Shown here in pieces: positions 1 to 64,000 of a stretch of DNA of 64,000 nt. Source of the DNA: Salinicola salarius. GTDB taxonomy: Bacteria > Pseudomonadota > Gammaproteobacteria > Pseudomonadales > Halomonadaceae. The notes below the pieces were generated by a model. It made no database searches, had not been told where the DNA came from, and saw nothing but the letters and a program-made list of their open reading frames with translations. Each line of letters begins with the position of its first letter. Within the stretch, counting starts at the first letter, position 1. The position numbers and the translations under genes were made by a program. Location: NCBI RefSeq assembly GCF_003206135.1, contig NZ_PZJT01000006.1:131250-195249 (forward strand). The letters run 5' to 3'.

Positions 1-3609
<3,609 letters not shown>

Positions 3610-3721
3610 GGTGGCAACTCTCCAACAGCGAGGGAAACGATTGCGTCCCGTCCGAGACGCCAAGGGGCCGCATGGTATCAGAAAGGCTCATGTGGCGGGA
3701 CTTCGACGACAGTCCGACAAT

Positions 3722-3746
3722 AAGCCTGACTAAATCACTCGGGATT
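3722..3746. promoter_or_regulatory. putative IscR type-1 binding site upstream of nfuA
   Basis: The core CTGACTAAATCACTC (3726-3740) sits in a 25-bp window that by eye matches about 20 of 25 positions of the type-1 IscR motif (ATASYYGACTRWWWYAGTCRRSTAT). It ends where a possible -35 (TTGTTT, 3745-3750) begins. That element lies 17 bp from a possible -10 (TACCAT, 3768-3773), about 32 bp before the nfuA start. A site here would let the Fe-S-loaded regulator IscR tune nfuA to cluster demand. No iscR gene is in the window, so the link is inferred from the motif and the function of nfuA. Confidence 0.5.
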
Positions 3747-3805
3747 GTTTTGATGGCCGCTTTTTTCTACCATAGCGATACATCTCAAGCAGAGTCCGCA
3801 GTCTC

Positions 3806-4393
3806 ATGAGCCAACCGATTCAGATCACCGAAAGCGGCCAGGAGTATCTGGCCGAATTGCTGGCCAAGCAGAACGTCGACGATATCGCCGTACGCGTCTT
3901 CATCACGCAGCCCGGCACACCGTACGCCGAGACCTGTCTTGCCTATTGTCGTCCGGGGGAGGAGGAGCCGAGCGACGAACGGCTCGAACTGGAGAAATTC
4001 AGCGTCTATCTCGACAAGAATAGCGTGCCATTCCTGGAAGAGGCCGTTGTCGACTTCAATCCGGATCGTATGGGGGGGCAGCTGACCATCAAGGCGCCCA
4101 ACGCCAAGATGCCGAAGGTCAATGCCGACAGCCCGCTTGAAGATCGCGTCAACTATATCCTGTACAGCGAAATCAACCCGGGTCTGGCCTCGCATGGCGG
4201 CGAAATCCGGCTGATTCAACTGACCGAAGAACAGATCGCCGTTCTGCAGTTCGGTGGCGGTTGCCAGGGCTGTGCGGCGGTGGATCTGACGCTCAAGGAA
4301 GGGGTCGAAAAGACGCTGATGGAGCGTATCCCGGAATTGGCGGGTATTCGCGATGTGACCGATCACACCGATACGACCAATGCCTACTATTGA
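3806..4393 (+). CDS. nfuA: Fe/S biogenesis protein NfuA
   Basis: Carrier that receives 4Fe-4S clusters and passes them to target apoproteins, protecting clusters under oxidative stress or iron limitation. The protein has 195 aa, close to the E. coli length (191). It consists of an N-terminal degenerate A-type domain (residues 1 to about 95) and a C-terminal Nfu domain carrying the cluster-binding CxxC in [16 protein letters not shown] (about residue 150). It is monocistronic, divergent from metH, and followed by a strong hairpin. A probable IscR site lies upstream, which would fit co-regulation with the cell's Fe-S machinery. sufE lies 2.4 kb downstream. Confidence 0.96.
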
Positions 4394-4488
4394 TTGATCG
4401 TCACGACCGCGGCTTGCGGTCGAGATAGCGCCAGATCGCATCTCGGGCCGAAGCCCGGCGATGAAAACGCGAACCGGTACCATTTCCT

Positions 4489-4517
4489 GCGGGGAGCCTT
4501 CGGCGAAGGTTCCCCGC
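4489..4517 (+). terminator. hairpin terminator candidate after nfuA
   Basis: The arms GCGGGGA and TCCCCGC enclose a second pair (CCTTC/GAAGG), forming a long GC-rich hairpin about 95 bp after the nfuA stop. It is followed by GTTTTCG, which is a weak T-tract. GAAAACGCG (about 4463-4471) can also pair with CGCGTTTTC (4515-4523), extending the structure. Termination is inferred from shape and position only. Confidence 0.5.
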
Positions 4518-4638
4518 GTTTTCGTGGTTCCGGTCTCGTTGCGAACTCGTGTCGAATTTCAGCTTCTCCGCCTGCGGCCGATAGTTGTCGGAAGCAGAAT
4601 CGAACGATCAGACAAGCGCTGTTAGCGGAGATCAGTGA

Positions 4639-5616
4639 ATGCATTCGACATGGGGAAAGCGGCTTTGCCGTGGTTATCTGGCTTGTCTCCTGGCCTTGGG
4701 GAGCCTGCCTGTCTGGGCGGGGTCTCCGATCGTGATCGGTACCGGCGGAAGCGCTGGCGTCTATTTACCGGTAGGGCAGGCCATGTGCGAGCTTTACCAA
4801 CAGGCCACGGGGTCGGCGTGCCAGGCGCTGACGACCGGCGGCTCTCTCTACAACGCCAGCGCCATTCGCAACGGCGAGCTGGATTTCGGCATCGTCCAGT
4901 CGGATATTCAGTATGCGCTCTTCCACGGCACCGAGCAGTTCTACGATAGCGGGCCCAGCAAGGAGGTAAGAGCGCTTTTCTCGCTGCATGCCGAGGCATT
5001 TACCGTGGTTGCCACACCGCCCGAGATCCGCAATTTCGATGATCTTGCAGGCAAGCGGGTCAATGTCGGCAACCCGGGTTCTGGTCAACGCGCCACGCTC
5101 AACTTGTTGCTGGAAATGAAGGGGGAGACGGAAGGCATCTTTGCGCTGGCCAGCGAGCTGAAGCCTACGGACATGAGCCGAGTCATGTGCAGCGGGAAAC
5201 TGGATGCGTTCCTGTATGTGGTGGGCCATCCCTCGCAGGCGATCGACGAGGCGACTCGGGGCTGCGGAGCCCATCTGGTCAATGTAGCGGGTCCTGAGGT
5301 GGATGCGCTGATCGAGCAGATGCCGTACTACGGCCTCACCGTGATCCCCGGTGGCACCTATGTCAATAATCCCGACGACACCGTCACCTTCGGTGTCCGG
5401 GCGACGTTACTGTCGCGCAAGGATGTCGATGAGGAAAGCGTCTACCAACTGGTCAAGGCGGTATTCGAGCACCTGGATGCGTTTCGCCGGTCACACCCTT
5501 CGCTGGCGACATTGACCCCGTCCGCCATGGTTCACGAAGGGTTGACCGTACCACTGCATGCAGGCGCAAGACGCTACTACGAAGAGGTCGGGTTGCTGCC
5601 ACCCGGCAGCGAATGA
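4639..5616 (+). CDS. TAXI family TRAP transporter solute-binding protein (orphan)
   Basis: Periplasmic substrate-capture protein of the TAXI branch of TRAP transporters. The protein has 325 aa with a signal peptide that probably ends at VWA-GSP (about residue 28). The mature start IVIGTGGSAGVYLPVGQAMC is characteristic of the family, as are the following GGSLYNASAIRNGELDFGIV segment and GNPGSGQRATL. The start is supported by GGAG 8 nt upstream. The fused TRAP membrane subunit is not adjacent: neighbours are nfuA upstream and an opposite-strand regulator-like gene downstream. It must therefore use a membrane subunit encoded elsewhere or serve another role such as ligand sensing. The ligand is unknown; glutamate or other carboxylates are typical of the family. 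Confidence 0.9.
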   Translation: MHSTWGKRLCRGYLACLLALGSLPVWAGSPIVIGTGGSAGVYLPVGQAMCELYQQATGSACQALTTGGSLYNASAIRNGELDFGIVQSDIQYALFHGTEQFYDSGPSKEVRALFSLHAEAFTVVATPPEIRNFDDLAGKRVNVGNPGSGQRATLNLLLEMKGETEGIFALASELKPTDMSRVMCSGKLDAFLYVVGHPSQAIDEATRGCGAHLVNVAGPEVDALIEQMPYYGLTVIPGGTYVNNPDDTVTFGVRATLLSRKDVDEESVYQLVKAVFEHLDAFRRSHPSLATLTPSAMVHEGLTVPLHAGARRYYEEVGLLPPGSE

Positions 5617-5642
5617 CTCGAGGTGGCAGGCTTCGGCAGGCT

Positions 5643-6614
5643 TCAACTGGCCGTTGGGGGCAGGGCAGCACGAGACAGACGTTCATGAAGCTCCCGGTTG
5701 GCTGCCCGTAGATTCTTGAGTTCGCTTTCCAGTCGCTGGCGTTCCTGCTGCATGGATTTGACCCGGTCATCGCTGACCCGCTTTTCACTCTCGGTCTGTT
5801 CCATGTGCACCTTGTCGGCACGCAGCGATTCCTGAAGCTGACCATACTGCCGGCGCTGTTCGGAGAGATCCTGCTGCAAGCGTTCGCAGCGCTGGTCCAG
5901 CGAGGTCAGGCGCTGCTCGTATTGTCTTTCCTGTTTCAAGCGCTCCTGACGGGCCTCTTCCAGCAATCCCATGAGACGCGTTTCGGCGGACTCGTGGCGC
6001 TTCTCTTCCTGCGCGAGCTTGGCCTGATTGGCCTGATGCTGTTTGGCCATCGCGTCGCGGTGCTGCCTTTCGGCCTGCTCCAGACTGGACTGGTGGCGCT
6101 GGCAGGCCTGTTCGAGTTGCAGGATGCGCTTCTGCTGTTGGCTTTGAGCGGATTGCAATGACTGGAGTTCGGCCTGGAGATGAGCGGCTTCCGTCGTCTT
6201 GGTCTCGAGCCGTTCCTGAACGCGGAGCATGTGGTCGTTGAGTGCCTGCAGCCGCTGCTCGGCATTCTCGCTCTGGCGTTGCGCCTGATGACTGATCTCG
6301 TCGGCCTCGCGGATCTGCTCGTCGGCTTCCTGCCGGTAGATCGCGAGCTTTTCGTAAGCTGCCTGTTGTGCCTTGTCCCAGATATCGGCCACCCAGCTAT
6401 CCAGGCCTTCCGGGCGCTCGAGGGTGCGCGGGATGGATTGCACCGAATCGCCATTCTGGCGCAAGCGCCATTCGCGAAGATGGTCGCTGATCGTGGTGTA
6501 GCTGCCCGTGCCGAGAAGCTCACGTATCTTCTGAACGCTGGCCGCCTCGCCACGTTTCTGCAACGTGTCGATGGCGCGGCAGACGTCATCGTAACGGATA
6601 CCATTACGTGCCAT
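5643..6614 (-). CDS. KfrA-like DNA-binding coiled-coil protein
   Basis: 323 aa. The N-terminal part (about residues 1-90, with QKIRELLGTGSYTTISDHLREW) matches the plasmid replication region DNA-binding domain of KfrA proteins, a helix-turn-helix fold. The rest (about 95-315) is a continuous alpha-helical coiled coil rich in Q, E, R and L, with no transmembrane segment or enzymatic motif. Plasmid KfrA is an autorepressor that also helps segregation. Here the gene stands alone among chromosomal housekeeping genes with no parA, parB or rep partner. A palindromic element 67-89 bp upstream is a likely autoregulatory operator. The role on the chromosome is unknown; nucleoid organisation or regulation is an inference. 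Confidence 0.8.
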   Translation of the reverse strand: MARNGIRYDDVCRAIDTLQKRGEAASVQKIRELLGTGSYTTISDHLREWRLRQNGDSVQSIPRTLERPEGLDSWVADIWDKAQQAAYEKLAIYRQEADEQIREADEISHQAQRQSENAEQRLQALNDHMLRVQERLETKTTEAAHLQAELQSLQSAQSQQQKRILQLEQACQRHQSSLEQAERQHRDAMAKQHQANQAKLAQEEKRHESAETRLMGLLEEARQERLKQERQYEQRLTSLDQRCERLQQDLSEQRRQYGQLQESLRADKVHMEQTESEKRVSDDRVKSMQQERQRLESELKNLRAANRELHERLSRAALPPTAS

Positions 6615-6680
6615 GTCGAATTCCCTTGTGTTGCGAATGATCCTGGAGCTTCTGAGAACTCTCGGGATACAGCATAGATG

Positions 6681-6703
6681 CTTTACGTAAAGTGTATACG
6701 TAA
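6681..6703. promoter_or_regulatory. palindromic operator candidate for the KfrA-like gene
   Basis: A perfect 12-bp palindrome CTTTACGTAAAG (6681-6692) is followed by an imperfect copy of its core, TATACGTAAA (about 6695-6704), about 13 bp on. The pair lies between the KfrA-like start (6614) and sufE (6792). Such short repeated palindromes upstream of kfrA genes are typical autorepression sites, so this is the best operator candidate; binding itself is an inference. Confidence 0.45.
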
Positions 6704-6791
6704 AAATTTCCGTGTCATATCAGATCATCTCTTCTATGGGGATACGTTCGCTCAGGCCCTATAATGAAGATATTCAAATATAGGAGGCGCC

Positions 6792-7211
6792 ATGAGTATT
6801 GGACAGGCCCAGGCCGAGCTGCTGGACGAATTCTCGATGTTCGATAACTGGATGGATCGTTATCAGTACATCATCGACATGGGGCGCCAATTGCCTGACT
6901 ATCCCGAGTCGGACAAGGTGGCGGCCTACAAGATCGAAGGGTGTCAGTCGAATGTATGGCTGCGATCCACCCAGGAAGCGGGGCGGCTGCATTTTCTGGC
7001 CACGTCGGACGCGGCCATCGTCAGCGGATTGATCGCCATTCTGATGCGTGTCTACGACAAACGTGAACCGCAGGAAATTCTCGAGGGTGAGCCTCAATTT
7101 CTCACTGAGCTGGGGCTGGACAAGCATCTGTCTCCGACACGCAGTAACGGCTTGCATGCCATGATCGAGCGGATCTACGCCATCGCTCGTGAAGCCCAGG
7201 CCCACCAATAG
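6792..7211 (+). CDS. sufE: cysteine desulfuration protein SufE
   Basis: Accepts persulfide sulfur from a SufS/CsdA-type cysteine desulfurase and passes it on for Fe-S cluster assembly. The protein has 139 aa, the usual length. The catalytic cysteine lies in the conserved loop KIEGCQSNVW (about residue 52). An excellent Shine-Dalgarno sequence (TAGGAGG) precedes the ATG. No sufBCDS genes are adjacent, so the partner desulfurase lies elsewhere; CsdE is a close paralogue and cannot be excluded. The stop codon is only 2 bp from the 3' end of yidD on the other strand. Confidence 0.93.
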   Translation: MSIGQAQAELLDEFSMFDNWMDRYQYIIDMGRQLPDYPESDKVAAYKIEGCQSNVWLRSTQEAGRLHFLATSDAAIVSGLIAILMRVYDKREPQEILEGEPQFLTELGLDKHLSPTRSNGLHAMIERIYAIAREAQAHQ

Positions 7212-7213
7212 AT

Positions 7214-7534
7214 TCACTGACCGCCCGGCTCGTCACCGTCTCGCTTTTCGTCGCCGGCACCGGCACCGGCGCCGTTGTCCGGCCGGCAGTGGCAGGATTT
7301 CTGCCGAGGTTCCGGCACCGGATCGACGCCGCCGGCATGGAAGGGGTGGCATTTCGACAGGCGTCGCAAACTCAGCCAGCCTCCACGCCACGGGCCATGA
7401 AGGCGAATGGCTTCCAGCGCATAGCTGGAACAGGTCGGCCAGAATCGGCAGCGCGGGCCGAGCAGGGGGCTGATGCCGTAGCGGTAGCCCTGGATGACGG
7501 CGGTCATCAGCCAGGTGGCGAGCTTGGCGATCAC
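7214..7534 (-). CDS. yidD: membrane protein insertion efficiency factor YidD
   Basis: Small membrane-associated protein that aids YidC-dependent insertion of inner-membrane proteins. 106 aa with the family core [26 protein letters not shown], followed by the conserved [19 protein letters not shown] segment carrying the third cysteine. The C-terminal tail (about residue 80 onward) is an unconserved G/A/D/E-rich extension. yidD usually sits between rnpA and yidC near the origin. Here it is the last gene of a zur-hisI-yidD run, 8 bp after hisI, an unusual location. Confidence 0.93.
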
Positions 7535-7542
7535 GTCACGCC

Positions 7543-7986
7543 TCAGCGCTTTCCGCCGTAGAGTTCTTCCTTTGACATCAACGGGTCGCTATCGATTTCC
7601 CCGGCCGTCGGCGTGAGTCGAAGGTAGAAGCAGCTACGGCGACCGGTATGGCAAGCGGGACCGGATTGGTCGACTTTGAGGAGCAGGGTGTCGCCGTCAC
7701 AATCGAATCGGGCCTCGACGAGATGCTGCTGCTGGCCCGAGGTTTCGCCTTTGCGCCAGAAGGCCTGTCTCGAGCGAGACCAGTAACAGACTCGACCCGT
7801 CGACAGCGTCTCTTCCAGAGATGCGCGATTCATCCAGGCCATCATCAGTACCTCGCCGCTATCATGCTGCTGCGCAATGGCGGGTATCAAACCGTCAGCA
7901 TTCCATTTGGCGGCCGATAGCAAATCGGATAGCGCCACCGAGGTATTGGTAGGTAATTGTTCGAGATCGTGAAAGAAACCGGACAT
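7543..7986 (-). CDS. hisI: phosphoribosyl-AMP cyclohydrolase (HisI), linked to zur
   Basis: Third step of histidine synthesis: hydrolytic opening of the purine ring of phosphoribosyl-AMP. 147 aa, a stand-alone cyclohydrolase without the HisE pyrophosphatase domain. The three zinc cysteines follow the C-x15-C-x6-C spacing (FDCDGD, then ACHTGRRSC), and the metal-binding acidic motif DCDGDTLL is intact. It lies 36 bp downstream of zur on the same strand, not beside hisE or other his genes. A hisI next to a zinc regulator recalls the zinc-responsive second HisI copies described in other bacteria, but this one keeps its zinc ligands. Confidence 0.93.
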
Positions 7987-8022
7987 GAGAGTTCCGTCGA
8001 GCTGGAGATGAGCTTAGCGTGA

Positions 8023-8466
8023 TCAGGCCTTTTCGAGACAGGCGTCGCAGGCGCCGAGCAGCTCGATGGTCTGGCGCTGGATCGTGAACCCGCGTTCCCG
8101 TGCCGTGGATGCCAGCATTTCACCGACGGCTTCCTGATGCAGTTCCTCGACACGTCCGCAGTGACGGCAGATCAGCAACTGGAATCGGTGGACGTGTTCG
8201 GGGCACGGGCAGGCAATGTAGGCATTGAGCGATTCGATGCGATGGACCAAACCTTGCTCGATCAGGAAATCCAGTGCCCGATAGACCGTCGGCGGTCTCG
8301 CGGACGCATGTTCGTCCGACAGACGATCCAGCAGATCGTAGGCCTTGAGACCACCTGGCGTACTGGAGATCATTTCCAGTACGCGACGGCGGATCGGCGT
8401 AAAGCGTACGCCGCGTTCCTGACACTGTTGATCTGCCTGTTTGAGCAGCACATCCGAATCGAGCAT
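8023..8466 (-). CDS. zur: Fur-family zinc uptake regulator Zur
   Basis: Fur-superfamily repressor, probably zinc-sensing. From the ATG at 8466 the protein has 147 aa: winged-helix DNA-binding domain (about residues 10-85, with RFTPIRRRVLEMI and PPTVYRALDFLIEQGLVHRIES) and a C-terminal dimerisation/metal domain. The structural zinc site has two CxxC pairs, CRHCGRV and CDACLEK, and an H/C-rich sensor region NAYIACPCPEHVHRFQ. These features and length fit Zur better than Fur. An upstream in-frame extension to 8499 is possible but adds residues absent from the family. It leads the zur-hisI-yidD run; no znuABC genes are nearby. Confidence 0.88.
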   Translation of the reverse strand: MLDSDVLLKQADQQCQERGVRFTPIRRRVLEMISSTPGGLKAYDLLDRLSDEHASARPPTVYRALDFLIEQGLVHRIESLNAYIACPCPEHVHRFQLLICRHCGRVEELHQEAVGEMLASTARERGFTIQRQTIELLGACDACLEKA

Positions 8467-9001
8467 CGAACTTCCCGGTAAGCATCGAGAGGGCCACATT
8501 CTACGCGTTAGCGCTGGAAGGAACCACCGGACAAGAATTCACCCGGATGGGGTGGATCGTCATCCAGGGATTCGACATGCCGGTGCATGCAAGACAATAC
8601 GTACACAGCCTATTTAACATAATATATATTATGCGAACCCGTGGGATATCATGATCCGAGCCATCCAGCCTGCATGCCGATATGTTTATCGCTCGGGATT
8701 TCGAAATACTGCTCGGTTTACCACGAGGTTGCGCTACGCTGATGTGACATCGAGAAATGGGTCGCGTCGGGTCTGCGACATATCGCCACACTGACGCGGA
8801 GTTTCCCGCCAGCGTCTGATCAGAAGCCATTTTTTCGGTACAATGCCGACCGCGAAATCCCTACTTCGTTGGCGACGTCCGATGCTTCGGTACGCCATTG
8901 CGCGTCGTGTCAGAGTTGTCAGCCCTGGCTAGCGGCGTATGATGCAGGCCGCTAACCGATTGTTGCAGGGCCGAAAAGCTTTCCTCCACTGGGGTCGTGA
9001 G
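8467..9001. other. long intergenic region between zur and cyoA
   Basis: 535 bp between divergent genes, with no convincing coding frame. It must hold the zur and cyo promoters. It contains a perfect 16-bp AT-rich palindrome at 8618-8633 (separate entry) and a -10-like TACAAT at 8839-8844, about 160 bp upstream of cyoA, with only a poor -35 (CTGATC). The 5' leader of cyoA would be long. No Fur, Fnr or ArcA consensus was recognised by eye. Confidence 0.6.
8618..8633. promoter_or_regulatory. perfect 16-bp palindrome CATAATATATATTATG
   Basis: The halves CATAATAT and ATATTATG are exact reverse complements. The element stands out as an AT island in a GC-rich region, about 150 bp upstream of zur and 370 bp upstream of cyoA. 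The composition loosely recalls AT-rich Zur boxes but does not match the TGTTATANTATAACA core. A binding site for an unidentified regulator is the simplest reading. Confidence 0.35.
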
Positions 9002-9931
9002 ATGAGAAAAAGGAACTCCCTCAAGTATTTGAGTGTGATGACGTGGTTAACCGCGCCATTATTGTTGAGTGGCTGTGGCTCAGCGCTGATGGATCCGACC
9101 GGCGAGATTGGTCAGGGTCTGAAATCGCTGATCATCACGGCCTTCGGTTTGATGCTGATCGTGGTCATTCCGGTCATCGTGATGACTATTCTGTTTGCTT
9201 GGAAATATCGCGGAACCAATCTCGCGGCCAAGTACACGCCAAACTGGGAGCACTCGAACATCATCGAGGTCTTCGTTTGGGCCATTCCGTGCGTCATCAT
9301 TTTCTTTCTTGCCATCCTGACATGGCAGACGTCGCACTCTTACGATCCGCACAAGCCGATTGCCAGTGAAGAGGAAACCATGACGATCGATGCGATCTCG
9401 CTCGATTGGAAATGGCTGTTCATCTATCCGGACGAAGGCATTGCCACCATCAATGAGCTGGCCATTCCGGTGGATACGCCGGTTCACTTCCGCGTGACCT
9501 CCGGTACCGTCATGAACTCGTTCATGATTCCGACGCTGGGTAGCCAGATCTACGCCATGGCCGGCATGGACAACGATGTCTATCTCGAAGGCAACGAGAT
9601 CGGCACCTTCCGTGGCCGTTCGACCCAGTACAGCGGCGAAGGCTTCTCGGAAATGCTGTTCGACACACACGTAACGTCGGATGCGGATTTCCAGGCATGG
9701 GTCGACAAGATCAAGCAGTCACCCAACACCATGATGTTCCCGGAAGACTATGAACAGATCGCCGAGCCTTCCATTGCCCATCCGGTGGAGTATTTCTCTC
9801 AGGTTTCGCCTGATTTCTACGGCGACCTGATCAATAGTTACAAAGCGAGTCATGGCGGCAGCGACAGTCATGGCGAGCAAAACGAAGCACGGGAGTCTTC
9901 AATGCCCATGAGTGCGCAGGCAGCGGAGTAA
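9002..9931 (+). CDS. cyoA: cytochrome bo3 ubiquinol oxidase subunit II
   Basis: Subunit II of the proton-pumping quinol oxidase in the inner membrane. 309 aa from the ATG at 9002. That start gives a lipoprotein signal peptide with lipobox LLSGC (Cys25); the in-frame ATG at 8939 would bury it. Two transmembrane helices follow (about residues 45-70 and 90-110), then a periplasmic cupredoxin domain. As in quinol oxidases, the CuA ligand set of cytochrome c oxidases is absent. The C-terminal tail is hydrophilic and family-variable. First gene of a tight cyoABCDE operon. Confidence 0.96.
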
Positions 9932-9935
9932 CGTC

Positions 9936-11918
9936 ATGTTCGGAAAACTCAGCTTAGATTCGATTCCATTTCACGAACCGATCATCATGGTCACCGCGGT
10001 GGCCATCGGGATCATCGGTGCGCTGATCGTCGGTCTGATTACCTATTATCGCAAATGGGGCTATCTCTGGACCGAATGGGTAACGTCCATCGATCACAAG
10101 AAGATCGGTGTGATGTACTTCCTCGTTGCGCTCGTCATGCTGATTCGCGGCTTCGCCGATGCGATCATGATGCGAACGCAGCAAGCCATTGCTGCCGGTG
10201 GCGCCGAGGGCTATCTGCCTCCCGAACACTACGATCAGATCTTCACCGCCCACGGTGTCATCATGATCTTCTTCGTCGCCATGCCCATGGTCATCGGTTT
10301 GATGAATCTGGTCGTGCCGCTGCAGATCGGCGCTCGCGACGTGGCCTTCCCGTTCATGAACAACCTGAGTTTCTGGCTGTTCGCGGTGGGCGTGATTCTG
10401 GTGAACATGTCTCTGGTTATCGGCGAGTTCGCCAAGACCGGCTGGCTGGCCTACGCGCCGCTATCGGAGTTGAAATACAGTCCAGGCGTTGGGGTCGACT
10501 ATTGGATCTGGGCATTGCAGATATCGGGGATCGGGACCACGCTGACGGGGATCAACTTCTTCGTCACCATCCTGAAAATGCGCACCAAGGGCATGTCCCT
10601 GTTTCGCATGCCGATCTTCACCTGGACGGCGCTCTGCACCAACGTGCTGATCATTTTGTCGTTCCCGATCCTGACCGTGACCATTGCCCTGCTGACTCTG
10701 GATCGCTATCTGGGCATGCACTTCTTCACCAATGATATGGGCGGCAGCCAGATGATGTACGTCAACCTCATCTGGGCCTGGGGCCACCCGGAAGTCTACA
10801 TCTTGATCTTGCCGGCGTTCGGTGTCTTCTCCGAGGTCATCGCGACCTTTACCAAGAAGCGTCTGTTCGGCTACAAGACCATGGTCTGGGCCACCGTCGT
10901 GATCGCATTTTTGTCGTTCACCGTCTGGCTGCACCACTTCTTCACCATGGGCGCGGGTGCTGATGTAAATTCCTTCTTTGGCATTGCAACGATGATCATC
11001 GCCATACCCACGGGCGTGAAGATCTTCAACTGGCTGTTCACCATGTATCGCGGGCGCATCCAGTTCACGACGCCGGTACTCTGGACGATCGGTTTCATCA
11101 TCACCTTTACCCTGGGCGGTATGACCGGTGTCATGCTGGCCGTGCCGGGGGCGAACTTTGTGCTACACAACACGCTCTTCGTCATCGCTCACTTCCATAA
11201 CGTCATCATCGGCGGCGTGGTGTTCGGGATGATGGCCGGCTTCACGTACTGGTTCCCGAAAGCCTTCGGCTTCACGCTGAGTGAAAAATGGGGCAAGCGC
11301 TCCTTCTGGTGCTGGCTGATCGGCTTCTACGTCGCGTTCATGCCGCTGTATGCGCTGAGCTTCTTCGGTGCCATGCGCCGGATGCAGTCCTACGAACAGA
11401 CCGAGTGGCAGCCGCTGATGATCGTGGCCTGGTTTGGCGCCGTGATCATCGCCTGCGGCATTGCCTGCATCGTGATCCAGCTTGTCGTCAGTATTCGCGA
11501 TCGCGAGAAGAACCGTGATCTGACAGGCGATCCGTGGGATGGGCGTACGCTGGAGTGGTCTACCTCCTCTCCGCCCCCGAACTACAACTTCGCTTACCTG
11601 CCAGATGTCGCGTCCATCGATAGCTACTGGGAGATGAAGCAGCAGCCGGGTGGCTTCAAGCGCGAGCTGGCGACCAAGTTCGAGGACATTCACATGCCCA
11701 GGAACACGGCGGAAGGCCCGATCCTGTCGCTGTTTGCCTTGTTGTTCGGCTTTGCGTTGATCTGGCACATCTGGTGGCTGGCGGGTCTGGGGGCCATCGG
11801 CATGTTCGTGACGTTCATGTTCCGTATCTTCAATAACGATACCGACTACCACGTCAGCGCCGCGGAGGTCGAAAAGACCGAACGTGAATACCACAAACGG
11901 TTGGAGATGCAGGCTTAA
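9936..11918 (+). CDS. cyoB: cytochrome bo3 ubiquinol oxidase subunit I
   Basis: Catalytic subunit carrying heme b, the heme o3-CuB centre and the quinol site. 660 aa, with about 15 transmembrane helices. Diagnostic residues are present: the quinol-site motif [10 protein letters not shown], the heme b histidine in [10 protein letters not shown], the CuB ligands and cross-linked tyrosine in [12 protein letters not shown], the HH pair in WLHHFFTMG, and HFHNVIIGG. The RGFAD motif marks it as a quinol oxidase, not a cytochrome c oxidase. It starts 4 bp after cyoA; the alternative upstream in-frame start at 9912 overlaps cyoA and adds non-family residues. Confidence 0.98.
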
Positions 11919-11920
11919 TC

Positions 11921-12538
11921 ATGGCAACCGACACAATCAAGCAACATGACGCTCATGCCCACGACGGGCATGAGCACCACGACGCAGGCGCAATGAAGAT
12001 CTTCGGGTTCTGGATCTACCTGATGAGCGATCTGGTGATCTTCGGGACGCTGTTCGCCACTTTTGGGGTGCTGGCCAACGCCACTGCGGGTGGTCCGACC
12101 TCGCAGGAGATCTTCGAGCTACCTTTCGTGCTGGTCGAAACCTTTCTGCTGTTGATCAGTAGTTTCACCTTCGGTCTGGCGGTCTTGGCGCAGAATGCTG
12201 GCGACCGCGGCGCCGTCCTCAAGTGGTTGGCGGTAACGTTCCTGCTGGGCTTTGGCTTCGTCGCGATGGAGGTGTACGAATTCCATAACCTCATCGCCGA
12301 AGGCTACGGTCCGGACCGTAGCGCCTTCCTGTCAGCCTTCTTCACCCTGGTGGGGACCCATGGTCTGCACGTGACCTTTGGCCTGATCTGGATCGCGATC
12401 ATGTTCTTCCAGATATCCAAACGCGGGCTGGACAGTGTGACCAAACCCCGAATGCTGTGCCTGAGCCTGTTCTGGCATTTCCTGGACATTGTCTGGATCT
12501 GCGTCTTCTCCTTCGTCTACCTGATAGGAGCGATGTGA
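11921..12538 (+). CDS. cyoC: cytochrome bo3 ubiquinol oxidase subunit III
   Basis: Five-helix COX3-type membrane subunit that stabilises the oxidase. 205 aa, the normal length. A histidine-rich N-terminus ([15 protein letters not shown]) precedes the first helix, [20 protein letters not shown]. The last helices carry [14 protein letters not shown] and [18 protein letters not shown], as in the E. coli protein. It begins 2 bp after the cyoB stop, so translation is probably coupled. Confidence 0.97.
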
Positions 12539-12539
12539 C

Positions 12540-12869
12540 ATGAACGATAGTCACACTTCTCACGATGGCACCAGCCACGGTAGCCATAAATCTTATACTG
12601 TTGGATTGATTCTATCGATTGCGCTAACGCTGGCGGCTTTTGGCGTAGTCATGCTGGGGAAATTCAGTATCCTGGCAACTGCCATTACGGTGATTGTCAC
12701 GGCGGTAGTTCAGGTCCTGGTGCAGTTAATTCTTTTCATGCATCTCGAATTTAGAACTCAGCAGGGTCGTGAATCTGGTGGATTTTTTGTATTTACGGCG
12801 GTGATCATAGGACTGATTGTCGGGGGATCACTATGGATCATGCACCACCTCCGTCTGAATTTGATGTGA
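12540..12869 (+). CDS. cyoD: cytochrome bo3 ubiquinol oxidase subunit IV
   Basis: Small three-helix subunit IV required for full assembly of the CuB site. 109 aa with [20 protein letters not shown], a central helix ending in [15 protein letters not shown], and a C-terminal helix. It starts immediately after the cyoC stop. The coding sequence is visibly more AT-rich than its neighbours, but there is no other sign of foreign origin and its place in the operon is standard. Confidence 0.96.
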
Positions 12870-12876
12870 TAGCCAA

Positions 12877-13770
12877 GTGACATACAAGGCTTACAGTTCG
12901 TTGACCAAGCCCGGTATCATCTTCGGCAATCTCGTCACAGTCATCGGCGGCTATTTCCTGGCCGCCGGTGGCCGTTTCGAACCGTGGTTATTTCTGGCAG
13001 TGGTACTGGGCACCTCGTTGGTCGTCGCGTCCGGCTGTGTTTTCAATAACATTATCGATCGCGATATCGACGGCCATATGGCACGCACTCAGTCTCGAGC
13101 CATGGTGACCGGCGAGATTTCGATTCCGATCGCCCTGCTGTTCGGGTGCTTGCTGGGTATCGTCGGTTTTGGCCTGCTGGCGTGGATGACGACGCCGTTG
13201 GCTACCGGATTCGCGGCATTAGGCTTTGCCATCTATGTGGGTGCCTATAGCCTCTACCTCAAACGCCACTCGGTCTACAGCACGCTGATCGGAAGTTTAT
13301 CCGGCGCATCGCCACCGGTGATCGGATACTGTGCGGTGACGGGCACGTTCGATCTGGGTGCCCTGCTATTGCTGATCATTTTCAGCATGTGGCAGATGCC
13401 GCACTCCTATGCGATTGCCATCTTTCGCTTCGACGACTACGCCTCGGCATCGATACCCGTTCTACCGGTGAAGCACGGCATCGCGGTGGCCAAGCGACAT
13501 ATCGTGATCTACACGGTGCTGTTCGTGATCGCCTCGGTCATGCTATCGGTTGCCGGCTATACCGGATGGGCCTACGCCATCGTTGCCGTTGCCGTGGGCG
13601 GTTACTGGCTCAGTATTACGCTCAGAGGCTTCCGAACCACCAATGATCAAGCCTGGGCTCGCAAGGTCTTCGGTATCTCGATCGTGGTGGTAACTGCATT
13701 GAGTGTCATGATGTCACTGGATAGCCGAATGCCGATAGCCGAATCGCTGCTGTCGCTTGCATCAGGATGA
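12877..13770 (+). CDS. cyoE: protoheme IX farnesyltransferase (heme O synthase)
   Basis: UbiA-family membrane prenyltransferase converting heme B to heme O for the bo3 oxidase. 297 aa starting at a GTG (12877); that start gives [20 protein letters not shown] at the N-terminus, matching the family. The first aspartate-rich motif is [18 protein letters not shown], the second lies around [15 protein letters not shown], and about nine helices are predicted. It starts 7 bp after cyoD and ends the operon. The copy beyond it, toward 13.8 kb, turns into degenerate mobile DNA. Confidence 0.97.
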
Positions 13771-13860
13771 TCGGATCGAGATTGACGGATTGACCTTCCC
13801 CCTGGTTTAAGTCCGCCCACAATGTGAGAAGCCGCCGCTCCAAGCGGGGCCAATTTGTCC

Positions 13861-13998
13861 ATGGAGCGGTTATTTCGAAGCTACAAGAGCGAATGGATGT
13901 CCGCGACCGGTTACTTATCGGTGCGTTAGGCTTTACGGGATATCGGCTTCTACCTGATGCTGCGCTACAACCAGCAGCGCCCCTACATGCATGCATGA
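13861..13998 (+). pseudogene. remnant of an IS3-family transposase (OrfB C-terminus)
   Basis: The frame reads ERLFRSYKSEWMSATGYLSV, an in-frame stop (TAG, 13927), then RDIGFYLMLRYNQQRPYMHA. This resembles the conserved end of IS3-group OrfB proteins (RFFRSLKSEW...TGY...RDI..YLM..YN..RPH). Only about 45 codons remain and they contain a stop, so it is dead. It lies 90 bp after cyoE and marks the left side of the metal island. The assignment is by motif memory; the exact IS is not identified. Confidence 0.65.
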
Positions 13999-14074
13999 CG
14001 TTCCTTGTGCCTCTTCGTTATTTCACGATGGCCATTTCGTGTGATGGCTATCGATCACAAAAGCGTGCCGATGA

Positions 14075-14236
14075 GTGCTGCAACAGATCGCCGCGATTCG
14101 CGGGGCGGTGAATGGGTTGATGGCCGCCGTCATGGAGGGGCACCTGACTGATCACGTCGTCAGGGAGCCCGAACTGGCGCAGCGGCAACAAGACTTGGAC
14201 GCGGTACTACAGGTCATTAAGTCCTACCTCAAGTAA
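14075..14236 (+). pseudogene. truncated RcnR/CsoR/FrmR-family metal-responsive repressor (C-terminal half)
   Basis: The frame from 14075 encodes [22 protein letters not shown] and ends [10 protein letters not shown]: the second and third helices of the DUF156 repressor family (RcnR, CsoR, FrmR, DmeR). A stop codon lies directly upstream in frame. The first helix and its metal or thiol ligands are missing, so only 53 of about 90 codons remain. It sits about 310 bp upstream of a CDF exporter, the arrangement seen in dmeR-dmeF loci, so the ancestral gene probably regulated that exporter. A GTG at 14075 could allow a peptide, but a functional repressor is unlikely. Confidence 0.75.
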
Positions 14237-14549
14237 GGCAGATAAAAGCCTGGCACACGGAAGACTCAAAATGAATGAGAGTAAAAAAGCAAGACCACCA
14301 CCACCCGCTCGAAGAAAAGGCTCAAAGGCACTGGCGCCGGTACGACGATCACCAGCGACTAGGATGACTTCTGCTACGGGACGACAGCCGTGGCGAGCCA
14401 CGGCTTCCTTTGTGAATATATCCAATCGTAATGTGGCAGGTGCAAACTGCCTTTCATTAGCGCGGAAAAACATATCGACCCAATGGCCTGATAGAGAGTG
14501 AGAGCGGCTCGCGGGGAATCTCGATGGCCAATATACGAAGGAGGCATCA
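14237..14549 (+). other. non-coding stretch before the CDF exporter, with a terminator-like hairpin
   Basis: 313 bp. It contains a hairpin with perfect 8-bp arms GCCGTGGC and GCCACGGC (14387-14404) and a two-base loop, followed by TTCCTTTG; this could end transcription of the lost repressor. A 30-codon frame at 14275-14367 contains a short HHH run and several basic residues, but has no recognised homologue and no clear ribosome-binding site. The exporter's own Shine-Dalgarno (AAGGAGG) is at the right end. No RcnR-type G-tract operator was seen. Confidence 0.45.
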
Positions 14550-15455
14550 ATGTCAGACCACAATCATAGCCATAGTGGCGGCAAGACCTTGTTGTTTGCA
14601 CTGGTCTTCACTACAGGTTTTGCAGCTGTCGAAGTATTCGGCGGCCTGATAGCTGATTCGCTTGCCCTGTTATCGGACGCAGGCCACATGCTTACCGATT
14701 CATTGTCGTTAGGGATTGGTGCCTTCGCCGCTTGGCTGGCCAAGAAGCCGGCATCGCGTCAGCATTCCTTTGGACTCAAGCGCGCCGAAATTCTCGGAGC
14801 CCTGTTTAACGTGCTGTTTATGTTCGGAGTGATTGTATTTATCGCCTATGAAGCGATCCGCCGCATGGCAGACACCCCCGCTGTTGCCGGTGGCATGGTT
14901 TTGGCGATCGGCGGGCTCGGTTTGCTGGTGAATATCGCAGTGGCTTGGGCGCTGATGCGTGGAGAGCAGACTATAAACGTTCGCGGAGCGCTCCTGCACG
15001 TAATGGGAGACTTGCTGGGCTCGGTCGCTGCGCTGGTTGCCGGGGCGGTCATTTATCTGGGCGGGCCGCCCATTGCGGACCCGATCCTGTCTCTTTTCGT
15101 CAGCCTATTGATTCTGGTATCCGCCGTTCGACTACTGCGTGAGGTGACGCAAGTGTTGATGGAAGGCGTGCCAGAAGGAATCGATGCACATGAAGTCGGC
15201 TGCGCCCTTGTCCGGGTCGACGGCGTTTTTGCTATCCATGACATGCATATCTGGAGCCTATCATCAAACAGTCAAGCTCTAGCGGCGCATATTGATGTGG
15301 AAGCGATGGGACGATGGGAAGAGATACTGCCGCAGTTGCAAACGATATTGCGGGGGCGCTTCGGTATTGAGCACACCACCTTACAACCCGAGGATGCCGC
15401 TATCCGTCACGTTTGTGATGCCGATCCTGATTGCGGGGCTGGTGATGTGAATTAG
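14550..15455 (+). CDS. CDF-family cation efflux transporter (CzcD/ZitB/DmeF type)
   Basis: Inner-membrane antiporter exporting divalent metal ions. 301 aa with a His-bearing N-terminus (DHNHSHSGG), six helices and a cytoplasmic C-terminal domain (about residues 200-300). The two transport-site motifs are HxxxD in both TM2 (SDAGHMLTDSLSLG) and TM5 (LLHVMGDLLGS), the signature of Zn/Cd-type carriers rather than Fe/Mn ones. The neighbouring repressor remnant instead suggests a DmeF-like Co/Ni role, so substrate is uncertain. The Shine-Dalgarno AAGGAGG is strong. It has lost any intact adjacent regulator. Confidence 0.93.
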   Translation: MSDHNHSHSGGKTLLFALVFTTGFAAVEVFGGLIADSLALLSDAGHMLTDSLSLGIGAFAAWLAKKPASRQHSFGLKRAEILGALFNVLFMFGVIVFIAYEAIRRMADTPAVAGGMVLAIGGLGLLVNIAVAWALMRGEQTINVRGALLHVMGDLLGSVAALVAGAVIYLGGPPIADPILSLFVSLLILVSAVRLLREVTQVLMEGVPEGIDAHEVGCALVRVDGVFAIHDMHIWSLSSNSQALAAHIDVEAMGRWEEILPQLQTILRGRFGIEHTTLQPEDAAIRHVCDADPDCGAGDVN

Positions 15456-15635
15456 GAGACCACAGGCAGCAGAGCCCCGTCTAGGCTGCATGTAACAGCG
15501 TCAATAAAGAATAGCAAGCCCCCTAGGGGGCTTGCCTGCTTCTGAACCGCTCCTGCCGTCGTGCGGACACCTTTCGGTTGACGAGACCAGCGGCATATCC
15601 ACGCCAAGATCGGGGGTGTGGAGATGTCATGGGCT
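15456..15635. other. degenerate sequence after the CDF gene
   Basis: Holds a palindrome (separate entry). At 15582-15629 a short plus-strand frame reads HIHAKIGGVEMS, which loosely resembles the KAKYGGMEVS segment of IS3-type OrfA. The match is only about ten residues and is tentative. No intact gene is visible. Confidence 0.25.
15514..15535. terminator. 22-bp perfect palindrome, probable terminator
   Basis: The left half GCAAGCCCCCT is the exact reverse complement of the right half AGGGGGCTTGC. It lies 59 bp after the CDF stop. The strong GC stem suits a transcription terminator, but no T-tract follows (CTGCTTCTG). It may serve both strands. Confidence 0.45.
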
Positions 15636-15818
15636 CTATGCCTGGCTGGAAGTGTTTATGAATCCATTCTCGCTACGATGACCATGTGACTCTCGGCGTT
15701 CTGCCAATAGGACAGCATGAACCGTGCTGCTTTCATTGAGGCGTTTCTCTTGCTGACCAAGTTGCGACAATGCGGACGCTTCCATACCCACGCCGTCGTC
15801 CTCAATGTCAATAATCCG
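15636..15818 (-). pseudogene. fragment of a sensor histidine kinase ATPase domain
   Basis: The minus-strand frame reads RIIDIEDDGVGMEASALSQL and then GQQEKRLNES before becoming unrelated sequence and a stop. DIEDDGVGM is a typical G1/N-box region of a HATPase_c domain, and RLNES at that spacing recalls PhoQ-like kinases (RG.RLDES). The ATP-lid glycines that should follow are absent. It is in the same frame as the ZIP fragment just upstream, separated from it by a stop. It is probably the stub of a metal-responsive two-component sensor. Confidence 0.4.
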
Positions 15819-15935
15819 TTATTTCTGTGTATGCGACATGCCACGCGTCCGCGAGACCTCCGCAACCAGCCCGCCACCGAAGTTTCCCAACGCGGGAAGC
15901 AATGCCAGGCCGAACACCATCCAAATGCTATCCAT
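15819..15935 (-). pseudogene. N-terminal stub of a ZIP-type metal transporter
   Basis: 38 codons from an ATG at 15935: MDSIWMVFGLALLPALGNFG, then GGLVAEVSRTRG and a stop. The stretch matches the first helix of ZIP-family permeases often found in heavy-metal clusters (GLALLPA.GNF.GG..AE). The remaining seven helices are missing. It lies 41 bp downstream of the P-type ATPase stop on the same strand, so it may once have been co-transcribed with it. Translation as a short membrane peptide cannot be excluded. Confidence 0.45.
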
Positions 15936-15976
15936 GATCACCTTCCCTGGTCGATGTCTAGCTCTAGCACTCGCCT

Positions 15977-18574
15977 TCAAGCACTCGCCGGCGAAGCGGC
16001 CTGGCCCGAGCTTTCCGGCGGCACATTGACGGAGGCTCCACCGCCGCGTGTCGGGCCCTGTCGATTCTCGAACCGTAACAGACGCAGCGCATTCAGCGTC
16101 ACTAGTACGGTGGCGCCGGTATCAGCCATGATAGCCACCCACAACCCGGTCAGACCAAACATGGTCGTCAACAGGAATACCGCCTTCAGGCCCAGCGCGA
16201 TGGTGATGTTCTGGCGAATATTGTTCATGGTGGCGCGAGCCAGACGAATCATAGTCGCTATGTCGGTCACGCGATTACGCAGCAAGGCGCCATCGGCCGT
16301 TTCCAGGGCGACATCGGTGCCCGAGCCCATGGCCACGCCGACGTCGGCGGTGGCGAGTGCAGGCGCGTCGTTGATCCCGTCGCCCACCATGATCACCCGG
16401 TCCTTGGCGACCATTCCCTTGATTGCCGTGACCTTGTCGTCAGGCAGCAAGCCTGCCTGGAACTCGATGCCCAGCGGATCGGCAATCGCTTTCGCGGTAC
16501 GGGGGTTGTCACCGGTCAGCATCACCGAGCGGATGCCCAGTGCCTGGAGATCCTTGATGCCGTCGATGGCGTCCGTGCGCGGCTCGTCACGCATGGCAAT
16601 CAGTCCGACGATCGCGCCGTCCCTAAACACCACGACGGCCGTCTTGCCCTGCTCCTCCAGCGCAGCGATCCGCGTCTTCAGAGCCTCTGTCAGTACGCCC
16701 TGGTCTTCAGCGTAGCGTGGCGAACCGACATAGCTACGATGACCGTCCACGCTTGCCTCGACACCATGGCCGGCGATGACGCGTGCGTCCGCCCCTTGAG
16801 AAAACGCGATATGACGCGATTCGGCATGACTTAACACCGCCTCGGCGAGCGGGTGGCTGGAGCCGGCCTCGACACTGGCGGCCAAGGCAACGACATCAGC
16901 CTCATCGTGGTCATCGGCAGCCGCTTGCACGTCGGTAACGACTGGTTTCCCGGCGGTCAGGGTGCCGGTCTTGTCGAAGGTCACGAGGCTAGCCTTGGCG
17001 GTGGACTCGATCACCGCGCCCCCCTTCAACAATAGCCCGCGGCGTGCCCCGGTAGACAGCGACGAGGCGATCGAAGCCGGTACCGAAATTACCAGCGCAC
17101 ACGGGCAGCCAATCAACAGCAGCGCCAGGGCTCGATAAGTCCATTCACCCCAAGCGCCGCCGAAAAGTAGCGGAGGAATGATCGCAACGAGTAGCGCGGT
17201 ACCGACCACAGCGGGCATATAGACACGGCTGAAGCGATCAATGAAACGCTCGGTGGGCGCACGGGCTTCCTGTGCTTCTTCCACCAAGCGGATGATCCGC
17301 GCGATGGTATTGTCTTCGGGCGCCTTGGTGACGCGAATACGCAGCACGGCATCATTATTGATGGACCCGGCGAAGACCGACTCGTCGAGGGTCTTGCTCT
17401 TGGGCACCGATTCACCGGTCACCGGCGATTCATCGATAGAAGACGTTCCTTCAATGATCTGCCCATCGGCAGGAATCCGGTCGCCGGGTCGCGCGACGAC
17501 GACCTGACCAATCTTCAGATTCGCGGCATTGACCTTGCGAGTCGCCCTCTGTGCGTCTTCGACCAGCGCGCTCTTGGGCACTAGATCACCCAGCGCGCGA
17601 ATACTCGAGCGGGCACGATCCGCGGCCACCCCTTCAAGCACTTCGCCGACGGCGAACAGGAAGACCACCAGCGCCGCCTCCTCGGCGGCACCGATGATCA
17701 GCGCGCCACCGGCAGCGATGGTCATCAGCATTTCTATCGTGAATGGCATGCCCGCTCGTGCAGCGGAAAAAGCACGTTTCGCTACGGGAACCAGCCCGAC
17801 CAGACACGCCAGGATGAAGCCCCAATAAGCCAGAGACTCCGAGGCCACCAGGCGCACCGCCACGGCGGCCAGCAGGACAGCCCCGGTCATGACCACCAGC
17901 CGGCCCTTGCCATGCAGAAACCAGCGTTTCGGTGAGGCCGACACTGCCTCGGCGACGCCTTCGTCAGCTGTGGAGCTGGCGCCATTGGAGCCATTACCGG
18001 TTATGGCGGTGCGCGGCGTTACACTGTAACCGAGCCGCTTGATCGATTTCTCGACGCTGTCCGGCGAGGTTTGCTGTTCGTCGAGCTTCAGCGTGAGCGT
18101 CTCGTTCATGACCGACACTTTGACGTCGGAGACTCCCGGCAGGTTCTCCACACCGCCACGAATTTTCGCCGCGCAACTGGCGCAGTCCATGCCGCCGACC
18201 TTCCAGCTGAGCGTGCTCTCGGCGTCGGCCCGATCAGGTACCGTCACCGTTTCCGCGTCGTTGTCTTGAGCGTTACCGTCACAGCAAGGTGAATGACATT
18301 CGGATGAGTTTTCTGGACTGGCAGTATCAGAATCAGGCATGAATTGGACGGAATAGCCAAGTCGCTCGACGGTCTTCGCGACACGCTCCATCGAGGTTTG
18401 TCGCGTGTCCAGCCCAAGCCTCAGCGTCTCCTTCATCACCGAAACCTGAACGTCGGAAACGCCTTTCAGGCGTTCCACCGCACCACGGATCTTGCCGGCG
18501 CAGCTTGGACAGTCCATGCCTTGAACGGTCCACTGGTATGGGTTATCGGATACTTCGGGATTTGTAGCTGGCAT
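15977..18574 (-). CDS. Zn/Cd/Pb-exporting P1B-type ATPase (ZntA/CadA family)
   Basis: ATP-driven export of soft divalent metals across the inner membrane. 865 aa with two N-terminal heavy-metal-associated domains (GMDCPSC near residue 20, GMDCASC near 130). Between them is a cysteine/histidine stretch ECHSPCCDG; E. coli ZntA has a single such domain. The metal-site CPC is in LLIGCPCALVIS (about 488), the phosphorylated Asp in FDKTGTLT (about 532), and the HP motif is SHPLAEAV. The hinge is GDGINDAPAL and the last helices contain MADTGATVLVTLNALRLL, whose Asp is diagnostic for Zn/Cd/Pb specificity. It is preceded by a MerR-type promoter and divergent from lnt. Confidence 0.95.
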   Translation of the reverse strand: MPATNPEVSDNPYQWTVQGMDCPSCAGKIRGAVERLKGVSDVQVSVMKETLRLGLDTRQTSMERVAKTVERLGYSVQFMPDSDTASPENSSECHSPCCDGNAQDNDAETVTVPDRADAESTLSWKVGGMDCASCAAKIRGGVENLPGVSDVKVSVMNETLTLKLDEQQTSPDSVEKSIKRLGYSVTPRTAITGNGSNGASSTADEGVAEAVSASPKRWFLHGKGRLVVMTGAVLLAAVAVRLVASESLAYWGFILACLVGLVPVAKRAFSAARAGMPFTIEMLMTIAAGGALIIGAAEEAALVVFLFAVGEVLEGVAADRARSSIRALGDLVPKSALVEDAQRATRKVNAANLKIGQVVVARPGDRIPADGQIIEGTSSIDESPVTGESVPKSKTLDESVFAGSINNDAVLRIRVTKAPEDNTIARIIRLVEEAQEARAPTERFIDRFSRVYMPAVVGTALLVAIIPPLLFGGAWGEWTYRALALLLIGCPCALVISVPASIASSLSTGARRGLLLKGGAVIESTAKASLVTFDKTGTLTAGKPVVTDVQAAADDHDEADVVALAASVEAGSSHPLAEAVLSHAESRHIAFSQGADARVIAGHGVEASVDGHRSYVGSPRYAEDQGVLTEALKTRIAALEEQGKTAVVVFRDGAIVGLIAMRDEPRTDAIDGIKDLQALGIRSVMLTGDNPRTAKAIADPLGIEFQAGLLPDDKVTAIKGMVAKDRVIMVGDGINDAPALATADVGVAMGSGTDVALETADGALLRNRVTDIATMIRLARATMNNIRQNITIALGLKAVFLLTTMFGLTGLWVAIMADTGATVLVTLNALRLLRFENRQGPTRGGGASVNVPPESSGQAASPASA

Positions 18575-18606
18575 GAAAAGTTACCTCGTTCAATTTCTGT
18601 GTTTAA

Positions 18607-18637
18607 ACTCTAAACCTTCTAGTGGCTATAGAGTCAA
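18607..18637 (-). promoter_or_regulatory. MerR-family (ZntR/CadR/PbrR-type) promoter-operator of the ATPase gene
   Basis: On the minus strand TTGACT (18637-18632) and TAGAGT (18612-18607) are separated by 19 bp, the lengthened spacer typical of MerR-regulated promoters. The spacer holds the dyad ACTCTATAG / CTAGAAGGT, close to the operators of lead and cadmium pbr/cad systems. MerR-type activators untwist such promoters when metal binds. The start codon lies about 33 bp downstream of the -10. No merR-family gene is present in the window. Confidence 0.8.
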
Positions 18638-18794
18638 GCCGCATCGTCTTACTGGTAGTGAAGCATGCGAGGCGGGTAGAAAACGACTTGCGAACGACTG
18701 CGACGGCCAATAGAAGCATGACTTTTGAGAATGGCCATAATGTTTTTCCGAGGCGTTTTTGATAAAAGTGGCCCGTCACGTTAAGGAGCAACCC

Positions 18795-20255
18795 ATGCGA
18801 TTTTCCTGTCGCCCCTGGATGGGATGCGTGTTAGCGGTCTTCGCAGGGGCTCTAACGACGCTAACCTTCTCTCCCTTCGAGCTTTGGTGGCTGGGGCCGG
18901 TCGCCGTCGGCCTCATTTACTCAGGCCTGGATGACCTGACACCGGGTCAGGCAGCCCTGCGAGGCTGGTGTTATGGCATCGCGCTGTTCGCCACGGGAAC
19001 CTCATGGGTCTACGTGTCGATCCATGAGTACGGTTACACGGGGGTGCCGCTATCGGTTTTCCTTACAGCCCTGTTTGCCGCCACCTTGGCGCTTTTCTAT
19101 GCCATTCCCTTCTGGTTCTATCGGCGCTTTACTGGCTCGCGTCTAGCCTTTCTCTCCTTCGCCGGCGCGTGGGTGTTGATTGAAGTGCTACGGACATACC
19201 TTTTCACCGGTTTCCCTTGGCTATTGCTGGGGAGCGCGCACGTCGATTCTCCTTTAGCACCATTGGCCCCGGTTGGCGGGGTGCTGCTGTTGACATTGGT
19301 TACCGCCCTGACGGGCACGCTGGGGGTGGAGTTCCTGCGTCGACGCTGGTGGGCAGGGGGCACGATCGCCGCTCTATGGCTGTTCCCCTTGATGCTTCCT
19401 ACTCAGTGGACCATACCCAGCAAGGAGCCCGTACAAGTGAGCCTGTTACAGGGCAATCTACCCCAGCTAAGCAAATGGACAAACGAGGGGCAGCGTAACG
19501 CAGTCAGCACCTATGCCCGATTGACCCGCAACATTGCTGAAGACATAGATCTGGTTATCTGGCCGGAAACGGCGATTCCTATGTATCAGCGTCAAGCCGA
19601 GCCGCTGTTGGAGCGGGTTAAGGCTACTTTGCCATCAGGAGCCGAACTACTCACCGGTATCGTGCAGCGCGACGACTCGGGCCGCTATTACAATGCCGTA
19701 GTCGGTGCCGGCGAGGTTACGGATGTGTACCGCAAGTCGCATCTGGTACCGTTCGGTGAATACATCCCGATGGAAAAACAGCTACGTGGCATTATCGCTT
19801 TCTTTGATCTGCCGATGTCAGACTTCACGGCAGGCAATTCCGAACAAGGCCCGATCCGAGCCGCTGGACTGCGCATCGGCACGGCGATCTGTTACGAAAT
19901 TATTTTCCCGGACTTAGTGGCACAACGCGCCGATAACGCTGAGGTGTTGCTCACGGTGTCCAACGACACCTGGTTCGGTGACTCCATCGGGCCGCTTCAG
20001 CATCTGCAAATGGCCCGGCTACGCGCCCTTGAAAATGGTCGCTATGTTATGCGGGCAACGAACAATGGGGTGACGGCCATCATCGACCCGCAAGGTCGCA
20101 TTATCGATCGCGCGACTCAATTCAGGATGACCACCCTCAACGGAGAAATCCGGGCCATGCGGGGAGAAACGCCATTCACACGCACCGGAAGCTGGCCAAC
20201 CTGGCTATTGTCAGCAGCGCTGGTTATATCCGGGGTACGCAGGCGAAATAGCTAA
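18795..20255 (+). CDS. lnt: apolipoprotein N-acyltransferase homologue (probable second Lnt)
   Basis: Adds the third acyl chain to lipoproteins at the periplasmic face of the inner membrane. 486 aa from the ATG at 18795, chosen for its AAGGAG site; an upstream in-frame start lacks one. An N-terminal membrane part (about residues 1-200) precedes the nitrilase domain. The Glu-Lys-Cys triad is intact: IWPETAIPMY, YRKSHLVPFGEY and AICYEIIFPD, along with NDTWFGDSIGP. The housekeeping lnt normally follows ybeX (corC). This copy is instead divergent from a metal ATPase and followed by an M23 peptidase, so it is probably an island-borne paralogue. Confidence 0.9.
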   Translation: MRFSCRPWMGCVLAVFAGALTTLTFSPFELWWLGPVAVGLIYSGLDDLTPGQAALRGWCYGIALFATGTSWVYVSIHEYGYTGVPLSVFLTALFAATLALFYAIPFWFYRRFTGSRLAFLSFAGAWVLIEVLRTYLFTGFPWLLLGSAHVDSPLAPLAPVGGVLLLTLVTALTGTLGVEFLRRRWWAGGTIAALWLFPLMLPTQWTIPSKEPVQVSLLQGNLPQLSKWTNEGQRNAVSTYARLTRNIAEDIDLVIWPETAIPMYQRQAEPLLERVKATLPSGAELLTGIVQRDDSGRYYNAVVGAGEVTDVYRKSHLVPFGEYIPMEKQLRGIIAFFDLPMSDFTAGNSEQGPIRAAGLRIGTAICYEIIFPDLVAQRADNAEVLLTVSNDTWFGDSIGPLQHLQMARLRALENGRYVMRATNNGVTAIIDPQGRIIDRATQFRMTTLNGEIRAMRGETPFTRTGSWPTWLLSAALVISGVRRRNS

Positions 20256-20277
20256 AAGACACCGTTATCGACAGTTA

Positions 20278-20318
20278 GGCAAGCCACTACAAAATGTCAT
20301 TATGCGCAGAGGCTTGCC
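20278..20318. repeat. 8-bp inverted repeat GGCAAGCC / GGCTTGCC
   Basis: GGCAAGCC (20278-20285) and GGCTTGCC (20311-20318) are exact reverse complements separated by 25 bp, between lnt and the M23 gene. It may be a weak hairpin after lnt or a regulator site. The arm sequence shares GCAAGCC with the palindrome at 15514-15535, which may be chance. Confidence 0.3.
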
Positions 20319-20393
20319 CTGTAGGGTAGGCACATCGTGTTGTTTGGGGTAAAGTGCCGCCATTTCACTTCACTTGGTCTATCATAAGCTCTC

Positions 20394-22100
20394 ATGCTAA
20401 GAATCCTTCGCTTCCTGCCTCGCAGCCGAAAATTACTGATTTTACCTATAGCTACGCTAGTCACGTTACTAGGAGCGCAGGAAATCTTCTCTGTGTTAAA
20501 AGCTTCTAATGGAGATGATGCGCCCCTTAACGAGGCTAGTTCGCCAAGCATTGAGTTATCTACTCGCTTCCAAGCTCAAGCTGACACCATGACAGCTGTT
20601 AAAGTCAGCACCAACTACAAATATACGGGCCCCGCTCAGGCTTCCACCGGACTTACCAAGCCCACGGCAGGCTCGCCGCAAAGCCTCCTATTGGTAACAG
20701 ACGAAGTTGAAACTACTCGCGTTTCTGAAACAACTGTCCAAGACAGCGTTGTTCGTGCGGCTACACCATTAAACCCCAGCGTTCCTACAACCAAGCCGGA
20801 AAGTACTAAAGACGCTAGCGAACTGGATAGCCAGGCGCTGCACATGGCGATTCGACTTACCGACTCGTCAACAGAAGCCAACGATCGCAAAGTTGGCGGG
20901 ACTTCCGATGTTGGTTTATCTGTCGACCTAATACATAACGATGAAAAAGTAGACATGGAAGAAGAACTGGTAGCCAACGAAAGATTCGTCCCATCTTGGG
21001 AAACTTATACCATTCAATCCGGCGATACTTTCGCGGACATGGCCGAACGCATTCTGGGACTAGGCTATGATGAAGTTATGCAGCTTCTCGAAGAAATCCC
21101 GGACGAAAGGACATTCACTCGCTGGCGTGTCGGTGATAACTTTGACTTTAAAATTAACGAATCTGGTGAATTATTGGCACTGCGAATCATGGAGGATGCA
21201 CATTCCGGCCTCCTGATTGAACGCGACCACGACAGCAAGAGCTTTGAGGTTACTCGTCTTGAAAAAACGGCTCGGAAAACGGAGCGATTGTTTTCAGGAA
21301 CCGTCAATGGCAGTTTTGCTCAGTCAGCCAGCGCCACTGGCTTATCTTACTCAGAAGTGTCTGATCTGAGCGATCTACTTTCGAAAAAGATAAATTTTCG
21401 CCGTGCTGCCCGGCGAGGAGATCAATTCCGAGTTTTGGTAGAAACCGATATGATTGAGGGTCAGGCTGCTGATTCGCGCATCCTTGCTGCTCACTACAAA
21501 GGCAATAAAAGAGACCTAGCTATCGTTAGGAATCCTGCTGATGACAATTTTTATACCTCTGAAGGCTACAGCCTCTCCCCGGCATTTAACCGGAAGCCGT
21601 TTAAAGGCGACTACAGGATAAGCTCGCCTTTTAACTTGCGGCGAAAGCACCCAATCACTGGCCGAGTTAGTCCGCATCGAGGCACTGACTTTGCAGTAAC
21701 CATTGGCACTTCGATTCAATCTCCAGCAAATGGACGTGTTGTCAAATCGGCCTATCAAGCAAATGGCGCTGGAAACTACGTTGTGATCCGCCATGACAAC
21801 GGCTACAAGACTCGCTATATGCACCTATCCAAACGCTTGGTATCTGAAGGCGAGCGCGTTTCCAGAGGCCAGAAGATTGCACTATCCGGCAATACGGGTC
21901 GTAGCACGGGGCCTCATCTTCATTACGAATTAATGGTTAACAATAATCAAGTCGACGCCATGCGCGTCAAATTGCCGGAAGGCAAGCAGCTATCTGGACA
22001 AGCATTAGCAGCCTTTCAAAAGGAGGCCAAGCAGTTCTTAGCTCAGATTGATCACGACACAACTTTATCTATGATTGCTAGCCAATCGAAATTACCTTAG
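20394..22100 (+). CDS. M23-family peptidoglycan metallopeptidase (MepM-like)
   Basis: Probable periplasmic D,D-endopeptidase anchored by one N-terminal helix (about residues 12-30, KLLILPIATLVTLLGAQ). 568 aa: a long low-complexity S/T/E-rich linker (about 35-200), a LysM/OapA-like segment (YTIQSGDTFADMAERILGLG, about 203-250), an intermediate domain, and the C-terminal LytM domain. Zinc ligands are intact: HRGTDF (H-x3-D) and GPHLHYEL (HxH). Base composition is clearly AT-richer than the surrounding genes, suggesting recent transfer. It follows lnt by 138 bp on the same strand and ends at a strong bidirectional terminator region. No clear Shine-Dalgarno precedes the ATG. Confidence 0.92.
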   Translation: MLRILRFLPRSRKLLILPIATLVTLLGAQEIFSVLKASNGDDAPLNEASSPSIELSTRFQAQADTMTAVKVSTNYKYTGPAQASTGLTKPTAGSPQSLLLVTDEVETTRVSETTVQDSVVRAATPLNPSVPTTKPESTKDASELDSQALHMAIRLTDSSTEANDRKVGGTSDVGLSVDLIHNDEKVDMEEELVANERFVPSWETYTIQSGDTFADMAERILGLGYDEVMQLLEEIPDERTFTRWRVGDNFDFKINESGELLALRIMEDAHSGLLIERDHDSKSFEVTRLEKTARKTERLFSGTVNGSFAQSASATGLSYSEVSDLSDLLSKKINFRRAARRGDQFRVLVETDMIEGQAADSRILAAHYKGNKRDLAIVRNPADDNFYTSEGYSLSPAFNRKPFKGDYRISSPFNLRRKHPITGRVSPHRGTDFAVTIGTSIQSPANGRVVKSAYQANGAGNYVVIRHDNGYKTRYMHLSKRLVSEGERVSRGQKIALSGNTGRSTGPHLHYELMVNNNQVDAMRVKLPEGKQLSGQALAAFQKEAKQFLAQIDHDTTLSMIASQSKLP

Positions 22101-22391
22101 AAAAACGCATTTCCAATGAGCCTGAGTATCCACTCAAAATACTTGGACCGGAGTCTGATAACCCAGACGCTGCGGGCAGGTTGTTGAGCCTCTCTACGAC
22201 CTACCGCAGCTCAGCGTCGATGACTTCTCGAAAGGCCGTACCCTTCAAAATTACTGGCGAATTAGTCCGTTGGTATTCTGTTTTCACGGCACCAAGTCGA
22301 GGCTCCATCGCGAGATCTCGTGCTATCAGAATAAACGTAGCGGGAATTTCACATTGCCGGTGGATCCGGTTTCTGGGAGGAGGTCAGGATC
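22101..22391. other. degenerate region at the right end of the metal island
   Basis: About 290 bp between the M23 stop and the terminator. One plus-strand frame (about 22170-22380) reads VEPLYDLPQLSVDDFSKGRT and continues without a stop, but has no start codon, no recognisable family and is cut by a stop just upstream. It looks like a leftover of a larger gene. No repeats or integrase site were recognised. Confidence 0.35.
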
Positions 22392-22421
22392 AAAAAAAGA
22401 CCGCATAAGCGGTCTTTTTTT
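22392..22421. terminator. bidirectional intrinsic terminator between the M23 gene and ectC
   Basis: The stem GACCGC...GCGGTC (22399-22414) is flanked by seven A on the left (22392-22398) and seven T on the right (22415-22421). It therefore works as a classic rho-independent terminator in both directions. It ends the ectABC transcript (ectC stop at 22452, minus strand) and rightward transcription out of the metal island. Confidence 0.92.
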
Positions 22422-22451
22422 GTGCCTGAATGAACGATGGCGCGTTGAGAT

Positions 22452-22844
22452 TTACTCGGCCGGTGCGTAGGAGCCGTCTTCGCGGTGAATTTCACGGCCA
22501 GTTAGCGCAGGGCTGAAGACACAGGCAACGGTCATGCCCTTTTCCTTGCCACGCAGCCAATGCTCATCGTGCTGGTCGAGCAAATACATGTCGCCGGCCT
22601 TGATGGTATGGATCTTGCCATCGGCGATGGTTTCCACTTCACCCTCACCTTCGTAGCAGAACACTGCTTCGATGTGGTTCTTGTAATGAATATGGGTTTC
22701 CGTACCCGGATGAATACGCGTGATGTTGAATGAAAACCCACAACCGTCTTCGGCCAGCATCAGCCGAGTGCTGTCCCAGTTGCCGTTCTCGGCTTCGACG
22801 AAGCGGTCGGTTTTCATGCATTCCTGAAGATTACGTACGATCAT
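22452..22844 (-). CDS. ectC: L-ectoine synthase
   Basis: Cyclises N-gamma-acetyl-diaminobutyrate to ectoine, the last step of the pathway. 130 aa from the ATG at 22844, giving the family N-terminus [20 protein letters not shown]. The longer upstream frame is not part of the protein. Cupin fold with [20 protein letters not shown] and [10 protein letters not shown], which carry the metal and substrate residues. It is 103 bp downstream of ectB; the gap can form a GGCCCC/GGGGCC-type hairpin (about 22893-22922). No convincing sigma-54 promoter was found before ectC. Confidence 0.97.
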
Positions 22845-22947
22845 CGATACAACTCCTGGTGGGTGACTCGTCAAAAGATGACATGAGAGACGGCCCCATG
22901 CTCGTTGAAGGAGGGCCGCCCTATTGTGCGTCGTGTCAGTTTCCGCC

Positions 22948-24890
<1,943 letters not shown>

Positions 24891-25185
24891 CGTCGCTATG
24901 GCGAATTTGAATTCAAGGATAACAGCGAGTGAAGCAAGCTTCAAACCGCAGGTTATTTTACTCAACCAGTTCAATAATGAATATTTATATGCTGGGTGAG
25001 CATCCGGAAATTCCGGCAATTCCAGTCTAGACGAAGGCTGGCGATATATTGAAGGAAGATGTATTGGAGGAAATAGGCGAAGTCTTTGAGGCCCCATGCT
25101 CGCATCGTTCTGAAGAACTTTCTCTGATGGCGAATTCGGGGCGCGCCGATGAGAGTCACGAAGGCCGGACATCGGGCATAACGAC
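24891..25185. other. ectA upstream region
   Basis: About 295 bp between ectA and the gorA-side hairpin, containing an AT-rich tract (about 24952-24992) unlike the surrounding GC-rich DNA. Osmotically controlled ect promoters of halophiles lie in such stretches. Frames running through it on both strands have no start context or recognisable product. One promoter candidate is given separately. Confidence 0.5.
24916..24944 (-). promoter_or_regulatory. candidate sigma-70 promoter of ectABC
   Basis: On the minus strand TTGAAG (24944-24939) and TATCCT (24921-24916) are separated by 17 bp, placing transcription start about 18-20 bp before the ectA ATG. The -35 matches four of six consensus positions, as does the -10. 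Additional start sites further up in the AT-rich tract (sigma-38 type) are plausible but not resolved by eye. Confidence 0.35.
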
Positions 25186-25210
25186 AATGGCCGCCTCGAG
25201 GGCGGCCATT
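25186..25210 (-). terminator. hairpin after gorA
   Basis: Ten-base-pair perfect stem AATGGCCGCC / GGCGGCCATT with a five-base loop, 23 bp beyond the gorA stop. It lies between gorA and ectA, which run in the same direction, so it would insulate the ect operon from gorA read-through. The T-tract after it is poor. Confidence 0.55.
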
Positions 25211-25232
25211 GAACGTAGCAGCGGAGCCGTGA

Positions 25233-26594
25233 TCAGCGGCGAGTGAGGCTGCGCATGGTAACGAACTCTTCCGCTGCCGTCGGGTGGATACCCACCGTGG
25301 CGTCGAAATCCGTCTTGGTCAGTTGGGCGCGCACGGCGATCGCGATGCCTTGAATGGTTTCCCCCGCTTCGTCACCAACCATATGGGCGCCGACGACGCG
25401 GTCGCTGGCATCATCGACCACCAGCTTCATCAGGCAGCGCTCGTCACTGCCGGACAGCGTGTGCTTCATCGGACGGAAATCCGCGCTGTAGATGCGCACT
25501 GCGCCGAAGCGCTCGCGCGCTTCTTCTTCGGAAAGACCCACGGTGCCGATATTGGGATGGCAGAACACGGCCGTCGCGATGTTCTGGTAGTCGAGCGGTC
25601 CCGGTGTCTTGTCGCCGTAATGATGCTGAACCAGGTGCATGGCTTCTGCCAGCGCGACCGGCGTCAGCTCGGGGCCGCCGGTTACGTCGCCCAACGCAAG
25701 GATCGACGGCACGGAGGATTCGTAGCGCTCGTTGACCTTGAGCGTGCCGTCGGTGTTGAGCTCCACGCCCAGCGAATCCAGGCCCAGCCCTTCCAGGTGC
25801 GGACGACGCCCTGTGGCGGCAAGCACGGCATCCACCTCGAGCTGTTCACCGTTGGTCAATGTCACTTCGAGCCCGCCTTCCACCTTGCGGATACGCTCGA
25901 TATTGGCCTCGAAATGCAGGTTGACGCCCTTCTTGGCCATTTCGTCCCGCGTGAACTCGCGAACTTCGTGGTCGAATCCGCGCAGAAATAGCGCGCCACG
26001 ATAGACCAGGTGCGTATCGGCGCCCAGGCCATTGAATATGCTGGCGAACTCGACGGCGATATAGCCGCCGCCCAGGACCAGAAAGCGCTTGGGGAAGTCG
26101 TCGAGGTCGAATACCTGGTTGGAGTTGACGGTATATTCGCTGCCCTCGAACTGCGGCGTCCACGGCCAGCCGCCGACCGCGACCAGAATCTTCTCCGCGG
26201 TGATGCGCTCGCCATTGACCTCGACCGCGTGGGCATCGACGACTTTGGCCCGGCCATTGATCAGCGTGACGCCGGCCCCTTCCAGCAGGCGGTTGTAGAT
26301 GCCGTTGAGACGCTTGATCTCTTCGACCTTGTTGTCACGAAGCGTGGCCCAATCGAATTTCGGCGCCTGCGGTATCGTCCAGCCGAAACCGCTGCTGTCT
26401 TCGAAGGCGTCATGAAAATGTGCCGCGTAGGAGTACAGCTTCTTCGGCACGCAGCCGACGTTGACACAGGTACCGCCCAGATAGCGATCTTCGGCAACGG
26501 CCACTTTGACGCCCGTTGCTGCAGCCGTCCGTGCGGCACGTACACCACCGGAACCGGCTCCTATCACGAAAAGATCGTAATCGTAATTCGCCAC
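25233..26594 (-). CDS. gorA: glutathione-disulfide reductase
   Basis: FAD flavoprotein that reduces oxidised glutathione with NADPH. 453 aa from a GTG at 26594, supported by AAGGAG at the right distance and by the N-terminus ANYDYDLFVIGAGSGGVRAA. The upstream ATG of the open frame adds residues without homology. The redox-active disulfide is GGTCVNVGCVPKK; the NAD(P)-binding loop is GGGYIAVEFASIF, followed by YRGALFLRGFD. The C-terminal catalytic HPTAAEE is present. It is monocistronic, followed by a hairpin and ectABC. Confidence 0.95.
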   Translation of the reverse strand: MANYDYDLFVIGAGSGGVRAARTAAATGVKVAVAEDRYLGGTCVNVGCVPKKLYSYAAHFHDAFEDSSGFGWTIPQAPKFDWATLRDNKVEEIKRLNGIYNRLLEGAGVTLINGRAKVVDAHAVEVNGERITAEKILVAVGGWPWTPQFEGSEYTVNSNQVFDLDDFPKRFLVLGGGYIAVEFASIFNGLGADTHLVYRGALFLRGFDHEVREFTRDEMAKKGVNLHFEANIERIRKVEGGLEVTLTNGEQLEVDAVLAATGRRPHLEGLGLDSLGVELNTDGTLKVNERYESSVPSILALGDVTGGPELTPVALAEAMHLVQHHYGDKTPGPLDYQNIATAVFCHPNIGTVGLSEEEARERFGAVRIYSADFRPMKHTLSGSDERCLMKLVVDDASDRVVGAHMVGDEAGETIQGIAIAVRAQLTKTDFDATVGIHPTAAEEFVTMRSLTRR

Positions 26595-26816
26595 AGTGAA
26601 ACTCCTTGAGACATGATGCGGCGATGATACCAGCCTCGATCCGGTGTCGGAAAAGTCCGTGACTATCGAGGCGATATAAAAAAAGCTTTGCAAGGCGTGA
26701 TGCTCGCGTTCGGCGCGTCAGATGGTGTGACTTCGAAAATATCGCCGGATAGCCTAGAATCGTTGTCTTGACGGCGACACAAGACGTTCGCCAAGCCACG
26801 TACTCAGGTTACTGTC

Positions 26817-27461
26817 ATGAGCGATATCCAGACTCTTCTCGAACAGAATCGGCGCTGGGCCGACGGTGTGCAGCAGCGTGCTCCGAACTTCTTTGCGGAG
26901 CTTTCCCAGCAGCAGAATCCCGACTATCTCTGGATCGGATGCTCGGATAGTCGCGTACCTGCCAACCAGATCGTCGACCTGCCACCAGGTGAAGTTTTCG
27001 TTCACCGTAACGTTGCCAATCTGATCTACCACAACGACATGAATGCATTGTCGGTCGTTCAGTTCGCCGTCGACGTGCTCAAGGTCAAGCACATCATGGT
27101 GGTCGGGCACTACGGCTGTGGTGGGGTCAGGGCCGCAATCACTGGCGGGGAGCACGGTATCGTCGACTACTGGCTCAATAGCATCAGCGAGCTCTATCAG
27201 CAGCATCGGCCGACACTCGAGTCACTCCCCCTGGATGAGCAGGTCGACCGCATGTGCGAACACAATGTTCGCCTCCAGGTTGCCAACCTGTGCCGTACCA
27301 AGATCATTCAGCGTGCCTGGGAGCGGGAGCAGCCGCTGTCCGTGCATGGCTGGGTCTATGGCCTCACGGATGGTCGCGTCAATGATCTGGGCTGCACCGT
27401 GTCACGCGCCGATCAGATGGGAAGTATCCGTATTCAGCCGACCTTCTCCGCCCAGGAGTGA
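26817..27461 (+). CDS. can: beta-class carbonic anhydrase
   Basis: Zinc enzyme interconverting CO2 and bicarbonate in the cytoplasm. 214 aa, like E. coli Can (220 aa). The zinc ligands and catalytic dyad are present: IGCSDSRVPANQI (Cys, Asp, Arg) and GHYGCGGVRAA (His, Cys). The N-terminal SDIQTLLEQNRRWADGVQQR is typical of the Can subgroup. It is divergent from gorA across 222 bp and stands alone; the next gene starts 242 bp downstream. Confidence 0.96.
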   Translation: MSDIQTLLEQNRRWADGVQQRAPNFFAELSQQQNPDYLWIGCSDSRVPANQIVDLPPGEVFVHRNVANLIYHNDMNALSVVQFAVDVLKVKHIMVVGHYGCGGVRAAITGGEHGIVDYWLNSISELYQQHRPTLESLPLDEQVDRMCEHNVRLQVANLCRTKIIQRAWEREQPLSVHGWVYGLTDGRVNDLGCTVSRADQMGSIRIQPTFSAQE

Positions 27462-27703
27462 ACGCCAGGCAGCAGACCTGCATCATCAGAGCCGAACATC
27501 TCATGAGCCGAGTCGAGCTATTCGCTGATTGAATGGCATGGTTCGAGATTTCGATTGGGTCCATCGGTCGTCCATGAGTAAGGTGGATGACACGATGGAT
27601 CTGCCAGACATTACCGATCGAGCCAATGACCAATGGCAGCATGCATTGGCAACGTTCCCCACGTCATCTCAAGGCGTGATTTCATAACAATATCGGACCC
27701 GCA

Positions 27704-29293
27704 ATGCGTCTCACGACGATTCTGCTTGGCTTGCTGATGGGAAGCCTGTCTCTGTTGCCATTGACTTGCGCAGCCATGGCGGACGATAAGAGCACCCTGC
27801 TCAGAGTGGCCTATGACACCGACCCGGTGTCGCTGGATATTCACGAACAGCTTGCCATCGGCATGCTCCAGCTCTCCCATCTGGCCTTCGACCCGCTGGT
27901 TCGCTGGAACCGGGATCTTCAGCTCGAACCCCGGCTGGCCACCGATTGGGAACGACTCGACGATACGACCATGCGGCTACACCTGCGGCACGGCGTCACC
28001 TTTCATAGCGGTAACGCTTTCACGGCCAAGGATGTCGTATGGACGGTGCAGCGTCTCAAGCGGAGCCCGGATTTCCGCGCCATTTTCGCTCCCGTCGAAC
28101 GCGTCGAAGCGGTCGACGACTTCACCGTCGACCTGCGGACGCGTCAGCCCTATCCGCTACTGCTCAACCTCGCGACCTATATCTTTCCGATGGACAGCCA
28201 GTTCTATACCGGCACTTCGGCCAAGGGGCAGGACAAGAGCGAGATCGTCAAGAATGGCAACTCCTTTGCCTCGAATCACCTGTCTGGCACCGGCCCTTTC
28301 GAGATCGTGTCGCGTCAGCCGGGCACCCGGATCGAGTTCAAGCGTTTCCCCAAATACTGGGACGACGATTCACCCGGCAACGTCGATCGTCTGGTCATGA
28401 CGCCGATCGCCGAGAGTGCGACTCGTGTCGCCGCCCTGCTCGCCGGTGACGTCGATTTCATCTCGCCGGTGCCCTTCAGTGCCGTGCAGCGATTACGTCA
28501 CGCGGATGGCGTCAAGCTGGTCACCATGCCCGGCACTCGTATTACCATGCTGCAGCTCAACGAGCAGCGGGTACCGGCATTTCGCGATGCGCGCGTGCGA
28601 CGCGCCTTTGCCTACGCGGTCAATCAGACGGCCATTGCCGAGCGTCTGCTGAAAGGCTTTGCGACACCCGCGGCGCAGATGTCGCCCAAGGGTTATGCTG
28701 GGCACGTATCGACGCTGACGCCACGCTATGATCTCGCCAGGGCCCGAGAGCTGATGCGTGACGCCGGCTACGGCGACGGGTTCTCGGTCACCCTGATGGC
28801 GCCCAACAACCGCTACGTGAACGATGCCCAGACCGCACAGGTGGCACTGGCGATTGCCGCCATGCTGGCCAAGATCAACGTCACTGTCGAATTCGAGACG
28901 CTACCCAAGAATCAGTATTGGGCCAAATACGATAACCGTGCCGCCGACATGATGATGATGGGCTGGTACTCCGATACCGGCGATTCCGCCAATTTTTTCG
29001 AGTATCTGACCTTCTGTCCCGATCCCGACACGGGCGCCGGGCGTTACAACGCCAGCGAGTACTGCAATCCGCAGATCGACGCGCTGGTCGACCGGGCGAA
29101 CCTCACCACCCGGCCGGACGCTCGCGCCCAGTTGCTGAGGCAGGCCGAGCAGGCGATCCATGACGACGCTCCGTTCATCCCGCTGTACTGGCAGAATCTC
29201 GCCTGGGCGGCGGCCGAGCGGGTCGATATCGCGCCCGTGCTGAATGTCATGAACATGCCCTATCTGGGCGACGTGGTCGTGCGGTCTCGATGA
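27704..29293 (+). CDS. dipeptide/oligopeptide ABC transporter substrate-binding protein (SBP_bac_5)
   Basis: Periplasmic peptide-binding component. 529 aa with a signal peptide ending near AAMA-DDK (residue 27), then LLRVAYDTDPVSLDIHEQLA and the family 5 signature region LHLRHGVTFHSGNAFTAKDV (about 88-107). It is first in a five-gene run with all components of a DppABCDF-type importer. The downstream Xaa-Pro dipeptidase suggests dipeptides, possibly proline-containing, as the ligand; this is inferred from context. Nickel or heme uptake are known alternatives in the family. Confidence 0.93.
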   Translation: MRLTTILLGLLMGSLSLLPLTCAAMADDKSTLLRVAYDTDPVSLDIHEQLAIGMLQLSHLAFDPLVRWNRDLQLEPRLATDWERLDDTTMRLHLRHGVTFHSGNAFTAKDVVWTVQRLKRSPDFRAIFAPVERVEAVDDFTVDLRTRQPYPLLLNLATYIFPMDSQFYTGTSAKGQDKSEIVKNGNSFASNHLSGTGPFEIVSRQPGTRIEFKRFPKYWDDDSPGNVDRLVMTPIAESATRVAALLAGDVDFISPVPFSAVQRLRHADGVKLVTMPGTRITMLQLNEQRVPAFRDARVRRAFAYAVNQTAIAERLLKGFATPAAQMSPKGYAGHVSTLTPRYDLARARELMRDAGYGDGFSVTLMAPNNRYVNDAQTAQVALAIAAMLAKINVTVEFETLPKNQYWAKYDNRAADMMMMGWYSDTGDSANFFEYLTFCPDPDTGAGRYNASEYCNPQIDALVDRANLTTRPDARAQLLRQAEQAIHDDAPFIPLYWQNLAWAAAERVDIAPVLNVMNMPYLGDVVVRSR

Positions 29294-30336
29294 TCCCGTT
29301 TCTGATTCGGCGGCTGTGCCAGGCGGTCCTGGTGATGTTCATCATCAGCATGATCGGCTTCGCGATCCAAGGTGGACTGGGAGATCCCGTCCAGCAGATG
29401 CTCGGGCCAGCGGCTACCGAGGCAGAAGCCACGGCACTGCGTCACTCGCTCGGTCTGGATGCCCCGCTGTGGGCGCAATATCTGGATTTCGCGAACGACG
29501 CCTTGCACCTGGATTTCGGCCGCTCCTACTTCTTTCACGAGCCTGCGCTCAGCGTGATTGCCCGCTATCTGCCGGCGACCCTCGAGCTGGTGGCGGCCAG
29601 TGCCGTACTGACACTTCTGCTATCGGTGCCGATGGGCGTTTTCTGCGCGATTCGGCCACGCAGCTGGTTGTCGCAGACCCTGATGGGGTTATCGGTGATC
29701 GGTATCTCCGTGCCGGTCTTTCTGACCGCCATGGTGCTGATCCAGGTCTTCTCGATCGGCATCCAGGTAACGCTGTTTCCCGCGGATACCGGCTGGGGCC
29801 ACTGGCTCAACCAGCTTTTCTCCATCGAAGGCGGCATGCCTGCCTATGGGCGTGGCAATCCCGTCCATGTCCTGGGCGTCTGGTACACCAATTTCGCCAC
29901 GCTGCAGGGCATTCTCTATCTGTTACTCCCGGCCTTCTCGCTGGCGCTGGTCATGCTGCCATTGTTTGTCCGCCTGATTCATGCCGAAATGCTAGAGGTA
30001 CTGGAGTCGGACTACGTGAAATACGCCAGAGCCCGAGGGCTGCGGCCATCGCGCATCTATTTTCTGCACGCGCTGAAGAACACGCTGCTGCCGGTAGTGA
30101 CGCTGGGCGGGGTACAGATCGGTACGCTGGTGGCCTATACCCTGCTGACGGAGACCGTCTTCCAGTGGCCAGGAGCAGGCCTGATGTTTCTCGATGCCAT
30201 CGAGCGTGCAGACATGCCGCTGATCGTGGCCTACCTGATGGTGGTCGGACTGCTTTTCGTGGTGATCAATACCCTCGTCGATCTGTTGTATCGGCTGCTG
30301 AACCCGCGGATCACGTTGAGCGGGAGGGCTGCATGA
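29290..30336 (+). CDS. peptide ABC transporter permease (DppB type)
   Basis: First membrane subunit of the importer. 348 aa with the N-terminal FLIRRLCQAVLVMFIISMIG typical of DppB/OppB, a periplasmic domain, then five more helices. The EAA loop that contacts the ATPases is YVKYARARGLRPSRIYFLHA. The protein is a little longer than usual because of an insertion after the third helix (about residues 155-205, containing WGHWLNQLFSIEGGMPAYG). The ATG overlaps the preceding stop by four bases (ATGA), so translation is coupled. Confidence 0.94.
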   Translation: MIPFLIRRLCQAVLVMFIISMIGFAIQGGLGDPVQQMLGPAATEAEATALRHSLGLDAPLWAQYLDFANDALHLDFGRSYFFHEPALSVIARYLPATLELVAASAVLTLLLSVPMGVFCAIRPRSWLSQTLMGLSVIGISVPVFLTAMVLIQVFSIGIQVTLFPADTGWGHWLNQLFSIEGGMPAYGRGNPVHVLGVWYTNFATLQGILYLLLPAFSLALVMLPLFVRLIHAEMLEVLESDYVKYARARGLRPSRIYFLHALKNTLLPVVTLGGVQIGTLVAYTLLTETVFQWPGAGLMFLDAIERADMPLIVAYLMVVGLLFVVINTLVDLLYRLLNPRITLSGRAA

Positions 30337-31274
30337 GTCCCGAAACTCGTTCCCCGGCAACCGTCTGGCGTCGCTTCCGCGGCTCCTATTTTCTATACCG
30401 GTTGCAACGCAACCGCCGCGCCCAGGTCTGTTTGACACTCTTCGTGCTGATCATGGCAAGCGTTCTTCTCGCACCCTGGATCGCGCCCAGCAATCCCTAT
30501 GATCTCGCGCAGATCAACCTGCTGGATTCCGAACTGCCACCCTTCTGGATCGCAGGCAGTGAACCTGCCCATCTACTGGGCACCGACGTGCAGGGCCGGG
30601 ATCTGCTCTCGAGTATGCTTTACGGCGCGCGCGTGTCGATTGCGATCGGCTTCGGCGCGGTGCTGCTGCAATCCGTGCTGGGTACGGCGCTGGGGCTGCT
30701 CGCAGGTTACCGGGGAGGCTTCGTCGATGCGTTACTGATGCGGCTGGCCGATATCCAGCTGTCGTTCTCGACCTTGATGATGGCGATCATCATCGGTGCC
30801 GTGGTCAAGGCAGCATTCGGCGGCGCGTTCTATGGCGATTATGGCGTCGTGATCCTGATACTGATCATCGGCCTGAGCGAATGGCCCCAGTATGCCCGCA
30901 CCGTCAGGGCAAGCGTCCTGGCGGAAAAACAGAAAGACTATGTCGACGCCGCTCGCGTGCTGGGCTTCTCGAGTTATCGCATCATGTTGCGACACCTACT
31001 TCCCAACACGCTGACGCCGATTTTCGTGCTCTCCACCATTCAGGTCGCCAACGCCATCATGGCCGAAGCGGCGCTGTCGTTTCTGGGTTTGGGGATGCCG
31101 GAGACCGAACCGTCATTGGGCTCGCTGATCAAGTCGGGATTCGACTACCTGCAGTCCGATTCCTGGTGGATCACGCTGTTGCCGGGGCTGTTTCTGGTGA
31201 CGCTGGTCCTGGTCATCAACCTGCTGGGGGATTGGTTGCGCGATACGATGAATCCTCGTCTTCACAAGGGATAA
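30333..31274 (+). CDS. peptide ABC transporter permease (DppC type)
   Basis: Second membrane subunit. 313 aa starting at the ATG at 30333 that overlaps the previous stop. The OppC-type N-terminal domain (FLYRLQRNRRAQVCLTLFVL) is followed by LLGTDVQGRDLLSSMLYGAR. The EAA loop is YVDAARVLGFSSYRIMLRHLLPN and the tail ends NLLGDWLRDTMNPRLHKG. The same frame is open far upstream to 29316, but that part lies out of frame inside the DppB-type gene and is an accident. Confidence 0.95.
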   Translation: MSPETRSPATVWRRFRGSYFLYRLQRNRRAQVCLTLFVLIMASVLLAPWIAPSNPYDLAQINLLDSELPPFWIAGSEPAHLLGTDVQGRDLLSSMLYGARVSIAIGFGAVLLQSVLGTALGLLAGYRGGFVDALLMRLADIQLSFSTLMMAIIIGAVVKAAFGGAFYGDYGVVILILIIGLSEWPQYARTVRASVLAEKQKDYVDAARVLGFSSYRIMLRHLLPNTLTPIFVLSTIQVANAIMAEAALSFLGLGMPETEPSLGSLIKSGFDYLQSDSWWITLLPGLFLVTLVLVINLLGDWLRDTMNPRLHKG

Positions 31275-31278
31275 CGCC

Positions 31279-32295
31279 ATGGCGCTGCTGGAGGTCGATC
31301 ACCTCGATATCCGTTTCCCGCTGCGGCACGACGAGATCCGCGCGGTGCGTGACGTGAGTTTCGCACTCGAACGTGGCGAGCGGCTGGGTATCGTTGGCGA
31401 GTCCGGCGCCGGCAAGTCGGTGCTCGCCTTCAGCCTGCTGAAACTGCTTTCCCGGCCGGGATACATCGCCGGCGGTCGCGTTCGGTTCGAAGGACGCGAA
31501 CTGACGACACTTTCGGATCGCCAACTGCGCAGGATTCGGGGCAACCGCGTGGCGATGATATTCCAGGATCCGCTGACGACGCTCAATCCGACCCTGACCA
31601 TCGGCCGGCAGATGATCGAGAGTCTCAAGGCCCACCGCCGGATCTCCGAGCGCCGCGCACGGGCCATCGCGCTGCACAAGCTGCGCCAGGTGCAGGTGTC
31701 CTCCCCCGAGCAGCGTTTCGAGCAGTATCCGCACCAGCTCTCCGGTGGGCTCTGCCAGCGCGTGGTCATCGCCATCGCGCTGTTGCTGGATCCCGACATC
31801 ATCATTGCCGACGAGCCCACCACCGCTCTCGATGTCACCATCCAGGCCGAGATCATCGCTCTGCTCACGCAACTATGCGGCAAGCACAACGTCGGCCTGA
31901 TCGTGATCTCCCATGATCTCTGCGTCATCGGCCAACTGACACAGCGCCTGCTGGTGATGTATGCCGGCCGTATCGTCGAGCAGGGGCCGACCCGGGAGAT
32001 CATCAATGATGCCCAGCATCCCTATACGCAGGGATTGATCAATGCCCTGCCCCAGATGACGCTGCCCAGGCAGCGCCTGGCGCAGATCCCCGGCAACATG
32101 CCGAGCCTTGCCCGGGTGCCGGACGGCTGCGCCTTCCATCCCCGATGTCGTTACCGCTTCACGCCACAAGGGCGACTGCGGCAGGCGTGCGTGGAACGGG
32201 TGCCCGAGGCCGTCTCTTCCGGCGGAAGCCGGGTTGCCTGCCACTGGGTCCGTGAACTGATAACGACCGTGCCGATCGAGGAAGAGGCAATATGA
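31279..32295 (+). CDS. peptide ABC transporter ATP-binding protein (DppD type)
   Basis: Cytoplasmic ATPase subunit. 338 aa with Walker A GESGAGKSVLAFSLL (about residues 40-50), Q-loop FQDPLTTLNP, Walker B IIADEPTTALDVT and the switch histidine in VISHDLCVIG. The signature motif is slightly altered: LSGGLCQRV instead of LSGGMRQRV. The C-terminal oligopeptide-transporter domain has the cysteine-containing GCAFHPRCRYRF segment. It starts 4 bp after the permease gene. Confidence 0.94.
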   Translation: MALLEVDHLDIRFPLRHDEIRAVRDVSFALERGERLGIVGESGAGKSVLAFSLLKLLSRPGYIAGGRVRFEGRELTTLSDRQLRRIRGNRVAMIFQDPLTTLNPTLTIGRQMIESLKAHRRISERRARAIALHKLRQVQVSSPEQRFEQYPHQLSGGLCQRVVIAIALLLDPDIIIADEPTTALDVTIQAEIIALLTQLCGKHNVGLIVISHDLCVIGQLTQRLLVMYAGRIVEQGPTREIINDAQHPYTQGLINALPQMTLPRQRLAQIPGNMPSLARVPDGCAFHPRCRYRFTPQGRLRQACVERVPEAVSSGGSRVACHWVRELITTVPIEEEAI

Positions 32296-33350
32296 ACCCC
32301 ACCGATTCGCTGCAGACGCTGGGACGCGCGGCCGATGTGCCCGCTCCGCTGGTCCGGGTTCGTGGCTTGCACAAACGTTTTGCGCTGCATCCGGAACGCC
32401 TGCTGCCGTGGCGGTTCGACAAGCGTCGGCGCGCCTGGCGCCGTCAGAGGATTCATGCGGTCAATGGCGTCGACCTGGATATCCAGCGCGGCGATGCACT
32501 CTGCGTGGTGGGCGAATCGGGATGTGGCAAATCGACCCTGGCACGCTTGATCATGGGCCTGCTGACGGCCAGCGACGGGGAAGTAAGTTACGACGGCCAG
32601 CGAGTCGACCGTCTCGACGCGAAGCAGTGGCGCCCTTTTCGTCGGCGCATGCAGATGATCTTCCAGAACCCTCATTCGTCGCTGAATCCGCGCCTGACAA
32701 TGCGCCAGACCCTCGAGGAGCCCATTCGTTTCCATCATCCCGACTGGCCGCGTTCGAAGATTCGCCATCGGGCCGATGCGCTGATGGCAGACGTGGGTGT
32801 CGATATCGGCTGGGGCGAGCGCTTCGCCCACGAGCTCTCCGGCGGGCAACGGCAACGTATCGCCATCGCCAGGGCGCTAAGCGTGGAACCCGAGTTCATC
32901 GTGGCCGACGAGCCCGTCTCCGCCCTGGACGTCTCGGTTCAGGCCCAGATCATGAATCTGTTGATGGACGCTCAGGCGGAACGTCGTCTGACCTACCTGT
33001 TCATCACCCACGACCTGGCGGTCGTCGAGCACTTCGCCACGCAAGTCGCGGTCATGTATCGAGGGACGATCTGCGAACTGGCGGATGCCGACACGCTCTT
33101 CGCGCAACCCCGGCACCCGTATACCCGGGCGCTATTGGCCGCGAGTCCTCGGCTGGAAGATAGCGATACCGAGCCACTGCGTCTGAGCGACGAAGACCCG
33201 CCCCCGATCGAGACGTCGAGCGGGTGCGTGTTCCGGGAGCGCTGCCCTCACGTCAACGCTCGCTGCCAGCGGGAGATGCCGGCAGCGCTCGTTACCCGGG
33301 ACGGTCATCGGGTCGCGTGCCACGCCGTCGAGGAAGGACGCGTTCCATGA
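32292..33350 (+). CDS. peptide ABC transporter ATP-binding protein (DppF type)
   Basis: Second ATPase of the importer. 352 aa with Walker A GESGCGKSTLARLIMG, signature LSGGQRQRIAIARAL, Walker B IVADEPVSALDVSVQAQIMN and FITHDLAVVEHFA. The C-terminal domain carries GCVFRERCPHVNARCQREMP, the cysteine cluster that can bind 4Fe-4S in related ATPases. The ATGA overlap with the preceding gene closes the operon; 143 bp separate it from the LysR gene. Confidence 0.95.
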   Translation: MNPTDSLQTLGRAADVPAPLVRVRGLHKRFALHPERLLPWRFDKRRRAWRRQRIHAVNGVDLDIQRGDALCVVGESGCGKSTLARLIMGLLTASDGEVSYDGQRVDRLDAKQWRPFRRRMQMIFQNPHSSLNPRLTMRQTLEEPIRFHHPDWPRSKIRHRADALMADVGVDIGWGERFAHELSGGQRQRIAIARALSVEPEFIVADEPVSALDVSVQAQIMNLLMDAQAERRLTYLFITHDLAVVEHFATQVAVMYRGTICELADADTLFAQPRHPYTRALLAASPRLEDSDTEPLRLSDEDPPPIETSSGCVFRERCPHVNARCQREMPAALVTRDGHRVACHAVEEGRVP

Positions 33351-33493
33351 TCGCCTTCAATAGTCGCTCAACGGCGTATCGGGTAGGCTGGTTCGAGTCG
33401 GTGCTTTCGAGTCGGTTCTATGATCTCGATGAGGCGATTTGCCAACCCATCGTCCGGCGCATCGCAACCGCGTGATTTACGATAGAGAACACC

Positions 33494-34402
33494 ATGGAAC
33501 TACGTTGGCTGGAGGACTTCATCGTCCTGGCCGAAACGCGTCATTTTTCTCGTGCCGCCGATCAACAGAACGTCACCCAACCGACCTTTTCGCGGCGCAT
33601 CAAACTGCTCGAGGAGTCGATGGGCGCCACGCTGATCAACCGTCAGACACTGCCGCTCAGTCTGACCCCGGCCGGCGAGGAGTTCCTCATTCTGTGCAAG
33701 CAGATTACCGAGCGGGTGCGGGTCACGCGGGAACGATTGCAGAACCTCGCCCGGGAGGACTCGCGTCGCGTCAAGCTGGCGGCGCCCCAGAGCCTGGTGA
33801 CCCACTTCGTCCCTTCATGGCTGGAAACGAATGCCATCCAGTCGCAGGTCGAACCCTATCTGCGTGCCACGAGCTGGCTGGTCGGAGAGTATTTTCAGGC
33901 GCTGGAGCGTGGCGAAGTGGATCTGGCGCTGTGTTACTGGCCGGAAGGTCGCACGGCACTCGATATCGATCTCAGTGGTGTGCGCTACCTCGAGATCGGC
34001 GAGGAGCGTCTGATCCCCGTCTGCCTGGCCGATGCCGATGGTCAACCACGTTTTGCCCTGCCCGGCCACAAGCGGGAGCCGGTACCGCATATCGCCTATC
34101 ATCCCAGCGGATTGATCGCCGCAGCGCTGCAGGCCCACTGGGGGCGCTCACGCCAGGAAGTGCATCTGTCCACGCTCAACGAGAACGTCCAGACATCCAA
34201 CATTCGTGAACTGGTGCAGCAGGGCTACGGGCTTGGCTGGCTACCCTGGCGCACGGTTCGTCATCTTCTCGAAACTGGCGAGCTGACGCGTGCCGGCGAT
34301 CAACGCTGGGACGTGCCGCTATCGTTACGCCTCTATTTTCGGCAGGACAGTCGGCATCCCACGCTACCGGGCCTGCTGACACGACTCGCTGCCGCCCGGT
34401 GA
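33494..34402 (+). CDS. LysR-family regulator, HypT (YjiE)-like
   Basis: 302 aa: an N-terminal winged helix (ELRWLEDFIVLAETRHFSRA to NRQTLPLSLTPAGEEF) and a C-terminal ligand-binding domain. From memory the N-terminus is closest to E. coli HypT/YjiE. HypT is activated by oxidation of three internal methionines, yet this protein has only Met1 and one other Met (about residue 43), so it should not use that mechanism. It lies in the same direction between the peptide importer and the dipeptidase, so it probably controls those genes in response to a peptide or amino acid. This function is inferred. Confidence 0.85.
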   Translation: MELRWLEDFIVLAETRHFSRAADQQNVTQPTFSRRIKLLEESMGATLINRQTLPLSLTPAGEEFLILCKQITERVRVTRERLQNLAREDSRRVKLAAPQSLVTHFVPSWLETNAIQSQVEPYLRATSWLVGEYFQALERGEVDLALCYWPEGRTALDIDLSGVRYLEIGEERLIPVCLADADGQPRFALPGHKREPVPHIAYHPSGLIAAALQAHWGRSRQEVHLSTLNENVQTSNIRELVQQGYGLGWLPWRTVRHLLETGELTRAGDQRWDVPLSLRLYFRQDSRHPTLPGLLTRLAAAR

Positions 34403-34426
34403 TAAATCCAACGACAGGAAAAGCCC

Positions 34427-35764
34427 ATGATTTCTAGCAACGATACCGTCGCAACGCTTCAACGCGCCCACCTGGAACGCCTCCAGTCGGCTTACGCCGA
34501 TATTCTCGCTGCCCAACGGTTCGATGCCGTTCTGATCTACAGCGGCCATGCCGGCGTCCACTTTGCCGATGATCAGGAAGCCTCCTTCAAGAGCTACGGT
34601 CATTTCGTCCACTGGACCGGGGCCAGCCATCATCAGCACGACTGGCTGCTGATTCAGCCGGGTAGTTCGCCCCGCTGGTACTACTACGCGCCGGCCGATT
34701 TCTGGCACCTGGCCACGCCAGCGCCGACGGGCGTATTGGCGGAAGTCATGACGCTACAGCCACTGCGCGATACCGGCTGGCCGCCGGAAAGCGATATGGC
34801 TGCCCGTCGCCTGGCCGTGATCGGTAATCTGGAAGCATCGTCGCTGCCGGCCGGGGCCGAGCTCAATCCGCCGGCGCTGTTGGCGGCGCTGGACGAATTG
34901 CGCATGTACAAGGATGACTACGAGCGCCATTGCCTGTTCGTTGCCAACCAGTGGGCCCTGAAGGGCCACGATGCGGCCCGCAATGCCTTTGCAGCGGGCG
35001 CCAGCGAACTGGATATCCAGCTCGCCTATCTCGCGGCGACGCGCCAGCGGGAATCCCAGGTTCCCTACCAGAATATCATCGGCATCGACCACCACGCGGG
35101 CACCCTGCATTATCAACACTATGACGTGGAGGCACCCGGCACGCCGAAGTCGCTGCTGGTCGACGCCGGCCACTCCCACGCAGGCTACGCGGCGGATATC
35201 ACGCGCACCTGGGCTTCCGTTCACGCCGACCCGCTATTCGAGCGACTCATCCAGGGCGTCACCGACTATCAGCAGCGTCTCATTTCGCGGCTGGCTCCGG
35301 GACTGGATTTCGTTGAACTGCACCGGGAGATGCACCGCCATCTGGCCGAGCTGCTGGTCGAGACCGGACTGATCTCGATCAGCGCCGAAGCGGCCGTGGA
35401 GAGCGGCCTGACACGCGCCTTCTGCCCCCACGGGCTCGGGCACAGCCTGGGCATTCAGGTTCATGACGTGGGCGGCCGGCAGCGCGACGGACAGGGTACG
35501 CCGTTGCCGCCGCCGGCCGAAGATCCTGCCCTGCGCCTGACACGCACGCTTGACGTCGGCATGGTGGTTACCATAGAACCGGGTTTGTACGTGATTCCCA
35601 TGTTGCTGGCGCCGTTTCGCCAGGGCGCGCAGCGTGAAACCGTCGACTGGGCGGCCGTCGACCGGCTTCAGGATCACGGAGGCATCCGGATCGAGGATAA
35701 CGTGATCGTCACGGCAGAGGGTCACGACAATTTGACCCAGGGCAGACCGATCGCCGAGGATTGA
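34427..35764 (+). CDS. pepQ: Xaa-Pro dipeptidase (PepQ, M24 family)
   Basis: Cytosolic metallopeptidase that splits X-Pro dipeptides. 445 aa, nearly the length of E. coli PepQ (443). The N-terminal domain has YSGHAGVHFADDQEASFKSY. In the pita-bread domain the five dinuclear-metal ligands are visible: two Asp in DAGHSHAGYAADITRTW (about 246 and 257), His in HGLGHSLGIQVHDVG (about 339), Glu in TIEPGLY (about 384) and Glu in GIRIEDNV (about 423). It lies 24 bp after the LysR gene and completes an uptake-and-hydrolysis locus. Confidence 0.93.
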   Translation: MISSNDTVATLQRAHLERLQSAYADILAAQRFDAVLIYSGHAGVHFADDQEASFKSYGHFVHWTGASHHQHDWLLIQPGSSPRWYYYAPADFWHLATPAPTGVLAEVMTLQPLRDTGWPPESDMAARRLAVIGNLEASSLPAGAELNPPALLAALDELRMYKDDYERHCLFVANQWALKGHDAARNAFAAGASELDIQLAYLAATRQRESQVPYQNIIGIDHHAGTLHYQHYDVEAPGTPKSLLVDAGHSHAGYAADITRTWASVHADPLFERLIQGVTDYQQRLISRLAPGLDFVELHREMHRHLAELLVETGLISISAEAAVESGLTRAFCPHGLGHSLGIQVHDVGGRQRDGQGTPLPPPAEDPALRLTRTLDVGMVVTIEPGLYVIPMLLAPFRQGAQRETVDWAAVDRLQDHGGIRIEDNVIVTAEGHDNLTQGRPIAED

Positions 35765-35772
35765 ATCCATTC

Positions 35773-36801
35773 ATGGCAGGCACGATCGTATCGGCTGATT
35801 TTCGCGCGCCGTCGGGGCTGCGCAACGCGCACGTCCAGACACTGCTGCCGCGACTGCTACCCGGCGGCTTTCTGGCGAAAGACACCGAGGTCGTGAACCT
35901 GCCGGATGGCGATTTCGTGGAGCTGGCCTGGGCCCGCCCGGCCCCGCCACGCGCCGACGCGCCGATCTTCCTGCTATTCCATGGTCTGGAAGGTTCCTTC
36001 GATTCGCCCTACGCCCGCGAGCTGCTCCATGCCGCGGCGCGAATGGGATGGCGCGCCGTGCTGATGCATTTTCGTGGCTGCGGACAAACGCCGAACCGGT
36101 TGCCGCGAGCCTATCACTCGGGAGATACCGCCGATGCCTACTGGGTTATCGGTCAGCTGGCACAGCGTTATCCCGAGGCACTCATGGTGGCTGCGGGAGT
36201 GTCGCTGGGCGCGAACATGCTGCTGAAACTGGTGGCCGAACAGGGTGGCGACGGTCTGCCGCTGGAGGGTGCCATCGCGATCAACGCGCCGCTGGATCTC
36301 GCCGCGAGTGCCGATACGCTCAATCACGGGTTCTCACGGCTTTATCAGCGCTATCTGCTGCGCCAGCTCAAACGCAAGGTTCTGACCCGACTGCGGACGA
36401 CCCCGTTGCCGTTGACGATCAGCGCGCAGCAGATTCGACAGTTGAACAGCTTCTGGGCCTATGACAACGACGTCACCGCCCCGCTGCACGGCTTTCGCTC
36501 TGCCAGCGATTACTATCGACGCGCCTCGGCGGGGCCGTTGCTGGGAGAAATCGAATTGCCGACGCTGATCCTGCATGCGAACGACGACCCGTTCATGCCG
36601 CCGGATCTGTTCGCCCGCCTGCCGGTGCCCTCGCCGTCGGTGCGGGTGGAAATTGCCCGCCACGGCGGCCACGTCGGGTACGTGGAAAGACGCGGCGGGC
36701 GGCTGGGTTCCTGGCTGACCCGACGCATCGAAGCGCAGCTGCAGCAGTGGGCGCCGCGCAAGCTAAGCCAGACGGCTCCCTCCCCTCTGCTCGATCACTG
36801 A
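35773..36801 (+). CDS. YheT-type alpha/beta hydrolase
   Basis: Member of the conserved YheT/ABHD family of cytoplasmic esterase-like hydrolases of unclear substrate. 342 aa from the ATG at 35773; a TTG at 35761 is possible but overlaps pepQ. The N-terminus has the family marker GLRNAHVQTLLPRLLP. The nucleophile is in AAGVSLGANMLLK, the acid in LILHANDDPFMPP and the histidine in RHGGHVGYVE, so the triad is intact. It lies 8 bp after pepQ on the same strand and may be co-transcribed. Confidence 0.9.
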   Translation: MAGTIVSADFRAPSGLRNAHVQTLLPRLLPGGFLAKDTEVVNLPDGDFVELAWARPAPPRADAPIFLLFHGLEGSFDSPYARELLHAAARMGWRAVLMHFRGCGQTPNRLPRAYHSGDTADAYWVIGQLAQRYPEALMVAAGVSLGANMLLKLVAEQGGDGLPLEGAIAINAPLDLAASADTLNHGFSRLYQRYLLRQLKRKVLTRLRTTPLPLTISAQQIRQLNSFWAYDNDVTAPLHGFRSASDYYRRASAGPLLGEIELPTLILHANDDPFMPPDLFARLPVPSPSVRVEIARHGGHVGYVERRGGRLGSWLTRRIEAQLQQWAPRKLSQTAPSPLLDH

Positions 36802-36861
36802 ACCGATCGTCAAGCCAGGCAGCGAAGAGAGCCGCAGACTCAAGCGATGCCTGATCGGCGA

Positions 36862-37500
36862 TCAGGCCGGTAGTGGACAGGTGACGCCTGTCCCCTTCAG
36901 ACCACAGTAGCCATTGGGATTCTTGGCGAGATACTGCTGGTGATACTCTTCGGCGTAGTAGAACGTATCCAGCGGACGAATCTCGGTGGTGATCTCTCCC
37001 ATACCTTGGGCTTGCAGCGCCGCCTGATACTCGTCCCGGCTCCGCTCGGCCACCGCTTGCTGCTTCTCGCTGGTGGTATAGATCGTCGAACGGTATTGCG
37101 TGCCCAGGTCGTTGCCTTGCCGCATTCCCTGGGTCGGATCATGAGCTTCCCAGAAGGTACCCAGCAGCGACTCGAGCGTGACACGGGCCGGATCGTAGAC
37201 GACCAGCACGACTTCGGCGTGGCCCGTCCTGCCGGTACAGGTCTCTTCATAGGTCGGATTCGGCGTGATACCGCCGGCATAGCCCACGGCAGTGACGACG
37301 ACGCCATCCTGCTCCCAGAACAGCCGCTCCGCCCCCCAGAAGCACCCCAGCCCCAATACGATCTGCTCGGTGCCGGCCGGGAAAGGCGGTTGCATCGCAG
37401 CGCCATTGATCAGGTGTTCACCGCTGATCTGAATGGGCATATCGCGCCCCGGGAGTGCTGTCTCCGCAGTCGGTAGCGATTCGGAACGTCGTTTAAACAT
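36862..37500 (-). CDS. msrA: peptide-methionine (S)-S-oxide reductase MsrA
   Basis: Repairs oxidised methionine in proteins. 212 aa, as in the E. coli protein, with the catalytic cysteine in [14 protein letters not shown] (about residue 53), [20 protein letters not shown], and the acidic/Tyr catalytic region. Resolving cysteines are near the C-terminus ([16 protein letters not shown]). The start is backed by GGAGG. The N-terminal 45 residues match the longer MsrA type. It is convergent with the YheT-type gene and 80 bp downstream of tamB. Confidence 0.96.
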
Positions 37501-37580
37501 GGGTTACCTCCGGATGATCGAAGAGGCGCCCGGCATTGCCGGACGCCGATAATGTCGGGCGAGCCCCTCGGATGAGCGTC

Positions 37581-40500
37581 TCAGGTATCGCTGGCACGGC
37601 CCAGGCTGAAGGTGTAGATCAGATCGACGGCCTGCGCGGCGCCGGAAACGGCCTGCAGATAGAGATTCTGAATCAGGCGATAACGCAGGGTCAGCTCGGC
37701 GATGGGAGAGAATATGCCGACGCCGTAGCTCACCTTCAAGTCGTCGAAGACATAACCGCTGACCACCACCTGGCTGTCATCGCCCGATCCCGACGCATCG
37801 AGACTCAGATCCTGCACGCCGAACGCCTGGCCGACCTGCCCTACGGCACTGCCGGTCTGCGACAGCGAGAGCCCGATCAACGCCGAGGTCAAGGCGTCGT
37901 CTCCGCTGCCGGTATCCTCCGGCGCTCGGCCCCGAAGAATATAGGACAGGGCGCGGCTTTCCGTCATGGCGGGTTCGGAGAAGATCGTCAGACGCGGTGA
38001 CGACGCCGAACCAGTCACCCGCAAGCCGGCAATCACGTCGTCTTCGGTGGTATCCGGATTGCGGATGGCCTCGAACTGCAGACTCGGCTGGGACGCCGGC
38101 CCGCTGAACAGTACCTGCCCTTGGCGAATGATCAGGTCCTGCCCGAACGAGGTATAGGTGCCGTCGACCAGATTGACGTCGCCATAGAGCTGGACCGGGC
38201 CGGTGCCCTGACGCACCTGCAGCTCGCCGGTGAGCCCGGCTTCGAGACCGTAGGCTTCCAGTTGCATGTCCGGCCCGAGATGCAGGTTGACGCGGACATC
38301 GAGCTGCATCCCCGCATCGGCCAGGGCCTGAGCCGTACCGGCACCCTCTTCGTTCTGCCGGGCCGCGGCTGCGGCCTGCTGCTGGCGATCCTCTTCCTCG
38401 GTGATGATGACGGTGTCGCTGCTGGGCGCCTGCGCCGACGAGGGAATCTGACCAATCTCCAGCCGCGCCCACGGAATGCTGACATCGCCGCGAACCTGGA
38501 GTCGCTGCGGCATGGCATGGATCTGCAGATCCGGGGCAACTCTCAGGCGACCGTAGGCCGGCATCGCCACCATCAGCGGCGATTCGGTGCCGTCGATATT
38601 GACGTTGGCTCGCCAGTTGGCCGGATCCTGCCAGTTGGCATCCCCCGAGAGATCGAGCCGGCCCTCGTCGCTCTGCACGAATCCCTGCAGTGTCGACGAC
38701 TGGCCTTGCAGAGCCAGTGACAGCTGGGCGTCGGTGATCGCTACCGGCGACACGCCCCCCTTGACCTGCACGCCATCGATGGTGATATCGCCATTCAGCG
38801 CCGGCATGGCAAGCGTGCCGCCGAGCGCCACATCGCCGTTGATGGCGCCTTCCAGCTGGTCGATTCCCGCCACCAGGGGTCGATAGGGGCTGAAGCGGAG
38901 ATCGCTCATCTGCAGACGCCCTTCCAGCGTGCCGTCGCCCGCGGGATCGTCGATCCGAGCCAGCAGCCGAATCCGGCCCGCGTCTTCCAGTTGCAGGTCG
39001 AGCTGGGTCCGGGCCCGCTGCTGATCGGCATCCAGCGACAGCGATATCGTCGCCGCCGGCACCTGCCACGGCGCGCCTCGCGCATCGACGCCGCTGACCG
39101 TCACATCACTCTCGATATCGGCGTTGGCAGCCCAGGCCTGACCGCCTCGCGACCAGTTGGCGACGATATCGCCGTTGGTCTGACCATCGATTTGCCACGC
39201 GTCGGGCATGAAGTCGTTGAGCAGCGCCATGGGAAGCTCGTCGATCGACAGCGCGGCTCGCCCCTGGGCTGCCGAGGCATTCATGCGTTCGGTCAGACAG
39301 AGCGCCCCACCCTGCTGGCGATCGAGGCAGAACGGGGAAATCGTTGCGCTGGCATTGGCCAGATTGGCACTGAAGTTCAGCGAATCGCGCAGCCCGATAT
39401 CGCCATAGTCGGTCGAGGCCGTCAGCCGGGAGAATACGCCCTGATAATGCTGGAAGGCACTATCGAGGCCGCCTTGAAGCCGAATGGACGCCTGCGAGAC
39501 CGGAAGGCCCTCGCCACCGCTCACGTCGAGCGACAGCTGGTGCTGAGACAGGCGTCCGGCGAGATCGAGCTCGACGGATCGAATCTGCTGTCCCGCCGTC
39601 TGAATGCCGCTCGCTGTCAGATCCACGTCGAACTGCGGATCCTGCGTTCCCGTGGAGTCGGCTTTCAGCGCCAGCTGCTCGAGCCGGTTCTCGGCATAGC
39701 CGACACCGCGGCCCTGAAGATCGACCGCGATCTGCGGCCGCTCCAGCGTCCCGCGGCCCTGAAATCGGCCGCTCAGCGCCCCGGAGAGATCCGGCAGGAT
39801 CGTACCCAGAGCAGGCGCATCGATACGACCCTCGATGTCGAGATTCCGGTCGACTCGCCCGCTGGCGGTGATCCGGTTGTCGCCCTGGCGCAAATCGAGC
39901 TCGCGGATATTCCACTGCATCTCGCTGTTGCCATCGACTTGCGCGTGCAAACTGAGTGCCCGCTGCTGAAGCCGACCGTCGATCGCCAGCCGAGGTACCG
40001 CAAGCTGCCAGCCGCCGTCGTCGCGCATCGCGAAAGCCGCCTGGGTCTGGCCATTCAGTTGCCCGGTGAGGGTCTGTGAAAAAGCGCCCAGCGGCAGTTG
40101 CTGAAAATCCAGATGCACGCTGGCGGACAATGCCGGCGCCCAGCGCACCGTGCCTTGGCTTTCGAGCTTGCCTCCCTGGCTTGCCACCTGCATCGGCTGC
40201 CAGGCGAAATGGTCGAGATCGCCCTTGCCAGCGAGTGTCAGCGTGGCGGGCGGCAACCCGGCGCCCTGTCCGGCCAGGTCGAGATCGGCGCGATAGTTCG
40301 CCAGCGTGCCGTCGACGTTCAGCGCCAGGTGGTCGAGCTGATATTGCGGCGCCGTCTGCTCGATGGCCTGCACGTCCTGCAGTTTCCGTGCCGCGAGGAT
40401 GGCGGCCTCGTCGAGGCCATCGTCCAGGTCGGTGAAAGGCGCGAACGGACGCGACGCCAGCGGCCAACGCAGCCGATCCGCATTGAGGTTCACGGAGAAC

Positions 40501-41753
40501 GGCAGCCCAGGTTCGAAGGCTTGAATCCTAGCATCGAGCGTTGCCTCGGCATTACCGGCCGTGCGCAGCTGGATATCCAGATCGTCGAGCGTGCCCTTGG
40601 CATCGAGTGTCATCGTCTGGCCGTAGAACGGCGCGCGGGTTACCCGCCCTTGCAGTGATAGCGCAAGCGGAATCTCCCCCTCGAGCTCGGCACTGGCGGC
40701 AAGCTCGGCATGGCCATCCGGTGCATCCAGCATCAGCCGCTGGATCTCGATCCTGCGATCGATGGCGGAGAAAGAGAGCGCCAGTCGGTTCAACCGTTGC
40801 GGATTCGGACCTTCGAGGCTGACGTCACTGATCGTCACGCTCGGCGCGTCGACTTCCAGCGGCAACTGGAGATCGGGCAACTCCTCGCGAAGCGCTGCGA
40901 GACTCCGCTCGATCCTTTCGACACGGGCGTCGGTTCGGTCGGAGTCTGCCTCGGCGACGTTGACGGCAGCGGCCAGCGTCAGCGGCGTCAATGCCATCGG
41001 CACGAGGTTGTCGGGAAGCGTGTCGGGAAGCGCTGCAGGCGGCGTGTCGGTAATCGAGGCCGGTGGCAGCGTCGCGTTGTCGCCGGCAGCATTGACGGCG
41101 ACCGAGGCATCGATGGCATCCGGACTGAGAACGCCAGTGCCGAGATCGGGCATGGCGAGCGTCTGGCCCGGACTCTCAGGCAGTTGAATGCGGGTCTGGT
41201 CGAGCGTCGTGGGCAACAGTTTCAGATGGTTGCCGGACATTTCGGCACCCGTCTGGAAGTGCTGCCAATGGATATCGGTGCCATCGGCCAGCCGAATGCC
41301 GACGTCGTCAAGACGAACCTGGCGAATCTCGATAGGCAGCGGAACGGCAATCGACGGCATGCCGCCGCCCTCTTCCTTTGCGGGCGTCGGCGGAGGCTGG
41401 GAATCGCTCTCGCCCAGTCGAATGCGGGCGCCGGTGATGCTCAGATCGTCGAGACACACGCGGCCCCTGAGCAGGCAGTCGTCGGCCCAGGCAAGGTGGA
41501 AACTGTCCACGGCGAGATCCAGCGTCCCGGCGGACAGGCGTAGCCCCTCGATGGTCAGTTCATCGAGCGGTGCACCCTCGAAACGCTGCGCCTCGACCCA
41601 GCCGCGCGACTGGGCCTGCTCGAAAAGCCACTGGCTGCCCCAGGGCGACAGACCCAGCCCGGCGAGTGTCAGAATCAGGCCCAGCAGCCACAGGACCAGG
41701 AACAGCAGCAGCCGAATCAGAATTCCGGTCCGATGGAGAAATGGAGACGCCAA
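37581..41753 (-). CDS. tamB: translocation and assembly module subunit TamB
   Basis: Large inner-membrane-anchored periplasmic bridge of the AsmA/VPS13-like family. It partners TamA in outer-membrane protein insertion and also moves phospholipid to the outer membrane. 1390 aa: an N-terminal helix (RLLLFLVLWLLGLILTLAGL, about 14-35), a long beta-taco body, and the conserved C-terminal DUF490 domain (about 1050-1390, with QLYGDVNLVDGTYTSFGQDL). It overlaps the 3' end of tamA by 37 bases, which suggests tight coupling. Confidence 0.94.
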   Translation of the reverse strand: MASPFLHRTGILIRLLLFLVLWLLGLILTLAGLGLSPWGSQWLFEQAQSRGWVEAQRFEGAPLDELTIEGLRLSAGTLDLAVDSFHLAWADDCLLRGRVCLDDLSITGARIRLGESDSQPPPTPAKEEGGGMPSIAVPLPIEIRQVRLDDVGIRLADGTDIHWQHFQTGAEMSGNHLKLLPTTLDQTRIQLPESPGQTLAMPDLGTGVLSPDAIDASVAVNAAGDNATLPPASITDTPPAALPDTLPDNLVPMALTPLTLAAAVNVAEADSDRTDARVERIERSLAALREELPDLQLPLEVDAPSVTISDVSLEGPNPQRLNRLALSFSAIDRRIEIQRLMLDAPDGHAELAASAELEGEIPLALSLQGRVTRAPFYGQTMTLDAKGTLDDLDIQLRTAGNAEATLDARIQAFEPGLPFSVNLNADRLRWPLASRPFAPFTDLDDGLDEAAILAARKLQDVQAIEQTAPQYQLDHLALNVDGTLANYRADLDLAGQGAGLPPATLTLAGKGDLDHFAWQPMQVASQGGKLESQGTVRWAPALSASVHLDFQQLPLGAFSQTLTGQLNGQTQAAFAMRDDGGWQLAVPRLAIDGRLQQRALSLHAQVDGNSEMQWNIRELDLRQGDNRITASGRVDRNLDIEGRIDAPALGTILPDLSGALSGRFQGRGTLERPQIAVDLQGRGVGYAENRLEQLALKADSTGTQDPQFDVDLTASGIQTAGQQIRSVELDLAGRLSQHQLSLDVSGGEGLPVSQASIRLQGGLDSAFQHYQGVFSRLTASTDYGDIGLRDSLNFSANLANASATISPFCLDRQQGGALCLTERMNASAAQGRAALSIDELPMALLNDFMPDAWQIDGQTNGDIVANWSRGGQAWAANADIESDVTVSGVDARGAPWQVPAATISLSLDADQQRARTQLDLQLEDAGRIRLLARIDDPAGDGTLEGRLQMSDLRFSPYRPLVAGIDQLEGAINGDVALGGTLAMPALNGDITIDGVQVKGGVSPVAITDAQLSLALQGQSSTLQGFVQSDEGRLDLSGDANWQDPANWRANVNIDGTESPLMVAMPAYGRLRVAPDLQIHAMPQRLQVRGDVSIPWARLEIGQIPSSAQAPSSDTVIITEEEDRQQQAAAAARQNEEGAGTAQALADAGMQLDVRVNLHLGPDMQLEAYGLEAGLTGELQVRQGTGPVQLYGDVNLVDGTYTSFGQDLIIRQGQVLFSGPASQPSLQFEAIRNPDTTEDDVIAGLRVTGSASSPRLTIFSEPAMTESRALSYILRGRAPEDTGSGDDALTSALIGLSLSQTGSAVGQVGQAFGVQDLSLDASGSGDDSQVVVSGYVFDDLKVSYGVGIFSPIAELTLRYRLIQNLYLQAVSGAAQAVDLIYTFSLGRASDT

Positions 41754-43558
41754 GAGTCCTCCTCGTCGTCAAACGGATGGGCGATATCGAAACGGATCGG
41801 CCCGACGGGTGAGATCCAGCGTACGCCGACGCCAGCGCCGGTCTTGAGTTCGTCCGGCCACCATTCGTCGAACGCGTTGCCCGTATCGACGAACGTGGCG
41901 CTCCAGAAGTTGCCGGTCAGGTGGCGTTGATACTCGATGCTGCTGGTCAGCATGTGTTGACCACCGAGAAGCTCGCCGTCCTCGTTCTCGGGCGAAAGAC
42001 TCTCGTAGGAGTATCCGCGAATGCTCTGGTCGCCCCCGGCGAAGAAGCGCAGCGATGGCGGGACCTTGTCGAAGGTATTGGTGGCCATGGCACCGCCACC
42101 GATACGGCCGACGAAACGGTTCTCGCTGCCGAGCATTCTCACCCACTGGGAATCGAAGGTGGTCCGCACGAAGCGAGCATCCGATCCCCAGGCCGGGTCC
42201 GACCATTCCAGTGTCAACTGCTGCCTGTCGCCCCAGCTCGGGAAGGTCTGGTTGCGCTTGCGAGTGCGCGACCAGCTGATGCCGGGATAGAGCAGCAGTA
42301 CGGCATCGTCCTGGTCGGCCTGGGTAAAGTTCTCGTAGGTGGTCTGCCAGTAGAGATCCTGCGCCCAACCATTGGAGAATTCCCAGTGACGTGCCATCTG
42401 GACCGAACTCTCGAAGCTCTTGGTGTCCTCGTTATCGATGTTCTTGAGGCCGTAGCGAACGCGATAACTGTCTCTCAGCGGGTTCTCGAGCGGAATCGTG
42501 TATTCTCCCGAGAAGCGCTGTTCGGGCGCGGAAAGATACAGCGAGTTGGTCAGGCTGTGACCGTAGCGATTCAGCCAGGGTATGGTCCAGGAGAACTGGG
42601 TGCGCGGCCCCACGTCGGTGGCGTAACCCACACCGACCTCGAACTGATGGCGATCCGCCGGGGTCAGCTCCACATCGACAGGCACGACCGTGGGTCGGCT
42701 ATCGGTTATTTCCCTGGCCACGTTCAAGCCCGGCCCACCCAGCACTGAATCGGGGTCGGCAGTCGTGTCGCGGCCGGTCGCCTCGCGCCACCACTGGCTG
42801 GGCGCGGCCGGCAATGCCTCTTCATTGACGCGTGGCCGTACCGCCACGCCACTGAACCAGTTGGTCTGCCCCAGATTCTGGTTGAGCGTGGCCAGATCGC
42901 CGGCGAGGTAGGGTTCTCCCGGCTCGAACGGGACCATGTTCTTCAAGCGGTGCTGCTGGATCTGACTGCCTCGAAAATGGACATGCCCGAATCGGTAGCG
43001 TTGGCCGCTGTCGAAGTCGAGAAAGATGCGGGCGCTGTTCTCCCAGGGGCGGACTTCGATACGCTGCTGACGAAAGCGCGAATTGAAATAGCCTCGTTCC
43101 AGTGCCAGCGTCGACAGCCTGCCCTTGAAGCCGTCATAGCGGGAGTGCAACAACGGATCGCCGACCTTGAGCGGGTTCGACTGCATCGCGCTTTCGAACG
43201 CCGCATCGTCTTTGGCATCGCCCTCGAGTGACACGTCGACCTGCGTGATTTCGGTACGCTCGCCCGGCTCGATATCGATGACGACGCGCTCGTTGTCTTC
43301 ATCGGGATAGCGAGTGGCGAGTTCGGCATTGTAGTAGCCAAATGCCTGGAGGGCCTGCTCGGCCCGGTTTCTCACCACGCCATCCAGGCGTTCGCGAGTG
43401 GATTGGCTGTCGGCCTCGAGCTCGGAAAGAATGTTGACGACATTGTCCGCAGGCGCCCCGCTCAATCCGTGCACGGTGACGTCCAGTGCCCAGACGTGCC
43501 CCGCGACAGGCAGCCCGAGGCAGATCAGTCCCATCCCTAGGACCTTGGCTTGAAACAT
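41717..43558 (-). CDS. tamA: translocation and assembly module subunit TamA
   Basis: Omp85-family outer-membrane barrel. 613 aa from the ATG at 43558, giving a signal peptide ending near GHVWA-LDV (about residue 24). Three POTRA domains (about 25-270) are followed by the 16-strand barrel with the conserved lid-lock region FFAGGDQSIRGYSYESLSP (about 525) and the C-terminal beta signal ending in FSIGPEF. Relative to E. coli TamA it carries an extra loop between POTRA3 and the barrel (PAAPSQWWREATGRDTTADP). It lies between the coiled-coil gene (4 bp upstream) and tamB. Confidence 0.95.
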   Translation of the reverse strand: MFQAKVLGMGLICLGLPVAGHVWALDVTVHGLSGAPADNVVNILSELEADSQSTRERLDGVVRNRAEQALQAFGYYNAELATRYPDEDNERVVIDIEPGERTEITQVDVSLEGDAKDDAAFESAMQSNPLKVGDPLLHSRYDGFKGRLSTLALERGYFNSRFRQQRIEVRPWENSARIFLDFDSGQRYRFGHVHFRGSQIQQHRLKNMVPFEPGEPYLAGDLATLNQNLGQTNWFSGVAVRPRVNEEALPAAPSQWWREATGRDTTADPDSVLGGPGLNVAREITDSRPTVVPVDVELTPADRHQFEVGVGYATDVGPRTQFSWTIPWLNRYGHSLTNSLYLSAPEQRFSGEYTIPLENPLRDSYRVRYGLKNIDNEDTKSFESSVQMARHWEFSNGWAQDLYWQTTYENFTQADQDDAVLLLYPGISWSRTRKRNQTFPSWGDRQQLTLEWSDPAWGSDARFVRTTFDSQWVRMLGSENRFVGRIGGGAMATNTFDKVPPSLRFFAGGDQSIRGYSYESLSPENEDGELLGGQHMLTSSIEYQRHLTGNFWSATFVDTGNAFDEWWPDELKTGAGVGVRWISPVGPIRFDIAHPFDDEEDSWRLHFSIGPEF

Positions 43559-43562
43559 CGAC

Positions 43563-44588
43563 TCAACCTCCGCCGCGCTGTAGATCAGAGACATTGGTAA
43601 TCAGCGAGGCGACACGTCGCGTCAGCTGGGCGCGACTGGCCTCGAGTGATCCCAGTCTTTCTTTGAGTTCGCGAATCTGAGAGGCGCTGACCCCGGCGGG
43701 CAGATCATCGACGCGTGACTGCAAGGATTCGAGACTGGCATTGAGAGCGGTTTGCCCCTGCCGAAGTTCCGTCAGCGAGCTGCGAATCTGTTCCAACTCG
43801 TCCGTGGACGGTGTCTCCTGCTGCGAGAGCGTATCGACGCGTTTCTCGAGCGTCGTCAGCGTAGATTGCAGGTCCGTCAGCGTGGCTTGAGTATCCGAGC
43901 CCTCGATCTCTTCGAGCTGCTTCGAGAGCGCCTGCTGATCCTGACGCAGCGTATCGAGCGAGGCGACGAACTGGTCCGATCGCTCTTGGCCGGTCTGTTC
44001 CAGCCGATCCAGAGCGTCGTTCACGGCGGTGATACGCTCATCCTGCTGCTGTTGGCCGCCTTCGAGCGTGGTCAGCCTCGCCGACAGCGCGCCGCGTTCG
44101 TTCTCGCCGGTACTTTCGAGCGCCGTGAACGAGGATTGCAGCGTCGCGATCAAATCACGCAGCTCCTGATCAGTATGCTGGAGCGATTCGAGTTGCTGTG
44201 CGGTCTGGTCATCCTCTCGAGACTTCGCTACCCGGGTTTCCAGACTGCCTACTGCCGCTCGGGTCGCCTCGAACTGATCGCGCAAGCGATCGAACTCGGC
44301 ACGCAGACTTTCCCCGGAAGCGTCCAATGTCGAACCAGTCGCATCCAGGCGCTGATTGAGCTTGGCGATCTGGGCATCCTGCGCCTGCAGCCTCTGCCAG
44401 AGTTGCCAGCCTCCTGCCCCCGCCCCGGCGATCAACAGCAGAATGAAACACCATAATGGCCACACTTTGGGCGGGCGCCGCCCGGGAGATCCCTGGTAAT
44501 GGCGCGCACCCGTTCGGGGTGTCGCCATGTCGCTGCGATCGGGCACGATGGTCGGGGGGGCGCGATGCTCGTCGGATTGTGATGGCAT
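43563..44588 (-). CDS. membrane-anchored coiled-coil protein of unknown function, co-transcribed with tamAB
   Basis: 341 aa from an ATG at 44588; a TTG 21 bases upstream is the only longer start. A basic, proline-containing cytoplasmic N-terminus (about 1-40) is followed by one hydrophobic helix (VWPLWCFILLLIAGAGAGGW, about 42-61). Then comes about 270 residues of nearly unbroken coiled coil with leucine heptads and Q/E/S/T spacing. No enzymatic motif is present. The topology suggests an inner-membrane anchor with a periplasmic rod. The stop is 4 bp before tamA, so it is the first gene of a three-gene operon. I do not recognise a named family; a spacer or accessory role for the TamAB bridge is an inference. 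Confidence 0.85.
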   Translation of the reverse strand: MPSQSDEHRAPPTIVPDRSDMATPRTGARHYQGSPGRRPPKVWPLWCFILLLIAGAGAGGWQLWQRLQAQDAQIAKLNQRLDATGSTLDASGESLRAEFDRLRDQFEATRAAVGSLETRVAKSREDDQTAQQLESLQHTDQELRDLIATLQSSFTALESTGENERGALSARLTTLEGGQQQQDERITAVNDALDRLEQTGQERSDQFVASLDTLRQDQQALSKQLEEIEGSDTQATLTDLQSTLTTLEKRVDTLSQQETPSTDELEQIRSSLTELRQGQTALNASLESLQSRVDDLPAGVSASQIRELKERLGSLEASRAQLTRRVASLITNVSDLQRGGG

Positions 44589-44940
44589 TGACGTCGTATA
44601 CCTTGCCAATAGTGATGCTGTCGCTGATGAAACGGGCGATGTCTCGGCCTCCGCGGGTGCGGATACCGGAAATCGTCTCGCCGGCCACCTACTCGGCCAC
44701 CTGCTTTCGGCGTCATCACGCCAGAGGAATCAGCGTCGGAAGCCGGCCTCGAACGGCCGAAGGATTACGTTACGTGAAAGCCGTGACGAAGCCTAGGCTT
44801 GGCAACGCAAGGGTCGCATGATAACAGCCGCGGTGAAGATATAGGCATCGAATTGGGATCTCGGCCGGGTTCGCGGTAGCATGCCCGCGACCTGCCCTCG
44901 CCCGATCCGGCTTGTGTCTACTGCCAACCGTCTTCCAACC
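44589..44940. other. divergent intergenic region between the coiled-coil-tamAB operon and the SOD-like gene
   Basis: About 350 bp. Must contain both promoters, but no clear -35/-10 pair, palindrome or conserved operator stood out. Frames within it lack start context and look like chance. The SOD-like frame is open from 44881, with candidate starts at 44881, 44941 and 44956. Confidence 0.4.
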
Positions 44941-45540
44941 ATGTCGATGAGTACGATGTCTCACCTCGCGTCCCGATTCGAATTACCCGCACTTCCGTTC
45001 GAGCGCCATTCGCTGGAGCCAGAAGTGTCCAGAGCCCAGGTCGATCTGCTCTATAGCCATCATCATCGCCGTCACATCGACGCCCTCAATGCGCGACAGT
45101 CGCCCGATGACGATCTCTCCCTGGCCGCACTGGCGAACACGGATGACGGAACCGTGCGCCATCATGCCCAGGAAGCCTGGAACCTGGTGTTCTTCTGGCA
45201 TGGACTGAGCGCGCGTAGCGTGGAAGTGCCCGGCGCACTGGCCCGGCGGATCGATGCCGCCTTTGGCGGCATGGGGGCGCTGCAATATCGGTGGCGAGCC
45301 CAGATCGATGCCAGCGAGGCCGGGTGGTCCTGGTTGGTGATCGATGCTGAGAACCTGCTGCAACTGACGACATCGGCGCCGGGGCGATTCCCTGTCGGAA
45401 CGATCCCGTTACTGGCGATCACGCTGGCCGAAGACGCCTATCGAATCGACCATCGAGGTCGACGAGGAGAGTATTTCGATGCGCTATGGCCGCATTTGAA
45501 CTGGGAATACGCGCAGCTCAATAGCGAAGTGACCGAATGA
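44941..45540 (+). CDS. Fe/Mn superoxide dismutase homologue lacking all metal ligands (pseudoenzyme)
   Basis: 199 aa from 44941 (44956 also possible). The chain aligns without gaps to Fe-SOD at both ends: FELPALPFERHSLEPEVS at the N-terminus, then EAGWSWLV and PLLAITLAEDAYRID toward the C-terminus. All four metal ligands are replaced: first His by Leu37 (LLYSHHHRRH for EYHYGKHHQTY), second His by Leu82 (WNLVFFW for WNHTFYW), Asp by Thr161 and last His by Asp165 (ITLAEDAY for VDVWEHAY). The gateway Tyr is His45. The fold is probably retained but dismutation is not expected. The frame is clean, so the gene seems maintained. No obvious operon partner; function unknown. Confidence 0.88.
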   Translation: MSMSTMSHLASRFELPALPFERHSLEPEVSRAQVDLLYSHHHRRHIDALNARQSPDDDLSLAALANTDDGTVRHHAQEAWNLVFFWHGLSARSVEVPGALARRIDAAFGGMGALQYRWRAQIDASEAGWSWLVIDAENLLQLTTSAPGRFPVGTIPLLAITLAEDAYRIDHRGRRGEYFDALWPHLNWEYAQLNSEVTE

Positions 45541-45615
45541 GCGCTGGCCGGGCTGGCCAGCGCGGGTTTGAATGCCGCGCAACCCAAAGGGCCGGGCATG
45601 AAACGTCAAAAGACC

Positions 45616-46896
45616 CTAGGCCCGCCGTCCGATACCGCGATAGACGAAGCCTCGCGAGGCGACATAGGCCGGATCGTAGATATTGCGGCCATCCAGGATC
45701 AGCGGCGTGTTGAGCGCCTGCAGCAGGCGTCGCCAGTCCGGGTTCCAGTAACACTTCCACTCGGTCACCAGCATCAGGGCATCGGCGCCTTCGCAGGCGC
45801 TGTAGAAGTCGCCCTCGCACAACGTCAGCTGCGGGTGATCGGGATAAAGCTGGCCCAGCGCATGCAACGCTGCCGGGTCGTGTACCTTGACCGTGACACC
45901 TTGCGCCCACAACGCTTCCAGCAGCGTCAGCACGGGCGCATGATCGATCCGAGCGGTCCCCGGCTTGAACGCCGCCCCCCAGATCGTGACGGTACGACCT
46001 TCGAGTTCGCCTTTGAAATGGTTCCAGAGCTTGCGGAACAGCGTCTCTTTCTTGCTTTCGTTGATGTCGAGGACATGCTCGAGCAAGTGAGACTCACGCC
46101 CCGTCGAATGCTGGACATCGGCCAGACGCATCAGGTCGCGAGAGAAATTGGGTCCACCAAAACCGCAACCGGGGTAGAGATATTCGAAACCGATTCGCGT
46201 ATCGGCCCCCATCCCCTGACGCACATATTCGACATCCACCCCGAGCGAATCGGCCAGACCGGCCAGCTCGTTCATGAAGCTGATACGCGTGGCCAGCATG
46301 CCGTTGATGGCTAGCTTGGTCAGTTCCGCGGCGCGACGAGGCATCAACTGGAACACTTCGTGACGCCGATTGAATGCGCGCAGCAGTTCGCGAATCTGCT
46401 GGGTGCCCCACTCTTCCTCGCTGCCCAGCAACCAGTGCGCCGGGCGCGTGAACGTCTCCCATGCGCGCCCTTCCTCGATACGGTCCGGTAGCGCGACGGC
46501 TACCTGCCCGGAGTGCCCCAGCAGTGCCTCGAGCTTCTCCGTCTGCCCTACGGGGAAGGTGGAATTGTTGACGACGACCAAGGGCGTGCTCTGACGCCCC
46601 GGCACCTGCCTGACGTAACTCTCGGCGGCTTCACGCTGATCCGGCGACAGGGCCAGCCAGTGAACGTCCGCGTCGGTATCGGCGGGCACTTCTTCGACGA
46701 TCACCAATTGACCGGAATTCTGGCCTGCCAGAATCTGATCCTTGAGTCCCGGCTCGCTGATCACCCAGTCGGCATTGGCCAGACTTTCCCAGGGGAAATC
46801 GGCATGCGGCATCCAGGTAACCTGATGCCCGACCGAGCATAATGCGGCTGCGGCAGTCGCCGCGGCCAGTTCGCTACCATGTACGACCACCCGCAT
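45616..46896 (-). CDS. UDP-glucose 6-dehydrogenase homologue with missing catalytic cysteine
   Basis: 426 aa, the length and domain order of UDP-glucose dehydrogenase: N-terminal Rossmann domain, central dimer helix (ELTKLAINGMLATRISFMNE, close to the family sequence) and C-terminal UDP-binding domain (TVTIWGAAFKPGTARID). Two essentials are gone. The NAD loop GxGxxG is HGSELAAAT. The catalytic motif GGSCFPKD is GGPNFSRD, with Asn (about residue 250) for Cys and Arg for Lys. Oxidation to UDP-glucuronate is therefore unlikely. The frame is intact and starts 4 bp after galU, so it is expressed with the enzyme that makes UDP-glucose. A regulatory or sugar-nucleotide-binding role is inferred. Confidence 0.85.
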   Translation of the reverse strand: MRVVVHGSELAAATAAAALCSVGHQVTWMPHADFPWESLANADWVISEPGLKDQILAGQNSGQLVIVEEVPADTDADVHWLALSPDQREAAESYVRQVPGRQSTPLVVVNNSTFPVGQTEKLEALLGHSGQVAVALPDRIEEGRAWETFTRPAHWLLGSEEEWGTQQIRELLRAFNRRHEVFQLMPRRAAELTKLAINGMLATRISFMNELAGLADSLGVDVEYVRQGMGADTRIGFEYLYPGCGFGGPNFSRDLMRLADVQHSTGRESHLLEHVLDINESKKETLFRKLWNHFKGELEGRTVTIWGAAFKPGTARIDHAPVLTLLEALWAQGVTVKVHDPAALHALGQLYPDHPQLTLCEGDFYSACEGADALMLVTEWKCYWNPDWRRLLQALNTPLILDGRNIYDPAYVASRGFVYRGIGRRA

Positions 46897-46900
46897 CGCT

Positions 46901-47788
46901 TCAGTCCTCGGCCGCGTATTGTTTGATCAATTGACGGAAGCCTTCACCCAGCGTCGGGTGCTTGCGCCCCAGCGCCAGTGTCGCCTCGAGATAACCGAGC
47001 TGACTGCCGCAATCGTAGGTCTGACCCTGCATGCGATAGGCGGCCGCGCCGCTGTTCTTGCGCAGCGTCTCGATGGCATCGGTCAACTGGATTTCATTGC
47101 CTGCACCGGGCGGTGTTTCGGCCAGAATCGGGAAGATCTCGCCCGGCAGCAGATAACGACCAATGACGGCCAGCGTCGACGGTGCCTCTTCGACCTTGGG
47201 CTTCTCGACCATGCCCGTCAACGGTGCGCTCTCGCCAGCAGCCGGCTCATCGCCTTCCAGCGCCACAATACCGTACTTGTAGGTCAATTCTTTCGGTACG
47301 GTCTCGACCATGATCTGGGCCTTGCCGGTCTCATCGTAGGCTTTGATCATGCCGGTGAGATCGTTGCTGTCCATGCCGTCATCGTCGATGACGACATCCG
47401 GCAACAGCACCGCGAACGGGTCATTGCCAATGACCGGGCGTGCACAGAGGATGGCATGACCCAGACCGAGCGCCTCGGGTTGGCGCACGCTGATGATATT
47501 GACGTCGTCCGGAATGATGTTGCGAAGTTCTTCGAGGAGTTCGTCCTTGCCCTTGGCTTCCAGCTGTGTCTCGAGCTCGAAATGCTTGTCGAAATGGTTT
47601 TCGATGGCGCTCTTCGAAGAGTGCGTCACCAGCACGATTTCCTTGATGCCTGCCTTTACCGCCTCGGAGACGACATACTGAATCACCGGTTTGTCGACGA
47701 TCGTGATCATCTCCTTGGGAATCGCCTTGGAGGCGGGCAGACAACGTGTGCCGAATCCGGCGACGGGCAGTACGGCCTTGCGAATCAT
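46901..47788 (-). CDS. galU: UTP-glucose-1-phosphate uridylyltransferase
   Basis: Makes UDP-glucose from glucose-1-phosphate and UTP. 295 aa, the standard GalU length, with the nucleotide-binding N-terminus KAVLPVAGFGTRCLPASKAI, PKEMITIVDKPVIQYVV, the sugar-binding EALGLGHAILCA and FAVLLPDVVID, and MVEKPKVEEAPS. Product UDP-glucose feeds glycans, lipopolysaccharide and glucosylated osmolytes. It is the first gene of a two-gene operon with the dehydrogenase homologue. Confidence 0.96.
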   Translation of the reverse strand: MIRKAVLPVAGFGTRCLPASKAIPKEMITIVDKPVIQYVVSEAVKAGIKEIVLVTHSSKSAIENHFDKHFELETQLEAKGKDELLEELRNIIPDDVNIISVRQPEALGLGHAILCARPVIGNDPFAVLLPDVVIDDDGMDSNDLTGMIKAYDETGKAQIMVETVPKELTYKYGIVALEGDEPAAGESAPLTGMVEKPKVEEAPSTLAVIGRYLLPGEIFPILAETPPGAGNEIQLTDAIETLRKNSGAAAYRMQGQTYDCGSQLGYLEATLALGRKHPTLGEGFRQLIKQYAAED

Positions 47789-48076
47789 TTTTGAGGTCCT
47801 TCCCTTCCTGGGTATGAATCAGCGGTTTGTTGGCGTCCCGATATCGGACCCTTCTGCTAGCTTAGCGGGCAAGAAGCCGAAAGCACAGTCGCAGAATGGT
47901 GACAAAATCGTGCCGCTTTTTTACCAGCTGTTTTTGCTAACTTGGCATCCAGCCAAGCTACCGTCCATAGTAGAATATCGCAAAGCCAAGCACCGCTACA
48001 CCGGCTTCGAGTCGCGGAAGCAGTCGATCGACCCATCCGACGGTGCGCCGACATCCCAGGGAAGGAAAACCTATTC
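47789..48076. promoter_or_regulatory. divergent promoter region galU / ubiG
   Basis: 288 bp without a gene. Toward ubiG the best promoter candidate is TTGGCA (47943-47948) with CATAGT (47967-47972) at 18 bp; a TAGAAT follows at 47972-47977. The -35 is part of a short inverted repeat CTTGGC...GCCAAG (47942-47958), which could be a regulator site or a weak hairpin. A good Shine-Dalgarno (GGAAGGAAA) precedes ubiG. Confidence 0.35.
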
Positions 48077-48856
48077 ATGACACCATCATCTGATAACGCC
48101 GCGCTTCACGACAACGTCGCACTCCATGGCAACGTGGACCATGCCGAGATCGCCAAGTTCGATGCGCTGGCCAGTCGCTGGTGGGACCGTGAGGGCGAAT
48201 TCAAACCTCTGCACGATATCAACCCGCTGCGTCTTGGCTTCATCGAATCGCACGTTTCGCTGGCCGAAAAGCGTGTTCTCGACGTGGGCTGCGGTGGCGG
48301 CATTCTCAGCGAAGCCATGGCCATGCGTGGCGCTCGGGTCACCGGGATCGACCTGGGGGAAGCGCCGCTGTCGGTCGCCAAACTGCATCAGATGGAGAGC
48401 GGCGTGGAAGTCGACTACCGTCATATCAGCGTGGAGGCGATGGCTGCTGAGCATGCCGGGGAATTCGATGTCGTGACCTGCCTCGAGATGCTCGAACACG
48501 TGCCCGATCCAGGCTCGGTCATCGAAGCCTGCGCCAGGCTGGTCAAGCCCGGTGGCCATCTGTTCTTCTCGACGATCAACCGCAACCCGAAGGCATACGC
48601 CTTTGCGATCCTCGGCGCCGAATACGTGCTGGGCCTGCTGCCGCGCGGCACGCACGAATATCGCAAGTTCATCCGTCCATCGGAGCTGTCGAGCTGGTGC
48701 CGTCAACATGGTTTGCGGCTCCAGAACCAGACCGGCCTGACCTACAATCCCGTGTCACGGCGATACCGTCTGACCGCCAATGATGTCTCGGTCAACTACA
48801 TGGTGCATGTGCGCCCGGAGTGGACCGGAGAAGAGCGGACCGGCAACGGGAAATGA
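48077..48856 (+). CDS. ubiG: ubiquinone biosynthesis O-methyltransferase UbiG
   Basis: SAM-dependent enzyme performing both O-methylations of ubiquinone synthesis. 259 aa from the ATG at 48077; the open frame extends upstream but without a ribosome site. Family signatures: [32 protein letters not shown], the SAM motif [16 protein letters not shown], and [20 protein letters not shown] with the membrane-binding insertion. The stop overlaps the next ATG (ATGA), so it is coupled to mupP. Confidence 0.96.
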
Positions 48857-49530
48857 GATCGAGCGTCTTGCCCCAAGCCCTGCTGTTCGATCTCGACGGG
48901 ACCTTGATCGATACGGCACCCGACCTGGCCGAAGCCACCAATCGCCTCCGTGAACATCATGGCCTGGCGCGATTGCCCTACGAGGTGATTCGCGCCCAGG
49001 TTTCCAACGGCGGTAGCGCGCTGGTGACACTTGCCCTCGAACTCGCCAGTGATCACCCGGAGCATGCCGTGGCCCGCCAATATTTGCTCGAGCGTTACGC
49101 GGAAGTCGTTGCCGACAATAGCCGCGTCTACCCGGGGCTGGAAGCCGCCATCGAGCGCTGGGAAGCCGGGAAACGCGGCTGGGGCATCGTGACCAACAAG
49201 CCCAGGCTGTACGCCGAGCCGCTGGTGGAGGCACTCGGACTGCAGCCGGGCGTGCTCGTATGTGCCGACGACCTGCCGGTCAGAAAACCCGATCCCGAAC
49301 CCCTGCTGTTCGCTGCCAGGCAGCTCGGCGTCGATGCCGGAAAGTGCTGGTATGTCGGAGATCACCGGCGCGATATGGAAGCGGCCGACCGCGCAGGCAT
49401 GACCGCGGTGGCGGTCCGTTATGGCTATATTCCGGACGACGAAGATATCGATGACTGGCCAGCGGCACGTTGGTTCGACACCTCGGAGTCGCTCGCTGGC
49501 ACCCTCTTGGCGTCACTGGCTGAACGCTGA
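48853..49530 (+). CDS. mupP: HAD phosphatase, probable N-acetylmuramic acid 6-phosphate phosphatase MupP
   Basis: 225 aa HAD-superfamily phosphatase with the nucleophile motif [15 protein letters not shown] (residues 8-22), motif II GIVTNKP, Lys in [11 protein letters not shown] and motif [17 protein letters not shown]. Annotation pipelines often call this Gph (phosphoglycolate phosphatase). The position directly after ubiG and next to yciK is that of Pseudomonas MupP, which dephosphorylates MurNAc-6-phosphate in the AmgK-MurU cell-wall recycling route, so MupP is preferred. The ATG overlaps the ubiG stop. Confidence 0.82.
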
Positions 49531-49562
49531 GCCGATCCAGGCGGCGGGCCTTGTCGCCCGCC

Positions 49563-50321
49563 TCACGTCTTCGGCGGTTGGGCGTCGAAAGCCTGACCGC
49601 TGACTGACTCGCTGTCCGGCCCCATCAGCCAAAGGTAGGTCGGCATGATCTCTTTCGGCGTGCGCAGCACTCGAGGATCCTCGTCCGGATAAGCGGATTG
49701 GCGCATGGCCGTGCGTGTCGCGCCAGGGTTGAGCGAGTTGAAGCGGATGGCCGAGCCCTGATGCTCGTCGGCGAGGATCTGCATCAATCCTTCGGTGGCG
49801 AATTTCGAGGTCGAATAGGCGCCCCAGTTGGCGCGTCCGCGCCGCCCCACGCTGGAAGACGTGAAAATGACGGACGCGCTGGCGGAGCGTTCCAGCAGCG
49901 GCAGCAGAACTTGCGTCAAGCCCAGCGTGGCGGTGAAGTTGACCTGCATCACCTTCGCCCAGAGTTCCGGGTCGTAGGCCTCGACCGCTACCCTCTCCCC
50001 GAGAATGCTCGCATTGTGGAGCAGGCCATCGAGACGGCCGAACTCCTTTTCCAGCTTCGCCGCGACCGCCCGATAATCCTGCGAGGTCGCACTTTCCAGG
50101 TTGAGCGGAAATATGGCCGGTTGTGGTGCGCCCATCGCCTCGATGGCGTCGTAAACTCCTTCGAGACGACTGACGCTGCGGCCCAGCAGAATGACCGTAG
50201 CCCCATGACGCGCGTAGCTTATGGCCGCGGCCCGACCGATGCCGGCACTGGCACCGGAGATCAGCACGATCTTCCCGTCGAGCAGACCGTCAGGCGCCTG
50301 GTAATCGATATGGCACGTCAT
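49563..50321 (-). CDS. yciK: YciK-type short-chain dehydrogenase/reductase
   Basis: 252 aa SDR from the ATG at 50321 (a GTG at 50339 is possible). NAD(P) loop GASAGIGRAAAISYARHGA, HNAS for the NNAG motif, catalytic Ser in FTSSSVGRRG and YSTSK, with LNPGATRTAMR after it. The substrate of YciK is unknown; in Pseudomonas the gene sits beside ubiG-mupP in the same direction, whereas here it is convergent with them. The gap of 32 bp holds a GC-rich inverted repeat (GGCGG/CCCGCC) that may terminate both. Confidence 0.92.
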   Translation of the reverse strand: MTCHIDYQAPDGLLDGKIVLISGASAGIGRAAAISYARHGATVILLGRSVSRLEGVYDAIEAMGAPQPAIFPLNLESATSQDYRAVAAKLEKEFGRLDGLLHNASILGERVAVEAYDPELWAKVMQVNFTATLGLTQVLLPLLERSASASVIFTSSSVGRRGRANWGAYSTSKFATEGLMQILADEHQGSAIRFNSLNPGATRTAMRQSAYPDEDPRVLRTPKEIMPTYLWLMGPDSESVSGQAFDAQPPKT

Positions 50322-50368
50322 AAGGATGTCCTGAGTCACGAAACCGGAAGCGAGGCGGCCTGATTCGA

Positions 50369-51226
50369 TCAGCCACCCATCTGGTTGAGAAAATCGCCCG
50401 CCATCTGTGCAGCGTTGCTGTCAGGATAATCACCGCGAACGCGCTCGAGCAGCTGACGGCTGCCGTCGGTGTCGCCCTGCCGCGCTTTCAGCAAGCCTAA
50501 CTTGTATAGCGCATCCGGCATCTTGTTGCTCTGCGGATAGTCGCTGATGACGGTGCCGAACGCATCGGCGGCCTGATCGAGCTGGGATTGTGCCGAATAA
50601 AGCTCACCCAGCCAGTAATGCGCATTCGGCAGCAGGCTGGACTGCGGATAATCTCTGATGAAGCCCTGGAACGCTTCGATGGCCGAATCGAACTGGCGTG
50701 ACTGCACCAGCTGAAACGCTGACTGGTAGGCTTCGCGCCCGTCTCCGCCACCGCTGCTCGCGCTCGGCTGGCTGGATGAACGATCCTCCGCTGCGGCACC
50801 AGCCGCGCCATCATCTGCCGACGCCGGACTGCCCGCGACATCGTTTGCGCTAGCGCTGTCGACGCTGCCGCCGTCGAGACCGGCGCCGTTCGAACCACTG
50901 CCGGTATCGTTATCGCCTGCCCCCATTCCCCCGCCGGAAATACGGTCATCGAGGTCCAGGTACTGTTGCTGGGTCTGGCGCTTGAGCTGGTCCAGTTGAT
51001 AACGCAGTTCTTCGACCTGACCGCGAAGCTGCTGGATCTGCTGCTGATTGTCCTGCAACTGATTGAGGATCGTCAGCGTCCCCCCGCTGCTCTGGCGAGC
51101 TTCCGTCTGACTGTAGAAGCCATTCGACTGACCGGTAAGATCATCGACGACTGGTTGCTGAGCCCATACGGACAGCGGGAGCACCAGGGCTCCCGCGCCG
51201 CACAGTCTTTTCAGACCGTGTTTCAT
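50369..51226 (-). CDS. cpoB: cell division coordinator CpoB (YbgF)
   Basis: Periplasmic TolA-binding protein that links outer-membrane constriction by Tol-Pal with PBP1B septal synthesis. 285 aa: signal peptide ending near VWA-QQP (residue 22), an N-terminal trimerising coiled coil (about 50-95, rich in Q and L), a long Ser/Gly/Ala/Asp linker (about 98-165), and a C-terminal TPR domain (AYQSAFQLVQSRQFDSAIEA and repeats). The linker is longer and more acidic than in E. coli, in keeping with a halophile periplasm. It lies 18 bp after pal. Confidence 0.94.
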   Translation of the reverse strand: MKHGLKRLCGAGALVLPLSVWAQQPVVDDLTGQSNGFYSQTEARQSSGGTLTILNQLQDNQQQIQQLRGQVEELRYQLDQLKRQTQQQYLDLDDRISGGGMGAGDNDTGSGSNGAGLDGGSVDSASANDVAGSPASADDGAAGAAAEDRSSSQPSASSGGGDGREAYQSAFQLVQSRQFDSAIEAFQGFIRDYPQSSLLPNAHYWLGELYSAQSQLDQAADAFGTVISDYPQSNKMPDALYKLGLLKARQGDTDGSRQLLERVRGDYPDSNAAQMAGDFLNQMGG

Positions 51227-51244
51227 GCTTCTCTCCGCCGGTAC

Positions 51245-51757
51245 TTAGTACGAGAACACGACGCGACGGTTCTTGGCGTAAGCTTCTTCGGTGTGGCCCT
51301 GAACTGCCGGACGCTCTTCACCGTAGCTGACGATCTGGATCTGGGACGGAGATACGCCCTGAACGGTCAGGTAACGCTCGACAGCCTGTGCACGGCGCTC
51401 GCCGAGACCCAGGTTGTATTCGCGAGTACCACGCTCGTCGGCATAGCCCTGCAGAGTCACGTTGGTGTTCGGGTTGGCCATCATGTACTGAGCGTGACCG
51501 CGCAGTACGGATTCGAATTCAGGGCGAATTTCTTCGCTATCGAATGCGAAATAGATGGTGTCGACGCTAGGCATCTGCTCACCGGCGCCCATCTGGGAGC
51601 CCGAAGTGCCTTGGCCGGTGGTCATACCCTGGCCAGACATGCTGCCAGAGGTGCCATCCATGTCCCCTTCCTGGGTACCGCCACTGCTGGAACAGCCAGC
51701 CACTACGGCGAGTGAAAGCGCGACTGCCAACGTCTTGGCGTAGGTCTTGATTTGCAT
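51245..51757 (-). CDS. pal: peptidoglycan-associated lipoprotein Pal
   Basis: Outer-membrane lipoprotein binding diaminopimelate in peptidoglycan. 170 aa from the ATG at 51757. A second ATG two codons upstream abuts the AAGGAG site, so 51757 has the correct spacing. Signal peptide with lipobox VAGC (Cys22), a Gly/Ser/Met-rich linker, then the OmpA-like domain with TIYFAFDSEEIRPEFESVL and YADERGTREYNLGLGERRAQ. Part of the tolQRAB-pal-cpoB operon. Confidence 0.97.
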   Translation of the reverse strand: MQIKTYAKTLAVALSLAVVAGCSSSGGTQEGDMDGTSGSMSGQGMTTGQGTSGSQMGAGEQMPSVDTIYFAFDSEEIRPEFESVLRGHAQYMMANPNTNVTLQGYADERGTREYNLGLGERRAQAVERYLTVQGVSPSQIQIVSYGEERPAVQGHTEEAYAKNRRVVFSY

Positions 51758-51804
51758 TGTCATCTCCTTGCTCGGATGTCGAATGACACAATGACTGTAG
51801 TCGT

Positions 51805-53130
51805 TTAGTTCAAAAACGGCGACCACGCGGGTTCGCGTACGTCACCCTGCGTCGAAGGCAGCCGGAAGGACGCGCGTCCATCCGAAGAAACTGCCCCCAA
51901 CACACCTTGCGCCCCTTGCTGGGTAGCGAAGATTATCATGGTGCCATTCGGTGCGACACTGGGCGATTCGTCCCACTGTGAATCAGTCAAGACCGTGACA
52001 CGATTGGTGTCCATGTCCTGCTTCGCCACGTGATAACCGCTGTCGTCACGAGTGACCATGAAGAGAGTTTTACCGTCGGGTGAAAAGCGCCCGTCGGAGT
52101 TGTAGTTGCCGGTGAACGTCACCCGCTCCGCCTGTCCGCCATTGGCCGACATGCGATATAGCTGCGGTGCACCGCTACGGTCGGAAGTAAAGATCAGGGA
52201 TCGGCCGTCCGGCGTCCAGTCCGGCTCCGTCTCGATGGCGGAGTTGTTGGTCAGCCGGGTCACCTGACGCGTTGCCAGGTTCATCACGTAAATCTCGGGC
52301 TGGCCGTCCTTGGAGAGCGACATCGCCAGCTTGCGACCGTCCGGCGACCAGGCCGGCGCGCCATTGATGCCGGGGAACGAGGTCAGCCGCACGCGCTCGC
52401 CGGTGGAAGCGTTCTGGACATAGATAGCCGAGTTACCGGATTCGAAAGAGACGTAGGCGATCTTCTGGCCATCCGGTGACCACGCCGGCGAGAGTATCGG
52501 ATCATCGGAAGAGAGGATCTGCTGCGCGTTGTAGCCATCGGCGTCGGCCACATACAGGGCATAGCGAGCGTTTTCGCCTGCACCGCTGGCCGAAACGTAG
52601 GTAATCCGGGTCGAGAAGGCGCCGCGAATACCGGTAATCGCTTCGAAGATCTGATCGCTGATGTAATGCGCACTGGCACGCAGATTGCCGCCGGACGAGG
52701 TCAGCGTTTCGCCCAGCATTCGCTTGCCGCCGAGAACGTCCATGAGCTCGTACTGGATGCGATATTGATCGCCCTGCGGCTCGATCTTGCCAACCACGAG
52801 ATAGCGAGCGTCGACACGCTTCCAGTCGTCGTAGAACACGTCTTGACTGCTGCTGGGCAGTGAAACGAGAGAACTGCGGCTCAACGGCGAGAACTGGCCG
52901 CTATGCTCCAGATCGTCGCTGACGATTTGCGCCACGTCCTGCGGCAGCCCGCCTTGACCACTGAATTCGAACGGCACGACAGCGATTGGCGTTGCCTGAT
53001 CGCTACCGCGAGTGATTTCGATGGTCAGATTCTGTGCCTGGGCCGTAGTCGTCAGACAAATCAATGCCGTCAACGCCAGCAGCCAACCGCTGGCCAGGGC
53101 TTTCCATCCTTGAGACATCCATCGTTTCAT
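51805..53130 (-). CDS. tolB: Tol-Pal system protein TolB
   Basis: Periplasmic protein that shuttles between Pal and TolA. 441 aa from the ATG at 53130, which overlaps the tolA stop (TGATG). Signal peptide ends at AQA-QNL (about residue 33). The N-terminal domain ([20 protein letters not shown]) is followed by a six-bladed beta-propeller with repeats of the type [32 protein letters not shown] and [20 protein letters not shown]. Confidence 0.97.
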
Positions 53131-54287
53131 CACTGTATATCCCCGGGGGTGAATTTGAGATTGAAGTCACGGAACCGCCGTTGCAACCCCGCATCGAGCT
53201 GCTGTAGCTCACGGAATGGCGCCGCGGCTTCCACGGCTTGCGTCGCCGAGCGATCGAAGCTGGGATTGCCGCTGCTGCGAGTGATACTGGCTGCCAGCAA
53301 CTCACCCGAAGGCCCCAGTCTCACGCGTACCTGAGCTACCAAGCCACTGTCCACATTGGCCGGCAAGTGCCATCGGTCCTCGACGGCGCGCTTGACCAGG
53401 TTGATGAAGCTGTTCGAAGCCTGGGCAGCTTGCTGGGCATTGGCGATTCGCTCCTGCTCGTTGGCAATCGAGTTGTTCAGCGCTTCGGCGGCAGCCTTCT
53501 TCGCGGCGGCTTCCGCAGCCTTTTTCTTTTCCGCCTCGGCTTTTGCCTTGGCTTCGGCCTTCGCCTTTTCCTCGGCCTGGCGTTTCTTCTCCGCCTCGGC
53601 TTTGGCCTTGGCGTCGGCTTTCGCCTTTTCCTCGGCCTGACGCTTCTTCTCCGCCTCGGCTTTCGCCTTTTCCTCGGCCTGGCGTTTCTTCTCCGCCTCG
53701 GCTTTTGCCTCGGCTTCGGCCTTCGCCTTTTCCTCGGCCTGGCGTTTCTTCTCTGCCTCGGCTTTTGCCTTGGCTTCAGCCTTCGCCTTTTCCTCGGCCT
53801 GGCGCTGCTTCTCCGCCTCCGCTCTCGCCTTGGCTTCCGCCTGACGTTTCGCCTCGGCCGCCTGTTGCTGCTTTTCCGCCTCGGCGCGTTCGGCCGCTGC
53901 CTGCTCTGCTGCCTGCTGACGACGCTGGGCCGCGGCTTCGGCCTGTGCCGCTGCCGCCTGTCGTTCGGCTTCCTCGGCCTGAGCTTCTTCCTGCGCCTGC
54001 TGCTCGGCTGCCTGCCGGGCCGCTTCCTGCGCCTCCTGTTCGGCCGCCGCCTGGGCGGCCTCTTCGGCCTGACGCTGTGCAGTACGCGCGCGCGCTTCCT
54101 GAGCGTACTGGGCCTGATCCGTCGCCGTCACGTCACTGACCAGTGTCGCCTGCACCACAGACGAAGAGCTTGGCGTGGGTTCGCTGTCCGGCAGACGCAG
54201 CATCGTCATCAGTAGCGCCACCACGTGAACGGCGATCGCCAGGACGACGGGCAAGCCGTAACCGACACGGCGGTTTCGCTTCGCCAT
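53130..54287 (-). CDS. tolA: Tol-Pal system protein TolA
   Basis: Inner-membrane-anchored protein spanning the periplasm to contact TolB and Pal. 385 aa: one N-terminal helix ([20 protein letters not shown], about 7-27), then a long Ala/Glu/Lys/Gln-rich helical domain II (about 55-275) and a C-terminal domain III ([20 protein letters not shown] to the end) with [14 protein letters not shown]. Domain II contains near-identical 20-residue repeats (separate entry). Flanked by tolR (9 bp) and tolB (overlap). Confidence 0.96.
53516..53815 (-). repeat. tandem 60-bp repeats in tolA domain II
   Basis: About five copies of a 60-bp unit encoding [20 protein letters not shown]-like 20-mers. One copy is shortened by 18 bp ([14 protein letters not shown]). 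Copies are nearly identical at the DNA level, so slippage or recombination can change the count and thus the length of the periplasmic helix. Confidence 0.85.
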
Positions 54288-54296
54288 GCTGACTCC

Positions 54297-54752
54297 TTAC
54301 CCTTTGCCAGTCGAAGACGACTCGCCTTGCGGCGGCTCGGAAATCAATCCGACATTCGCCACACCTGCCATCTGCAGCGTACTCATCAACGTCACGACCT
54401 GGCCATACGAGGCATTCTTGTCGCCTCTGACCATGACCGGTGTATTGGGCTTGCGTTCGAGAATCGCCACCACCTGGTCGCCGACGGTCTGCAACGTGAC
54501 CGGCTTGTCCTGCTCGCCCAGCGAAATGTAGTACTCGCCCTGGCTATCCACGGAGACGATGATCGGTTCCTGCTCCTCGGTGTCGATCGGCTCCGACGTG
54601 ACCTGGGGCAGATCGACCTGCACCCCCTGGGTCAGCATTGGCGCGGTGATCATGAAGATCACCAGCAGTACCAGCATGACGTCGATGAACGGGACGACGT
54701 TGATCTCGCCCATCGGCTTGCGCCGATGATGGCGGCTATAGGGTCCACCCAT
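54297..54752 (-). CDS. tolR: Tol-Pal system protein TolR
   Basis: ExbD/TolR-type subunit of the proton-driven TolQR motor. 151 aa with one N-terminal helix holding the essential Asp in INVVPFIDVMLVLLVIFMI (Asp about residue 24), and a periplasmic domain ending with VANVGLISEPPQGE. It lies between tolQ and tolA with gaps of 14 and 9 bp. Confidence 0.97.
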   Translation of the reverse strand: MGGPYSRHHRRKPMGEINVVPFIDVMLVLLVIFMITAPMLTQGVQVDLPQVTSEPIDTEEQEPIIVSVDSQGEYYISLGEQDKPVTLQTVGDQVVAILERKPNTPVMVRGDKNASYGQVVTLMSTLQMAGVANVGLISEPPQGESSSTGKG

Positions 54753-54766
54753 GTCGAACCTCCGCC

Positions 54767-55456
54767 TCAGGCCGCCTGATTGCCGCCGCGACCTTGCAGG
54801 TTACGGTGCAGGATCGAATGGAACTCCTCGGCGAAATCTTCGTATTCGCCAAGCAGGCGGCTGGCGATCGACGACAGACGGTTATAGAAGATCACCGCCG
54901 GAATCGCTGCAAAGAGGCCCATGGCCGTCGCGACCAGCGCTTCGGCAATCCAGGGCGCCACGGTGGAGAGCGTTGCCTGCTGTGCCATGGAGAGGCTCTG
55001 GAAGGAACCCATGATGCCCCAGACCGTGCCGAACAGACCGATGTATGGGCTGGCCGATGCCACGGTCGCCAGCAGTGTCAGATTGGCGTTGAGGCTATCT
55101 TCCTCGCGTGACAGTGCCACACGCTGCGAGCGCTGGACGCCGTCGAGCACGGCTTCGCTGCTGCGCGTCTTGGGCATCAGGCGATTGAACTCGCGAAAAC
55201 CGGCACGGAACACATGCTCCGAGCCCTGCGCTTCGTAGTTCTCCGGGACATCACGGTAGAGTTCGTTGAGATCGACACCTGACCAGAATCGCTCGTCGAA
55301 CGCCTTCTGCGCCTTTCTGGCTCGTCGCAGCGCGAAACTGCGCTGGAAGATCACGACCCAGGAAGCGATGGAAGCCGCCAACAGCAGGAGCATGACCAGC
55401 TGGACCACCAGACTGGCATTCATGATCAGATGGGGGATGGACATGGAGTCGTTCAC
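54767..55456 (-). CDS. tolQ: Tol-Pal system protein TolQ
   Basis: MotA/TolQ/ExbB-type proton channel subunit. 229 aa from a GTG at 55456, favoured by GAGGA at suitable spacing; an ATG four codons in (55444) is the alternative. Three helices, the last two forming the channel (TLLATVASASPYIGLFGTVW and WIAEALVATAMGLFAAIPAV). It lies 13 bp after ybgC and opens the tol motor genes. Confidence 0.96.
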   Translation of the reverse strand: MNDSMSIPHLIMNASLVVQLVMLLLLAASIASWVVIFQRSFALRRARKAQKAFDERFWSGVDLNELYRDVPENYEAQGSEHVFRAGFREFNRLMPKTRSSEAVLDGVQRSQRVALSREEDSLNANLTLLATVASASPYIGLFGTVWGIMGSFQSLSMAQQATLSTVAPWIAEALVATAMGLFAAIPAVIFYNRLSSIASRLLGEYEDFAEEFHSILHRNLQGRGGNQAA

Positions 55457-55469
55457 GAAAATCCTCGAA

Positions 55470-55880
55470 TCACTGGCTTGGAATGTCGGACGTCAGGACC
55501 GAGCGTAGTTCGCTGGGCCAACGTATCGGTTTCAGGCGTTGCGCGTCGACACAGGCAATATCGACCGTCGCTTCGCATAATGTATCCCCGTCGTACCGAA
55601 CGGCCTGTTCGAATTGCAGCGAACAGGCCGCAACACGACTGACGCTGGCTGTTACCTCCAGTCGATCGTCGAGTCTGGCCGGACGTGCATAGCGACAGTT
55701 CAGTGAATGGACGACCAGTTGCACGCCCTGCTCGATCAGTCCGCGCTGACCGAAGCCTAGCGCATTGAGCCATTCACTACGTGCACGTTCCATGAATTTC
55801 AAGTAGTTGACGTAGTACACGATACCGCCGGCGTCGGTATCCTCGATGTAGACTTTCACCGGCAGGGTGAATTCACGCAT
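55470..55880 (-). CDS. ybgC: acyl-CoA thioesterase YbgC (Tol-Pal associated)
   Basis: Hot-dog fold thioesterase, first gene of the tol-pal operon in most Gram-negatives. 136 aa from the ATG at 55880, giving [20 protein letters not shown]. The catalytic Asp is in [24 protein letters not shown]. The start overlaps the ruvB stop by 8 bases; an ATG at 55895 is also in frame. Substrate is probably short acyl-CoA or acyl-ACP, linking it to lipid metabolism. Confidence 0.94.
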
Positions 55881-56940
55881 TGCCAGCGTCCTCATCGCTC
55901 GATATCCCGACTCGTGATACCGGCTCGCCCAGCGCATGCTCGTGCGGGACGATGCCGAAGTGGGTATAGGCGGAACGAGTCACGATCCTGCCGCGGGCGG
56001 TACGCATCATGAACCCTTGCTGGATCAGATAGGGTTCGATGACGTCTTCGATCGTGTCGCGCTCTTCACTGATGGCCGCCGCAAGACTGTCGACACCGAC
56101 CGGCCCGCCATCGAATTTCTCGATCATCGCCAGCAGCAGCCGGCGATCCATGTGATCGAGCCCGTGACTATCGACGTTGAGCATGTTCAGCGCCTGGTCT
56201 GCGACGGAAGCACTGACCTTGCCGTCACCCTTGACCTCCGCGAAATCGCGCACTCGCCGCAGCAGACGGTTGGCGATCCGCGGCGTGCCGCGCGCGCGGC
56301 GTGCAATCTCCCGGGCCCCGGCGACATCCGCTGGCACGCCCAGCAGTCGTGACGAACGCGTGACGATCTCGGTCAACTCGTCGATAGCGTAGAATTCGAG
56401 CCGCTGGACGATGCCGAATCGATCGCGCAGCGGCGAGGTCAGCAGCCCGGCGCGAGTTGTCGCCCCGACCAGCGTGAAGCGCGGCAGATCGAGCTTGATC
56501 GATCTCGCGGCCGGGCCGTCGCCGATCATGATGTCGAGCTGGAAATCCTCCATCGCCGGATAGAGCACTTCCTCCACCGCCGCGGAGAGGCGGTGGATCT
56601 CGTCGATGAAAAGCACATCGCCCGGCTGCAGGTTGGTCAGCATGGCGGCCAGATCGCCGGCACGCTCCAGCACCGGGCCGGAGGTCGACTTGATGTCGAC
56701 ATCCATTTCGGCGGCGATGATATTGGCGAGCGTGGTCTTGCCCAGCCCGGGCGGTCCGAAAACCAGGGTGTGATCGAGACTGTCGCCCCGCTGGCGCGCG
56801 GCGGAGATGAAGATATCGAGCTGCTCACGCACTCGCGGTTGACCGATGTAGTCGTCGAGTCGGCGCGGCCGAATCGCATGGTCAACCTGCTGCTCGCCCT
56901 GCTGCGGTGGTGCCGCGATCAGACGGTCGGGTTCAATCAT
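55873..56940 (-). CDS. ruvB: Holliday junction branch migration helicase RuvB
   Basis: AAA+ motor that drives branch migration with RuvA. 355 aa with Walker [19 protein letters not shown], Walker [10 protein letters not shown], sensor 1 [18 protein letters not shown] and the C-terminal winged helix ([20 protein letters not shown]). It lies 7 bp after ruvA and overlaps ybgC. Normally LexA-controlled as ruvAB; no SOS box was recognised here by eye. Confidence 0.98.
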
Positions 56941-56947
56941 GGGTGCG

Positions 56948-57550
56948 TTATCCAGCCAGCTGGCGTGACAGCGCCGTTTTGATCAGCGCTTCGGTCGGGA
57001 GGGTCTTGTCCAGGCCGGAAAGCATGCGGGACGCTTCCGTGGGTTTGTAGCCCAGCGTGACCAGTGCAGCTTCGGCATCCGCTAACGGATCGGACGAAGG
57101 CTTTGCCGCTGTACTGCCATCGAGCAGCGACGCCTGACCTTCCTGCCAGTGCGGGAAACGATCGCGCATTTCGACGATCAGCCGGTCAGCCGTCTTCTTG
57201 CCGACGCCGGGCAACTTGGTCAATGCCTTGCTGTCGCCTTCCATCACGCAGTGAATGAAGGCGTCGGTATCCATCCCCGACAGGATGGCCAGTGCCAGCT
57301 TGGGACCGACTCCATTGACCTTGATCAGCGCCCGGAACAGCTGTCGCTCTTCGTCGCGGGCGAAACCATAGAGCAGGTGGGCGTCTTCCCGCACGCTGAG
57401 ATGCGTGTAGAGTCGCACCTCTTCCCCCACGCCGGGCATCGAGACCAGTGTGGTCATCGAGGTTTCAAGCTCATAACCGACACCATGTACATCGATGACG
57501 ATCCAGGGGGGATGTTTCTCCAGCAGCGTGCCGTGCAAACGTCCAATCAT
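56948..57550 (-). CDS. ruvA: Holliday junction DNA-binding protein RuvA
   Basis: Tetrameric junction-binding subunit. 200 aa with the OB-fold N-terminus [20 protein letters not shown], the helix-hairpin-helix regions [15 protein letters not shown] and [18 protein letters not shown], and the C-terminal RuvB-binding domain ([20 protein letters not shown]). A 97-bp gap separates it from ruvC upstream. Confidence 0.98.
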
Positions 57551-57647
57551 GCCATCCGTATCCTTACTATGACGGCGTCCACTATACGCATCACCGATTC
57601 AACTGACTAGCTACCCCGATTCAACTCTCCAGCTACCTCCATGCCCC

Positions 57648-58187
57648 CTAATCACCGGGCCTGAAGTCCCGCCACCGCCCGCCTCGCGACGTCTTTCCTC
57701 GACGCTGGGGAGACACTGCCAGCAATCCCTGGCGGGCATAGCCGTGGGTCAACGCGATGGCCAGCGCGTCGGCTGCATCGGCCGGCGGGAGCGCGTCGAG
57801 AGACAACAGCGCCATCACCATATGCTGGACCTGGGCTTTCTCGGCGCCGCCATTGCCCGTGACGGCCTGCTTGACCTGACGCGCGGCATATTCATGCACC
57901 GGGAGGCCATGATTGGCGGCGCAGACGATGGCACTGCCGCGGGCCTGGCCCAGCTTGAGTGCGGAGTCCGCGTTCTTGGCCATGAACACACGCTCGATGG
58001 CGAACTCCGCCGGCCGGTAGAGGCCGATCAACTCGCTGACGCCGGCATAGACCCGCGCCAGCTTCTGGGCGAGATCCTCGCCCTCGATGCGAATGCAGCC
58101 GCTGGCGACATAGCGTGGCCTGGCGGCAACATCGATGACGCCGTAGCCGGTTACCCGTGAACCGGGGTCGATACCCAGCAGAATCAA
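57648..58187 (-). CDS. ruvC: Holliday junction endonuclease RuvC
   Basis: Resolves Holliday junctions. 179 aa with the four catalytic acids: Asp7 in [14 protein letters not shown], Glu in [11 protein letters not shown] (about 67) and two Asp in [17 protein letters not shown] (about 138-142). The protein ends in a short basic Arg-rich tail. The usual upstream neighbour yebC is absent; aspS lies upstream on the same strand across 217 bp that contain only a strong hairpin. Confidence 0.97.
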
Positions 58188-58362
58188 GTACTGAACTCCT
58201 CGACCCCTCGGCCGGAAATCGTCATCGCCATGCTTCTCTCCAATCGATATCGGCGAACGTCTTCTGCCGATACCGATGAACCGCTCCGATCGGCACTGAT
58301 GAATATATTGTCGGGCATGTCAGGATAGAACGCGCACCCGGCAATGCCCCTCGAAACGACGC

Positions 58363-58382
58363 CGGCGCCCCTGGGGGCGCCG
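58363..58382 (-). terminator. hairpin after aspS
   Basis: Nine-base-pair perfect stem CGGCGCCCC / GGGGCGCCG with a two-base loop, 22 bp beyond the aspS stop on the minus strand, followed by GCGTCGTTTCG. It probably reduces transcription from aspS into ruvC. Confidence 0.55.
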
Positions 58383-58404
58383 ACATCTGTATCCACCAGA
58401 CTGG

Positions 58405-60186
58405 TTATTCGCCGGTGCTGTCCGGCTTCGCCTTCTGGCGCAGCCGAATATGCAGTTCGCGGAGCTGCTGGCTGCTGACTTCACCGGGGGCGTCGGTCAT
58501 CAGGTCGGCGGCGCTCTGCGTCTTGGGGAAGGCGATGACATCGCGGATGGTGCGCGAGCCGGTCATCAGCATCACCAGACGGTCGAGACCGAAGGCCAGG
58601 CCACCGTGAGGCGGCGCACCAAACTGCAGCGCGTCGAGCAGGAAGCCGAACTTCTCCTCGGCTTCTTCCTTGCCGATGCCGAGCACTTCGAAGACCGCAC
58701 GCTGCATGGCCTGGTCGTGGATACGAATCGACCCGCCCCCCAGTTCGGTGCCGTTCAGCACCATATCGTAGGCGCGCGATAGCGCCGTGGCCGGCGAGGC
58801 CTGCAGTTCTTCCGGCGAGCACGATGGCGCAGTGAACGGATGATGCAGCGCCGAAAGACGGCCGTTATCGTCCGCTTCGAACATCGGAAAATCGACGACC
58901 CACAGCGGCGCCCACTTGGAGGTGTAGAGATCGAGATCTTCGCCCAGCTTGACGCGCAGCGCGCCGATTGCCTCGTTGACGATGCGCGCCTTGTCCGCGC
59001 CGAAGAAGATGATGTCGCCATCTTCCGCCCCGACACGATCCAGCAGCTGTTCGACGATGCCTTCCATGAACTTGACGATCGGCGACTGCAGACCCTCGAG
59101 CCCCTTGGCGCGCTCGTTGACCTTGATCCAGGCCAGCCCCTTGGCCCCGTAGATACCGACGAACTTGGTGTAGTCGTCGATCTCCTTGCGCGACAGCTTG
59201 GCGCCGCCGCTGACCTTGAGCGCGGCCACGCGGCCATCTTCCGCTTTCGCCGGGCCGGAGAAGACCTTGAAGTCCACCGATTGCATCAGGTCGTCGACAT
59301 CCACCAGTTCCAGCGGAATGCGCAGATCCGGCTTGTCGGAGCCATAGCGCTGCATCGCTTCGCTGTAGGGCATGCGCGGGAACGTCGGCAACGCGACGTC
59401 CAGCACTTCCTGGAACAGCTGGCGCACCATCTGCTCGGTGGTGCCCATGATCTCCTGCTCGTCGATGAACGATGCTTCGATATCGATCTGGGTGAACTCG
59501 GGCTGACGATCCGCACGCAGGTCTTCGTCGCGGAAGCACTTGGCGATCTGATAGTAGCGGTCGAAACCGGACACCATCAGCAGCTGCTTGAACAGCTGCG
59601 GAGACTGCGGCAGTGCGAAGAAGTGACCGTCGTGAGTCCGGCTCGGCACCAGGTAGTCGCGCGCGCCTTCCGGCGTGGCGCGGGTGAGGATCGGCGTCTC
59701 GATATCGAGAAAGCCTTGCTCCTCGAGATAGGCCCGCACGCTGTGGGTGATCCGCGAACGCAGGCGCAGCTTCTCGATCATCTCCGGACGGCGCAGATCG
59801 ATGTAGCGATACTTGAGCCGGACTTCCTCGCCCACCTTGCCATGCTCGTCGAGCTGGAAAGGCGGCGTGGCGGCGGTGTTCAGGACATCGACCTGCTTGG
59901 CCAGCACTTCGATCATGCCGGTGGGCATGTTGGGGTTCTGGGTGCCTTCCGGGCGCAGCCGGATACGGCCGACGATACGCAGCACGTATTCGCTACGCGC
60001 ACGGTCGGCATTGGCGAACGCTTCTGCGGTATCGGGATCCACCACCACCTGAGCGACACCGTCTCGATCGCGCATATCGAGGAAAATGACACCGCCATGG
60101 TCGCGGCGGCGATGCACCCACCCGCATAGCGTGACTTCGTGATCGATCAATGATTCGTTCAATTGGCCGCAATAATGACTGCGCAT
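58405..60186 (-). CDS. aspS: aspartyl-tRNA synthetase
   Basis: Charges tRNA-Asp (and tRNA-Asn if the enzyme is of the non-discriminating type). 593 aa, bacterial length, with the OB-fold anticodon domain ([20 protein letters not shown]), class II motif 2 [19 protein letters not shown], the bacterial GAD insertion domain (about 285-420), and motif 3 [16 protein letters not shown]. Preceded by the FmdB-like gene 30 bp away on the same strand. Confidence 0.98.
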
Positions 60187-60216
60187 GCTGGATCCTAGAT
60201 TGGTAAAGACTGTAAC

Positions 60217-60492
60217 TCAGGCTGAGGCTTTGCTGTCGCCGCTCGACTTGCTGCCGCTATCGCCTGCCGGTGCGGGGCTGGCGCTATCGCCCACGAGATT
60301 CTTCTTGCTGCCCGATTTGAAATCGGTTTCGTACCAGCCGCCCCCAGCCAGCCGGAATCCGGCTGCCGACACCAGGCGGGACAGTTCCGACCGCTCGCAG
60401 GCCGGACAGTCGGTCAGCGGCGCCGCGCTGAGCTTCTGGAGTTTTTCCAGGCGATGGCCGCAGGCCTTGCACTCATATTCGTAGATGGGCAT
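60217..60492 (-). CDS. FmdB-family zinc-ribbon protein
   Basis: 91 aa small protein with a zinc ribbon at the N-terminus: MPIYEYECKACGHRLEKLQK and DCPACERSELSRLVSA (two CxxC pairs). It ends in a disordered S/G/D/K tail. The family is named after a putative regulator of formamidase and is commonly found beside aspS in gammaproteobacteria. Function is unknown. It lies 30 bp upstream of aspS, so the two are probably co-transcribed. Confidence 0.92.
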   Translation of the reverse strand: MPIYEYECKACGHRLEKLQKLSAAPLTDCPACERSELSRLVSAAGFRLAGGGWYETDFKSGSKKNLVGDSASPAPAGDSGSKSSGDSKASA

Positions 60493-60862
60493 GGTTTCAT
60501 CACTCTATACGGGATAGCGCCGCTTCATGCTTCGGCACCGTCCTGCTATCGACGCGCCCCGTCACCGGGGCCTCTGCGCGTTGCCCTCCACCACGACCGG
60601 TGGAGGCACCGCGTTTCAAATCGCTCTTGAAGATCAGGGCTGCTTCCGCCTTTTCAAGCACGTTTTTCGGTCGATCTCGAAGGCGACCGAGGCGGCACCT
60701 GGCGTCGCGCTTTCCAAGCCGCGTTCGAAAGCCGCATAGTATAGCGCGCAGCAGCCGGTCGCGGGCAATATTACCGGCTGATAACGCCAATGTCGTCGTT
60801 CGCACGCCAGCGATGGCCATGCCATGCGATTCGAGACAGGAAAGAGACAAGGAAAAGGAAGC
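60493..60862. other. divergent intergenic region with two GC-rich hairpins
   Basis: 370 bp between the FmdB-like gene and the hydroxyacid dehydrogenase. Contains the stem CCTCCACC/GGTGGAGG (60585-60606) and, just before it, GCCCC/GGGGC (about 60556-60571). Open frames on both strands here (including 116 codons on the minus strand) show no family and no ribosome site. The hairpins may be REP-like or part of the promoter region. Confidence 0.4.
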
Positions 60863-61795
60863 ATGAAAGCCGTTCTCCTGGATGCCGCCTCACTGGGTGA
60901 CGATGTCGATCTCACCCCGATTCGCGCCCTCGTCGAGAATCTCGACGTTCATCAGCTCACCTCGCCCGAGCAGACGCGGGAGCGCCTGACCGGTGCCACG
61001 ATCGCCCTGACCAACAAGGTCGTCGTCGATGCCGAAATGATCGATGCGCTGCCGGAGCTGAAGCTGATCTGCGTACTCGCGACCGGCACCAACAATATCG
61101 ACATGGCAGCCGCCGAGCGACGGGGAATCGTCGTGCGCAATGTCTCTGCCTACGGCACGGCGAGCGTTGCGCAGCATACTCTGATGTTGATGCTGGCGCT
61201 GGCCGCCCGGCTCCCGCTTTATCAGACCGAGGTCAAGGCCGGCGCCTGGCAGCGTAGCGACATTTTCTGCCTGCTGGATCAGCGTACGCTGCAGCTCGCC
61301 GGCAAGCATCTCGTCATCGTCGGCAGCGGCGTGCTCGGCACCGCCGTGGCCAGGCTGGGCGAAGCGTTCGGCATGCGGGTCACGTTCAGCGCCCGCCCCG
61401 GCAACGAGGCCAACGATTCCCGCCCGGCGCTTGCCTCGCTGCTCGACACCGCCGATGTTCTCAGCCTGCACTGCCCGCTGACCGACGAGACGCGCGGCCT
61501 CATCGGCAGCGACGCGCTGGCCGCCATGAAGCCCGATGCGCTGCTGATCAACTGCGCTCGCGGCGGTATCATCGATGAAGCTGCCGCCCTGGCCGCCCTG
61601 CGGGATCGACGTCTTGGCGGTCTGGCCGTCGACAGCCTGCCCAGCGAGCCGCCGCGCGAGGGGCATGCGCTGCTCGACGCGCTCGCCGAGCCGCTCAATC
61701 TCATCGTGACCCCTCACAATGCCTGGATCACGCCGGAGGCGCGTCAGCGCGTCGTCGAGTTGACGGCAGACAATCTTCGCGACTGGCTGGCTTGA
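60863..61795 (+). CDS. D-2-hydroxyacid dehydrogenase (hydroxypyruvate/glycerate dehydrogenase-like)
   Basis: NAD(P)-dependent reductase of 2-ketoacids. 310 aa from the ATG at 60863 (GGAAGC just before it). NAD loop GSGVLGTAVARLGEAFG (about residues 153-170), catalytic Arg in NCARGGIIDE, Glu in LPSEPPREGH and His in TPHNAWITPEAR. The overall sequence fits HprA-type glycerate dehydrogenases (LATGTNNIDMAAAERRGI). It is 11 bp upstream of the kinase gene, forming an operon with it and possibly the nucleoside hydrolase. Confidence 0.92.
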   Translation: MKAVLLDAASLGDDVDLTPIRALVENLDVHQLTSPEQTRERLTGATIALTNKVVVDAEMIDALPELKLICVLATGTNNIDMAAAERRGIVVRNVSAYGTASVAQHTLMLMLALAARLPLYQTEVKAGAWQRSDIFCLLDQRTLQLAGKHLVIVGSGVLGTAVARLGEAFGMRVTFSARPGNEANDSRPALASLLDTADVLSLHCPLTDETRGLIGSDALAAMKPDALLINCARGGIIDEAAALAALRDRRLGGLAVDSLPSEPPREGHALLDALAEPLNLIVTPHNAWITPEARQRVVELTADNLRDWLA

Positions 61796-61806
61796 GGAGC
61801 AACGAA

Positions 61807-62751
61807 ATGGCACACGAAACACCGGCGGTCTACAACTTCGGCTCCATCAATATCGATCACGTCTACCGGGTTCCCCATCTGGTTCGGCCCGGCGAGACGC
61901 TTTCCAGCACCAGTCTGCATCAGGTCCTGGGGGGCAAGGGCGCCAATCAGTCGTTGGCACTGGCACGTGCCGGCGGGCGCGTCGTCCATTGGGGCCGCCT
62001 CGGCGAGGCCGACCGCTGGGCGCTGGCCCCGCTCATCGAGGCAGGCGTCGAGGTGAACGATGTCGAACTGGTTGCCGGAGCCAGCGGTCATGCGCTGATT
62101 CAGGTCGACGACGACGCCGAAAATGCGATCATCCTCTACCCCGGCGCCAATCACGGCTTCGAGGAGAGTCGTCTGGGCGCGCTGGTCGACGCCGCCGAAT
62201 CCGGCGGCTGGATCCTGATGCAGAACGAGTGCAACGCTGCCGAGCGGATGCTGCATCTCGCCGCGGAGCGGGGGCTTTCTATCGCCTTCAATCCCGCACC
62301 GCTCTCCTCCGATGTCACCGACCTGCCACTGGAACTCTGCCAGATCCTGTTTCTCAACCGTGGCGAGGCGGCGGCGCTGGTGGCGCAGGACGAAGACACC
62401 GATGCCGACACCCTGCTGGCAGCATTGGCGACGCGGCTGCCGGACGTCGAGATCGTGCTGACCCTGGGTAGCGAGGGCGTTTGCCATCAGTACCGCAACG
62501 AGCGGGTGACGCTGACCGCCCATCGCGTGGAGGCCGTCGACACGACCGCTGCCGGCGACACCTTCATCGGCTATTTCATGGCGGCCAGACAACGGGGCGA
62601 CGGCATTGAGCAGGCCCTTCGTCTGGCGACGACCGCATCGGCACTATGCGTCCAGCAGGCCGGCGCCGAGCCGAGCATCCCGGTTGTCGCCGTCGTCGAA
62701 GAGGCCATGACGACGCTGCCTGCCCTCACGCTCGAGCGACGAAGCGGCTGA
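61807..62751 (+). CDS. ribokinase-like sugar kinase (PfkB family)
   Basis: 314 aa PfkB-family kinase from the ATG at 61807, with a GAGGAG site. Substrate loop GGKGANQSLALARAGG and the C-terminal signature with catalytic Asp, DTTAAGDTFIGYF (about residue 247). NFGSINIDHVYRV at the N-terminus is typical of ribokinases. Next to a nucleoside hydrolase it would phosphorylate released ribose to ribose-5-phosphate; this substrate is inferred from context. Confidence 0.9.
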   Translation: MAHETPAVYNFGSINIDHVYRVPHLVRPGETLSSTSLHQVLGGKGANQSLALARAGGRVVHWGRLGEADRWALAPLIEAGVEVNDVELVAGASGHALIQVDDDAENAIILYPGANHGFEESRLGALVDAAESGGWILMQNECNAAERMLHLAAERGLSIAFNPAPLSSDVTDLPLELCQILFLNRGEAAALVAQDEDTDADTLLAALATRLPDVEIVLTLGSEGVCHQYRNERVTLTAHRVEAVDTTAAGDTFIGYFMAARQRGDGIEQALRLATTASALCVQQAGAEPSIPVVAVVEEAMTTLPALTLERRSG

Positions 62752-62834
62752 TCCACGGCCGTCGTCGATGATCATCAACCTTTCATGGCCAGCGCCTTGG
62801 CTGGCTTGCAACGAGATCGAACCCAGGAACTAGC

Positions 62835-63791
62835 ATGCCCATACCCATCATTTTCGATACCGATCCCGGTGTCGATGACGCACAAGCCATCGCCATCGCG
62901 CTGGCTCACCCCGAGATCGAGCTGCTGGGGCTGACGACGACTTTCGGCAACGTCACGATCGAGGTCGCGACCCACAATGCGCTGCTGCTCGCCGAGCTAG
63001 CCGGCCAATCGATCCCGGTCGCCCAGGGCGCGGCGGGGCCGATGGTCAAGCGCAAGAATCCGCCGCCGGGCCACATCCATGGAGACAATGGCCTGGGCAA
63101 TATCGCGCTACCCGACATCACGACCCAGGCACTGAAACAGAGCGCCGCCCAGTTCATCGTCGACCAGGTCAATGCCCGCCCTGGCGAAGTCGTTCTGGTA
63201 GCCGTCGGGCCGTTGGGGAATCTCGCCGCCGCGCTGCAGCTCGACCCCAGTCTGGTCGACAAGGTCAAGCGAGTGGTGGTGATGGGAGGTTCGATTCGAG
63301 AAGGCGGCAACGTGACGCCGGTCGCGGAAGCCAACATTTTCAATGATCCTCACGCCGCCGCCAGGGTTTTGCAGGCGGACTGGCCGCTCACGCTGGTCGG
63401 GCTGGACGCGACGCATCGCTGCGTGCTGGACCCGCAGAGCATGGCGCGGATCGTCGGAGCCCAAGGGGCGCTGGGGAAGGTGCTGGATGAAAGTTACGCC
63501 TTCTATCGTCGGTTCTACCAGCAGGCGCTGGGCATCGATGGCTGCTGCCCCCATGACAGTTGCGCGCTGGTCTGGCTGCTCCGCCCCGATCTCTTCAGCG
63601 TCGAGCGAGGCTATTTGAGCGTGGTTACCGATGGGCTGGCCGAAGGCCAGACGGTGATGGCGCCGGAGCAGCGGGAGTTCGTGGATACGCGCTGGTCGCA
63701 GGGGACGGCGGCTGAGGTCTGCCTGAACGCCAACGGCCCGGGCGTGATCGACTGGATCGTCGAAACGCTCACGACCTACCCCTCTCCCTGA
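62835..63791 (+). CDS. inosine-uridine preferring nucleoside hydrolase (RihA/RihB-like)
   Basis: Hydrolyses ribonucleosides to base and ribose. 318 aa with the calcium-binding N-terminus IIFDTDPGVDDAQAIAIAL, NGLGNIALP, VVMGGSIREGGNVTPVAEAN and the catalytic His/Asp region HDSCALVWLL. The length and signature place it in the IU-NH group. The kinase directly upstream completes a salvage pair. Confidence 0.93.
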   Translation: MPIPIIFDTDPGVDDAQAIAIALAHPEIELLGLTTTFGNVTIEVATHNALLLAELAGQSIPVAQGAAGPMVKRKNPPPGHIHGDNGLGNIALPDITTQALKQSAAQFIVDQVNARPGEVVLVAVGPLGNLAAALQLDPSLVDKVKRVVVMGGSIREGGNVTPVAEANIFNDPHAAARVLQADWPLTLVGLDATHRCVLDPQSMARIVGAQGALGKVLDESYAFYRRFYQQALGIDGCCPHDSCALVWLLRPDLFSVERGYLSVVTDGLAEGQTVMAPEQREFVDTRWSQGTAAEVCLNANGPGVIDWIVETLTTYPSP

Positions 63792-63797
63792 GGCGCG

Positions 63798-63831
63798 CTC
63801 GCCCGATCGCTATTCGCAGCGGTCGGGCGAG
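63798..63831. terminator. bidirectional hairpin between the nucleoside hydrolase and acyP
   Basis: Fourteen-base arms CTCGCCCGATCGCT and AGCGGTCGGGCGAG pair with one mismatch around a six-base loop. It sits between convergent genes, 7 bp after one stop and 17 bp from the other, followed by TTCGTTGTC. A shared terminator is the obvious role. Confidence 0.7.
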
Positions 63832-63848
63832 TTCGTTGTCATTCGGCG

Positions 63849-64000
63849 TCAGCCCGTGGTGAAGCTCGCCGGCGCCGCGAGTGTGGCTTCTTCCACGGCG
63901 ACGTCGGTCACGTCGGCCGCTGGTGAACCTTCCCACAATTGATCGATCAGCTCGGCAATGGCGACAGCCTCACCGCAGGCAACCACTTCGACCCGGCCAT
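63849..64000 (-). CDS. acylphosphatase, C-terminal part (cut by window edge)
   Basis: The minus-strand frame enters at the right edge and reads GRVEVVACGEAVAIAELIDQ, then LWEGSPAADVTDVAVEEA and PASFTTG before the stop at 63849. This is the C-terminal half of acylphosphatase (GRVEV..G....L...L..GP..A.V..V......F.). About 50 residues are visible; the N-terminal catalytic Arg loop lies outside the window. It would hydrolyse acyl phosphates in the cytosol. Confidence 0.8.
   Translation of the reverse strand, partial: GRVEVVACGEAVAIAELIDQLWEGSPAADVTDVAVEEATLAAPASFTTG

Follow-up and report, generated by a model that had tools for sequence, protein, structure and literature searches.

All four metal ligands of iron superoxide dismutase (Fe-SOD) are replaced in a protein of Salinicola salarius, encoded at 44941..45540 on the forward strand of the window (the whole 64,000-nucleotide stretch of DNA that was analysed). 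This protein, pseudo-SOD, shows the features by which a pseudoenzyme is recognised: the catalytic residues are lost from the sequence, the SOD fold is kept in the predicted model, and selection has been maintained. The reading that we consider fairly probable is that the sodB of this locus has turned into a metal-free SOD-fold pseudoenzyme with a binding or scaffold role, kept after SodA took over dismutation.

Translation of 44941-45537 is clean and yields 199 aa, in line with the intact reading frame reported in the preliminary description. A start at Met 44956 (194 aa) is probably likelier than one at 44941; judged by eye, it is the start commonest across orthologues. A good Shine-Dalgarno site was not seen by eye upstream of this Met in S. 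salarius, and a promoter and terminator consensus scan of 44550-45700 returned none of either, where chance would give about 0.5 of each. Both Pfam domains pass their curated cut-offs (Sod_Fe_C with 54.2 bits against 20.9, Sod_Fe_N with 42.7 bits against 27), so a Pfam-based annotation would label the protein superoxide dismutase. Among NCBIfam models the SodB-type Fe-SOD ranked first at 104.5 bits, under its cut-off of 348, followed by two Mn-SOD models at 58.4 and 51.8. At the level of sequence, pseudo-SOD is confirmed as a SodB-type Fe-SOD homologue. It shares with SodB (SodFM; Sod_Fe_N + Sod_Fe_C) homology over the whole length, the same predicted fold and a locus at which many family members carry an intact sodB, and is unlike it in that all four ligands, Tyr34 and Gln69 are replaced.

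The ligand positions were read from an alignment of 179 SOD sequences with E. coli SodB as the reference; its ligands are presumably numbered H26, H73, D156 and H160. In this alignment (all positions on the forward strand) the first ligand His26 is replaced by Leu37 (45049..45051), the second, His73, by Leu82 (45184..45186), the third, Asp156, by Thr161 (45421..45423) and the fourth, His160, by Asp165 (45433..45435), while the gateway Tyr34 is His45 (45073..45075). These are the same four ligand replacements and the same Tyr to His change that had been described before. The alignment to Fe-SOD, then said to be free of gaps across the ligand regions, is so around the ligand motifs, but between the motifs there are short gaps relative to SodB. 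Further differences from SodB are E78 for Gln69, A163 for Trp158 and R168 for Tyr163. Such a protein would bind neither Fe nor Mn and would not dismutate superoxide. Its SOD fold would be an apo form in which the old metal pocket is filled by side chains, with Leu37 and Leu82 probably packing it.

The replacements are a property of the genus. All 18 Salinicola genomes, the window genome included, contain an orthologue with an open frame, and the other 17 proteins are 46-94% identical to that of the window. None of the 18 proteins, that of the window among them, keeps any of the four ligands, which answers whether the substitutions are shared by relatives. Position 26 is Leu in all 18, position 73 is Leu in 14 and Met in 4, position 156 is Thr, Ala, Ser or Pro, and position 160 is always Asp or Glu. 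Tyr34 is gone from all 18, Gln69 is retained in 4 (Glu in the window protein), and the Tyr163 position is Arg in 17. Among 11 related contig loci, nine recorded as Salinicola match pseudo-SOD at 49-94%; the remaining two (L044, L045) are from outside the genus and have intact ligand motifs, by eye, in the part read. With the ligands replaced in assemblies of 18 species and nine matching records named Salinicola, the chance that a sequencing or assembly artefact accounts for the substitutions is negligible.

Fe-SOD dimers are bridged by Glu159-His160'. The residues for this bridge were not found in Salinicola; every orthologue has Asp or Glu at position 160, so the bridge cannot form as such. 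One may guess from the residues present that a new Arg-acid contact spans the pseudo-SOD dimer.

A canonical sod gene was sought elsewhere in the genome, as the preliminary description had proposed, and was found. The window genome has one other Fe/Mn SOD besides pseudo-SOD, and each of the 18 Salinicola genomes has at least one further SOD match. The 12 further copies that were read (12 Salinicola genomes) are all of SodA type with H,H,D,H and the Tyr present. Between the SodA of the window genome and those of ten other Salinicola genomes identity is 94-99.5%; set against the 46-94% of pseudo-SOD, this means that the constraint on pseudo-SOD is partial. SodA may have made the dismutase function of sodB dispensable. 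The genome G003 is the sole Salinicola genome with three SOD matches, and its locus L023 encodes a SodA-type SOD with all ligands that shares 57.9% identity with the SodA of the window genome.

A search of 275 Halomonadaceae genomes with a Salinicola profile gave matches at 1e-24 in 186. The census comprises the 18 Salinicola loci, 155 of the 168 other matching loci (the remaining 13 genomes were left out because their loci were not fetched) and six loci from a second search, 179 sequences altogether. The second search covered 80 of the 89 unmatched genomes and led to 30 loci; five ligand-lost and one intact sequence entered the census, and the other 24 loci were SodA-type with ligands. L104 and L105, which have a SodA-like look, are among the 179. 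The H,H,D,H set is kept in 143 sequences; in the other 36 (18 from Salinicola, 18 from other genera) one or more ligands are missing. In an order-wide profile search (390 genomes) the best match outside Salinicola reached 1.1e-44, versus 2e-101 or better inside the genus, and at 12 loci read outside Halomonadaceae the ligand motifs were intact, by eye.

The manner of loss differs between lineages. His26 became Leu or Arg and His73 became Leu, Met or Phe, two sequences (L097, L184) show partial ligand loss, and several ligand-lost groups outside Salinicola are without much of the loop that bears the last two ligands. Tyr34 is changed in all 36 ligand-lost sequences versus 15 of the 143 ligand-intact ones, and all 15 adjoin ugd. 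The gateway Tyr34 may thus have tended to be lost first. Two Halomonadaceae sequences (L064, L114) keep the four ligands, have Cys for Tyr34 and carry the arm motif RHSLEP common to Salinicola proteins; by sequence they look like intermediates. Three others keep their ligands but have His (L111, L183) or Arg (L216) where Trp158 is conserved in the last motif, and judging by this residue their SOD activity is doubtful. The ligand-lost copy L224 (genome G113) is in two pieces in different frames, owing to decay or to an assembly error. In the Halomonadaceae genomes G199 and G222 all SOD matches are split in two, pointing to SOD genes that are broken or misassembled.

The order tamA - coiled-coil gene - sodB - ugd - galU is widespread in Halomonadaceae. 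In the window, tamA (41717..43594, reverse strand; Omp85 and TamA POTRA domains) and the coiled-coil protein gene cc348 (43563..44609, reverse strand, divergent from pseudo-SOD, with an N-terminal hydrophobic stretch) lie on one side of pseudo-SOD. On the other side are the UDP-glucose dehydrogenase gene ugd (45616..46896, reverse strand, convergent with pseudo-SOD) and a gene at 46901..47788 (reverse strand), which we take to be galU on reading its translation. The ugd gene adjoins 34 of the 36 ligand-lost sequences; at L101 a short contig carries tamA and the coiled-coil gene, and L184 is without any of these neighbours. Of the 143 ligand-intact sequences, 101 adjoin ugd, 7 have tamA or the coiled-coil gene alone, and 35 have none of these neighbours in the fetched stretch. 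From the 89 unmatched genomes 20 sodB-less ones were picked by hand, and two (L284, L285) were excluded as having only a distant Ugd paralogue. The 18 readable loci (L266-L283) lack sodB cleanly: ugd is followed by tamA with no SOD match, the two genes are close together on one strand, and BLAST places the coiled-coil gene between them in 13. Elsewhere sodB separates ugd from the coiled-coil gene and lies on the opposite strand to them. These clean absences mean that sodB can be lost altogether, and for Salinicola to have kept it with no metal site calls for another role. A second, non-dismutase role may be what selection kept.

The preliminary description held that pseudo-SOD has lost catalysis selectively and is not decaying, and the substitution pattern supports this. 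Thirteen Salinicola pairs gave dN/dS of 0.12-0.30, which speaks against plain decay, and replacement changes were rarer than silent ones in the 7 Salinicola pairs tested (Fisher p <= 0.0011). Decay had been expected to show itself as ligand-intact orthologues in close relatives combined with a high dN/dS. The former are present, in the genus g5, which adjoins Salinicola on the Ugd tree, and in most family members read, but the latter is absent. As these intact orthologues occupy the same locus, the ligand loss in Salinicola is derived. The gene nonetheless evolves faster than ugd, for which dN/dS is 0.011-0.038.

Slow decay in its strict form would mean that, with SodA present, sodB is functionless and drifting, and that its frame has simply not broken yet. 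We regard this as unlikely for Salinicola, where the median dN/dS is 0.217 (21 pairs with dS 0.15-1.0, not independent), compared with 0.139 for ligand-intact sodB with Tyr34 kept and ugd adjoining (1914 pairs, likewise not independent), and where all 18 frames are open and codons 12-27 are unchanged at the amino-acid level across 13 close pairs (dS 0.234). Some facts would suit drift. Every ligand-lost genome that was checked also had a second SOD, both the 18 Salinicola genomes and the 18 others, which all have another full-scoring SOD match in a PF02777 search of 80 family genomes; in the same search 12 of 62 intact-sodB genomes had a single SOD (counts not corrected for kinship). Ligand-lost sequences outside Salinicola have a median dN/dS of 0.493 (58 non-independent pairs), the value is already 0.300 in ligand-intact sodB with Tyr34 changed (12 non-independent pairs), L224 is frame-broken (it was omitted from the medians), and sodB is missing from 18 loci. 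Under this weaker selection some of the ligand-lost copies outside Salinicola may be on their way out.

In pseudo-SOD selection bears most heavily on the N-terminal arm and first helix. Codons 12-52 (44974..45096, forward strand) are the most constrained part, with a dN/dS of 0.042 versus 0.262 in codons 53-199. Fourfold sites mismatch equally in both parts (1357/2670, or 0.508, in codons 12-52 versus 3383/6644, or 0.509, in codons 53-199), and the constraint therefore acts on the peptide; an overlapping RNA or DNA signal was considered as the source of the conserved block and ruled out on this ground. No Rfam family was found in 43000-47000 and no tRNA in the 64-kb window. Comparison with the consensus of 135 intact sodB sequences identified 22 invariant Salinicola residues that differ from it, 12 of them within positions 20-43. 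Since selection acts there, the arm and helix 1 would be the likely contact surface of a metal-free binding or scaffold protein, and pseudo-SOD may work inside a complex.

Conserved histidines bring up another possibility, that pseudo-SOD is a different metalloprotein or enzyme in which new ligands bind a metal or cofactor at another place in the fold. H23, H42 and H87 are invariant in all 18 Salinicola orthologues (H40 is nearly so), and the intact-sodB consensus lacks H23. Among pseudoenzymes in general there are known cases in which catalytic residues have migrated (PMC10211241). However, H42 and H87 also belong to the intact-sodB consensus and so are inherited, and 11 of the 18 ligand-lost sequences from other genera have Gln at the H42 position. 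A relocated metal site is accordingly quite improbable, and the metal-free binding or scaffold protein remains the preferred reading.

Structure prediction agrees with the homology. An AlphaFold2 model built from ten Salinicola sequences has the SOD fold (pLDDT 79.7, pTM 0.78); its first 30 residues are of low confidence (blocks of pLDDT 52-59), although conservation is highest in the arm. All of the best 50 Foldseek rows were Fe/Mn SODs. The comparison with SodB that had been suggested gave a TM of 0.84 to E. coli Fe-SOD (1isa_A), with a VIA-align Z of 22.9. Similar VIA-align values were obtained with a Trypanosoma brucei mitoribosomal small-subunit chain (6hiw_Cq, Z 22.2) and with chains of the plastid RNA polymerase complex (7bjk_A, Z 21.9; 8w9z_G, Z 21.8). 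Fold likeness by itself shows no function.

These structures nevertheless include SOD folds at work in large assemblies. The Fe-SODs of the plastid RNA polymerase complex (7bjk_A, 8w9z_G) are part of a large complex, but they are plant plastid proteins and keep the metal site, unlike pseudo-SOD. The yeast mitoribosomal proteins mS42 and mS43 have the SOD fold and, like 6hiw_Cq of T. brucei, use it in a structural role, as is proposed here; they are eukaryotic ribosome subunits, whereas the Salinicola protein is not known to associate with the ribosome. A viral pseudodismutase working by binding is found in Leporipoxvirus, whose SOD homologues have the Cu,Zn-type fold, unrelated to that of pseudo-SOD. 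Passages on these systems describe mS42/mS43 as a heterodimer acting at the rRNA 3' end in the mitoribosome (PMC8998825, PMC9892005) and the Leporipoxvirus Cu,Zn-SOD homologues as inert decoys for the copper chaperone (PMC10211241). In the relevant passages of a survey of 3,011 genomes the four SodFM ligands are stated to be universally conserved (PMC10172142), and the open-licence literature searched yielded no account of a bacterial Fe/Mn SOD lacking its ligands. Pseudo-SOD would thus be a known kind of protein, a pseudoenzyme, in the bacterial branch of a family where none was found described: a whole bacterial genus has a SodFM member that lacks all four ligands and is under purifying selection. 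Related lineages show stages from the intact enzyme through Tyr34 loss to loss of the ligands and the ligand loop. They offer a natural series for an ancient metalloenzyme becoming a metal-free protein, in which non-dismutase roles of SOD become testable.

The number of losses was estimated on a tree of Ugd. The SOD gene tree was set aside as a counter because of its long branches. The Ugd tree (one gene, FastTree) has 127 rows, 34 of them ligand-lost; L101 and L184 are absent from it because they have no ugd. The ligand state changes five times, and four ligand-lost clades of at least two members have supports of 97-99. The fifth case, L097, is separated from a group of 11 by a node with a support of only 17, so four changes are possible. 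Ten intact loci of genus g5 adjoin Salinicola (support 92).

Repeated ligand loss, as this tree depicts it, is to be weighed against a single origin, in which a metal-less SOD arose once and spread through Halomonadaceae, replacing the resident gene at the ugd locus. A quick SOD tree does unite 33 of the 36 ligand-lost sequences (support 71), but in a more careful one (55 rows, active-site columns removed) the groups are unjoined and the branches long. In AU tests on the 55 rows, a single clade of the 18 ligand-lost rows was weakly rejected (p-AU 0.029); the same clade without L097, i.e. with 17 of the 36 ligand-lost sequences, was not (p-AU 0.275), and neither were four groupings like those of the Ugd tree (p-AU 0.08-0.21). 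The Ugd tree puts the 34 loci in five places, the replacements differ among the groups, and partial losses exist in L097 and L184. On these sequence comparisons we favour repeated loss over one origin, which we consider rather unlikely. A wider proposal can be put forward tentatively: SodB of Halomonadaceae may have a conserved metal-independent second function, the metal site may have been lost several times once SodA provided cover, and Salinicola may represent the settled metal-free form, acting through the arm and helix 1.

Operon logic was tried as a clue to function and rejected, as the same neighbours also flank intact sodB and also stand together without sodB. The neighbours of pseudo-SOD are ancestral and give no specific functional hint. 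The Pfam matches of cc348 are mostly weak and coiled-coil-like, with one, FlaC_arch, over its cut-off. This gene evolves nearly as fast as pseudo-SOD (dN/dS 0.09-0.18 in 8 pairs) and keeps its place in much of the family. At three loci (L078, L082, L095) the SOD frame ends in GSARRPMPR, which by eye resembles the 3' end of ugd on the opposite strand; the convergent sodB and ugd would therefore overlap there.
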